NCBI RefSeq assembly: GCF_024102715.1
Contig: NZ_JAGFJM010000123.1
Location: forward strand, 1 to 46,532
From: Nitrosomonas communis
GTDB taxonomy: Bacteria > Pseudomonadota > Gammaproteobacteria > Burkholderiales > Nitrosomonadaceae
Length of the DNA: 46,532 nucleotides
Direction: 5' to 3'
Positions 1-46,532 of this stretch are shown piece after piece (positions within the stretch are counted from its first letter, which is position 1; every line of letters begins with the position of its first letter). The notes under the pieces were generated by a model. It was given only the letters and a program-made list of their open reading frames with translations. It was not told the origin of the DNA and did no database searches. The translations under genes were made by a program, and so were the position numbers.

Positions 1-1217
1 GGCACGATGGCGCCCACCACAATGAGCAGGGTATAGATCACCCGGTAAGGCATCACAGCGCGTCCGCCGAACAGAAACTTAGCGCTGCGGTCACCATAAT
101 AGGACCAGCCAATGATAGTGGAAAACGCAAACAACGCCAGGCTGATGCCCACTACTACGGCGCCTCCGTTGCCCATGGCGGTACTGAACGCATGGGCGGT
201 CAGCGCTGCACCTTCGACACCTTCCGGCGCATGAATATAAGCGCCGGTAACAATGATCGCAAGGCCGGTCATGGTACAGATCACCAAGGTATCTACGAAC
301 GGTTCTATCATCGCCACTAGTCCTTCGCGCACCGGTTCTTTGGTAGTGGCCGCCGCATGGGCCATGGGCGACGAACCCAGTCCCGCCTCGTTGGAAAACA
401 GTCCGCGCGCCACGCCCCAGCGAATCGCTTCGCCCACGGCGGCACCCCCCATAGCCCAGGGGTTGAGCGCATAGTTGAGTATCAACATGATGGACGACGG
501 AATTTCCGTATAGTGGATCAGCAATACAGCGAACGACACGGCAATGTACATCATGGCCATGAACGGCACGATGGCACTGGCCACTTTGGCAATACGGCGA
601 ACGCCGCCGAGTATCACCATACCCACGATAACCGCCATGATGACGCCGACCAGCCAGCTGTAATCCTTAAGATTCGGAATGGCATAGGACAGGCCGTCCA
701 CCACCGAGTTGATCTGCACCAGGTTGCCGATGCCGAAGGATGCAATCATGGCGAACAGGGCAAACGCCATGGCGGTGCGTTTCATATTCAAACCGTGCAA
801 CAGGGTATACATGGGACCACCGGCCACTTCGCCCTTGTCGATTTCGCGAAACCTCAATGCCAGCGTGCTTTCGGTAAACTTGGTGGCCATGCCGAGAAAA
901 GCCGTCACCCACATCCAGAACAGGGCGCCCGGGCCGCCGAAGCTGATGGCAGTGGCAACCCCGGCGATATTGCCCGTGCCCACGGTCGCGGACAGTGCCG
1001 TCGACAGAGCCTGAAAGTGCGTGACTTCACCAGGGTCTTCGCGATTGGTGTAGTGGCCGCATATTACGGCAATGGAATGGCGGAACCCCCTGACCTGTAC
1101 AAAGCCAAGTCGAAACGTGAGATAGATGCCGACGCCGAGTAATAGTAGTAGCGTGACCGGACTGTCCCATAACAGGCCCGATAACTGGCCTGTCCAGGCC
1201 GTGATGTGTTCAAGCAT
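1..1217 (-). CDS. Sodium:alanine (AGCS family) symporter, C-terminus outside the window
   Basis: This gene reads leftward and its 3' end lies beyond base 1, so about 405 N-terminal codons are visible without a stop. The protein starts MLEHITAWTGQLSGLLWDSP and contains the hallmarks of the alanine/glycine:cation symporter family: QALSTALSATVGTGNIAGVA near residue 70, GALFWMWVTAFLGMATKF, GGPMYTL and FSNEAGLGSSPMAHAAA. Family members import alanine or glycine with sodium through about ten membrane segments. ATG at 1217 is preceded by a G-rich stretch that could be a ribosome site. The substrate cannot be decided from sequence alone. The family call is secure. Confidence 0.93.
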   Translation of the reverse strand, partial: MLEHITAWTGQLSGLLWDSPVTLLLLLGVGIYLTFRLGFVQVRGFRHSIAVICGHYTNREDPGEVTHFQALSTALSATVGTGNIAGVATAISFGGPGALFWMWVTAFLGMATKFTESTLALRFREIDKGEVAGGPMYTLLHGLNMKRTAMAFALFAMIASFGIGNLVQINSVVDGLSYAIPNLKDYSWLVGVIMAVIVGMVILGGVRRIAKVASAIVPFMAMMYIAVSFAVLLIHYTEIPSSIMLILNYALNPWAMGGAAVGEAIRWGVARGLFSNEAGLGSSPMAHAAATTKEPVREGLVAMIEPFVDTLVICTMTGLAIIVTGAYIHAPEGVEGAALTAHAFSTAMGNGGAVVVGISLALFAFSTIIGWSYYGDRSAKFLFGGRAVMPYRVIYTLLIVVGAIV

Positions 1218-1743
1218 AACCCGTACCACCCCTTTTTTATTGTTGACTCACCATAATACGATTCCGGGCAAAATACAAAAAGTCGGCTATTCAGTTGCGG
1301 TTGTTGACACCAATACAAACGAATCGACATAAAAAAGGGAGCCAGCCTTTGCTCCCCTTTTTTTAGCTCTCTTCATGATTGAGCTGGCCTTCCCCTTGGG
1401 CGTCTTGCACGCAAATAGCGAAAAAGGACCCCAAACCAATACTTTTTGTTACTGATCGAACACAAATTTTGCCAATTTCGGATGACTTTCCGTTCATTTG
1501 ATGATCAAACCGTTTCCCGGTACATTCGGTTCTTATTAAAAAGGGCATTTATTTTTTATACGCTTCCTATACACCATTCAATTATATTGACATTGAATGG
1601 ATATTGGTCGACACTTGATAGCACTGATGTACGAAATGTTGTAGCACCAACAGCTTTTTACGTCGGTAAAGCAGCAAATACAGATAAGTATTACTTCCCC
1701 GAAGTTCCCCGACTCACAGATTGATAAAGGAAAAGGGAAAATT
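1218..1743. other. Intergenic region between the divergent symporter and oxidase operons
   Basis: No convincing gene is seen in these roughly 525 bases. Both flanking genes point away, so promoters for both should lie here. A TATTAT box on the minus strand (complement of 1254-1259) is a possible -10 for the symporter. The only strong signal is the hairpin with T-run at 1331-1364, listed separately. The short open frames here look like chance. Confidence 0.5.
1331..1364 (+). terminator. Intrinsic terminator-like hairpin with no evident gene to terminate
   Basis: A run of six A is followed by GGGAGC (1337-1342), an 8-base loop, GCTCCC (1351-1356), and then C and seven T. A-rich and T-rich flanks make it a possible bidirectional rho-independent terminator. 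The nearest genes on both sides point away from it, so it does not terminate either of them. It may end an unannotated small transcript. Confidence 0.7.
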
Positions 1744-2157
1744 ATGCTCTGGCTTTTGCTATTACATATCGTTGCCGTATTAAGTTGGTGCGCATCATTG
1801 CTGTACCTGCCCGCATTAATAGCCAGTTCGGCATCTCAACAATCGGCTACTTCCCAGCAGCGCCTTATGGACGTAGTGGTTCTGATCTACAGGTTATTCA
1901 TGACACCCGCTGCGTTGATCGCGATCGTCACTGGCACAACCATTTTCTTGCTAGAGGAAATAGCCGAGTCCTGGCTCATTCTTAAGCTCACGCTGGTCTT
2001 CTTCTTGGTTTTATGCCATGCCTTCAGCGGCTGGATTATTTTGCATGATCAACGGGCATCCTCCCAAAAATTGGTTCTATCTTGCATATTGCTAGGAGCG
2101 GGGATCGTGATACTGATATTAGCTATTCTCTGGGTTGTGCTGACTAAACCTTTTTAG
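1744..2157 (+). CDS. CopD/HemJ-like four-helix membrane protein
   Basis: A 137-residue protein with four hydrophobic segments. It starts MLWLLLLHIVAVLSWCASLLYLPAL, which resembles the start of CopD-domain and HemJ-like (UPF0093) proteins: an early histidine in helix 1, then a W..SLLYLP pattern. ATG follows a purine-rich AGGAAAAGGG stretch. It is the first gene of the haem-copper oxidase region. HemJ-like proteins take part in haem synthesis and CopD proteins in copper uptake. Either role would suit an oxidase operon, but the sequence does not decide between them. The membrane topology is clear and the exact function is not. Confidence 0.65.
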   Translation: MLWLLLLHIVAVLSWCASLLYLPALIASSASQQSATSQQRLMDVVVLIYRLFMTPAALIAIVTGTTIFLLEEIAESWLILKLTLVFFLVLCHAFSGWIILHDQRASSQKLVLSCILLGAGIVILILAILWVVLTKPF

Positions 2158-2202
2158 GAGTTGATCATGCGATATCTGGAGCTAATTACATGGGATACCA
2201 CG

Positions 2203-2655
2203 TCAGGATTTGGTATTAACACCCACAGCGTGGTGGTAAACCATTTGTCCTCCCAGAAGGCTGGTGAGGGTTATCAGCACTGCTGTCAGCAACGAGATAT
2301 GCAAACCCCAAGGGTCGAAGCCACTTTCATTGCTATAGCGCAGCAACCAGTTGAACGAAGCCAGTGCCAGCGTCATGATGGCCAGCAATGCATGAATCCA
2401 GGCAATGAGCAGGGAGCGAATACGCGGCACAAATACCAGGTCAATCAAGCCGGCAAACGCTGCCAGCCACCCACCCAAACTGCCCAGGCCAGCCAGCCAC
2501 AAGCCTACGCGTATCCAGAAAGGGTCGTCTGTGTAGAGATAGGCCAAATCGGCACCTACCAATCCAAGCAGGAAGGCAACAGGAAAATGAATCAGCATGG
2601 GATGAATGGGATGTCCACCAATAGACATACGGCTGATAATCGATTGTCGTGCCAT
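2203..2655 (-). CDS. DUF2231 membrane protein, antisense inside the oxidase operon
   Basis: About 150 residues with four predicted membrane segments. The N-terminal motif GGHPIHPMLIHFPVAFLLG (HPIHP...HFP) is the signature of DUF2231 proteins. ATG at 2655 is chosen because GAGGAG (complement of 2663-2668) lies seven bases upstream; ATGs at 2673 and 2670 are possible but poorly placed. The gene runs against the flanking copD-like and coxB genes, and its start lies only about 21 bases from the proposed coxB start. Its function is unknown; redox or haem-related membrane roles are only suggested by context. Confidence 0.82.
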   Translation of the reverse strand: MARQSIISRMSIGGHPIHPMLIHFPVAFLLGLVGADLAYLYTDDPFWIRVGLWLAGLGSLGGWLAAFAGLIDLVFVPRIRSLLIAWIHALLAIMTLALASFNWLLRYSNESGFDPWGLHISLLTAVLITLTSLLGGQMVYHHAVGVNTKS

Positions 2656-2676
2656 GATTATGCTCCTCATCAAAAT

Positions 2677-3399
2677 TTGAGAATAAAAACATTAACGACT
2701 GCTCATAGTTTAGTGCTGTTAGCGGCGATTATCATTCTTTTTTTTCTAAGCGGCTGCAGTGGTCCACAATCTGCCTTGGATCCAGCTGGACCGTCAGCGC
2801 ATGCTATAGCCAATTTGTGGTGGGGGATGTTCGGTTTTTTTGCATTAGTACTGTTGACTATGGTGGCATTATGGCTATATGCCATGTGGCGCAAGCCGGC
2901 GCCAATGACTAAGGTACAAGCGCACAGACTGTCCAGTTGGTGGATTATCGGTGGAGGGGTAGTGCTGCCGATTATCAGCATGATTGTGCTATTGAGTTTT
3001 AGCATTCCGATGGGCTTTCGCATGTTACCGTTGCCGCTGGAGGAACAAACGCCGCTACGCATTGAGGTGACTGCACGACAATGGTTGTGGCAGATTCGTT
3101 ATGCCGACACACACGTGAAAACGATGAATGAGTTACATTTGCCGGCTGGCATGCCGGTTGATGTACACGTCAGTAGCGCCGATGTGATTCATTCCTTCTG
3201 GGTACCAAAATTGAGCGGCAAGATCGATGTAATTCCGGGGCGGACCAATACTCTGAGACTTCAAGCTGATGTGCCGGGGCATTTTCGAGGGCAATGCTCA
3301 GAATTTTGCGGAATCGGTCATGCTCACATGAAATTGTCTGTTGTAGTGCATACGCCAGAAGAATTTGAAGCTTGGCTGGAGGAAAAGAGCTATGAATGA
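2677..3399 (+). CDS. coxB: Cytochrome c oxidase subunit II (CuA subunit), lipoprotein
   Basis: Subunit II accepts electrons from cytochrome c at the binuclear CuA centre. I place the start at TTG 2677, because it directly precedes a charged N-terminus, a hydrophobic stretch and a lipobox (LFFLSGC). The longer frame upstream is the antisense image of DUF2231. Two membrane helices are followed by the cupredoxin domain. CuA ligands are visible with this numbering: H172 (HSFWVP), C207, E209, C211, H215 and M218. There is no fused cytochrome c domain, unlike caa3 enzymes. No clear ribosome site precedes the TTG. The stop overlaps the next start by eight bases (ATGAATGA). Confidence 0.9.
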   Translation: MRIKTLTTAHSLVLLAAIIILFFLSGCSGPQSALDPAGPSAHAIANLWWGMFGFFALVLLTMVALWLYAMWRKPAPMTKVQAHRLSSWWIIGGGVVLPIISMIVLLSFSIPMGFRMLPLPLEEQTPLRIEVTARQWLWQIRYADTHVKTMNELHLPAGMPVDVHVSSADVIHSFWVPKLSGKIDVIPGRTNTLRLQADVPGHFRGQCSEFCGIGHAHMKLSVVVHTPEEFEAWLEEKSYE

Positions 3400-5908
3400 G
3401 ATAACTAGAAAAGATCCGGCTGCTCTCCATGACGATTTTATGAAGGTCTGGGGTAATCCGCGGGGCTGGCGGGCATTGACTATCGTCAATCACACGACGA
3501 TCGGTATCCGCTTTATGGTCACAGGCGGGGTATTCTTTCTGATTGGTGGCTTATTGGCCATGTTAATGCGTACCCAGTTAGCGCTGCCACAGCAAGAAAT
3601 CATCGATGCCGAGTTGTACAATCAATTGTTTACGATGCACGGCACCGTCATGATGTTTTTATTTGTAGTGCCAATGCTCGAAGGGTTGGCACTCTATTTG
3701 ATTCCCAAAATGATCGGGGCGCGTGATTTACTTTTTCCGCGGCTCAGTGCTTTTGGTTATTGGTGTTATTTATTTGGCAGTATTATTCTGCTTTCGAGTT
3801 TGTTGTTGGGAGTCGCCCCCAATGCTGGTTGGTTCGCTTACACACCCCTGAGTAACGCAGTTTACTCACCTGGGCCTAATATCGACTTTTGGCTGTTAGG
3901 CATCACCTTCGTTGAAATTTCTGCTGTGTCAGCCGGTGTCGAATTGATCGTGTCAATTCTGCGTAGCCGTACTCCCGGTATGGGGTTGCTGCAAATGCCG
4001 CTGTTTTGCTGGTACATTCTAGTCATGGCATTTATGATTGTATTCGGTTTTCCACCACTCATTCTTGGCAGTATTCTGCTGGAGTTGGAACGTGCGGCGG
4101 GCATGCCCTTTTTTGATATCGCGCGCGGTGGAGATCCCATCCTTTGGCAGCATCTATTCTGGCTATTTGGTCATCCGGAAGTCTATATTATCTTTCTGCC
4201 AGCCGCAGGTATTGTCTCGACATTGTTGCCGGTATTCGCACGCCGGCCTATCGTAGGTTACCGATGGATTGTGCTGGCGGTTATCTCGACCGGTTTTATC
4301 AGTTTTGGCCTGTGGGTACACCATATGTTTACCATTGGGATTCCCAAACTGGCACAGGCATTTTTCTCGTTGGCCAGTATGTTGATCGCGATACCCACCG
4401 GGATTCAGTTTTTTGCCTGGCTAGCGACGCTATGGACCGGGCGACCGGTTTACCATATTCCCATGCTCTGGTTGACTGGATTTTTAGTTATTTTCGTGGC
4501 AGGGGGATTGACAGGTATCATGTTGGCAGTGGTGCCCTTCAACTGGCAGGTGCATGACACGCATTTTGTCGTTGCTCATTTGCATTATGTGATCATCGGC
4601 GGTGTGGTTTTTCCCCTGATAGCCGGTTTGTATTATTGGTTACCTCATTTCTCTGGGCGCATGCCATCTGATAAGCTGGCGCGCTGGGGATTCTGGCTGA
4701 CGTTTATCGGTTTCAACACGACGTTTCTGGTAATGCATCTAACCGGACTGCTCGGTATGCCACGGCGTAATTATACCTATGAGCCTGATCTAGGCTGGGA
4801 TTTACCAAATAGTCTATCGTCAATGGGCAGTTTTGTTCTTGCCATGGGTATTGCAATGATCCTGCTGGATATCATTCTGCATTTCCGTATGGGGCGACCG
4901 GCAGGGACAAATCCTTGGCATGCCGATACACTGGAGTGGGCAACAAGCACCCCTCCTCAGCCTTATAATTTCATCAGCTTGCCGGACTATCCCACGCGAC
5001 ATCCCATGTGGCGTAAACCTGATTTGCAAACATCGATTGCAGAAGGCTGTTATACACTTTCCGAGATCGATCATGGAAGACGTGAGACTTGGGGGTCAGA
5101 TCCCATTACCGGCAAGATCCGCGAAATCATCCATTTGCCCGGTAATTCCTGGTTGCCTTTTGTTACAGCTTTGGTCTTGTCAGTATTGTGCATTAGCCTT
5201 TTGCTTCGAACTTATGACCTAGCTTTGGCAGCGGTGGCGATCAGTTTGATATTATTGCTGCGCTGGTCCTGGATAAACGGTGCACATCCTGGGGCAGCAC
5301 CTGATGCCAGCGTCATGCCTGATTACCCTCCTTTACATTCACGCACTTTTGATAGTCCTGGTCTGTGGGGCATGATTGTAACGCTGTTGGCCGATGGTGC
5401 GCTGTTTTTATCCTTACTATTCGGCTGGTTCTATTTGATGATCATCGCGCCGCATTGGCAAGTACCCGATGTGACACCACTGCCCTGGTTATCGCTATTG
5501 ATAGCTGGCGGATTGCTGACGGGTGCTGCCATCTGGTATAAACGTCTGCTGCAAAGATTACGTGAAGGAGGCTGGTTTCATCTCCAGAGCCAGTTATGGG
5601 GAATAGCGCTGGTTGGCCTGGTGCACTGCTGCATGTTAATTGGGATTTGGGCAACTTCGGCATTGGCGGTAACACAAACCGCCCATGATGCGGTCATTGC
5701 TGTTATCTTGATGTACTTGATATTTCACAGCGGACTTGCGGTCATCATGACTATGTTACAAGCAAGGCGGGTCACTTATGGTTATGTCGGAAAAACTGCT
5801 CCCTATGAAGTCGCAGTGGTGGAACCTTGGTGGCTATATACGGCGAGTGTATTCTGGATCGGTTTGGCTGCTATCTTGCTGTTACCTATCGCGTGGGGAG
5901 GTATTTGA
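3392..5908 (+). CDS. Cytochrome c oxidase subunit I fused to subunit III
   Basis: An 838-residue membrane protein, much longer than a lone subunit I (about 530-600). The catalytic part has haem and copper ligands: H83 (MHGTVMMF), HPEVY 261-265 with the cross-link tyrosine of A-type oxidases, HH 310-311, and H396/H398 in HDTHFVVAHLHY. From about residue 590 further helices begin, and from about 650 a subunit III-like region (FDSPGLWGM...GALFLSLLFGWFYL) follows. ATG 3392 is preceded by GGAGG at 3378-3382 and overlaps the coxB stop, suggesting translational coupling. The enzyme would be the terminal proton-pumping oxidase. Subunit I/III fusions are known in some bacterial aa3/caa3 oxidases. Confidence 0.94.
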   Translation: MNEITRKDPAALHDDFMKVWGNPRGWRALTIVNHTTIGIRFMVTGGVFFLIGGLLAMLMRTQLALPQQEIIDAELYNQLFTMHGTVMMFLFVVPMLEGLALYLIPKMIGARDLLFPRLSAFGYWCYLFGSIILLSSLLLGVAPNAGWFAYTPLSNAVYSPGPNIDFWLLGITFVEISAVSAGVELIVSILRSRTPGMGLLQMPLFCWYILVMAFMIVFGFPPLILGSILLELERAAGMPFFDIARGGDPILWQHLFWLFGHPEVYIIFLPAAGIVSTLLPVFARRPIVGYRWIVLAVISTGFISFGLWVHHMFTIGIPKLAQAFFSLASMLIAIPTGIQFFAWLATLWTGRPVYHIPMLWLTGFLVIFVAGGLTGIMLAVVPFNWQVHDTHFVVAHLHYVIIGGVVFPLIAGLYYWLPHFSGRMPSDKLARWGFWLTFIGFNTTFLVMHLTGLLGMPRRNYTYEPDLGWDLPNSLSSMGSFVLAMGIAMILLDIILHFRMGRPAGTNPWHADTLEWATSTPPQPYNFISLPDYPTRHPMWRKPDLQTSIAEGCYTLSEIDHGRRETWGSDPITGKIREIIHLPGNSWLPFVTALVLSVLCISLLLRTYDLALAAVAISLILLLRWSWINGAHPGAAPDASVMPDYPPLHSRTFDSPGLWGMIVTLLADGALFLSLLFGWFYLMIIAPHWQVPDVTPLPWLSLLIAGGLLTGAAIWYKRLLQRLREGGWFHLQSQLWGIALVGLVHCCMLIGIWATSALAVTQTAHDAVIAVILMYLIFHSGLAVIMTMLQARRVTYGYVGKTAPYEVAVVEPWWLYTASVFWIGLAAILLLPIAWGGI

Positions 5909-5909
5909 A

Positions 5910-6260
5910 ATGCTTTCGCCTTATCACCCATTGCAACTGGCATTAGGATTGGCGGTATGGATTACTTGGTTCGCATTGATGTACGGCGCATTAGTGATCG
6001 CCTGCGAAGTAGCGCCGCCACCGATTGCGCAAGGCTCATTTACCTGGATTAATATCGCATTACTGTTTACTACGTTGGCGATTACAGGATTGCTATTTTA
6101 TTGGGCTTATCAGTGCTGGCGTGCAATGCATGCAACGAATAAGCCAAAGAATCCATCGCGCACGTTTATCGCCAAATTAGGAGCCAGGGTAAATTTGGCG
6201 GGTGCAATAGCCACGCTGAGTCTGGGTTTGATTGTGTTGCTGTTGCCGCCATGTTTGTAA
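5910..6260 (+). CDS. Small three-helix membrane protein of the oxidase operon
   Basis: 116 residues, starting MLSPYHPLQLALGLAVWITWF, with three hydrophobic segments and a short basic stretch (NKPKNPSRTF) between the second and third. ATG lies one base after the oxidase stop, and the 3' end overlaps the ctaG start by ten bases, so it is embedded in the operon. I do not recognise a named family. The position suggests an accessory or assembly role for the oxidase, which is inference from context only. Confidence 0.75.
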   Translation: MLSPYHPLQLALGLAVWITWFALMYGALVIACEVAPPPIAQGSFTWINIALLFTTLAITGLLFYWAYQCWRAMHATNKPKNPSRTFIAKLGARVNLAGAIATLSLGLIVLLLPPCL

Positions 6261-7045
6261 GATTAGTTCTGTTAGTTGCTGTGGTCGTGTCGGCCAATCC
6301 TGTGGAAGCGCATGATGGAATTGAAAGCGTAGGGGATGCGTGGCTGTCATTTACTGTCAGCATGGTAATGCTCATGGTTTTCTGGTTTATGTATTGTATT
6401 GGAGCGCGACGCATTCCATCTTTGATTGAGCGTTGGTTAGCATTTAACGTAGCTAGCGTGGCCGCGATTTTAGCTTTGCTCATTCCCTTGGGAGGCTGGG
6501 TGGAAGAAAGCTCAGCCATGCATATGGCTCAGCATATGTTGATTATGGTTGTGATCATCCCGCTTTATATGCTGGCACGGCCGCTACCTCAATGGGTCGC
6601 GGTAGGCGGATGGCCGGTTGTCTGGCTAAGTAAGCCACTGCTGTATTTGAGCCGTTACCCAATGCAGGCAGCTTTTATGCAAAGTGTCGTCATCTGGTTC
6701 TGGCATGCGCCAAAATTTTATAATTTAGCATTGGCAAGCCCATGGTGGCATTTGCTCGAGCACATTTGCTTTGCGTTAAGCGCCTGCGTGTTCTGGTGGT
6801 CGGTATTAAACCAGCGCACTGCCGTTACCTTGCTGGCTTTGTTGTTTACCCTGATGCACACCAGCATGCTTGGTGCTTTGCTTACCTTTGCACAAATACC
6901 TTTATACAACGATTCACGTGATTTTCACGATCAACAGCTGGCTGGTCTGATTATGTGGGTGCCGTCGGGCTTGCCTTATCTTATCGCAGCTATCTGGTGC
7001 AGCTTGTATTGGTTCAGGCGTATTTCACGCACGCTGAGTTCCTAG
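6251..7045 (+). CDS. ctaG: CtaG-type (caa3 family) cytochrome c oxidase assembly protein
   Basis: 264 residues with about seven membrane helices. The N-terminus is signal-like and ends in ANPVEAHDG. Conserved histidines in MHMAQHMLIMVVIIPLYMLARP, FWHAPKFYNLA, LLEHICFALSAC and TLMHTSMLGALLTF match the CtaG_Caa3 family. That family is needed for assembly of caa3-type oxidase in Bacillus and is unrelated to the Cox11-type CtaG. It overlaps the preceding gene by ten bases and ends the operon. No clear terminator hairpin with T-run follows. Confidence 0.88.
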   Translation: MFVRLVLLVAVVVSANPVEAHDGIESVGDAWLSFTVSMVMLMVFWFMYCIGARRIPSLIERWLAFNVASVAAILALLIPLGGWVEESSAMHMAQHMLIMVVIIPLYMLARPLPQWVAVGGWPVVWLSKPLLYLSRYPMQAAFMQSVVIWFWHAPKFYNLALASPWWHLLEHICFALSACVFWWSVLNQRTAVTLLALLFTLMHTSMLGALLTFAQIPLYNDSRDFHDQQLAGLIMWVPSGLPYLIAAIWCSLYWFRRISRTLSS

Positions 7046-7200
7046 TGCGTTCCCTCATTACTTAGAAACTTCGCGATATCCAGCCACGAATTTACAGTGG
7101 TTTATGGAGATAGGTTTCTAGCGCTGGAAAAAAGGCAAGATTGTTGTTATCAATCCGAACGTCTATTTTGTTATTGAAAATTAACCGACTATAACGTTTA

Positions 7201-7570
7201 CTACGTTTCAAAGATGTGGGCGTACCCAGCAAACGTTGCCAACCGCGTGATTTTTTGCGATATCTGCGTGAGGAGTCGTGGACGATAATCAGGTAGTGGC
7301 CAAATCCTTAATTTTTGTCTTTTAGCTCGCTGTTGTGCTCTGATCATGGCATCAGCATGACGAATATTTGGAGGAAGCCAATTGACTACAGCCAATCCTT
7401 TTTCAACCAGCAGTAAGTTAGCGTGTTCTCCATTTGACGGCTTTCGATTTCAGGAGCATTGATGCCAAGCAATCTTATACGCTCGCCACCTTTTAACAGA
7501 ATGGTATCGCCATCCAATAATACATTGGTAACCTGATGCAGAGATCGCCAATGGCGATGAGGAATTGTAT
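7201..7570 (-). pseudogene. Decayed staphylococcal-nuclease-like (SNase) gene
   Basis: Minus-strand translation gives two pieces of one SNase fold in different frames. The upstream piece has WRSLHQVTNVLLDGDTILL and IRLLGINAPEIES, the calcium-binding and core motif. The downstream piece has KGLAVVNWLPPN and RAKRQKLRIWPLP, the usual C-terminal pattern. Between them the middle of the domain is missing and the frame changes near 7400-7430. A stop lies just upstream of the first piece, so the start and any signal peptide are lost. The protein is probably not made in active form. Confidence 0.8.
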
Positions 7571-7781
7571 GTCAGCCCCTTGATTAAGGATTACCCGCTC
7601 TTGCAATCGCGCCGCAATTTGAAGCAGCACTCGATGTTCCTTATGACGGCGTATTGTGCGCATTGCCAGTATGAGTGCAGCTCAATTTATCAGAACTGTT
7701 AACCGGAGTTGTTAACCCATATTTTTTAGCTTCTTTTTACAGCACGCTGAATATCCGTTACCCTTCCTCGACATACGACAG

Positions 7782-7816
7782 TTACCCACAGCCTTATCCA
7801 CGGAATTTGTGGATAA
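7782..7816. promoter_or_regulatory. Cluster of three DnaA-box-like sites with an 8-bp perfect hairpin
   Basis: TTACCCACA (7782-7790), TTATCCACG (7794-7802) and TGTGGATAA (7808-7816, the exact complement of the DnaA box TTATCCACA) occur within 35 bases. The second and third form a perfect inverted repeat, TTATCCAC / GTGGATAA, with a 7-base spacer. AT-rich DNA follows. It lies in the gene-poor stretch about 290 bases before the lipoprotein gene. No dnaA, dnaN or rep gene is near, so a role as an origin is unproven. Confidence 0.6.
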
Positions 7817-8104
7817 TAAATTTCGATTGTTAAAATTTGCTCACGCCTTGAATCGGGTAACAGCACAAATTTACCGTTCCTACGTGTTTGTACGTATTTT
7901 ATTTGTCAGTTTATTTCAATAATCTACGGAAGCATCATCGCTTTAAAAAAGAGAGTTATTTTTTTCCTGGATATTTGCAGCTGAGGAATTGCTGCGGACA
8001 GGACAAAATCTGCAACCGGGTGTCAGCAAGGCAAAGACACTCAGCGACGCGGTTATGGCCGCGCCTACCTGAACCACATCTCACTTAAGAAGGAGGGAAA
8101 TACC

Positions 8105-8323
8105 ATGCGCGACTTACTCAGATTGATCATTGTCCTGCTGGCACTGGGCTTATTCACAGGTTGCGCCGCACTGGTAGGAGCTGGTGCAGCCGGCGGTGCT
8201 TATGAGTACCAGAACAAGCAGCAACTGGAGAAGCTGGAAGAGGACTTCAAGAAGGGCACAATGAGCCGCGACGAGTATCTTGAGCGGAAAAAACAAATCG
8301 AAGGTGGCTCGGTTATCTATTGA
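8105..8323 (+). CDS. Small lipoprotein with SHOCT-like C-terminus
   Basis: 72 residues. A strong AAGAAGGAGGG ribosome site precedes ATG 8105. The signal peptide ends in the lipobox LFTGC, followed by a glycine/alanine-rich stretch (ALVGAGAAGGAYEY). The C-terminus KLEEDFKKGTMSRDEYLERKKQIE resembles the short SHOCT-type helical motif (length, then an L..L...G.I..EEY pattern). It should be an envelope lipoprotein. Its function is unknown and it stands alone. Confidence 0.82.
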   Translation: MRDLLRLIIVLLALGLFTGCAALVGAGAAGGAYEYQNKQQLEKLEEDFKKGTMSRDEYLERKKQIEGGSVIY

Positions 8324-8994
8324 CATAGCTCGCCGGGGCCGGGGCATAAAATAATGACACAGGATTGCGGTGCGGGATGAAGCGTGAGCTTGAATCAAAC
8401 CATCCTGCATGGCAGTTCGCACTCATCAGCACGGCGGGAGATAATGTCAATTCCATTAAAGAATCAGCCAAATTACTTCAAAGGAGGTAACTGTTAGATT
8501 GTTTCATCGAAACACTTACAAAGACGCCATTCGGCCAGAACCTGCCCAAGGCCAAAGCCAAAGCTAGTTCCTGAGCGATTCGACTAGCTCACCGTAAACG
8601 GTATAGGTTTGCTAATACCTATACAACCATCGTTGCCACAGGCTGTAAACATGCCCACTGCAAGCCTCACGTCATATCACAGCCGGATCAATCGAATTCG
8701 ACTTGACCGCTGAAATCACCTGTCGCTCCAAAAGAAAAAATTCATCACATAGTACAGCCAGACCAGAAACTGAGAGAAACAATGGTTTCTTCAATGTTGT
8801 TTCAAATGTCATTTGATGAGTATATTAACTAAATGATGCTGTCGTTAGCATACATAGCTTGCCTGATTGATCAGAACTGCAATGCAATTTTCATAAATTG
8901 GATAATTTGTGGTTAAATTCTCAGTTATTCATCCAGCGACTAAACCGGGTTTCAGTCGCATGGACATAACAAGAAAATAAACAGAATAGCCACA
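8324..8994. other. Intergenic region before the CRISPR-Cas locus, with an inverted repeat
   Basis: No supported gene is seen in about 670 bases. An AAAGGAGGT sequence near 8480 looks like a ribosome site but opens only a very short frame. A perfect 8-bp inverted repeat, GTATAGGT (8601-8608) and ACCTATAC (8617-8624) with an 8-base spacer, could be an operator. The last 200 bases are AT-rich and should hold the promoter of the WYL regulator, though no convincing box pair was found. Confidence 0.5.
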
Positions 8995-9963
8995 ATGGAT
9001 CGTCTGCAACGCATTTACAAATTACATCAGCTATTGTCTTCTGCACGATACCCCGTTTCACGGCAGATGCTCGAGGAAAGGCTCGCATGCTCAACTGCCA
9101 CAGTCAAACGCATCATTGAAGAATTGCGGCTGTATTTCAACGCACCGCTAAAATACGATCGTGAACGCAATGACTATATCTACGATACCGGCGCAGGGGA
9201 AGTGTTTGAACTGCCCGGTCTCTGGTTCAATGCTGATGAACTGTATGCGCTGTTAACCGTACAGCAGTTGCTGCAACAAACTCAGCCAGGCTTGCTGGAT
9301 GATCATCTCAAACCGATAAAAAGCCGTCTGGAAAAAATTCTCGCCACTGCGCAACTCAGCAACAGTGAAATCGCTCAACGTATCCGAATCCTGCAGATGA
9401 CGGCCAGGAAGCCAGCCACGGAACATTTCCAGTCAGTAGCCAGCGCCTTGCTGCAAAGAAAGCGACTGCACATTCACTATCACAGCCGCAGCGACAACCA
9501 AATCAGCCAGCGCCAGGTTTCACCCCAGCGCCTTACCCATTATCGCGGCAATTGGTATCTGGAAGCCTATTGTCATAAACGTGATGCGCTGCGCAGCTTT
9601 GCCGTTGATCGTATCAGCGCGCCTCAGCCGCTTGGCAATGCTGCACTCGAATTCAGTGATGACGAACTCGATGCCCATTTTGCCGTGAGCTACGGCATTT
9701 TTGCCGGTAAGCCAAAGGAAATCGCCGTGCTGCTTTTTTCATCCGAACGCGCCCGCTGGGTCGCCGATGAACAATGGCATCCACAGCAACAAGGAACACT
9801 GTTACCCGATGGCAGCTATGAACTGCGTATCCCTTATGCTGATAGCAAAGAACTCGTGATGGATATCCTGAAACATGGTGCAGAGGTAGAAGTTATCGAG
9901 CCTACCGAATTACGGCAGGAGGTGATCAAGCAGTTGCGGGCGGCAATAAAAAAATATGGTTAG
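8995..9963 (+). CDS. WYL-domain helix-turn-helix transcriptional regulator
   Basis: 322 residues. The N-terminal DeoR-like HTH (RIYKLHQLLSSARYPVSRQMLEERLACSTATVKRIIEEL) is followed by a WYL domain with the naming motif NWYLEAYC near residue 190, and a C-terminal extension ending in KQLRAAIKKYG. WYL proteins act as ligand-sensing regulators and are frequent near CRISPR-Cas and other defence loci. The gene lies 73 bases upstream of cas3 in the same orientation. Control of the cas operon is likely from position but not shown by the sequence. Confidence 0.92.
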   Translation: MDRLQRIYKLHQLLSSARYPVSRQMLEERLACSTATVKRIIEELRLYFNAPLKYDRERNDYIYDTGAGEVFELPGLWFNADELYALLTVQQLLQQTQPGLLDDHLKPIKSRLEKILATAQLSNSEIAQRIRILQMTARKPATEHFQSVASALLQRKRLHIHYHSRSDNQISQRQVSPQRLTHYRGNWYLEAYCHKRDALRSFAVDRISAPQPLGNAALEFSDDELDAHFAVSYGIFAGKPKEIAVLLFSSERARWVADEQWHPQQQGTLLPDGSYELRIPYADSKELVMDILKHGAEVEVIEPTELRQEVIKQLRAAIKKYG

Positions 9964-10036
9964 GCAGGATCAGGTTTTGAGCTTGTCATGAATGTAAACT
10001 CTCGAAATGTCCTACAAAGCTTTAAAGTAAAAAATA

Positions 10037-12832
10037 ATGGAACAACTAGAAGACGAGATTCTTAACTACTGGGGTAAGGCAGATCCTAATTATCCAGGTG
10101 AACAAAAGTGGCATCCACTTGTTTATCATTGTCTTGATGTGGCGGCAGTGGGGTTGGAATATTTAAATCAAGAAACTATTTTTTGTGATTGGATCTGCAC
10201 TCAGTTACAGTGTGATCACACTGATGGAAAACAGTGGGTTGCATTCTGGTTGTCACTGCATGATTTAGGAAAATTCAGCGAAGCTTTTCAATCACAAAAA
10301 CCTGAACTATTTGAAGCATTGCAAGGAAGGAAACCTGATCCGGCAAAATCCTATACGGAACGTCATGATTCTCTAGGACAGTGGTTATGGCGTGACTATC
10401 TTGCTGACCGCGCTGTTGAGGATGGCTGGTTTGGCAGTTCGACTGAATCTCGAATGACGGGTCTCGATAGTTGGATGAGAGCTGTCACAGGACATCATGG
10501 CCAGCCACCAAAAACTTTCCCTACTTTTTGTGATATTGGTGACTATTACTCAAAGCGTGACAAGAAAGCCGTGCTCGCGTTTATCAATGGCATGCGTGAA
10601 CTTCTACTGCCGCAGTCGGCGGAAACGTTATTTATCGTACTTGATTCAGTCAAATTTGAGCATGTCAGTCAGGCTTTGTCATGGTGGCTTGCTGGTATTG
10701 CCGTATTGGCTGATTGGCTTGGTTCCAATACCGGTTATTTTCCCTATCAAGAGACAGATATGTCACTAGAGAAATACTGGCAACATGCGTGTCAGCGGGC
10801 AAAGAAAGCATTGAAAGATAGTGGTGTAACGTCACAAAAAATTATTGCAAGTTATACCTTCACCGATCTCTTCAAGAATAAGAATATTTCGACCCCATCA
10901 CCCTTACAACAATGGGCAATAGATACGGAAATATCTGGGGAACCGCAAATATTTTTACTGGAAGACGTAACAGGGGCGGGCAAGACAGAGGCTGCCCTAA
11001 TGCTTGCTTACCGTTTGATGGCAAAGGGTGCGGCTCAAGGTTTTTTCATAGCTTTGCCCACCATGGCCACTTCTAACGCAATGTATGATCGCGCGGCTCA
11101 TTTTTACCAAAAATTGTTTGCCGGTAATGCTAATTTGGTCCTGGCGCATGGCAATCGCCAGTTGGTGGAAAATTTTGCGAAATCAGTTTTGCCATCTTCC
11201 GGTGTAGAAGATGATCTTGAGCAACAGGATGAAACTGCATCGGCGCGCTGTACGGCCTGGCTGGCTGACCATAACAAGCGTGCGTTATTGTCCCAAGCTG
11301 GTGTTGGTACCATCGATCAAGCCTTGCTTAGCGTGCTACACAGCAAACATCAATCACTACGGTTGCTTGGTTTATTCAATAAGGTGTTGATCGTGGATGA
11401 AGTTCATGCTTGCGATGCCTATATGCAAGGCATATTGGAGGTACTGCTTGAATTTCACGCGCGAGCTGGCGGTAGTGTGATTCTGTTGTCGGCAACCCTA
11501 CCATCACGCATGAAACAAGCACTCTTGGATGCTTATGCCAAAGGGCGCAACAATTTATGCCAAACTATCCGACAAAACTTGCCATATCCACTGGCCACCA
11601 CTTGGCATGCCGTATGTACCCAGCCAATTGAGAATGCTTTGGGTACGCGCGATGCAGTAAAGCGCACAGTTACTATTGATTACCAACATCAGCAATCCAA
11701 AGTTGTCGCGATGATCAATGATGCCTTAGCCTCCGGTCAGTGCGTCTGCTGGATTCGCAATACCGTAACGGATGCCACGGAAGCTTTTGCGTTATTTTCT
11801 GAATGCTTACCCCAAGAGAAATTGACTCTGTTTCATGCCCGCTTTGCTTTGGACGACAGGCTGATGAAAGAAAGTGACGTAACTACTACCTTTGGTCCTG
11901 ATAGTGATGCAAGCAAACGCTCAGGTCGTTTGGTGATTGCTACCCAAGTAATCGAGCAATCACTAGATGTGGATTTTGATTTACTAGTTAGTGATTTGGC
12001 TCCAATTGATCGCTTAATCCAAAGAGCTGGACGTTTACGACGGCATAATCGTGATGCATCCGGCAATCGTTTGGCAAATGGCGAACCGGATCAACGGGGC
12101 ATGCCGCTTATGGTGGTATTTGGTCCTGCTTGGAGCGCCGAACCAGCAGTACATTGGTTCAAGACCGCTTTCCCAAAGGCTGCGGGGGTTTATCCCCATC
12201 ACGCGCAATTGTGGCTAACGGCCAAAGCCTTGCAGGTTGGCAAGTTTACTATGCCAGAAGATGCTCGTGCCTTAATTGAAGGAGTATTTGGCGAATCGTC
12301 GAGTATTCCTCAAGGATTGCAACAAAATAATCTGACTGTGCAAGGGCAGCAGATGGCTGAAGCTAGTCATGCGAAGAGTAATGCTCTAAATTTTGCGAAT
12401 GGTTATAAACGTGGGGACGTGATGGATTGGTGGAGCGAAGCCAAAACGCCGTCGCGTTTGGGCGATGTGAGTGTCAATGTAGTGTTAGCTCGTTGGGGAA
12501 GCGGACAACTCTTGCCATGGGCAGAACGTCCAAATCACGCTTGGGCTTACAGCACGGTACGGGTGGCTGAGCGTTTGCTTGCCAGTGTTCCACAGCCTGA
12601 TGATAGCGTTCAACAGAAAGAATTTTTGCGCGTCAAAGATCAGCTCCCGAGCAAAGGCAAGTGGTCGATTTTGTTGGTGTTAGAACAAACCAAAAACGGG
12701 TGCTGGCAAGCACAGGCATGGAGTGGAGAAATTCCGGGGCAAGCAGCACAGCTGCAGTTGTGGAAATATGATGGCAAGATGGGGCTGCGATTGGCAGCAG
12801 ATGAAAAATCTATTATCGAGGAGACTGAATGA
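10037..12832 (+). CDS. cas3: CRISPR-associated helicase/nuclease Cas3 (type I-E)
   Basis: 931 residues: an N-terminal HD nuclease followed by an SF2 helicase. HD residues include H26, H31 and the HD pair H75-D76 (LHDLGKF). Helicase motifs are Walker A TGAGKTE (312-318), the DEVH box (454-457), the SATLP motif, and the C-terminal RAGRLRRH. Cas3 is recruited by target-bound Cascade and unwinds and degrades the non-target strand. Its stop overlaps the cas8e start by four bases (ATGA). All catalytic motifs look intact. No strong ribosome site precedes ATG 10037. Confidence 0.97.
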   Translation: MEQLEDEILNYWGKADPNYPGEQKWHPLVYHCLDVAAVGLEYLNQETIFCDWICTQLQCDHTDGKQWVAFWLSLHDLGKFSEAFQSQKPELFEALQGRKPDPAKSYTERHDSLGQWLWRDYLADRAVEDGWFGSSTESRMTGLDSWMRAVTGHHGQPPKTFPTFCDIGDYYSKRDKKAVLAFINGMRELLLPQSAETLFIVLDSVKFEHVSQALSWWLAGIAVLADWLGSNTGYFPYQETDMSLEKYWQHACQRAKKALKDSGVTSQKIIASYTFTDLFKNKNISTPSPLQQWAIDTEISGEPQIFLLEDVTGAGKTEAALMLAYRLMAKGAAQGFFIALPTMATSNAMYDRAAHFYQKLFAGNANLVLAHGNRQLVENFAKSVLPSSGVEDDLEQQDETASARCTAWLADHNKRALLSQAGVGTIDQALLSVLHSKHQSLRLLGLFNKVLIVDEVHACDAYMQGILEVLLEFHARAGGSVILLSATLPSRMKQALLDAYAKGRNNLCQTIRQNLPYPLATTWHAVCTQPIENALGTRDAVKRTVTIDYQHQQSKVVAMINDALASGQCVCWIRNTVTDATEAFALFSECLPQEKLTLFHARFALDDRLMKESDVTTTFGPDSDASKRSGRLVIATQVIEQSLDVDFDLLVSDLAPIDRLIQRAGRLRRHNRDASGNRLANGEPDQRGMPLMVVFGPAWSAEPAVHWFKTAFPKAAGVYPHHAQLWLTAKALQVGKFTMPEDARALIEGVFGESSSIPQGLQQNNLTVQGQQMAEASHAKSNALNFANGYKRGDVMDWWSEAKTPSRLGDVSVNVVLARWGSGQLLPWAERPNHAWAYSTVRVAERLLASVPQPDDSVQQKEFLRVKDQLPSKGKWSILLVLEQTKNGCWQAQAWSGEIPGQAAQLQLWKYDGKMGLRLAADEKSIIEETE

Positions 12833-14460
12833 ATCTGCTGGATGAAGCTTGGATACCTGTGCGCCGCAAGGACGGTGTTCAGGATTGGATTGCACCTTGC
12901 CAGATCGGCGAGCCGGATATTGTTGCGCTGGATGCTAGGCGGCCAGATTTTAACGGTGCGTTAGTTCAGTTTTTGATCGGCTTGGTACAGACTACCACAC
13001 CCATGAACAGCCATGCCGAATGGCAACAGTGGTATGACGAGCCACCTTCAGCTGAAGTCCTGAAACATTGGTTTACGCCAATAGAAAGTGCCTTTGTATT
13101 CGATGGTGATGGTGCGCGGTTTATGCAGGATTACAGTTTGCACACGGCCGGGATGCAAAACTCAGAATTCAATGAGATTGGTTCGCTCTTAATCGAAGCG
13201 CCGGGTGATAACACGCTCAAGGAAAACAAAGATCATTTCATCAAGCGTGGATTAGCTTCTGGCCTGTGTCCTCATTGTGCCGAGACGGCGCTTTTTACCC
13301 TGCAAACAAATGCACCAAGCGGTGGAAACGGACACTTTACTTCACTTCGAGGTGGAGGCCCATTGACAACATTGATTGTTGCGACACCTACACGTTCGCT
13401 TTGGCATACGATATGGCTGAATGTGCGTGACCGCGATTCTTTTCTGGGGACCGGCGGCGACGCTAACAAGACAGCGCTGCATTTTACTTTCCCTTGGCTG
13501 GCTGACATGCAATCTATACAGGCTGCGGGAGGAAAAACCGTTCCTATTCAAGTTCATCCTGCCCATGTGTTCTGGAGTATGCCTCGCAGAATTCGGCTCG
13601 ATCAGGACAATACAGTCAGTGGCCGTTGCGATACCTGTGGTCGTGAATCTGCGAAGTTATTGACCCGCTACATTACAAGACCAAAAGGATTTAATTACAA
13701 AGGCGCATGGAGGCATCCTTTGTCGCCATACTATGAAAGCAAGCCTGAAGAATGGCTACCTATGCATCCACAACCGGGTGGATTGGGCTACAAGCTCTGG
13801 TTGGGCTGGGTTCTTGGAGTGCAGGGGGACAAGAAAAAAACTCAACCCGCTTCACAGGTTTCATATGTACTGGATAGTAGAAGACTCAAAGGGCAATTCA
13901 GGTTATGGGTCTTCGGCTATGACATGGAAAACATGAAAGCTCGCTGCTGGTATGAATCCACCTTCCCTCTGTATGGTTTGGCAGAACGTAATGTGGAAGA
14001 ACGCAAGCTCGTTCAATCCGAAGTAGCTAAATGGATAGATGCGGCTGACCATGCCGCATTTCTGTTACGTACTGCCGTTAGGTCAGCTTGGTTCAGCGAT
14101 AGCTCGGAAGCTAAAGGTGATTGGGGGTTTGTTGATGCTGCTTTCTGGTCGAGAACTGAATCGGGATTTTATGGATTGTTGAGCGAACTCATCGAGCAGG
14201 CGCGAGATGAAGATGGTGATTCAAGCTTGACTCCTTGGCGTGAACGTTGGCGCAATAAATTGATTGATGCAGCAGTAAAACTGTTTGATGCCGAATTGGT
14301 AGGTATAGCCCTCGTCGAGCGACAAAACCCTCGTCGTGTGGCTGATGCACACAACCGGCTACGTGCAAGTTTGTACGGTGATAAGCTTAAAGTAATTCTG
14401 AGATTACCGGTTGAGAAACCAAGCAAGTTAACGAAAAAGAACGCCAAAGTATCGGCCTGA
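12829..14460 (+). CDS. cas8e: Cascade large subunit Cas8e (Cse1/CasA)
   Basis: 543 residues, somewhat longer than E. coli CasA (about 500). It starts MNLLDEAWIPVRRKDG, the characteristic Cse1 N-terminus (NLL...WIPV). Cse1 recognises the PAM, starts target unwinding and recruits Cas3. Two CxxC pairs, C147/C150 (CPHC) and C267/C270 (CDTC), suggest a zinc site. The four-base overlap with cas3 and the 19-base gap to cse2 place it in one transcript. Confidence 0.95.
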   Translation: MNLLDEAWIPVRRKDGVQDWIAPCQIGEPDIVALDARRPDFNGALVQFLIGLVQTTTPMNSHAEWQQWYDEPPSAEVLKHWFTPIESAFVFDGDGARFMQDYSLHTAGMQNSEFNEIGSLLIEAPGDNTLKENKDHFIKRGLASGLCPHCAETALFTLQTNAPSGGNGHFTSLRGGGPLTTLIVATPTRSLWHTIWLNVRDRDSFLGTGGDANKTALHFTFPWLADMQSIQAAGGKTVPIQVHPAHVFWSMPRRIRLDQDNTVSGRCDTCGRESAKLLTRYITRPKGFNYKGAWRHPLSPYYESKPEEWLPMHPQPGGLGYKLWLGWVLGVQGDKKKTQPASQVSYVLDSRRLKGQFRLWVFGYDMENMKARCWYESTFPLYGLAERNVEERKLVQSEVAKWIDAADHAAFLLRTAVRSAWFSDSSEAKGDWGFVDAAFWSRTESGFYGLLSELIEQARDEDGDSSLTPWRERWRNKLIDAAVKLFDAELVGIALVERQNPRRVADAHNRLRASLYGDKLKVILRLPVEKPSKLTKKNAKVSA

Positions 14461-14479
14461 ACCCAAAGGAGAAAATAGT

Positions 14480-14992
14480 ATGAATGACAAAATTTCTTTT
14501 CATCCTGAAACTGCTCTCGGACAAGTTTTACTGCGATGGTGGGAGGGGTTGGAGAATAATCGGGGAGATCGTGCCGAGTTGCGTCGCGCCCATAATTTGA
14601 CAGCGATCGTACTTACGGGGGGGTATCAGCATCTTTATCAAATGCTGTTAGCGACTGGCTGGCCGAAAGAGGATAAACCGGAAAACAATTGGCGAAATGA
14701 GCGACTCGCTGCTATTGCTGGCTTGCTTGCGCATGTAAAAGTTCAGGATGAACGAAGCTTGCCATTAGCTATGTCCGAAGGAGAGCGTCCGCCATTTTCA
14801 GAATTACGTTTTCGGCGTTTGCTAGATTCATCTTCGTTAGATGAGGTGTTCGGCGGTTTGCGCCGGGCGTTGCCATTAGTTTCCTATCAGGCCAATGTAC
14901 TGGAATTGGCTAATGACGTGCTGCTCTGGAGCGATAACGTGAAGAAACGTTGGGCCTATACCTATCGCTGGCCCGCCAAATCGGCGGTTTAA
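14480..14992 (+). CDS. cse2: Cascade small subunit Cse2 (CasB)
   Basis: 170 residues, typical of Cse2, a helical protein present in two copies that stabilises the R-loop. Recognisable features are the early LLRWWEGL...RGDRAELRRAHN pattern and PFSELRFRRLLDSSSLDEVFGGLRRALP. A good AAAGGAG ribosome site precedes ATG 14480. It lies between cas8e and cas7, the standard I-E order. Confidence 0.93.
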   Translation: MNDKISFHPETALGQVLLRWWEGLENNRGDRAELRRAHNLTAIVLTGGYQHLYQMLLATGWPKEDKPENNWRNERLAAIAGLLAHVKVQDERSLPLAMSEGERPPFSELRFRRLLDSSSLDEVFGGLRRALPLVSYQANVLELANDVLLWSDNVKKRWAYTYRWPAKSAV

Positions 14993-15023
14993 ATTTCATT
15001 TTTTTAAAATAATGGAGAATACA

Positions 15024-16079
15024 ATGTCACGTTTTGTTCAGATTCACCTGCTCGTCAGCTATCCGCCTTCCAACCTCAACCGCGACGATACGGGGCGACC
15101 AAAAACAGCTATTGTTGGCGATGCCAGTCGTTTGCGGATTTCTTCCCAAAGTCTTAAGCGTGCATGGCGAACATCTGATGTTTTTGAAAATACGCTCCAA
15201 GGGCATATTGGCATCAGAACTAAGGAAATGGGTGAAAAAATTTATCATGCGCTTCTTGAAAAAAAGGTATCTGAAAAGAATGCTCGCGAGTGGGCAAAGA
15301 CGACTGCCGGTCAGTTTGGTAAATTGAAATCTGACAAAAAAACTGAAAATAATCAGGACTTGCATATTGAGCAGTTGGCGCACTTCGGTCCCGAAGAGGA
15401 AGCTGCCATAATGTTGCTGGTGGATAAGCTGGCTACATCGGGTGCAGCTCCCACAGAAGATGACTTAAAACTGTTGAGAAAGCCACGCCAGGCAGCGGAC
15501 ATTGCCATGTTTGGCCGTATGTTGGCATCGTCCCCAGCTTTTAACGTCGAGGCCGCTGTGCAGGTGGCACATGCCATTACCATTCACAAGGTGGCCGTGG
15601 AAGATGATTATTTTATCGCGGTTGATGACCTTAACCGAGGTGAAGAAGATGTGGGTGCTGCCCATATTGGCGAAGCCGGTTTCGGTGCCGGAGTTTTTTA
15701 TCTCTATTTGTGTATCAATCGCGAGCTTTTGTTTGAGAATCTTGGTGGCGATACCGCATTGGCAGCCAAAACATTGGAAGCACTGGTGCATGCGACCACC
15801 AAAGTTTCACCAACCGGGAAACAGAACAGCTTTGCCTCACGCGCTTATGCCGCTTATGCACTTGCTGAAAAAGGTGATCAGCAACCACGATCGCTGGCGC
15901 AGGCGTTTCTCAAACCAGTAACGGGTGGAGATATGCTGGAACGGGCCGTCAACGAGTTAACCAAGCGCTACAAAAATTTTGACGCTGTTTATGGAGCCTG
16001 CGCCGATAACCGTTACCAATTCAATGTGGAAACAGGTGAAGGTAGTGTGGATGAGTTAGTGAAGTTTGTAACGGAATAA
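15024..16079 (+). CDS. cas7: Cascade backbone subunit Cas7 (Cse4/CasC)
   Basis: 351 residues from ATG 15024. I prefer this start over the in-frame ATG at 15012 because GGAG at 15014-15017 would serve as its ribosome site and the family usually begins M..F(I/V)Q(I/L)HLL.SYPPSNLNRDD, as here. Cas7 polymerises along the crRNA as six copies. Conserved GRPKTA and RISSQSLKRAWR follow at once. The gene lies 31 bases after cse2 and 5 bases before cas5. Confidence 0.95.
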   Translation: MSRFVQIHLLVSYPPSNLNRDDTGRPKTAIVGDASRLRISSQSLKRAWRTSDVFENTLQGHIGIRTKEMGEKIYHALLEKKVSEKNAREWAKTTAGQFGKLKSDKKTENNQDLHIEQLAHFGPEEEAAIMLLVDKLATSGAAPTEDDLKLLRKPRQAADIAMFGRMLASSPAFNVEAAVQVAHAITIHKVAVEDDYFIAVDDLNRGEEDVGAAHIGEAGFGAGVFYLYLCINRELLFENLGGDTALAAKTLEALVHATTKVSPTGKQNSFASRAYAAYALAEKGDQQPRSLAQAFLKPVTGGDMLERAVNELTKRYKNFDAVYGACADNRYQFNVETGEGSVDELVKFVTE

Positions 16080-16084
16080 TAACC

Positions 16085-16813
16085 ATGAACTATCTGGTCT
16101 TTCAGTTACAGGCACCATTCTCTGCTTGGGGTGAAACCGCCGTCGGTGAGTTTCGCCCTACGGCAAATTACCCCAGTGAATCGGCTTTGTTGGGATTACT
16201 GGCGGCAGCACTAGGCATGCGTAGAGAAGAGGAAGATGCACATGCTGCTTTGCACAGAGGTTATAGCTTTGCTATCGGTGTGCTGGCGTCAGGTTGTTTG
16301 CTGCGCGATTACCACACAGCGCAGGTACCTGGACGAGTCTCGCTAAAGAATCTCCCGCACAACTCCCGGCGTGACGAACTCAACTTGCCCAAAATAGATC
16401 TCAATACCATCCTTTCCACTCGCGATTATCGGCAGGGTGCCGCGAATATGATTGCCGTCCAGGCGCATGACGGTGCACCTTATGCCTTAGATGATTTGGC
16501 ACAAGTGCTTGCGAAACCCCGTTTTACTCTCTATCTCGGGCGCAAAGCTTGCCCACCGGCATTGCCACTTAATCCACAAATAATTGCGGCAGAAAACTCG
16601 CACACCGCTTTGTATAATTACCGCCAGGAACTTGTCAAACGTAGTGGCGAAACGATTCCTGAATTTGAGCGCATAGTTTGGGGTGAAGGAATTGAATCCG
16701 GCACGATTCATGATCTGGAAGTCGTGCGCAAGGATCGTGTACTGTCGCGGGAACATTGGCAATTTGGTGATCGGATTGAATACGTAGCCTTAAAGCCGCA
16801 AGGAGGGCAATAA
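16085..16813 (+). CDS. cas5: Cascade subunit Cas5e (CasD)
   Basis: 242 residues. The N-terminal LVFQLQAPFSAWGE and PTANYPSESALLGLLAAALG are typical of Cas5e, which caps the 5' handle of the crRNA. A later TILSTRDYRQ motif is also common in the family. It begins 5 bases after the cas7 stop, with cas6e following one base after its own stop, so translation is probably coupled. Confidence 0.95.
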   Translation: MNYLVFQLQAPFSAWGETAVGEFRPTANYPSESALLGLLAAALGMRREEEDAHAALHRGYSFAIGVLASGCLLRDYHTAQVPGRVSLKNLPHNSRRDELNLPKIDLNTILSTRDYRQGAANMIAVQAHDGAPYALDDLAQVLAKPRFTLYLGRKACPPALPLNPQIIAAENSHTALYNYRQELVKRSGETIPEFERIVWGEGIESGTIHDLEVVRKDRVLSREHWQFGDRIEYVALKPQGGQ

Positions 16814-16814
16814 T

Positions 16815-17546
16815 ATGTATTTCAGTCTTATCACTCCCATGCCCGGTGCTGAGCGCGAAGCTGCCATGCAGTGGGCTAAAAATCCCTATGACGATCACCA
16901 GTGGTTGTGGCGATTTTTGGCGGCAGAGCCAGGTACTGCACGGGATTTTCTTTTTCGTCGACGCGATGGTGAAGGCAGGATGCCTGGTTTTTACGTGGTA
17001 TCAGCGCGTAAGCCGCAATCGTTCTCCGGTGCTTGGCAGGTGCAAATCCGTGATTACGATCCACAACTGCAAGAAGGGCAGCGACTGGCTTTCGAGTTAA
17101 GAGCTAATCCGGTTGTGACGCATAAGGTAAATGGAAAATCACGTCGAGATGATGTGGTAATGCATGAGAAAAAACGTTTACTGGCAGAACGAGGAATTAA
17201 ATGCTGGGCGGATTGGCCTGATATGGATAAGACTAAGCCCCCTTTATATGAATTGATTCAGACAACTTGTTTACACTGGTTAGAACGTCGTGGAGAAAAA
17301 GCCGGATTTTCCATCCTGACTCGTGAGTTACATGATAAGGATCGTAGTATTCTTACAGAGAAATCTGTGCGAGTTGATGGTTATATCCAACATCGTAGTG
17401 GACGTAAAGATATTCATTTTTCTACTGTAGATTTTGCTGGTGAACTGATAGTTACTGATACATCGGCATTTCGTAAAATTTTGCTGAATGGTATCGGTCC
17501 AGCCAAAGCCTTCGGATGCGGCCTGTTGCTGGTGCGCAGGCTATGA
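16815..17546 (+). CDS. cas6e: crRNA-processing endoribonuclease Cas6e (CasE/Cse3)
   Basis: 243 residues. Cas6e cuts the repeat hairpin and stays bound to the 3' handle. H28 in PYDDHQWLWRFLA matches the catalytic histidine region of the family, and the C-terminal glycine-rich motif GIGPAKAFGCGLLLVRR is the RNA-binding loop. AAGGAGG at the end of cas5 serves as ribosome site. It ends the Cascade block; a gap of about 43 bases then leads to the toxin-antitoxin pair. Confidence 0.95.
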   Translation: MYFSLITPMPGAEREAAMQWAKNPYDDHQWLWRFLAAEPGTARDFLFRRRDGEGRMPGFYVVSARKPQSFSGAWQVQIRDYDPQLQEGQRLAFELRANPVVTHKVNGKSRRDDVVMHEKKRLLAERGIKCWADWPDMDKTKPPLYELIQTTCLHWLERRGEKAGFSILTRELHDKDRSILTEKSVRVDGYIQHRSGRKDIHFSTVDFAGELIVTDTSAFRKILLNGIGPAKAFGCGLLLVRRL

Positions 17547-17589
17547 ATTTTATCCTTAAACTAGAAAGTATGGATCAGAGGAGATGATG

Positions 17590-17826
17590 ATGGACTGGAA
17601 AGATCATATTATAACTGACTCCAATGTGCTCGTAGGCAAGCCTATAGTAAAAGGAACACGATTGTCCGTCGAGTTTCTGTTAGGTCTTAAAGCAGCAGGC
17701 TGGTCAGATGAGCAAATTCTTGAAAACTACCCGCAATTAACGGCAGAAGATTTGCAAGCAGTATTTGCTTTTGCTGGTGCGCTTGTTAAAGATGAAGAAT
17801 TTTTGCCGTTGGAGATGGTCCCTTGA
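17590..17826 (+). CDS. DUF433 antitoxin-like protein inside the cas operon
   Basis: About 78 residues. Three consecutive in-frame ATGs occur at 17584, 17587 and 17590. I choose the last because GAGGAG at 17578-17583 is then correctly spaced. The motif ITDSNVLVGKPIVKGTRLSVEFLLGL...WSDEQILENYPQLT is diagnostic of DUF433, a winged-HTH-like family that pairs with DUF5615 PIN-like proteins as an antitoxin. The stop TGA overlaps the TTG start of the partner. It lies between cas6e and cas1, so it probably shares the cas transcript. Confidence 0.9.
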   Translation: MDWKDHIITDSNVLVGKPIVKGTRLSVEFLLGLKAAGWSDEQILENYPQLTAEDLQAVFAFAGALVKDEEFLPLEMVP

Positions 17827-18191
17827 GCCTGCTGTTGCTGGCAAACGAGAATATTCCGTTTACTTCGATTAAGGAGCTTAGATCTGAGGGGTTTGATATT
17901 CTTGCAATTGCCGAGAGCTACCGTGGTGAAAGTGATCGCAAGGTTTTATCAGTTTGTGCCGATGAACAAAGAATTCTGATCACTTTCGATAGAGACTATG
18001 GGGAGCTTATTTTTAGAGAAAAAATGCCTATTCCGCCAGCAGTCATTTATTTGCGTTTTATACCCGCCACCCCAACAGAATCCGCCAATATTCTTAGAAG
18101 CTTTTTAATGACTGAAACAGCACGACTGTTGGGTCGCTATTGGGTAATTACACGAAGCGGCATCCGTTCCAGAAAATTACTATCTAAGTGA
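17823..18191 (+). CDS. DUF5615 PIN-like toxin inside the cas operon
   Basis: 122 residues from TTG 17823, overlapping the DUF433 stop as TTGA. It starts MSLLLLANENIPFTSIKELRSEGFD, the DUF5615 pattern, with ITFDRDYGELIF as the second acidic motif. The family is a PIN-domain relative and the predicted nuclease toxin of DUF433 pairs. The first acidic position reads ANEN rather than the common ADEN, which could weaken metal binding but also occurs as a subfamily variant. cas1 starts six bases after the stop. Toxicity is inferred from the family. Confidence 0.87.
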   Translation: MSLLLLANENIPFTSIKELRSEGFDILAIAESYRGESDRKVLSVCADEQRILITFDRDYGELIFREKMPIPPAVIYLRFIPATPTESANILRSFLMTETARLLGRYWVITRSGIRSRKLLSK

Positions 18192-18197
18192 CATACT

Positions 18198-19395
<1,198 letters not shown>

Positions 19396-19455
19396 AAATT
19401 TGGTAGAATTTTACCTTGCCTTTTATCGCTGACTAATCAGCGAGATAGGAGAAGT
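19396..19455 (+). promoter_or_regulatory. Leader of the type I-E array
   Basis: Sixty bases between cas2 and the first repeat. The first half is AT-rich with a short inverted element around TTTGGTAGAATTTTACC. The second half carries a perfect palindrome, CGCTGA-CTAA-TCAGCG. The segment 19415-19452 recurs without change at 24289-24326. No exact IHF consensus was found, although AATCAGCGAGATA is a partial match. New spacers should enter at this end. Confidence 0.75.
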
Positions 19456-21925
19456 GTGTTCCCCACGCCCGTGGGGATGAACCGTTGAACCCCGAAACTG
19501 CGCCTGCCCGGTGATCGTGTTCCCCACGCCCGTGGGGATGAACCGTCGATAACTGCATTGTAGTCAGCATTTGTATAGTGTTCCCCACGCCCGTGGGGAT
19601 GAACCGGATTGATGGTGCACCAGTCGAAACAGGTTAGAGTGTTCCCCACGCCCGTGGGGATGAACCGAAATGGCAGAACAAAGAAGGGGTTGATCATTAG
19701 TGTTCCCCACGCCCGTGGGGATGAACCGCCACGATCAAAAAGCCGATTTGGATAGGCAACGTGTTCCCCACGCCCGTGGGGATGAACCGGTACGGCACAC
19801 GGTCCAGTTCTTCTTTCCTGAGTGTTCCCCACGCCCGTGGGGATGAACCGACGCTTTGGCGCTTTAAAGCTAACTATCCAGTGTGTTCCCCACGCCCGTG
19901 GGGATGAACCGAATTAATACCAGCTACAACATTCACTAACTTAGTGTTCCCCACGCCCGTGGGGATGAACCGCTTGCTTGCTTCATATCATATAAGGTTT
20001 AAATGTGTTCCCCACGCCCGTGGGGATGAACCGCAACAGTAGTCCGAAGGGTAGGATAGGGCTTGGTGTTCCCCACGCCCGTGGGGATGAACCAGATGCG
20101 CTCAGAAGAGAAGGCAGAAGCTGAAAGTGTTCCCCACGCCCGTGGGGATGAACCGGTACCTGCCTTCTGGTGATCAGGTGGCAAGTTGTGTTCCCCACGC
20201 CCGTGGGGATGAACCGGAGCCGTGAAAAATGGGAAAAAGTTTGACAGAGTGTTCCCCACGCCCGTGGGGATGAACCGTTCAATGTGTATGTATTTACCAT
20301 TAACGCGGCGTGTTCCCCACGCCCGTGGGGATGAACCGCGTGTACTGGCCAGATAACACTCCTGAGCAAAGTGTTCCCCACGCCCGTGGGGATGAACCGG
20401 CGAGTATGCATACGATGCTGCGCCTTTGTCCGTGTTCCCCACGCCCGTGGGGATGAACCGTATTGATGCTGTTACCGATCGGGGAAATCGGCGTGTTCCC
20501 CACGCCCGTGGGGATGAACCGTCAGAGTACGTGGCAAATCTGAATCAGCGACGGTGTTCCCCACGCCCGTGGGGATGAACCGGTACCACGGCGGTCATTA
20601 GCAGTGGGGCTTCAGTGTTCCCCACGCCCGTGGGGATGAACCGAAAATCCAGACAAATCTGGACAACATTTCTAGAGTGTTCCCCACGCCCGTGGGGATG
20701 AACCGGTGTATTGAAATCGGTTTGGGATTCAAAAGGCGTGTTCCCCACGCCCGTGGGGATGAACCGCCCTAGCGTAAATTGCGCGCTGGTATTCGCCGGT
20801 GTTCCCCACGCCCGTGGGGATGAACCGCATCACAACGAACAACACGTCAGGGAGGGAGTGTGTTCCCCACGCCCGTGGGGATGAACCGTCATTATTCCAC
20901 GTGAGATTCAGGTACATTTCGTGTTCCCCACGCCCGTGGGGATGAACCGCCCCGCGTATATGCATCGATCGCGCCGTCTTCGTGTTCCCCACGCCCGTGG
21001 GGATGAACCGTCCCATTAGTACCGTCACTATTGTATACGCCAGTGTTCCCCACGCCCGTGGGGATGAACCGAGGAGGATGGAGATGAAAATATCAGAGAT
21101 TTTGTGTTCCCCACGCCCGTGGGGATGAACCGCGATAGCTCATCTGCGGATACATTAACACTAGGTGTTCCCCACGCCCTTGGGGATGAACCGCGTCGAA
21201 ACTTTCGAGTTTCTATTAGATTTGAGTGTTCCCCACGCCCGTGGGGATGAACCGCCAAATTATTTTTTGCAATAATCATGCAGGGAGTGTTCCCCACGCC
21301 CGTGGGGATGAACCGGCACCACTGCGGTCATTAGCAGCGGTGCCTCAGTGTTCCCCACGCCCGTGGGGATGAACCGACACCCGCTGCTGGTAATCGGTGG
21401 CGTGGCCAGTGTTCCCCACGCCCGTGGGGATGAACCGCGCCACGGCGTTTACGAGTCGTATGTGCGTAAGTGTTCCCCACGCCCGTGGGGATGAACCGTT
21501 CAATCCAGGTGTTTTCCCAGGAGGTGTACAGTGTTCCCCACGCCCGTGGGGATGAACCGAGTCTTATAGATGCTATTGCCGCTAGTTACGAGTGTTCCCC
21601 ACGCCCGTGGGGATGAACCGTATTTTATCGAGCCGGGCCATCATCGGCATGTGTGTTCCCCACGCCCGTGGGGATGAACCGCCTTTGATCGGGCTATCGG
21701 TGCGGAATACCGCGTGTTCCCCACGCCCGTGGGGATGAACCCAGATGATTACTGTGGGATTTACCAGAATGAAAGTGTTCCCCACGCCCGTGGGGATGAA
21801 CCGATTGAGCCGTGACTTGAACAGACCAGTGCCGTGTGTTCCCCACGCCCGTGGGGATGAACCGCAGAATTCAATGTAATAATCTTCCCTATTGCAGTGT
21901 TCCCCACGCCCGTGGGGATGAACCG
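19456..21925 (+). CRISPR. Type I-E CRISPR array, 41 repeats and 40 spacers
   Basis: The 29-base repeat begins GTGTTCCCCACGCCC and ends GTGGGGATGAACCG, with a CCCCAC/GTGGGG stem typical of I-E. The period is 61 throughout, with 32-base spacers, except one 33-base spacer at 20644-20676. Nearly all repeats are identical. Exceptions are a final A instead of G in the repeat starting 20066, a G-to-T change at 21180 in the repeat starting 21165, and a final C in the repeat starting 21714. The leader lies on the cas2 side. All spacers differ, but those at 20583-20614 and 21316-21347 are related (see findings). Confidence 0.99.
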
Positions 21926-22025
21926 ACTCTGCGTTCCACAGCAACCGTGCCTGAATTTTAGACCATTTGCCGTATCTGCTGCCGAGCTCTCGGAAACAGT
22001 CATTTAAAACAATCACAAATAATTT

Positions 22026-22040
22026 GTAGCAGACTGCTAC
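22026..22040. promoter_or_regulatory. Palindrome overlapping the probable promoter of the zeta toxin pair
   Basis: GTAGCAG-A-CTGCTAC is a perfect 7-bp inverted repeat with a one-base centre. It overlaps a possible -10 box TACAAT (22038-22043), 35-40 bases before the antitoxin start. Such a site fits autorepression by a DNA-binding antitoxin. The -35 element is not clear. Confidence 0.6.
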
Positions 22041-22077
22041 AATATAGTGGTTTTGTAATGATATGTGAGGCATGACT

Positions 22078-22494
22078 ATGGCAAAATCGGCATCCCCCAT
22101 TCGGTTGCAAGAAGAGCTGATGAAAGCGGCAGAGCTGACTGCTGACCGTTTTCATCGCAGCACCGCCGAACAGATAGAGTTTTGGGCGGAGCTCGGGCGT
22201 TCTGTGGCTGATACGCTTGATCCTGATGTGATGTTATCCGTCAAGTCGGGGCTTTCAAGAATAAAAGTGGAACCCGTCTATGGCATTCCAGTCGATCCGG
22301 CTGAAGTTTTTAAAACACTTGAGAACGACCGGAAAAACGGATCGCTGTCCGGGCGTGTTACATCCGCAGCGATCCGCTATCAGGCTTCATCAAAACATCC
22401 GGGGTATCTGGAGCGTATTGATCAGCAAGGCAATATCACTACCGGCCGTTTTCAGAACGGCCAGTTTATTCCATTGAATGAAAGCGTCACTTGA
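22078..22494 (+). CDS. ParD-like antitoxin paired with a zeta toxin
   Basis: 138 residues from ATG 22078, chosen because GAGG at 22067-22070 is then seven bases upstream; ATG 22072 is too close to it. The N-terminal half, IRLQEELMKAAELTADRFHRSTAEQIEFWAELGR, resembles the ParD-like antitoxin family whose members precede zeta-type ATPases. The C-terminal half (PGYLERIDQQGNITTGRFQNGQFIPL) looks like a compact beta domain. The stop overlaps the toxin start as TTGA. It probably binds its own promoter palindrome. Confidence 0.82.
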   Translation: MAKSASPIRLQEELMKAAELTADRFHRSTAEQIEFWAELGRSVADTLDPDVMLSVKSGLSRIKVEPVYGIPVDPAEVFKTLENDRKNGSLSGRVTSAAIRYQASSKHPGYLERIDQQGNITTGRFQNGQFIPLNESVT

Positions 22495-23075
22495 GAAAAG
22501 AAAAACAACTCTGGCTGCTTGCGGGCGGCAACGGCGCCGGAAAAACCACGTTTTACCGGCTGCAACTTAAACCGCTCGGTATGCCTTTTGTGAATGCGGA
22601 TATCCTGGCGAAGCAGTTACATCCGGATCAATCCGAGCAATACAGCTATGAAGCCGCTAAAATTGCCGAAGCCATTCGTTTGCGGCTATTACAGGACGGA
22701 CGCACATTCTGTTTTGAAACCGTTTTTTCTCATCACTCTAAAATCGATTTTGTTGCCAATGCAAAAGTGCTGGGTTATGAAATTGTGTTGGTCTTTATTC
22801 ACCTTGAACAGACACAACTCAACCTCGCGCGTATTGCGCAGCGGATGAGCGAAGGCGGCCACGCTGTGCCGGATGAAAAAGTTAAAGCGCGAATACCCAG
22901 AGTATTGCAATTGGTTAAGCAGGTTTTACCGCTATGTGATCAAGCATACATCCTGGACAACTCTCGGGCGGATAGCCCGTTTCAGCAAATAGCGGTGATA
23001 CGCGACGGATGTCTTGAGTTAAAGCAAGTATCGATTCCAGAATGGTGTGAGGAATTGCTGTCAGATTATCTGTGA
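22491..23075 (+). CDS. Zeta-family toxin (P-loop kinase)
   Basis: 194 residues from TTG 22491. Walker A GGNGAGKTT is at residues 12-20. FVNADILAKQL, CFETVFSHHSKIDFV and RIAQRMSEGGHAVPDEKVKARIPR match zeta toxins and related kinases; the last region is the lid. Zeta toxins phosphorylate UDP-N-acetylglucosamine or related nucleotide sugars and block wall synthesis, although the substrate of this branch is not known. The gene lies between the I-E array and the I-F leader. Confidence 0.88.
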   Translation: MRKEKQLWLLAGGNGAGKTTFYRLQLKPLGMPFVNADILAKQLHPDQSEQYSYEAAKIAEAIRLRLLQDGRTFCFETVFSHHSKIDFVANAKVLGYEIVLVFIHLEQTQLNLARIAQRMSEGGHAVPDEKVKARIPRVLQLVKQVLPLCDQAYILDNSRADSPFQQIAVIRDGCLELKQVSIPEWCEELLSDYL

Positions 23076-23212
23076 TTTTTATACCTATTTTTTTCGTTCT
23101 TTAATAATTTGCAAAGAATCAGTTACTTATTAATTACTGAAAAATTATTAGGTATTTTATTCACTTCACATTAAACGATTGTTGTTTATAGTTTTTTGAG
23201 TGCTATACTCCA
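23076..23212 (+). promoter_or_regulatory. AT-rich leader of the type I-F array with an IHF consensus site
   Basis: 137 AT-rich bases separate the zeta gene from the first I-F repeat. AATCAGTTACTTA at 23117-23129 fits the IHF consensus WATCARNNNNTTR exactly, 84 bases before the first repeat. IHF is required for spacer integration in studied I-F systems. The leader orientation implies transcription and acquisition from this side. Confidence 0.7.
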
Positions 23213-23780
23213 GTTCGCTGCCGCACAGGCAGCTTAGAAAATGGGAAGAAGAACGTGATTATATTGACGACGGTTCGCTGCCGCACAGGCAGCTTAGAAA
23301 TAACGGCGCAGAAAAAATTATTAAATTAGGAAGTTCGCTGCCGCACAGGCAGCTTAGAAACCTTCCATTCGCTTTCGGGCGCATCATGCATGGTTCGCTG
23401 CCGCACAGGCAGCTTAGAAAGATCGCCGCCGGAATCACCGGTAGCGAAATCCGTTCGCTGCCGCACAGGCAGCTTAGAAAGTGAGGTTGACGAGTTCCGG
23501 CCTGTTTACGGTGTTCGCTGCCGCACAGGCAGCTTAGAAAGTTGACAACGCCAGGTAGTCGAGCTGGCTGGAGTTCGCTGCCGCACAGGCAGCTTAGAAA
23601 TTGAATGTCAAGCGCCCGGCTGTTAACAATAAGTTCGCTGCCGCACAGGCAGCTTAGAAATCAACAAGGATGCAGCGGATCGCCGATTGATCGTTCGCTG
23701 CCGCACAGGCAGCTTAGAAATCCACGATATCCATGTCATGCGTCAACCGCGCGTTCGCTGCCGCACAGGCAGCTTAGAAA
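23213..23780 (+). CRISPR. Type I-F CRISPR array, 10 repeats and 9 spacers, no cas genes nearby
   Basis: The 28-base repeat begins GTTCGCTGCCGCACAGG and ends CAGCTTAGAAA, the I-F pattern with a CTGCCG..CGGCAG-like stem. The period is exactly 60 (32-base spacers), and all ten repeats are identical, including the distal one. No cas1, cas2-3, cas8f, cas5f, cas7f or cas6f gene is in the window. The array should depend on I-F proteins encoded elsewhere, or be an orphan. It ends directly against a truncated DUF1016 gene. Confidence 0.98.
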
Positions 23781-23786
23781 GTATTT

Positions 23787-24288
23787 AAGATACGTTTTTG
23801 TCAGGATATTCTGGAGTGGCAGGCGCAGCAGGGTTGGGGCGCTAAGGTGATTGAGCAGCTGGCGCATGATTTGCGCATGGCTTTTCCTGAGATGAAGGGG
23901 TTTTCGCCGTGTAACCTCAAATATATGCATGCCTTTGCCGAGGTGTGGCCGGATAGCGAATTTGTGCAAGCGGTGCTTGCACAATTGCCTATCACCAGCT
24001 TGTGCTGCTGGATAAATTGCCTACGGAAGATGAGCGTCACTGGTGTGCGGCAAAGGCGATTGAACATAATTGGTCGCGGAATGTTCTCGTGATTCAGATT
24101 GAAACGCGTTTGCGTGAGCGCACCGGTCAGACTATCACCAATTTTGAGACTCGCGCTGCGTGACACCAACAAACCAATCGGCGTGGCTGAGTATCAGCTC
24201 GTTCATTCTTTACCCAAGAAATTGCAAACCAGTTTACCGAGTATCGAACAGATCGAACGGGAGTTGGGGGTTACTGGGGAGGCGGAAT
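23787..24288 (+). pseudogene. Broken DUF1016 (YhcG-type PDDEXK nuclease) gene
   Basis: Three frames together give a DUF1016 protein. The first is QDILEWQAQQGWGAKVIEQLAHDLRMAFP through HAFAEVWPDSEF; after a frame change near 23986 comes YHQLVLLDKLPTEDERHWCAAKAIEHNWSRNVLVIQIETRL; near 24150 an internal deletion joins DTNKPIGVAEYQLVHSLPK. The N-terminus is cut by the I-F array. The deleted middle should contain most of the nuclease core, so the product cannot be functional. The 3' end merges into the solitary I-E leader fragment. Confidence 0.85.
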
Positions 24289-24357
24289 CTTGCCTTTTAT
24301 CGCTGACTAATCAGCGAGATAGGAGAGATGTGTTCCCCACGCCCGTGGGGATGAACC
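24289..24357 (+). CRISPR. Solitary type I-E leader end plus one repeat
   Basis: Bases 24289-24326 repeat 19415-19452 of the I-E leader without a mismatch, including the CGCTGACTAATCAGCG palindrome. After three bases (GAT region, AGT in the main leader) a repeat follows at 24330-24357, identical over 28 bases, with T instead of the final G. No second repeat follows. The orientation equals that of the main array. The sequence after it is phage-like and not an obvious spacer. Confidence 0.9.
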
Positions 24358-24362
24358 TCGCA

Positions 24363-24653
24363 CGCAATCACAGTATGCGCTGGCCTGGCAGATGAAAAAG
24401 GCTGGAAAAATGGCTCAAGTCTTTTTAGGTTTCATAACTTGAAGTACCACTTTCCTATAACCCATATCGGTATATAGAAAAACAAGAACGATGAAATGAC
24501 GATCGTCCAGTCAGGGATGACTGCCAGGCAGACAAACCAGATGAACAGGATTAAAAATAATCTTGACATGATGCGATCATGGCTGATAAAGAAATAAAGA
24601 TAAAGATTACCGCCAATGATAATGCATCCAACAACGTTGGCAAGATTCGTAAA
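24363..24653 (+). repeat. Left arm of an imperfect inverted repeat of phage tail DNA
   Basis: This segment reads as a diverged copy of the complement of 24931-25222. Strongly matching stretches include the GCAGTATGCGCTGGCC region, the small membrane ORF and the start of the tape-measure-like gene. I did not compute the identity. The homology begins within a few bases of the solitary CRISPR repeat. Confidence 0.8.
24432..24569 (-). CDS. Small membrane protein of the phage remnant, copy A
   Basis: 45 residues: MSRLFLILFIWFVCLAVIPD followed by a second hydrophobic stretch and the end KWYFKL. It is homologous to the ORF at 25014-25151 (same length and same MSRLFL.L..WFVCL start) and lies divergent from the tape-measure-like start. 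Both copies keep an open frame although neighbouring genes are broken. Its function is unknown. Confidence 0.55.
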   Translation of the reverse strand: MSRLFLILFIWFVCLAVIPDWTIVISSFLFFYIPIWVIGKWYFKL

Positions 24654-24866
24654 GAGTTTGACAAGCTTGCCAATTCAGCCGGGAGCAAGAGTCCCAAGCA
24701 GAGCATTCAAAGCATATCTGATCAACTGGCAAGGACGAAGCAACAGTTCTTTGGATTTTCCTTGGCTTTCCAGCATTAGGGCAAGTAGTCAATGGTTCTA
24801 GGCTTGCTGAGACATTCAAGGAAATCAACGCTGGCATCAGGAATGCTGCGAAAAATTCGGAAGAAT
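24579..24866 (+). pseudogene. Phage tail tape-measure protein fragment, copy A
   Basis: The frame from ATG 24579 starts MADKEIKIKITANDNASNNV and continues to QSISDQLARTKQQFFGFS, the usual N-terminal style of tape-measure proteins, then stops near 24779. After a frame change the text resumes as GQVVNGSRLAETFKEINAGI and AAKNSEEFNQSQ. The gene is therefore truncated and frameshifted. Full tape-measure proteins are many hundreds of residues long. Confidence 0.65.
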
Positions 24867-25010
24867 TCAACCAATCCCAACGTGAAACGGCTGTAGCGCC
24901 CAGCCATCGAGTTGGGCGAGGGTTGAAACCTTACGAATCTTGCCAGCGTTTGCAGATGCGTTATTATTGGCGGTAATCTTTATTTTGATTTCTTTATCGG
25001 CCACGGTCAT
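24867..25010 (-). pseudogene. Phage tail tape-measure protein start, copy B
   Basis: 47 codons on the minus strand from ATG 25010 (GTG 25004 also in frame): MTVADKEIKIKITANNNASA, then GKIRK, after which similarity to copy A ends. It is the inverted partner of the gene at 24579. Only the N-terminal end of the gene remains. Confidence 0.6.
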
Positions 25011-25222
25011 ATCATGTCAAGATTATTTCTGGTCCTGCTTGTCTGGTTTGTTTGTCTGGGCGTCATGCCGGGATTGACTTGGCTCATTACAATTGTCTTT
25101 GGTTATTGGCTGTTGGTCTGGAGCGTGATCAAATTTGTTTTCAAGCTGTAACCTGCCTAGGAAGATTTGAGCCATTTTTTTCAGCCTTTTTCATCTGCCA
25201 GGCCAGCGCATACTGCGATTGC
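24931..25222 (-). repeat. Right arm of the imperfect inverted repeat of phage tail DNA
   Basis: This is the diverged complement of 24363-24653. It carries the same gene order: end of a short pre-tape gene, small membrane ORF and tape-measure start. About 277 bases of spacer lie between the arms. Confidence 0.8.
25014..25151 (+). CDS. Small membrane protein of the phage remnant, copy B
   Basis: 45 residues: MSRLFLVLLVWFVCLGVMPG, then a second hydrophobic stretch and the end IKFVFKL. It is the paralogue of the minus-strand ORF at 24432-24569. The substitutions between the two are mostly conservative. Its function is unknown. Confidence 0.55.
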   Translation: MSRLFLVLLVWFVCLGVMPGLTWLITIVFGYWLLVWSVIKFVFKL

Positions 25223-25303
25223 CTGCGCCTTGAGGTTGTCGGCTTCCATTCTGCCGAGCGCTTGCGCGTAAAGCTTAACCTGGGCGAGCGTTATTTCCAA
25301 CAT
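25181..25303 (-). pseudogene. Short phage gene upstream of the tape-measure region, broken
   Basis: 40 codons starting MLEITLAQVKLYAQALGRME and containing NLKAQAIAVCAGLADEKG, then TGA. The sequence after the stop still encodes KKWLKSS in frame, so the stop is probably a TGG-to-TGA change (..KGWKKWLKS expected). In copy A the same spot has TGG but has lost one A. The two copies are therefore broken by different mutations. Confidence 0.5.
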
Positions 25304-25540
25304 GCTCCCTAAGACTGCGTTTCTCAAGCGGAGGTCAAGTTCTGCTCAGCTTGCTGGTTGATTTTGCTTCCCAGGCGCGTTTTGACAGAACATCACCGGT
25401 AGAACGCTATACAACGGGAATTTCGAGGGGTGCCTCTGGATCAGGCATGCTATATCCTACCTAACTACATTTTTTTTCGAATGAATAATACCTTGCAACC
25501 CACTATACTACAGCAGGGAAATTGCTATAGGGAGCTACTG

Positions 25541-25693
25541 ATGAAAGTTGAAGTGACAGTTGAATTAGATATCAATCTATCCAAAGCCAGTGTTGAAGAT
25601 ATCAAAAAGATATTGGAAGAAATGATGAATCCCACACGATTTGATGCTTTGGAGACAGTAACGATTAAAGACATAAAAATAAATAGCATTTAA
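25541..25693 (+). CDS. Small hypothetical protein
   Basis: 50 residues from ATG 25541 with GGGAG upstream: MKVEVTVELDINLSKASVED, then KKILEEMMNPTRFDALETVT and IKDIKINSI. It is acidic, mixed alpha/beta, and has no signal peptide. I do not recognise it. The preceding 230 bases hold no gene that I can support. Confidence 0.5.
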   Translation: MKVEVTVELDINLSKASVEDIKKILEEMMNPTRFDALETVTIKDIKINSI

Positions 25694-25800
25694 TTGTCGC
25701 AACTTACCAAGCACGCCAATATCAGCGCAATATCGCGGTCAACTGTTTGCTGGCATGCTGGAGTCATCAATTTCAGCTTGGAAACCAAGATGTGCCTTTC

Positions 25801-26232
25801 ATGAATGAGATACTTGAAATAATTCAACAATGGATTCCAGTCCATGTCCTGATCGGTATTACCATCGCTTCGATTATTGGTCTGGTTGGTTCTGTAATCA
25901 CCATTCCGGTGATTCTGGTCCGCTTGCCGGCGGATTATTTTGACACGCGCATTCCACGCTATTGGATGAAAGACCGTCATCCGGTATTGCGCATGATTGG
26001 ATTGGTCATTAAGAATCTGGTCGGTACTGTGTTCGTGCTGGCTGGCTTTATTATGCTTTTCTTGCCAGGGCAGGGTTTGCTTACTATGCTGATCGGAATT
26101 TCTCTGATCGATTTTCCCAAAAAACGTTTGGTGGAAGCGAAAATTGTTAGCCAGCCTAGCATACTGAAAGCGATTAACTCCCTGCGCCATAGATTTAATA
26201 AACCGCCGCTGATTCTTGCGCCCGATCGTTAG
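25801..26232 (+). CDS. PGPGW-like inner-membrane protein
   Basis: 143 residues from ATG 25801. Hydrophobic segments lie near residues 13-42 and 75-105. The second contains GFIMLFLPGQGLLTMLIGISLIDFP, which resembles the PGPGW motif family of putative membrane proteins with Q in place of the second P-G pair. The C-terminus is basic. Its function is unknown. Confidence 0.7.
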   Translation: MNEILEIIQQWIPVHVLIGITIASIIGLVGSVITIPVILVRLPADYFDTRIPRYWMKDRHPVLRMIGLVIKNLVGTVFVLAGFIMLFLPGQGLLTMLIGISLIDFPKKRLVEAKIVSQPSILKAINSLRHRFNKPPLILAPDR

Positions 26233-26602
26233 CGGTAAGTGGTAGGGATGCTAATGTCGTACTTTTGATGAGAGATCATGCTTGCCACTGATTTGACGCC
26301 AGAGTTAGAGTACTTCACGCCGTGTTGAAACTGATCGTTCCGGCCAATAAATTGTCAGAATTTTCTGTAGAAAAAAGCTGTCGATGTTTTGAGGGCGATA
26401 TTTTTATCTGATTTTTCGTGGTGTTTTGACAAGAATGCTGCAAACAGGGTGATTAGTCAGCACTTTTTGACCTCATATCAGATCTTTGGTACTTTAACTT
26501 GCAAAATGATTGTTCAGGTTAGTTTCCCTATTTTCGCCTGCTGACTGGGAGCACGCAGCTCCTGGCCATGCGCGACTCATCCCACTGGAAGGGAGGAATA
26601 TC
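26233..26602. other. Intergenic region upstream of ppk2
   Basis: I see no gene in these 370 bases. The last 100 bases are likely to hold the promoter of the polyphosphate kinase gene. I found no clear repeat or terminator. Confidence 0.4.
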
Positions 26603-27541
26603 ATGAAACATGCTGCCGAAATAAATATCGCTGATTATCGTGTTAAACCCGGAACCCAAATGGATCTGACCCAATGGCCTACCTGGGTCGAGCCATTTTA
26701 TGATTCGAAGGAGTCATATAAAGAGAAACTCAAGGGAGGGATTAAACAGCTGACCAAACTGCAGAGCCTGCTGTACGCGCATAACCGCTATTCGCTGCTG
26801 CTGATTTTCCAGGCCATGGATGCAGCAGGAAAAGACGGCGCTATCCAGCATGTCATGTCCGGTGTCAATCCGCAGGGCTGCCAAGTATTTAGTTTCAAGC
26901 ATCCCAGTGAAATGGAGCTGGAGCATGATTTCCTGTGGCGCACTCACCATGCATTACCTGAGCGCGGGCGCATCGGCATTTTCAATCGCTCATACTACGA
27001 GGAAGTGTTGATCGTACGGGTGCGACCGGAGGTGCTAAAGGCGCAGAATCTGCCTGAATCAGAGCTGAAGCGGGATAATTTCTGGGAGCTGCGCTACCGC
27101 TCGATCGTTGAATCGGAGGCGCATCTTTACCGCAACGGTACGCACATCATCAAGTTTTTCCTGCACCTGTCCAAAGAAGAACAGCGCCAGCGTTTTCTGG
27201 CGCGCATCGATGATCCTGACAAAAACTGGAAATTCTCGGATGCTGACATGGCGCAGCGTCGTGCCTGGGATCAGTACATGGCTGCTTATGAAGCATGCCT
27301 CAGCGCCACCAGCACGACTGACGCGCCGTGGTATGTGGTGCCTGCTGACGATAAAGAAAATGCCCGGCTGATCATCTCGCAGATCATCCTGAACACCCTT
27401 TCTGAGCTGGATCTATGCTACCCCCCAACCAGCGATGCGCGTCGCAAGGAGTTGCTGGCTATCCGGCAGCAACTGGAGCTGGAAAAAGATGAGAAAGCAC
27501 ACCATCACGGTAAATTGCCCGACGATGACCTGCTGGAATGA
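26603..27541 (+). CDS. ppk2: Polyphosphate kinase 2 family protein (polyphosphate:nucleotide phosphotransferase)
   Basis: 312 residues from ATG 26603, with GGGAGG upstream; the longer in-frame extension lacks a ribosome site. Walker A-like [11 protein letters not shown], the [16 protein letters not shown] loop, and Walker B-like [20 protein letters not shown] are diagnostic of PPK2. The lid region is [15 protein letters not shown]. The enzyme transfers phosphate from polyphosphate to AMP/ADP or GDP. The length and motifs suggest a class I or III single-domain enzyme, and the exact nucleotide cannot be told. Confidence 0.94.
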
Positions 27542-27546
27542 TTCCG

Positions 27547-27563
27547 TTTAACAGCCTGTTAAA
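27547..27563. promoter_or_regulatory. Perfect palindrome upstream of the Lon-family gene
   Basis: TTTAACAG-C-CTGTTAAA, an 8-bp inverted repeat with a one-base centre, lies just after ppk2 and about 86 bases before the protease start. It could be an operator for the protease gene. It is not followed by a T-run, so a terminator is less likely. Confidence 0.5.
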
Positions 27564-27648
27564 GCAATGTGGTTACATTGTTTCTGTCAGAGAGAATGGT
27601 TAAACGGTTACAATGCCAGGTTTCTTTCTAAAATAAGAATACGTATAA

Positions 27649-30096
27649 ATGTCCATTACTCAACTGGCTCCGCACGAGCTTCGCCTGACAATTGATGCTG
27701 CTACGCTGGGATTTGCCGATACCTCGGAACTGATTAATCAGCCACTTTCCTGGATCGGCCAGGAGCGCGCTGAGAAGGCTGCGTACTTTGGTCTTGGCAT
27801 GGAGCAGCCTGACTATAATTTGTTCGTGCTCGGTGAAGTCGGCAGCGGGCGATCTTCATTGCTCCGGCAGGCGATGGCGAAAGTGGCGTTGCACAAGCCT
27901 GTGCCACCCGATTTATGCTATCTGCACCGCTTTGATGTGCCAGAAAGGCCAATTGCTTTGCGCTTACCAGCAGGGCAGGGACGCTTGCTGCGAGAAAAGC
28001 TGGCGCAACTGACAAAATATTTGCAGAAGGAAATACCGCGCTACCTCGAGCAAGCGGATTTCAAAGCGGAAAGTAAGCGCATTGAAAAGAATTTCAAGCT
28101 GGAAGAGGCCAAAGCCTTTGCTGAGCTGGATGCATTCGCCGAAAAACATGATTTTGCCATTCAGCGCGAAGCTGATCGTATGGTTTTCACGTTGCTGGAT
28201 AAATCAGGCAAAATTTTAACCGAGACGGAAGCACTGGCGCTCCCTAAGGAGCGAAGAGCTGAAATCGAGCAAGCCGAGCAAGCATTGCAGGCTGAAATCG
28301 CGCATTATTTTGAGAAGGTACGCCCACTGGAGCGGGCTAAAGAGGAAGCCCTGATAACGCTACAGCGCAATAAGATCAAACTGCTGCTGGAAAGTGAGTT
28401 AGAGCCAATCCGCAGTGCACTGACATTGTCCCCTGAGGATAAGAGTAAATTCAATCATTATCTGCAAAAAATGGAAGCAGATATTCTCGATAATCTAGCG
28501 CTGTTCAAGATTGCTGATGCCGACGAAGATAAACACAAGGAAGAGGTTAAATCCTTGCTAGCGCGCTATCAGATTAATCTGGTGGTAGATAATCATGATT
28601 TGCAGGGTGCGCCGGTTATTATTGAAGAAAGCCCATCCCTCCGCTCATTATTTGGCAGCATCGAATATCAATCGGTGGAAGGCGTGCTGGAGACGAATTT
28701 TACGCGCATCCGGGCAGGCAGTCTGCTCAAGGCGCATGGTGGCTTTCTAATGCTGCATCTTGATGACGTATTAGCGGATAGTCTGGTATGGGAGAAATTG
28801 TGCCGCCTGCTGCGCAGTAGTCTGCTGCAAATGGAGGAACCTGGCACGGCTCTGGCACCGGTAACCGCTGTTTCGCTTGAACCGGAAGCAGTGCGCATTC
28901 GGGTCAAACTGATCTTGATCGGTTCGCGCGAACAATATTACATCTTACAGGAAGACAATCCGGAGCTTGCCAGGCGTTTCCGTGTGAAAGTTGATTTTGC
29001 TGATAGTTTTATATCTAACGAGCAAAGTCGCCGTGCTTCAGCCGTTTTTGTAGCGCATGCCTGTCATGAAGCGGATTTGCCTCATTTTACCGCTGCTGCT
29101 GTTGCGCGCTTACTGGAAGATTGTCACCGGGCAACCAATGATCAATTACGCCAGAGCGCCATTTTCAGCCGTACTGAAACACTGGTATTGGAAAGCGCAG
29201 CCCAGTGCAAAACGCGTACTGGTTGCCTGGTTGATGTGGCTGATGTCGAAGTGGCGCTGCAAGCGCGTATCCATCGTCATAATTATCCGGATCAATGCTT
29301 GCAGGAATTGATCGCGGATGGTGATATTTCGATCGTGGTCGATGGCGAAAAGATTGGACAGATCAATGGACTGACGCAAATAGACTTGGGTGATCATTGT
29401 TTTGGTGCGCCAGTGCGGATCACGGCGCACGCGTTTGCCGGCGAAGATGGCGTGTTGAATATCGAGCGCGAGGTCGGACTATCCGGTCCTATCCACGACA
29501 AAGGCATGTTTATCTTGCAGAATTATTTATCGGCTTTGTTTGCCCATGTCGCTCCGTTGGCGCTTAATGCTTCCATCGTGTTTGAGCAGGAATACAATGG
29601 CATAGAAGGAGACTCTGCCTCGTGTGCGGAATTGTACGCCTTGCTTTCTGCATTATCAGGCGTGCCGCTGAAGCAGAGTATCGCCGTGACAGGCGCCATC
29701 AATCAATATGGGGAGATTCTGCCGGTAGGCGGAATCAATGAAAAGATAGAAGGTTACTTTAATGTTTGTCAGACAGCCGGGCTGGATGGTACGCATGGGG
29801 TATTGATTCCTCATCGTAACCGCAGGCATCTGATGCTGTCGCATCATGTCATCGAAGCAGTTTCTCAGGGATTGTTTCATATTTATGCGGCAGAGCATAT
29901 AAGTGAAGGCATTGAACTGCTGACTGGTTTTCCGGCTGGCATCACTGCTGAAGAGAATCTGAATGAAGTGATTCACTATCCACATGACAGTGTGCTGGGC
30001 TATGCGCAAAAAGCACTGCGCGTTTACCGCCTTGCCTGCCAACTGATACACCACCCCAAAGTAGAGCGCAAGCGTTTTGGTCATGGTGAACGGTAG
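27649..30096 (+). CDS. Lon-family AAA ATP-dependent protease (LonB/YcbZ-like)
   Basis: 815 residues. The N-terminal part has a P-loop written GEVGSGRSSL, with R in place of the usual lysine. The middle is a long charged helical region (about 120-260), followed by the AAA part. The C-terminal S16 protease domain has the Ser-Lys dyad at S656 (EGDSASC) and K699 (NEKIEGYF), 43 residues apart as in E. coli Lon (679/722). It should degrade misfolded or regulatory proteins. The P-loop substitution might affect ATP use, though related proteins also show degenerate P-loops. Confidence 0.92.
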   Translation: MSITQLAPHELRLTIDAATLGFADTSELINQPLSWIGQERAEKAAYFGLGMEQPDYNLFVLGEVGSGRSSLLRQAMAKVALHKPVPPDLCYLHRFDVPERPIALRLPAGQGRLLREKLAQLTKYLQKEIPRYLEQADFKAESKRIEKNFKLEEAKAFAELDAFAEKHDFAIQREADRMVFTLLDKSGKILTETEALALPKERRAEIEQAEQALQAEIAHYFEKVRPLERAKEEALITLQRNKIKLLLESELEPIRSALTLSPEDKSKFNHYLQKMEADILDNLALFKIADADEDKHKEEVKSLLARYQINLVVDNHDLQGAPVIIEESPSLRSLFGSIEYQSVEGVLETNFTRIRAGSLLKAHGGFLMLHLDDVLADSLVWEKLCRLLRSSLLQMEEPGTALAPVTAVSLEPEAVRIRVKLILIGSREQYYILQEDNPELARRFRVKVDFADSFISNEQSRRASAVFVAHACHEADLPHFTAAAVARLLEDCHRATNDQLRQSAIFSRTETLVLESAAQCKTRTGCLVDVADVEVALQARIHRHNYPDQCLQELIADGDISIVVDGEKIGQINGLTQIDLGDHCFGAPVRITAHAFAGEDGVLNIEREVGLSGPIHDKGMFILQNYLSALFAHVAPLALNASIVFEQEYNGIEGDSASCAELYALLSALSGVPLKQSIAVTGAINQYGEILPVGGINEKIEGYFNVCQTAGLDGTHGVLIPHRNRRHLMLSHHVIEAVSQGLFHIYAAEHISEGIELLTGFPAGITAEENLNEVIHYPHDSVLGYAQKALRVYRLACQLIHHPKVERKRFGHGER

Positions 30097-30142
30097 CGAT
30101 CATGGCTGGCCATGATGTAATGCCTTTGACTTGAATCTTAAA

Positions 30143-30169
30143 GCTGAATCAGCGCTTCGCTGATTCAGC
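30143..30169 (-). terminator. Strong 12-bp hairpin between convergent genes
   Basis: GCTGAATCAGCG (30143-30154) and CGCTGATTCAGC (30158-30169) pair perfectly around a CTT loop. The hairpin lies four bases beyond the 3' end of the RES gene and about 50 beyond the protease gene. On the minus strand it is followed by TTTAAG, a weak T-run. It may serve as a terminator or an RNA-stabilising hairpin for the RES/Xre operon. Confidence 0.65.
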
Positions 30170-30172
30170 AGT

Positions 30173-30889
30173 TCAGAGTTTATCGGTTGCTATCTCCAGC
30201 CAGGCAATTCCTGCCTCTTTCTCAACGACGATATGCTGTGCCTCAAGCCGGTAGGTTAGCTGGCAATAGTGGCGTGGGTTGGATAAAACAGTGGGATTGA
30301 ACACTGCATAGTTTTCTCCATCCTGATAGCGTGCTGACGATATGAGCAGGCCTGGATGGCCCTCACGGTGAATGCGCGCGCCGATCGATTGCGTGAAGGA
30401 ATAGTCCGTCTTGTGTATCAGATCTGGAAATTGTTCATGAGCCACCAGCCGGAAATCCAGTAAGGCAGCGTTGCATGCGACTGAATAGAGCTTGCGCTCA
30501 CTGAGGACCATTTCCCGTTCAAAACCGGCATCGCTGAGCAAACCCCGGTACCAGTGATAGGCAGACTCGAAAACTGTCGTCTGTACCGAATCACATCCAT
30601 ACCACACACCAAATGAGCCATCCGAAAAACGGCTGGCTTGCCAATGCTTGAATGGCCAGCTAATGGCATTGAACCATTCCGCTTCCTCAAAGGGACGATG
30701 AATTACCGGCGTGTGCGATCGATATGGCGGTGGCTTGATCTCGTCTTCAACGCGCTGAGCGAGCAACCATTCCTCCGCACTCTCAGTCAGGTCGTCAAAT
30801 AAATCCTGGGATTTTCTGAGTGAGACGATATTGCGCATTACATCCCGGTGAACGTCTGCCAGGGTGAGGCATGAGAATAACTGATTCAT
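30173..30889 (-). CDS. RES-domain toxin
   Basis: 238 residues. RES residues are visible: R87 in [16 protein letters not shown]108 in TTVFESAYH, and a serine near LSNPRHY. RES toxins of the MbcT/ParT kind bind NAD+ and degrade it or use it to modify targets. The gene follows the Xre-type antitoxin by about 12 bases, as in known pairs. A minus-strand start at 30889 reads [20 protein letters not shown]. Confidence 0.9.
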
Positions 30890-30901
30890 CCGGTCTGGCT
30901 G

Positions 30902-31297
30902 TCAGACACCACGTGCTCGATCCAGGTATGACCGCACCATTAATAAACCAGCAAAGCCCCATTCTTTGATGACATCCACCGGGGTGAGGTTGTCAAACGC
31001 CTTGTTGCGGGTCGACATCCAGCGGTATGCCAGCTCCCGGTTTTGCGGGAACAGCAAGCGCAGGTTTTTGTGGATACCCAGCAAGTGACCCACGCGTTCG
31101 TATTGATCGCGGTTGGTACCGATGGGTTCACCCTTGCGATAGCGGGTTAGCGCCGCCCGGTTACTGGGCGCAATCCCCAACAATGCTGCTTGATCCTCGG
31201 TTGACAGTTTCCAGTGGTCAAGCAGTGTCATCACCATCCTGGCCAAGGCGCTGCGATCCTGTGTCGTCGTAGCCTGATGCTCAAGCGCAACACTCAT
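30902..31297 (-). CDS. Xre/MbcA/ParS-type antitoxin
   Basis: 131 residues. The HTH region ([20 protein letters not shown]) is followed by the DUF2384 domain, with [28 protein letters not shown] typical of the antitoxin C-terminus that binds the RES toxin. AAGGAGAAGAAAG upstream provides the ribosome site. It is the first gene of the pair, and probable autoregulation is supported by the inverted repeat at 31356-31371. Confidence 0.9.
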
Positions 31298-31355
31298 CTT
31301 TCTTCTCCTTTAAGCAATTGGTCCTGTTTTATTAGGTTACTAAAGATACAATATA

Positions 31356-31371
31356 TGTTTCTGTTGAAACA
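31356..31371. promoter_or_regulatory. Inverted repeat in the RES/Xre promoter region
   Basis: TGTTTC-TGTT-GAAACA is a perfect 6-bp inverted repeat, about 60 bases upstream of the antitoxin start, beside an AT-rich TATATTGTAT stretch (minus strand) that could be the -10 region. This fits an operator for the Xre antitoxin. Confidence 0.5.
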
Positions 31372-31463
31372 AGAAAATATTCATTGACCGACGAACGCTT
31401 GATTTCATCGCTGGACAGTATGCTCTTCTTCCACAGAAAATCTGTAAGAGTTATTTTTGTAGG

Positions 31464-31488
31464 ATGCGCCAAACAGCGTAAGACGCAT
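31464..31488. repeat. Possible REP-like hairpin
   Basis: GTAGGATGCGCCAAACAGCG followed by TAAGACGCATTAATC contains short arms ATGCG (31464-31468) and CGCAT (31484-31488). This style of element is common in many proteobacterial intergenic regions. Only one copy is seen in the window, so repetition in the genome is a guess. Confidence 0.35.
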
Positions 31489-31548
31489 TAATCGCACGTT
31501 GCACTGGTTTTCTAACGCCAAAATATGGAAATACCGGCAGATTAAAAC

Positions 31549-32354
31549 TTAGGGCTTTTCCGTTTCGAACAGTATGGCCTGCATCGGATAGCGCATGGGA
31601 TTTGAGCCATATTCTTTTTTAAATGCCGCCGTCAACACTTCCACGATTTCTTCCGGGTTAACACCGCCGCGGTCTTTTATTTCAAAAATGACTGGCGAGT
31701 ATACAAGTGCGCGCGCGAAGGCCGGCACATCGAGAATATCGTATTCATAGCGCTGAACCGAGATCACTATGGAATCAAAGCCAATGTGTATCAGCTGTTC
31801 TTTGAGCGGATCGATTTGGTGGCAGGAAACGGGATCAAACAGAAACTGGGGTGTATCCGACGGAAAGAATTGCTTAAATACCTCAAAGATACCTCAAAGC
31901 TCAAACTGGCGAATGGATTGTACCGCTCCGAATCCCAGACACGGAACAGGTAGCGGCCTCCACGTCTCAACACCCGGTACGCCTCATGGAGCGCCGTTTT
32001 TTGATCGAAAAACATGCTCCCGAACTGGCAGACTACCGCATCGAATGCCTCGTTATTGAACGGCAGTGCCGTGGCGTCTGCATTTTGAAACGTGACCTGC
32101 TCATTGGGGAGAAATTTTGTGCGCGCAAGATCCATCATCGAATCGCTGACGTCAATCGCAGTCAAGCGGGTGTCTTTGGCCAGCAGGTTACGCAAGTGCC
32201 GGGTGACAATGCCGGTGCCAGCGGCAATCTCAAGCACATCGCGAGGTGATTGTTCTGCAATGCGTTGCGCGGTGTCTAACCCATAGTGATCAAAAAGTAC
32301 AGGACCCAGATCGCGATCGTAAGGAATGACGACTTCATCAGCATAACCTGTCAT
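31549..32354 (-). pseudogene. Class I SAM-dependent methyltransferase, frameshifted
   Basis: From ATG 32354 the protein reads MTGYADEVVIPYDRDLGPVL, with motif I VLEIAAGTGIVTRHL, then FQNADATALPFNNEAFDAVV and YRVLRRGGRYLF, a Methyltransf_11-type enzyme. The frame is lost at 31878-31899, where an 11-base unit occurs twice in tandem. With one unit removed the frame continues (SFEVFKQFFPSDTPQFLFDP) through EYDILDVPAFARALVYSP to the stop at 31549. The substrate is unknown. The gene is inactive as read, unless the duplication is reversible or a sequencing error. Confidence 0.88.
31878..31899. repeat. 11-bp tandem duplication causing the frameshift
   Basis: ATACCTCAAAG occurs twice in direct succession (31878-31888 and 31889-31899) inside the methyltransferase gene. 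Eleven is not a multiple of three. Deleting one unit joins the two halves of the reading frame exactly. Confidence 0.95.
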
Positions 32355-32491
32355 AGATAAATAACCCTCTGCAAAATGAAATTGATAAAAGATGAAAAGA
32401 GAACTCAATTGCTTATTTCATGATCGTTAAGCGCCGGCATGATGAAAAAAAGCCCAGTTCTATTAAACATGAATGTAAGAGAAAATATTTG

Positions 32492-33478
32492 TCAGAAATG
32501 AGTCGCTCGATTATTAACTGTTGTCAGCCGTTTGCCTTGAAAGGTTTTTCGCCATTCACTTGGTGTTACATCAAGCCTATGCTTGAAATGTTGGCGCAGC
32601 GACATAGCAGATTGAAAGCCTACCTGTGCTGCAATGGCATCAATCGGCAAAGAAGTAGATTCGAGCAACTCCTGACTGCGTTGTATGCGCTCAGCTATCA
32701 GCCATTCACCGACAGACATTCCCGTTGCCTTGTAAAATTGCCGCGTGAAGGTGCGGCGGCTCATCTTGCTGTATTGTGCCAGTTCGTCCAAACCATGTGC
32801 TTGATCTAAATTATTTCTCAAGTAGTCCAGAAGCGTATTGATTCTGATGTCTTGTGTTGAAACAGGAACGGGCCGCTCAATAAATTGCGCCTGACCCCCT
32901 TCCCGGTAAGGGGGAATCACCATGCGTCTGGCTAATTTATTAGCGATCACGCTGCCGTAATGCTGACGAACCAGGTATAAACAACAGTCGAGACCGGCTG
33001 CTGTTCCTGCGGAAGTAATCAAACGATCATCATCGACATACAATGCATTGCTGTCCAGTTTTACATCAGGAAAACGGTGGATGAAATCCTGTTCAAATTC
33101 CCAATGCGTGGCAGCCTTGTGATTTGTCAGTAGTCCGGCATAGGCAAGCACATAAGTGCCCAGACACAACCCGACAACCTGACCACCTCGTGCATGTGCC
33201 GCCACCAAGGCATCAAGCATTGACTGGTTTGGTTTTTCGGCAGGATTCCGCCAGGAAGGTACGATGATGATATCAGCTTGCGCCAGTTCATCTACGCTCA
33301 GTGACGATTCAACACTCAATCCCTCATTCGAACGTGGTGTTTTGGATTCGTCTGCATAGATCTTGAGTTCAAATAATTTCTGATCATGCAACAGATCGCC
33401 GAAAATAATGCACGGTACCGATAAGTGGAAAGGGCTGAAATGATTAAAGGCAATAACTGCAACTAATGGGACAGGCAT
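32492..33478 (-). CDS. GlxA-type AraC-family transcriptional regulator
   Basis: 328 residues: an N-terminal DJ-1/PfpI-like domain (about 1-190, with VVGLCLGTYVLAYAGLL around the nucleophile-elbow cysteine) and a C-terminal AraC HTH pair (about 220-318: LDELAQYSKMSRRTFTRQF and IDAIAAQVGFQSAMSLRQHFK). GlxA-type proteins regulate small operons, often for amino-sugar, choline or arginine-derivative use; the ligand is not known here. It lies between the broken methyltransferase and a hydrolase, all on the minus strand. Confidence 0.92.
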   Translation of the reverse strand: MPVPLVAVIAFNHFSPFHLSVPCIIFGDLLHDQKLFELKIYADESKTPRSNEGLSVESSLSVDELAQADIIIVPSWRNPAEKPNQSMLDALVAAHARGGQVVGLCLGTYVLAYAGLLTNHKAATHWEFEQDFIHRFPDVKLDSNALYVDDDRLITSAGTAAGLDCCLYLVRQHYGSVIANKLARRMVIPPYREGGQAQFIERPVPVSTQDIRINTLLDYLRNNLDQAHGLDELAQYSKMSRRTFTRQFYKATGMSVGEWLIAERIQRSQELLESTSLPIDAIAAQVGFQSAMSLRQHFKHRLDVTPSEWRKTFQGKRLTTVNNRATHF

Positions 33479-33588
33479 GATGAAACCTCGCTGATTAGAC
33501 CGTTTTCATTGTTTAATTTGTGAAAATAATTAGACAGTATTAAAAAGTGACTGATCTGACAAAGCTGATGTATCGTTCCGGTCTTGAA

Positions 33589-34359
33589 TCAAAACGTATA
33601 GGATTCGCCGTCTTCGGGTACTAATACCCGTTGCATCATTTCCTTCTCGCTAAGAAATTCGCGCAGTTCCTTTCTGGATAGCGTAGCGTGGTTCACCGCT
33701 TCCATGTGGCTGGCAATGATGGTTGCTTCAGGTGCAGCTTTATAGACTTCGTAAATATCTTGCTTGCCCATGATAATGGATTCGTCGCCGGTGACTTTGG
33801 CGTCGCAGCTATTGAGGACGACGATGTCAGGATGGTATTTCTTCAGGCTATCTTCAACTGCCTGGCACCAGACCGTATCCCCGGCGATATAAAATGTTTT
33901 CTCATGCGGATGCTTGAAAACAATGCCACTTACATCCCCCAGCAATTCTTTCATGTCTTCCAACACCTTCGGTCTGCCGTGCTGGCCCGGTGTTTTGATC
34001 AGCGTAATACCCTCATAATCATTAATTTTGTTTAGAACGCGAACGTTACTAAACCCCGCAGACGTCACCGCTTGCGCATCTTTTTCGTGCTGCACAAAAA
34101 ATGGTATATCTTTGGGAATCGCATTCTTAGCTGCATCGTCCCAGTGATCCGGATGATCGTGAGTTAAGATAACCGCATCTACATCAACGATTTCGCTGAC
34201 AGGCATCGGCAGTTCAGCCGTCGGATTGCGGATGTGATCGTTGATCGTCCCGCCAAATCCCGGCACCGCTCCCTTTTCTGCCAGCCAAGGATCGATCAGT
34301 ATTTTCTTGCCTGCATAGTTAATCTTAACGGTAGCGTTTCTGATTTGCGTGAATTGCAT
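33589..34359 (-). CDS. Metallo-beta-lactamase-fold hydrolase (UlaG-like)
   Basis: 256 residues from ATG 34359, with GAGGAG upstream. The frame stays open further upstream, but those residues lack family similarity. Metal-binding motif HDHPDHWD is visible, followed by GQHGRP, the GDTVW motif and the late ASHMEAVNH. These proteins hydrolyse ester, lactone or phosphodiester bonds; the substrate is unknown. Its 5' end faces the divergent arsenosugar operon. Confidence 0.88.
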   Translation of the reverse strand: MQFTQIRNATVKINYAGKKILIDPWLAEKGAVPGFGGTINDHIRNPTAELPMPVSEIVDVDAVILTHDHPDHWDDAAKNAIPKDIPFFVQHEKDAQAVTSAGFSNVRVLNKINDYEGITLIKTPGQHGRPKVLEDMKELLGDVSGIVFKHPHEKTFYIAGDTVWCQAVEDSLKKYHPDIVVLNSCDAKVTGDESIIMGKQDIYEVYKAAPEATIIASHMEAVNHATLSRKELREFLSEKEMMQRVLVPEDGESYTF

Positions 34360-34700
34360 TTTTATGTACTCCTCTATCAGCATTTGATGGAGTTTATTAT
34401 GAATAAACTGCTGGGAAATGGCAGTGGCCCGCGGGACATTTCTCGTGGCATTTGGGCCAAAAATCATTGAATTGATCGGCATTCCTATCGCGCCCGCTTG
34501 ATCGGAGGCAAAACCGATTGTTAAGTTAGCGCGCATCGCGGCGTTGTATATACTGATTATCGGTTTTTGGTTGGTGAGGAACCAAATTAGGTTGTTACTG
34601 TAGCGGTTATGGTTGATGCGGATAATGCTGTTGCAATAGCTGCAGGCTGGTATGATGTATCTGTTTACTGCAAAACGACACATCATCAGTTAAGGATTGT
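34360..34700. other. Divergent intergenic region before the arsenosugar operon
   Basis: It should contain promoters for both directions. The minus frame of the hydrolase continues open through MRANLTIGFASDQAGAIGMP, a stretch that could be a remnant of another gene but that I do not recognise. ATGATGT (34652-34658) and ACATCAT (34680-34686) form a loose inverted repeat close to the arsenosugar operon start. No typical ArsR site was identified. Confidence 0.4.
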
Positions 34701-35396
34701 ATGGTCAGTATGGTTGATATGGCGCTAGTCCTGGTATGTAAACGACCTGCACTAGGGGTCGGCAAGCAGCGGATGGCCACCAATTTGGGTATGGAAAGGA
34801 CGCAGCAGATCGCACAGGCACTTTTAAACTGTGCACTGGAAGATGCCAAAAGTTGGAATGGACCCGTTGTTATTGCACCCGCATCGGCAGAGGATCATGA
34901 TTGGGCGGCAACCTTGCTACCTTCATCAAGATTCATCCAGATACAACCTCAGACAGTGGGTAACCTTGGTCAGCGTCTTAATGAACTCGATAATAAGTTG
35001 CGATACGAGGGATTGAAACAACTGATTTATATCGGCAGTGATGCGCCTTTACTGATGCAGCTTGATTATGCAGCTTGCCGGGTTGCTTTACAGCATCATG
35101 ATACCGTGCTGATACCGGCAACTGACGGCGGCGTTGCATTGATGGCAAGCTGTTGCCCTTGGCCGGAGTTAGCTGATCTGCCGTGGAGCAGCGGTCAGTT
35201 GGGGGCGGCATTGATTGATTGTTGTCGTAGTGCAGGGCAGTCTGTGGCGATACTGGAATCACGTTCTGATGTGGACGAGCTAGCGGATTGTTTAGAATTA
35301 GTCAGATTACTGCAAAATGACGGCCGGCCTGCCCGGCGACGACTTCACGCGCTGGTGTGTGATATTGCTAACACCATGAAAATCAACCATGCCTAG
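34701..35396 (+). CDS. TIGR04282-type (DUF2064) glycosyltransferase-like protein of arsenosugar synthesis
   Basis: 231 residues. The N-terminal LVLVCKRPALGVGKQRMA corresponds to the nucleotide-sugar-binding start of the GT-A-like DUF2064 family (K.P..G..KTRL). IYIGSDAPLL is the DxD-like region, and LIPATDGGVALMA the substrate loop. This family co-occurs with TIGR04283 proteins, ArsM and ArsS in arsenosugar clusters. A start at 34710 is possible. The stop overlaps the next gene by eight bases. The precise reaction is not established by the sequence. Confidence 0.85.
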   Translation: MVSMVDMALVLVCKRPALGVGKQRMATNLGMERTQQIAQALLNCALEDAKSWNGPVVIAPASAEDHDWAATLLPSSRFIQIQPQTVGNLGQRLNELDNKLRYEGLKQLIYIGSDAPLLMQLDYAACRVALQHHDTVLIPATDGGVALMASCCPWPELADLPWSSGQLGAALIDCCRSAGQSVAILESRSDVDELADCLELVRLLQNDGRPARRRLHALVCDIANTMKINHA

Positions 35397-36075
35397 TTTT
35401 AGCGTTATTATTCCATGCTATCAGGATGAGGAAAAATTAGCCCAACTGCTTGGGCAATTACAAAAATTACCGCAACATCCTGCGGAAATTATCGTAGTGG
35501 ATGGTGCCAATAATCAAATTTGTCACGATGTGTGTGCTCAGTACGGTGCGCACTGGCTAGCGAGCGAGCCTAGCCGGGGACGACAGTTATTGCAAGGTGC
35601 TGCAGTGGCGCAAGGTGAGGCACTCTGGTTTTTGCATGCCGATGTGCGCTTGCCTGCTGATCCGTTAACAGCGATGGCACAGGCGCTTGAGCAGGGCGCA
35701 GTAGGAGGCTATTTTCGTTTCCGGTTTGACGAGCCGCGCGCCTGGCCAGCACTGATTCTGGAGCCTGCTATTGCTTTGCGCAGCCGTTTCGGTGTGCCCT
35801 ATGGCGATCAGGGGATTTTTGCCAAACGGGATGCTTATTTCGCGGTAGGCGGGCATGCACCCTGGCCGCTGTTCGAGGAAGTACCCTTGGTGAAAGGATT
35901 GCGTCGCCTGGGACATTTTCAACCATTACTGCAACCTTTATGGGTTGATCCTCGCCGCTGGCAGCGTGATGGCTGGTGGCGGCGCACCTGGCATAACCGT
36001 AAATTGGCAATCCGCTTTGCATGCGGTATGCCGCCTGATAAATTAGCAGAACAGTATCACGCACGTCGTTCCTGA
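35389..36075 (+). CDS. TIGR04283-type family 2 glycosyltransferase of arsenosugar synthesis
   Basis: 228 residues: MPSFSVIIPCYQDEEKLAQL, then EIIVVDGANNQ, SRGRQLLQGAAVAQGEALWFLHADVRLP (the acidic metal site) and YGDQGIFAKRDAYFAVGGHAPWPLFEEVPLVKGLRR. This is a short GT2 enzyme typical of arsenosugar clusters. It should transfer or build the sugar part. Translation is coupled to the gene before it by overlap, and arsM follows after 26 bases. Confidence 0.88.
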   Translation: MPSFSVIIPCYQDEEKLAQLLGQLQKLPQHPAEIIVVDGANNQICHDVCAQYGAHWLASEPSRGRQLLQGAAVAQGEALWFLHADVRLPADPLTAMAQALEQGAVGGYFRFRFDEPRAWPALILEPAIALRSRFGVPYGDQGIFAKRDAYFAVGGHAPWPLFEEVPLVKGLRRLGHFQPLLQPLWVDPRRWQRDGWWRRTWHNRKLAIRFACGMPPDKLAEQYHARRS

Positions 36076-36101
36076 CAATTTACAATAATAGGAGAAATCT
36101 C

Positions 36102-37157
36102 ATGCAAGAGATTGTTCAGAAATACTATGGTGAAACACTGGCCAGTTCTGCTGATCTACAAACCAATGCTTGCTGCACTGATGTGAATTTACCTGAGTAT
36201 GCTAAACCTTTACTGGCAAAAGTTCACAGTGAAGTGCTGAGCCGCTACTACGGTTGTGGCCTGGTATTGCCGCAATTAGTGAGCGGTTTGACGGTGCTTG
36301 ATCTCGGGTGCGGTGCAGGGCGAGATGTTTATGTATTGTCCCAACTGGTTGGGGAACGAGGTCAGGTCATTGGCGTGGATATGACCGATGAGCAACTGGC
36401 GGTGGCGCGCCGGCATGAAGATTACCATCGTCAGGCATTTGGTTATGCCAACAGCAATGTGCGATTTTTGCATGGGGATATCGAACGGTTACATGAGCTT
36501 GATCTAGCCGATGCGAGTGTGGATGTGATCGTGTCCAATTGCGTGATCAACCTTGCACTGGATAAAGCAGCAGTATTGCGTGAAGCCTGGCGAGTATTGA
36601 AGCCCAGCGGGGAGCTGTACTTTTCAGATGTGTATAGCGACCGGCGCATTCCTGCCATATTGGCTCGGGACCCTGTTCTGTACGGCGAGTGTCTGGGCGG
36701 CGCCTTATATTGGAATGATTTTCTGCAGCTTGCACGCCGTTGTGGTTTTATCGATCAGCGGCTGGTGGAGGATCGCCCTGTGGCGATAGGAAATACACAA
36801 TTGGCTGAGCGTACCGGCAATATCCGCTTCTATTCAGCGACTTATCGATTATTTAAACTGGATAATCTGGAGCCTGCTTGCGAAGACCACGGTCAATCGG
36901 TGGTGTACCGTGGCACAATTGCGCACCATCCGCATCAGTTTGTCCTGGATAAGCATCATGCGATCGAGACGGGGCGGCAGTTTCCCGTCTGTGGTAATAC
37001 CTTGCGCATGCTGCACGACACACGCTTCAGGGAGCATTTCGATTTTTACGGTAATTTTAATCGTCATTTTGGCATATTCCCCGGTTGCGGGATGGGGTTG
37101 CCTTTTGACGATGAAACTGTCAATGTGAATGGTAAAGCGGGTGGTGGATGCTGCTAA
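36102..37157 (+). CDS. arsM: Arsenite S-adenosylmethionine methyltransferase of the arsenosugar type
   Basis: 351 residues with AGGAG upstream of ATG. The SAM motif LDLGCGAGRDVYVLSQLVG is near residue 68. Cysteines that would bind As(III) are seen in TNACC (C24, C25), SNCVIN, and GECLGG. The C-terminal half is longer than in stand-alone ArsM and ends in GKAGGGCC. The enzyme methylates trivalent arsenic, the first step toward dimethylated arsenosugars. arsS follows after three bases. Confidence 0.92.
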   Translation: MQEIVQKYYGETLASSADLQTNACCTDVNLPEYAKPLLAKVHSEVLSRYYGCGLVLPQLVSGLTVLDLGCGAGRDVYVLSQLVGERGQVIGVDMTDEQLAVARRHEDYHRQAFGYANSNVRFLHGDIERLHELDLADASVDVIVSNCVINLALDKAAVLREAWRVLKPSGELYFSDVYSDRRIPAILARDPVLYGECLGGALYWNDFLQLARRCGFIDQRLVEDRPVAIGNTQLAERTGNIRFYSATYRLFKLDNLEPACEDHGQSVVYRGTIAHHPHQFVLDKHHAIETGRQFPVCGNTLRMLHDTRFREHFDFYGNFNRHFGIFPGCGMGLPFDDETVNVNGKAGGGCC

Positions 37158-37160
37158 AGC

Positions 37161-38105
37161 ATGGACACAAAAGCTATCCACAGTTCAGTCCTGGGTAAGG
37201 AACGATCTGATTTATGGTATCGCACGTCAGAGGGAGCGCCACGTGGTTTTATCCAATCTCATGGCCTGGAAGAAGTCTGGTTTCATACCGGTACCGCTTG
37301 TAATTTGGCATGTCCGTTTTGTCTGGAAGGTTCTAAACCAGGTGACGACCGCCTGCAATTAGCACGGTTTGATGACGTGAAACCGTTCATCGACGAGGCC
37401 GTGGCACTCGGTGTGCGGCAGTTTTCCTTTACCGGTGGTGAGCCGTTCATCAATAAAGATATCGTGCGCATACTAGATACGGCATTGCAGCATCGGCCGT
37501 GCCTGGTGCTGACCAATGCGACAGATCCGCTCAGCAAGCGGTTTAATCAACTTAAACCGCTGCTCAAACAACCCCATCCATTACATTTCCGCGTCAGCCT
37601 CGATCATTTCGACGCAATACGCCATGACAAGGGCAGAGGACAAGGCATGTTTGCTCGCGCGCTACAAGGGATGCGTGGCTTATATGAAATGGGATTTTCG
37701 CTTTCTGTCGCGAATCAGCTTATCCCTGATATGGATGCAGTAGAAGTGGCCAGCCGCTTTAGCGAAGTCTTTCTATCTGCCGGTCTGCCGGGCGATTTGC
37801 CGCGCATTGAATTTCCGGAATTCCATTCTCCTGCCGCGGAGGTATCCGTTCCGCAGATCACTATGCATTGCATGACTGCCTATCAAACTGAAAAGACCCG
37901 CAAACAATTCATGTGTGCTTTTAGCAGGATGGTTGTCAAAATCAATGGCAGAATGCAGGTATATGCCTGTACGCTGGTAGATGACGACCCCGATTACGCA
38001 CTGGCGGAGACGCTTGCGGGCAGCCTGCAGGTACCGGTCAGTATGAAGCATCATCGGTGCTACAGCTGTTTCCGTTTTGGAGCGTCATGTAGCGAGCTGA
38101 AGTAA
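37161..38105 (+). CDS. arsS: Arsenosugar biosynthesis radical SAM protein ArsS
   Basis: 314 residues. The CxxxCxxC cluster motif is at C47, C51, C54 (CNLACPFC), followed by FSFTGGEPFINKD, the GGEP SAM-binding motif. The C-terminus carries further cysteines (YACTLVDDD, HRCYSCFRFGASCSELK) that may bind an auxiliary cluster. ArsS is thought to attach a 5'-deoxyadenosyl group to methylated arsenic. It starts three bases after arsM and 22 bases before the fusion gene. Confidence 0.92.
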   Translation: MDTKAIHSSVLGKERSDLWYRTSEGAPRGFIQSHGLEEVWFHTGTACNLACPFCLEGSKPGDDRLQLARFDDVKPFIDEAVALGVRQFSFTGGEPFINKDIVRILDTALQHRPCLVLTNATDPLSKRFNQLKPLLKQPHPLHFRVSLDHFDAIRHDKGRGQGMFARALQGMRGLYEMGFSLSVANQLIPDMDAVEVASRFSEVFLSAGLPGDLPRIEFPEFHSPAAEVSVPQITMHCMTAYQTEKTRKQFMCAFSRMVVKINGRMQVYACTLVDDDPDYALAETLAGSLQVPVSMKHHRCYSCFRFGASCSELK

Positions 38106-38127
38106 TGGGCATAATCCAGGAGGCAGG

Positions 38128-40266
38128 ATGAACAAACGCTGGTGGTTAGTTGGCTCCCTGTTGGTGTTGACTGGATTGTTTTTTGCTTTTGATCTGGAGC
38201 GTTATTTTAGTTTGGAGGCACTCAAGGAAAGCCATGATGAGCTTCGGCAGATTTATCAGGAGCAGCCATTCTGGGTGATCAGCCTGTATGCCCTGATTTA
38301 TATTGTTATGGCAGCGCTTTCATTACCGGGTGCTGCCGTTATGTCGCTAGCAGGCGGCGCGGTGCTGGGGTTCTGGGTTGGCGTGCCTGTTGTGCTGATT
38401 TCAGCTACCTGCGGCGCAACATTGGCATTTCTGGCGACGCGCTACTTGTTTCGTGATAGGGTGCAACGCCGTTTTGGCGATCGGCTCGAAGCGATCAACA
38501 AGGGGCTTGAACGGGATGGGGCGTTTTATCTTTTCTCGTTACGCTTGGTACCCGCTTTTCCTTTTTTTCTGATCAATCTGCTGATGGGGCTTACGGCGAT
38601 CCGTATCAGCACATTCTTCTGGGCGAGCCTCATCGGCATGCTGGCCGGATCCGCAGTTTATGTCAATGCAGGTACCCAGCTTGCCGCTGTCACCAGTTTA
38701 TCTGATATTGTATCGCCCGCCTTGATCGGTTCATTTTTGCTGCTGGCTCTTTTTCCGTGGCTCGCACGCTGGATGATCGATATGGCCAGGCAGCGACGAT
38801 TGTATGGGCGCTGGCCGAAGCCAGCACAGTACGATCGCAATCTGGTGGTGATTGGTGCGGGTGCAGCCGGGTTGGTGACTTCCTATATTGCAGCCGCCAC
38901 GCGCGCCAGGGTCACACTGATCGAAAGCCACAAAATGGGCGGTGATTGTCTCAATTATGGCTGTGTACCCTCCAAGACGCTGATTCGCACAGCCAGCTTT
39001 GTCAAGCAGGCAGGTCATGCTAAATCTTTGGGGATAAACCAAGTAGCGCTCGACTATGATTTCGGCGATGTGATGGCGCGTGTTCAGCGCATTATCCAGA
39101 CCATCGAACCACATGATTCCGTGGCACGCTATACTCAACTAGGTGTGGAGGTGATGCAGGGCGAAGCGCGCATTACTTCACCCTGGAGCGTGACGGTGAA
39201 TGGACAAACATTGACCACGCGCGCCATCGTCATTGCAACCGGTGCCCGGCCTTTTATACCGGACATTCCGGGATTGGAGCAAGTAGACTACTATACCTCG
39301 GAAACTATCTGGACGTTGACCCAGCGGCCTGAACGGCTGGTGGTGCTGGGTGGCGGACCGGTCGGTTGCGAATTGGCGCAGGCGTTCGCCCGTCTGGATT
39401 GCCGCGTGACGCAAGTTGAGCGTGATCGCTTGATGATGCGTGAAGATGAAGAAGTCGTCACGCTGGTCGAGGCAGCATTGCAAGCGGATGGGGTGCGGGT
39501 GCTGGCGCAAACGGAAGCCGTGCATTGTGAAAAAAGCAATGATGAGCAACGACTGATCGTGCGCGATCGAACGGGGCGAGAGGAAGCGCTGCCATTCGAT
39601 GCCTTGCTATGCGCGGTCGGCAGGGTTGCGCGCACGGAAGGATTGGGCCTGGAGGCGCTCGGCATTCCGTTAACACCAAAACACACCATTGAGACGAATA
39701 GCTGGCTGCAAACGATTTATCCCAACATTTATGCTTGTGGGGATGTGGTCGGGCCTTATCAGTTCACGCATGCAGCAGCACATCAGGCCTGGTACGCATC
39801 GGTCAATGCCTTGTTTGGTCATGTTAAACGCTTCAAAGTCGATTATTCCACTATGCCGTGGACGACCTTTACCGACCCTGAAGTTGCGCGTGTGGGGTTG
39901 TCCGAACAAGAGGCAATGGCCCGCAAAATTGGCTATGAAGTAACGCGCTATAGCTTGAAAGAGCTTGATCGCGCTATTGCCGATGAAGCTGCGCATGGCT
40001 TTATCAAAGTGCTCACTGCTCCAGGCAGAGACCGGATATTGGGTGTGACCATCGTGAGCGAGCATGCTAGCGATCTGCTAGCTGAATTCGTTTTGGCCAT
40101 GAAGCATGGCTTGGGGCTCAACAAAATTCTTGGTACGATCCATACTTATCCGACCTGGTCGGAAGCCAATAAATATGTCGCGGGGGAATGGAAGCGGCAG
40201 CATGTTTCACAGCAATTATTGGATTGGGTAGAGCGCTATCATGCACGCAGGAGGGAGCATCCATGA
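38128..40266 (+). CDS. DedA/TVP38-like membrane domain fused to a mercuric-reductase-like flavoprotein
   Basis: 712 residues. Residues 1-230 form a TVP38/TMEM64 (SNARE-associated, DedA-like) membrane domain with ALSLPGAAVMSLAGGAVLG and RLVPAFPFFLINLLMG. From about 237 the FAD motif VVIGAGAAGLVTSYIA begins, with redox cysteines C274 and C279 (GGDCLNYGCVPSKTL), the NAD motif VVLGGGPVGCELAQAFARL and a C-terminal dimerisation domain (HTYPTWSE). The C-terminal CC pair of true MerA is absent. It may reduce an arsenical or another metal species at the membrane, which is inference from context. AGGAGGCAGG precedes the ATG. Its stop overlaps the pstS start. Confidence 0.9.
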   Translation: MNKRWWLVGSLLVLTGLFFAFDLERYFSLEALKESHDELRQIYQEQPFWVISLYALIYIVMAALSLPGAAVMSLAGGAVLGFWVGVPVVLISATCGATLAFLATRYLFRDRVQRRFGDRLEAINKGLERDGAFYLFSLRLVPAFPFFLINLLMGLTAIRISTFFWASLIGMLAGSAVYVNAGTQLAAVTSLSDIVSPALIGSFLLLALFPWLARWMIDMARQRRLYGRWPKPAQYDRNLVVIGAGAAGLVTSYIAAATRARVTLIESHKMGGDCLNYGCVPSKTLIRTASFVKQAGHAKSLGINQVALDYDFGDVMARVQRIIQTIEPHDSVARYTQLGVEVMQGEARITSPWSVTVNGQTLTTRAIVIATGARPFIPDIPGLEQVDYYTSETIWTLTQRPERLVVLGGGPVGCELAQAFARLDCRVTQVERDRLMMREDEEVVTLVEAALQADGVRVLAQTEAVHCEKSNDEQRLIVRDRTGREEALPFDALLCAVGRVARTEGLGLEALGIPLTPKHTIETNSWLQTIYPNIYACGDVVGPYQFTHAAAHQAWYASVNALFGHVKRFKVDYSTMPWTTFTDPEVARVGLSEQEAMARKIGYEVTRYSLKELDRAIADEAAHGFIKVLTAPGRDRILGVTIVSEHASDLLAEFVLAMKHGLGLNKILGTIHTYPTWSEANKYVAGEWKRQHVSQQLLDWVERYHARRREHP

Positions 40267-41090
40267 GATTTTTAAGGCGATTTGTCTGGGTCACAATCGG
40301 AGTGCTGATGTTGACGGGCTTGAGTGCCGTGTCTATAGCTAGCTCGCACAAACTGGTATTGACCGGATCGAGCACGATTGCGCCGTTAGCTGTGGAATTA
40401 GGGCGGCGGTTTGAATCGCTGCACCCCGGTATGCGTGTGGATGTGCAAACGGGCGGTTCTGCCCGCGGGATCAATGATACGCGTAAGGGTATTGCCGATA
40501 TCGGCATGGTGTCACGCGCCATGAAAGCCGATGAGCAGGATTTGCAAGCTGTTACCATTGCGCTGGATGGGATAGGGATCATTGTGCACGCGAGCAATCC
40601 TGTTGCCGCTTTGACCCGGCAGCAGATTGCCGATATCTTTACCGGCAAGATCACCAACTGGCACGAAGTAGGCGGAAAAGATGCGCGCATTACCGTGGTC
40701 AACAAGGCGGAAGGACGCTCCACGCTGGAATTGTTTCTAGCCTATTTTCAGTTGAAAAACAGCGAGATTAGGCCGCACATCGTCATCGGCGACAATCAGC
40801 AGGGCATCAAGACCGTGTCCGGTAATCCGCATGCAATCGGCTATGTCTCAATTGGCGCTGCAGAATATGATGCTCAACGCGGTGTGCCGCTCAAGCTGCT
40901 ACCTCTGGATAGTGTGGCTGCGTCGGTGGTCAATCTGCGCAATGGGGATTATCCCTTATCCCGTCCGCTCAATCTGGTTACCCGCATGACACCAACAGCG
41001 CTGGCTAAACGATTCATCGATTTTGCACGTTCAGAGCAAGCATATGATCTGGTGGAAATGCAGTATTTTATTCCAGTCAGTGTCGATTGA
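40263..41090 (+). CDS. pstS: Phosphate-type ABC transporter substrate-binding protein
   Basis: 275 residues from ATG 40263 (ATGA overlap with the preceding gene; GGAGGGAG upstream). A signal peptide of about 27 residues is followed by KLVLTGSSTIAPLAVELGRRFE and TGGSARGINDTRKGIADIGMVSRA, the phosphate-binding loops of PstS-like proteins. It delivers phosphate or an analogue to PstCA. Being encoded in an arsenosugar operon, it may discriminate for or against arsenate; this is inference. Confidence 0.9.
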   Translation: MRFLRRFVWVTIGVLMLTGLSAVSIASSHKLVLTGSSTIAPLAVELGRRFESLHPGMRVDVQTGGSARGINDTRKGIADIGMVSRAMKADEQDLQAVTIALDGIGIIVHASNPVAALTRQQIADIFTGKITNWHEVGGKDARITVVNKAEGRSTLELFLAYFQLKNSEIRPHIVIGDNQQGIKTVSGNPHAIGYVSIGAAEYDAQRGVPLKLLPLDSVAASVVNLRNGDYPLSRPLNLVTRMTPTALAKRFIDFARSEQAYDLVEMQYFIPVSVD

Positions 41091-41925
41091 TCGCTGGTTC
41101 AACGCCGGATTGCGCTTAGGCGCCACGGTTGCAGCGCTGATCATGGCGTTGATTTTACTGTTTTTACTGCTGGAATCCTGGCCGGCGCTGCAGCATATTC
41201 CACTCATGCGGTTTGTAACCGATGACGCCTGGCATCCATTGGAAGATCGCTACAATCTATTACCAATGGTGACGGGGACGCTTTATGCCAGTAGTGGCAG
41301 CCTTTTGCTGGTAATTCCTCTGGGAATTGCGTCAGCCCTGTTCATGGCGTTTTACGCTTCGCCCCGCATGTCCATGCTCTATCGGCGGCTGATTGAATTA
41401 CTAGCCGGTATTCCTTCGGTGGTGTTTGGTTTCTGGGGACTGACCACAGTGGTGCCATTGATCAATCAATGGCAGCCACCCGGTGCAAGCTTGTTGACTG
41501 CAATATTGATTTTGACGCTGATGATTTTGCCTACGCTGGTGTTGACGAGTTATGCCGCGCTGATAGCTGTTCCCGATGAATATTTGCGCTCTGCGGCGGC
41601 GCTTGGGTTGTCACGCTGGGGTATGATTTATGGTGTGGTTCTGCCTGCAGCACGTCAAGGCATCGTGGCGGGAATATTGCTCGCAGCCGGTCGTGCAGTG
41701 GGGGAGACCATGGCGGTGCTGATGGTGGCAGGCAATGTGGTGCAGCATGCGGATAGTTTGTTTGCACCCATTCGCACCCTGACTGCCAATATTGCATTGG
41801 AAATGGCCTATGCCATGGGCGATCATCGCGCCGTGTTGTTTGTTTCGGGTTTGCTGCTGCTCTTATTGGTGATGATACTAACTACGATGGCAGGATGGTT
41901 TGGTAAGGAGCATCATGGCGAATAA
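41080..41925 (+). CDS. pstC: Phosphate ABC transporter permease PstC
   Basis: About 281 residues. The start is uncertain: I choose GTG 41080, overlapping the pstS end, because upstream alternatives (ATG 41044, TTG 41023) extend far into pstS. No good ribosome site is visible. Six membrane helices and the permease motif (EYLRSAAALGLSRWGMIYGVVLPAARQGI) with GRAVGETMAV define the family. The start overlap suggests coupling. pstA overlaps its end by eleven bases. Confidence 0.9.
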   Translation: MSIDRWFNAGLRLGATVAALIMALILLFLLLESWPALQHIPLMRFVTDDAWHPLEDRYNLLPMVTGTLYASSGSLLLVIPLGIASALFMAFYASPRMSMLYRRLIELLAGIPSVVFGFWGLTTVVPLINQWQPPGASLLTAILILTLMILPTLVLTSYAALIAVPDEYLRSAAALGLSRWGMIYGVVLPAARQGIVAGILLAAGRAVGETMAVLMVAGNVVQHADSLFAPIRTLTANIALEMAYAMGDHRAVLFVSGLLLLLLVMILTTMAGWFGKEHHGE

Positions 41926-42793
41926 ACAGATAGTTGATACAGGCAAACCTAATCATCTATTGCGCGATCGGGCCATACAGTTGCTGATTTATCTCGTGGT
42001 GCTGTGTGTGAGTGGGATATTTCTATGGATTCTGCTCGATCTGATCCGGGGCGGCAGCGCGTTGCTGTCTTGGGATTTTCTGATCAGTATGCCGCGAGAT
42101 ACGGGCCGTGCGGGTGGGATTGGCTCGATACTGGTGTCTACTTTGCTGGTTTTGTCGATCGCACTGCTGGTTGCGTTGCCGATCGGCTGGGCGACTGCCG
42201 TGTTGCTGGCGGAATTTATCCCTGCCATGAGTTCATTCGGGAGTTGGGTGCGTTACAGTCTGCAGGTGTTGGCGGGAGTGCCTTCTATCGTGTTTGGTCT
42301 GTTTGGCTATGCTTTTTTCAGTATTTATCTGGGTATGGGGTTTTCCATTTTGTCTGGCGGCCTGACCCTGGCGTGCATGCTGTTACCTATTCTGGTAAGT
42401 ACGGCGGAAGCGGGGCTGCGCGCGGTGCCCGAGAGCTACCGATTATCTGCGGCGGCGCTAGGCATGTCGCGTGCGGCCACGTTGTTTCATGTGTTGCTGC
42501 CGGTAGCAGTGCCAGCCTGGGCGGCAGGATTGTTGCTGGGAATCGGGCGGGCAGCAGCGGAAACAGCAGCACTGATGTTTACCAGCGGTTATGTCGATCG
42601 TATGCCCGAGTCACTGCTCGATTCCGGGCGGGTGCTGGCGCTGCATATTTTTGATTTGTCGATGAATGTGCCGGGTGGTGATGCGCCTGCCCATGCCTCA
42701 GCACTGGTATTGATTTTATTGCTGCTCATGATTAACCTGGTTGCCATGCATTTGACCCATTTATGGCAGCGCAGGAAGCTGAACACAGAATGA
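41915..42793 (+). CDS. pstA: Phosphate ABC transporter permease PstA
   Basis: 292 residues from ATG 41915, with AAGGAG at 41905-41910. Motifs are AGVPSIVFGLFGYAFF, ESYRLSAAALGMSRAATLFHVLLPVA (EAA loop) and GIGRAAAETAALMFTSGY. It forms the membrane channel with PstC. The stop overlaps pstB as ATGA. Confidence 0.92.
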   Translation: MANKQIVDTGKPNHLLRDRAIQLLIYLVVLCVSGIFLWILLDLIRGGSALLSWDFLISMPRDTGRAGGIGSILVSTLLVLSIALLVALPIGWATAVLLAEFIPAMSSFGSWVRYSLQVLAGVPSIVFGLFGYAFFSIYLGMGFSILSGGLTLACMLLPILVSTAEAGLRAVPESYRLSAAALGMSRAATLFHVLLPVAVPAWAAGLLLGIGRAAAETAALMFTSGYVDRMPESLLDSGRVLALHIFDLSMNVPGGDAPAHASALVLILLLLMINLVAMHLTHLWQRRKLNTE

Positions 42794-43686
42794 GATCGAA
42801 ACCGGATATCACCACTGATGCGCACGAAGGAGTAAATCCAGTGCAATCAGGTTGCGCTCAGGGCAGCACCTATACGCTCAGTCCCTTGCAAGCAGGGCCG
42901 TATTGCTGTATTCCCGAGCCTGTCATTCAAGTCAAGGCGTTGTCGTTGTTTTATGGCGGTAAATGTGCACTCGACACAGTCACACTGGATATTTACCGTG
43001 GTTGCATTACTGCACTGATCGGTCCTTCCGGTTGTGGTAAAACCAGCTTTTTATCTGCACTCAACCGTTTGACCGATTTGATCCCGGCTTGCCGGATTGA
43101 CGGTGCAGTGCATATTGAGGGTGAAAATATTTTTGAGGACACTTGTAATGTGCAGCAGTTGCGCAAGCGGATCGGCATGGTTTTTCAGAAACCAACCCCG
43201 TTTCCATTGTCCATTCAACGCAACATCGCCCTGCCGTTGCGTGAGCATGGCATCACGCGGCGAACAGATGTCGATGTCATCACGGAGCAAGTATTACGCG
43301 ATGTCGGCTTGTGGGATGAAGTGTGCGACCGGCTGGACACCCCGGCATTGAGTCTGTCAGGCGGTCAGCAACAACGACTCTGCATCGCCCGCGCACTGGC
43401 GCTCGATCCGCAGATCTTATTGATGGATGAACCCTGCAGCGCACTGGACCCGATTGCCTCTGGCGTGGTAGAAGATTTAATCAACCGCTTGAGCGGGCGT
43501 TATACTATTGTGATCGTCACGCACAACCTGGCACAGGCGCGGCGTATCGCCAATTACGCCGCATTTTTCTGGGTCAAGGAGCGCGAACGCACCGGCCATC
43601 TGGTCGAATTCGGTCACTGCCAGCAAATTTTTGAAACCCCTGCGCATCCTCTGACGGCGGCGTATGTGAGTGGGGTAAAAGGATGA
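42790..43686 (+). CDS. pstB: Phosphate ABC transporter ATPase PstB
   Basis: 298 residues from ATG 42790. Walker A GPSGCGKTS begins at residue 78, the signature is LSLSGGQQQRLCIARALALDP and Walker B ILLMDEPCSALDP. About 48 residues precede the ABC domain (VIQVKALSLFYGGK), longer than the usual PstB, so a later start cannot be excluded. PstB hydrolyses ATP to drive import. No phoU or phoBR gene follows. The 220 bases to norD hold only a weak 62-codon frame. Confidence 0.92.
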   Translation: MRSKPDITTDAHEGVNPVQSGCAQGSTYTLSPLQAGPYCCIPEPVIQVKALSLFYGGKCALDTVTLDIYRGCITALIGPSGCGKTSFLSALNRLTDLIPACRIDGAVHIEGENIFEDTCNVQQLRKRIGMVFQKPTPFPLSIQRNIALPLREHGITRRTDVDVITEQVLRDVGLWDEVCDRLDTPALSLSGGQQQRLCIARALALDPQILLMDEPCSALDPIASGVVEDLINRLSGRYTIVIVTHNLAQARRIANYAAFFWVKERERTGHLVEFGHCQQIFETPAHPLTAAYVSGVKG

Positions 43687-43908
43687 AAGGGCATGAGGTT
43701 GTACTTTCATCCAATTTTCCTTTAATTAATCCGCTTTGCCCGGCTTATCTGGCGGAATCAGTAAACCAAGAGGGCATTGTTCTTTGTATTCAATCTCTGG
43801 CGATATCCATTTGTGTCATTCCTGGCGGCTCTATTGCGACCGAGCTGTTCGAATTTGACCAAGTAAAATGAAGTAGCTCAAGTGGACGAATATTTTTGTG
43901 TCAACTGA

Positions 43909-45846
43909 TCATCCTACCAATTGCTGGTAAATAATAGGCAGAACATGCGAAAGTCGATCAGGCCGAGCCACGATGGCGTAACCCCTCTTGCCGAATAAGT
44001 AAGGGAAATAATCCTGCGCCTTGCGATCTATTGTAATACCGAAAACTGCAAGACCTGCTCTCCGGGCCTCCAGAATCGCCTGTCGGGTATCTTCAATACC
44101 GTAACGGCCTTCATAATAATCCAGATCATTGGGCTTGCCATCGCTTAACAAGAGTATAAGACGGTTACGTTCAGTTCGCTTGTTGAGTAGCTGCCGGACA
44201 TGGCGCAAAGCTGCGCCTATGCGGGTATAGTAACCAGGGCGCAAGGCGGCAATACGACGCAATACCTGACTATTGAAAGCTTCATCAAAATCTTTTACGG
44301 CAGCCACGCGTACATAGTGTCTTTTGCGTGAAGTGAAGGTATAGACTGCAAAAGCATCTCTACAAACGGCAAGACCGGAAGCCAGCGTGATCAAAGCTTC
44401 TTTCTCAATATCAAGAATACGCCGACCGTTAATCCAGCTATCCGTAGAAAGTGATACATCCACCAGTATGGCTACAGCCAGATCACGAGCCTGCTGACGC
44501 GCCTGTAGATAGATCTGATCAGAATTATTTCCATTGGCAAAGAAATCACAGTGCGCACGCACCAACGCATCCATATCCAGTTCAGCACCATCCAACTGGC
44601 TACGTAGAATCTCACGCCTGGGCCTTAATGTTTCAAATTGGCGCTGGATTTTACGAAAACGACGCCTAGCCGCAAGATCAGGCGCCCATAACTCACTTTT
44701 TTCCTCAGCATTCTGAAAAAGTACCCGGCATTGCTGCACATGATATTCCTTACGCCGATAATCCCATTCAGGGTAGGTCAATTCGGAAATCAGAGCAGCC
44801 GGATTGACATCGTCCGGCGCAAGATCAAGATCAAATTTGAGCTTGGTCGCAGCCTGGCGTTGATGCGGACTCAGCGTGATTTCTTCGATCGTCTCGGCAA
44901 CCTCTTTGGCGGTATCTTCATCGTCATCCTGCACAGCGCGGTTGACATTGACCATTTCGGACCAGCTCATGAGTTTCTCAAAGCGATTCAGCAACAGCGG
45001 ATCATCCCGTTCACTTTGCTCGTATTTTTCTCTCCGGCCTTTTTTCTTGCGATGATCCTCATTTTCCTGCTGGCTACTGCCGCCGTCATCCTGATCTGAA
45101 GACTCTGTTATCGCACTTGATGAAGTTTTACTTGAATGGATTTTTCCCCACAAAGGAACAGGCAGGAAAGTATGGTAGTGCTTTGTGGCTTGCCAGCGGT
45201 GGAGATCAGGCTCAGGCTGCATGACGGCTTGCAAGAATGCTTCACCGAGAGAATTTACGCAATGCTTTCCTAATAATGCCTGGATAACGGTTTCGACAGC
45301 CAGCTCTTGCCCCGAGAGCAGTCGATGCGGCCGCTGTTCACACAGCGCGTCGCAGAGTTTCTGATAATCCAGCGCAAGTCCGGGATAACGCTCAACCACT
45401 TTTAAACAGTTCCAGTAGGTGCTATGCAGAAAAGAGAGATCGGCTTGCAATGGATCATTCGGCGCCTCAATGGCAGAATCTTCAGCGACGGAAAAATAAG
45501 CAGCCAGCCAGAAATAAAGTCGCCGGTTTAATGCGGCTGATGGAAAACACGCAATGGTTGCAGGCAGCAGCATCCGATCGGCGTTACATTCTATCCGGGG
45601 CAGGGATTCCTGATTCATACCCAGGCGTTGCCGCAGTTTCAGACGATGTCCTGATGATTGCTGCGTTCCCGCTGCTAAAACTATGCCAGGCGCACCCCCC
45701 AGGCCTCGAAAAAAAACACTCAGTGCAGGACGCAGCGAATCCAGCGTGACAGCAGCTTCTGGATAAGAGGGATAACTATCCGCCTTGCCGACGAGATGGT
45801 GCCAATAGCGGCCAATTTGTTCTTCCAGTTCGATGAATTGCCACAT
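43909..45846 (-). CDS. NorD/CbbO-family von Willebrand factor A protein
   Basis: 645 residues. The long N-terminal region has a low-complexity acidic and basic linker (about 245-285: SSQQENEDHRKKKGRREKYE). The C-terminal vWA domain has the MIDAS start LVDVSLSTDSW and ILLLSDGKPNDLDYY. The length fits NorD better than the usually longer CbbO. With its MoxR-type ATPase partner it acts as an activase: NorQD for nitric oxide reductase, CbbQO for Rubisco. The target operon lies outside the window, so the choice stays open. The start is three bases after the NorQ stop. Confidence 0.85.
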   Translation of the reverse strand: MWQFIELEEQIGRYWHHLVGKADSYPSYPEAAVTLDSLRPALSVFFRGLGGAPGIVLAAGTQQSSGHRLKLRQRLGMNQESLPRIECNADRMLLPATIACFPSAALNRRLYFWLAAYFSVAEDSAIEAPNDPLQADLSFLHSTYWNCLKVVERYPGLALDYQKLCDALCEQRPHRLLSGQELAVETVIQALLGKHCVNSLGEAFLQAVMQPEPDLHRWQATKHYHTFLPVPLWGKIHSSKTSSSAITESSDQDDGGSSQQENEDHRKKKGRREKYEQSERDDPLLLNRFEKLMSWSEMVNVNRAVQDDDEDTAKEVAETIEEITLSPHQRQAATKLKFDLDLAPDDVNPAALISELTYPEWDYRRKEYHVQQCRVLFQNAEEKSELWAPDLAARRRFRKIQRQFETLRPRREILRSQLDGAELDMDALVRAHCDFFANGNNSDQIYLQARQQARDLAVAILVDVSLSTDSWINGRRILDIEKEALITLASGLAVCRDAFAVYTFTSRKRHYVRVAAVKDFDEAFNSQVLRRIAALRPGYYTRIGAALRHVRQLLNKRTERNRLILLLSDGKPNDLDYYEGRYGIEDTRQAILEARRAGLAVFGITIDRKAQDYFPYLFGKRGYAIVARPDRLSHVLPIIYQQLVG

Positions 45847-45849
45847 ACT

Positions 45850-46532
45850 TTAGCCGTAAGTGGCACGTATCAGTTCCAACAAACCTTCCTTGATATCCAC
45901 ATCATCACACAGCGGTTCCACCAGGGCAGTTTCAGCCGCCTGAAAAGGATCCAATCCATTTTTAATCAGAATGGCACAATAGACAAGCAAGCGGGTGGAC
46001 ACGACTTCTTCCAGATCAACTTCCTTCAGTGCTCGTAACCGTTTCCCGAGATTCACCAAGGGTACGCAATGCTCCACAGGCAAACCGCTTTCACTGGATA
46101 CGATTTCGACTTCCACTTCCAGTGGGGCAAAATCAAAACTGATGGAAACAAAGCGTTGGCGTGTACTCGGTTTTAATGATTTCAGAATATTCTGATAGCC
46201 CGGATTATAGGATACCACCAGCATAAATTCGTCAGGTGCTTTCAAAATTTCACCGGTACGTTCCAGCGGTAGAATCCGGCGATCATCTGTCAGTGGATGA
46301 AGCACCACGGTGACGTCTTTGCGCGCCTCCACGATTTCGTCCAGATAACAGATGCCGCCTGTGCGCACAGCCTGTGTCAACGGGCCATCCACCCATACCG
46401 TCTCGCCTCCTTTGAGAAGATAGCGCCCCGTCAAATCAGCCGCGGTCATGTCATCGTGACAGGAAACTGTATAGAGTGGACGCCCCAGCCGAGCTGCCAT
46501 ATGGGCGATAAAGCGGGTTTTGCCACAGCCCG
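45850..46532 (-). CDS. NorQ/CbbQ MoxR-family AAA ATPase, N-terminus outside the window
   Basis: About 227 C-terminal residues are visible, running off the right edge; the last bases encode GCGKTRFIAHM, the end of Walker A. Then LGRPLYTVSCHDDMTAADLTGRYLLKGGETVW, Walker B ICYLDEIVEARKD, the sensor VVSYNPGYQ, and STRQRFVSISFDF follow. This is the hexameric ATPase partner of the downstream vWA protein. NorQ and CbbQ are hard to separate on sequence alone. Confidence 0.93.
   Translation of the reverse strand, partial: GCGKTRFIAHMAARLGRPLYTVSCHDDMTAADLTGRYLLKGGETVWVDGPLTQAVRTGGICYLDEIVEARKDVTVVLHPLTDDRRILPLERTGEILKAPDEFMLVVSYNPGYQNILKSLKPSTRQRFVSISFDFAPLEVEVEIVSSESGLPVEHCVPLVNLGKRLRALKEVDLEEVVSTRLLVYCAILIKNGLDPFQAAETALVEPLCDDVDIKEGLLELIRATYG

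Follow-up and report, generated by a model that had tools for sequence, protein, structure and literature searches.

In hot-spring mats, Heidelberg et al. 2009 (PMC2612747) describe protospacer variants of a viral lysozyme-like gene that range down to 70% nucleotide identity, with encoded peptides 75-100% identical and with silent or conservative changes, in a natural virus population. For a cyanophage, a tabulation of protospacers gives 22 polymorphic sites, of which 13 are synonymous and 7 are not (PMC6129581). Independent acquisitions at a single site are known from a priming experiment with the type I-C system of Legionella, which reportedly used one target plasmid, so that its captures came without divergence (PMC5071653).

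The type I-E array described here holds a pair of spacers, numbers 19 and 31, that shares features with both kinds of system. As in the mats, the two would be variants of a coding protospacer that preserve all or most of the peptide, their differences lying mainly at synonymous sites; however, the mat variants (PMC2612747) were virome reads set against one spacer and belonged to a lysozyme-like gene, whereas here both variants are spacers of one array. As in the Legionella experiment, one site appears to have been used independently more than once, but spacers 19 and 31 have diverged. The pair is a clear example of a process already known; a narrow search of titles and opening abstract lines in the open-licence literature, which is no basis for claiming absence, brought up no description of one array that contains two silent variants.

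The type I-E locus and its array

The window, that is, the whole stretch of 46,532 nucleotides that was analysed, comes from a genome of 3.05 Mb in 144 contigs. A subunit of ammonia/methane monooxygenase is encoded in this genome (PF02461, E 2.4e-115), consistent with the ammonia oxidiser named in the preliminary description. The genes from cas3 to cas2 form one cluster (10037-19395), and all eight type I-E proteins score above the curated Pfam cut-offs (Table 1). With a full gene set and with repeat and spacer lengths that fit, the locus is a complete type I-E CRISPR-Cas system. The Cas2 domain covers residues 51-136 of the longest cas2 open frame, so the true start of this gene probably lies further in. 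Between cas6e and cas1 (17584-18191) are two small genes, an 80-residue frame, presumably DUF433, and a 122-residue DUF5615 protein; together they resemble a toxin-antitoxin module of the DUF433/DUF5615 type that has been inserted into the cas operon.

Table 1. Features of the type I-E locus, in window coordinates
Feature	Coordinates	Strand	Remarks
cas3 (Cas3_HD + helicase)	10037..12832	+	Pfam
cse1/cas8e	12829..14460	+	Pfam
cse2/cas11	14480..14992	+	Pfam
cas7 (Cas_CT1975)	15012..16079	+	Pfam
cas5	16085..16813	+	Pfam
cas6e (CRISPR_assoc)	16815..17546	+	Pfam
cas1	18198..19118	+	Pfam
cas2 (longest open frame)	18949..19395	+	Pfam
Leader end	19415..19455	+	41 bases before the first repeat
Type I-E array	19456..21924	+	41 repeats (GTGTTCCCCACGCCCGTGGGGATGAACC, 28 bases), 40 spacers
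Spacer 19, younger of the pair	20583..20614	+	captured G at 20582
Sole non-consensus repeat	21165..21192	+	one base differs; separates spacers 28 and 29
Spacer 31, older of the pair	21316..21347	+	captured G at 21315

The repeat was delimited at 28 bases and the G after it was assigned to the captured DNA, which leaves spacers of 32 bases, or 33 with the G. Counted with the captured base, 39 of the 40 spacers are 33 bases long and one is 34; repeats of 28 bases and spacers of 33 lie within the lengths by which type I-E is recognized (28-29 and 32-33). The first base after the 28-base repeat is G in 38 of the 40 spacers, with A and C in the other two, and the same captured G is present in three sister arrays (67 of 69, 25 of 25 and 32 of 34 spacers). 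An AAG PAM is known from the type I-E system of E. coli, and a G in 38 of 40 spacers is as expected if the captured base is the last base of an AAG-like PAM.

The 41 bases preceding the first repeat recur at 24289-24329, and together with the repeat that follows there (24289-24357) the match is 97% over 69 bases. Their recurrence before a lone repeat marks them as the leader end; therefore spacer 1 is the youngest of the array and spacer 31 predates spacer 19. At 24289-24357 itself, this second leader end is followed by one perfect type I-E repeat and then by no spacer array, apparently a lone-repeat remnant or an unused second array.

Sequence comparison of spacers 19 and 31

Re-parsing of the array bore out the boundaries and 32-base lengths that had been given for the two spacers, and alignment confirmed that they share 27 of 32 positions (28 of 33 with the captured G), the five differences lying in a single codon phase. 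The alignment is ungapped and in the same register, and the next-best spacer pair is 16/24 when all pairs of the 40 spacers are compared in both orientations at offsets of up to 12. The differences between spacer 19 and spacer 31 are T/C at position 2, G/T at 8, T/C at 23, G/T at 26 and T/C at 29, amounting to three transitions and two transversions. The probability that five random positions fall in one codon phase is 0.0058, and in simulations of five random substitutions at least one open frame kept its peptide in 0.31-0.50% of cases, a range set by transition bias and by which of the two spacers is mutated. The neighbouring spacers (18 and 30 on one side, 20 and 32 on the other) do not occur among the like pairs of the array. 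The preliminary description placed twelve spacers between the two and the acquisitions apart in time; the order of the array relative to the leader side (19415-19455) upholds the separation in time, but the spacers in between number 11 (spacers 20-30), twelve being the number of repeats.

Read on the plus strand with the captured G, each spacer comprises 11 codons in an open frame that specifies the same peptide in both. The minus strand is also open and specifies the same 10-residue peptide in both spacers, while in the other four frames the peptide changes from one spacer to the other, and three of these four contain stops. All five differences are thus synonymous on either strand, and random mutation yields synonymy in two frames at once in 0.01-0.03% of cases. 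The earlier statement that every difference is synonymous in the matching frame, which gave the plus reading alone, holds for the plus frame (5 of 5 silent), except that the frame is not unique, the minus frame being equally open and silent. The codon usage of 12 window genes favours the minus strand by 1.9-2.4 natural-log units over ten codons, which would tilt the choice slightly towards that strand, although an edge of this size does not settle the choice, and the usage of the host need not hold for the source. From the silent pattern it is a fair inference that the source gene would be under purifying selection.

Origin of the pair

Spacers 19 and 31 are probably separate captures of the same protospacer from diverged homologous coding copies on invading DNA. 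Points against this reading are that five differences make a small sample, that the searches found no protospacer, that the three sister arrays show no second such pair among their top-scoring pairs, and that the silent pattern from which a single coding sequence is deduced fits both strands. Independent acquisition from two diverged copies, as put forward in the preliminary description, is nevertheless the best-supported reading, and duplication within the array followed by mutation fits badly. The two spacers would have been captured on two occasions at the same protospacer, each from its own copy of a protein-coding sequence, the copies being homologous yet diverged and most likely carried by two related phages. 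These copies would have kept the encoded peptide and differed at third codon positions only. Spacer 31 would have been acquired before spacer 19 from the putative phage source; mismatches at positions 2 and 8, in the PAM-proximal seed, would make the older guide less effective on the later variant, and the re-capture would have restored immunity, possibly with the help of priming.

A rival origin is that one repeat-spacer unit was duplicated inside the array and then point-mutated. Duplication does occur in such arrays: sister genome G075 (L088), which has the same repeat, contains three duplicated spacer pairs (21/29, 66/68 and 67/69). These resemble the present pair in that two like spacers stand in one array, but all three are exact copies without changes, whereas spacers 19 and 31 have diverged at silent positions only. 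Point mutation after duplication would pay no regard to codon phase or to synonymy, for which the probabilities are given above. The repeats of the array are nearly free of mutation, with 1 of 1,148 bases off consensus, compared with five differences in 2 x 32 spacer bases (Fisher p 2e-6, or 3.5e-4 if only 13 repeats are used, the 12 between the two spacers and one beside), although this comparison is rough, each insertion copying the repeat anew. Because the repeats are near-constant, the spacers adjoining 19 and 31 were not co-duplicated and the differences lie in one codon phase, duplication with subsequent mutation is a very improbable origin of the pair.

Two further features of the sister arrays may be recorded. 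The pairs 66/68 and 67/69 of G075 look like a single tandem duplication of two units at the old end of the array. In G079 (L089), spacers 4 and 6 share an inverted overlap of 18 of 20 bases with two adjacent mismatches, and apparently derive from related DNA, on which the two protospacers would overlap on opposite strands. Among the top-scoring pairs of the three sister arrays, which hold 128 further spacers, there is no other diverged pair in the same register.

With two separate captures as the preferred origin, the question arises why the same site was used twice. The preliminary description took the pair to imply that acquisition repeatedly chose this site, but a preference does not follow, since a birthday calculation makes chance a plausible account if many spacers come from one phage group. 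With a 45-kb group as the source of all 40 spacers, a PAM every 64 bases on each strand (about 1,400 sites) and uniform choice, the expectation is 0.56 same-site pairs, so that no site preference is needed for two captures at one site; for the same 40 spacers it ranges over 0.13-1.25 when genome size is varied from 20 to 100 kb and the PAM frequency is set at 1/64 or 1/32. The expectation falls to about 0.14 if 20 spacers derive from the same 45-kb group and to 0.032 if ten do, and the chance account presupposes that a good part of the array is aimed at one phage group.

The seed of a type I-E guide is its PAM-proximal region, where mismatches hurt most. Two of the differences, those at positions 2 and 8, fall in this region, which would suit a site chosen by priming from an older, mismatched guide or by being a hot spot, rather than by coincidence. 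Such non-random choice has a parallel in the type I-C experiment, where one protospacer is reported to have been captured independently twice among 23 (PMC5071653). It is not needed, given the number of same-site pairs that chance provides, and is considered unlikely here, although it is compatible with two separate captures, so that its odds and theirs are not additive. Mutations in the seed can block interference while priming may still occur, according to PMC12871591. A more specific version, in which spacer 31 was weakened by silent escape changes (two of them in the seed) and primed the re-capture of the site from the escaped lineage, is less likely still. If it were true, the array would contain both an outdated guide and its refreshed counterpart, and their order would document how the phage evolved.

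If captured separately, the two spacers amount to an alignment of two invader lineages obtained from one host genome, without any phage genome, to which the array adds a time order and a sign of coding constraint. Many such pairs could calibrate phage divergence against array growth and could test re-capture at escaped sites against coincidence; a single pair illustrates these uses and does not establish them.

Protospacer searches and neighbouring elements

A degenerate pattern for the full peptide had 0 matches in IMG/VR, and neither a fixed-core pattern nor a pattern for the reverse-strand peptide had any. Wobble-only patterns had 0 matches in IMG/VR and 0 in the genome collection, and a pattern allowing up to 3 mismatches found nothing in 125 genomes of the family and 399 of the order beyond the two spacers themselves. 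By blastn, spacer 19 matched three phage records and one plasmid record and spacer 31, searched against phages only, matched seven records, all of them partially (17-23 bases) and with E of at least 1. Two of these matches were read in context, one in Pantoea phage AAM37 and one in Pseudomonas phage Nican01; the annotated gene at each runs in a different frame, and both matches are therefore attributed to chance. Spacers 27 and 32 had no match in phages at E 1.

Four loosened patterns retrieved 5, 7, 11 and 13 stretches, L032 and L034 being in both of the last two sets, and none of the stretches preserves the eleven-residue plus-strand peptide in full. In the 12 loci of the first two sets, the longer open frame is on the minus strand in nine (three of five viral loci and six of seven genome loci) and on the plus strand in three (L014, L016 and L024); in those nine, the motif APLL(I/M)TAV of the minus reading lies within the longer open frame. 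The loosened matches thus do not favour the plus strand. When ten frames were run against Pfam, one exceeded the cut-off (L022 minus, a PrsW protease), one fell below it (L013) and eight had no match, and the minus-reading loci compared (L013 and L017-L023, with L015 left out) have no family in common. L024, on an Acidobacteria contig, has a plus frame of 408 residues without a Pfam family and resembles the spacers at 24-25 of 33 bases.

The loci retrieved by the plus reading are a mixture in which L014 and L016 are repeat-rich, L032 and L034 encode capsid proteins, others such as L028 and L098 stand apart and several have short frames; the frames of L025, L029, L033, L096 and L097 look tail-fibre-like to judge from their sequences. 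This mixture bears on whether a single invader could have supplied both spacers from two copies, either repeat units within one repeat-rich structural gene or paralogous genes. Such a source requires one invader only, and on the plus reading, should that be the coding one, the peptide is similar to repeat-rich structural proteins of phages: TAVISSGAV occurs in frame within the long, visibly repeat-bearing open frames of the IMG/VR loci L014 and L016, and TTAVI(S/T) occurs in the tail-fibre-like frames of L025, L033 and L096. However, no candidate protein was seen to contain the same 11 residues twice, Pfam assigns L016 to no family, the searches found no protospacer and the minus strand is equally open. 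Two copies in one invader are accordingly judged improbable as the source, and two related invaders are preferred.

The frames of L032 and L034 belong to the family SU10_MCP (E 2.6e-81 and 1.3e-82) and carry the segment GTTAVITSGAP. An SU10-type major capsid gene was considered as the target, but in 16 aligned sequences this segment is a loop variable in both length and sequence, and the identification was dropped for that reason. Of the 125 genomes of the family, none had an SU10 capsid match above the family cut-off, and 6 had weak matches under it. A phage structural protein would be a fair guess for the target only on condition that the plus strand is the coding one.

Downstream of the type I-E array lies a second array of 10 repeats (23213-23780), the repeat of which is found nowhere else in the genome at up to 3 mismatches and presumably belongs to type I-F, which it resembles. 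No type I-F cas genes were found among the 20 window proteins run against Pfam, and its 9 spacers share nothing above noise with the 40 type I-E spacers. Between both arrays (22072-23075), a ParD-like antitoxin gene adjoins that of a zeta-toxin/AAA_33 P-loop kinase, and a RES-domain/Xre-MbcA-ParS toxin-antitoxin pair is encoded on the minus strand at 30173-31297.
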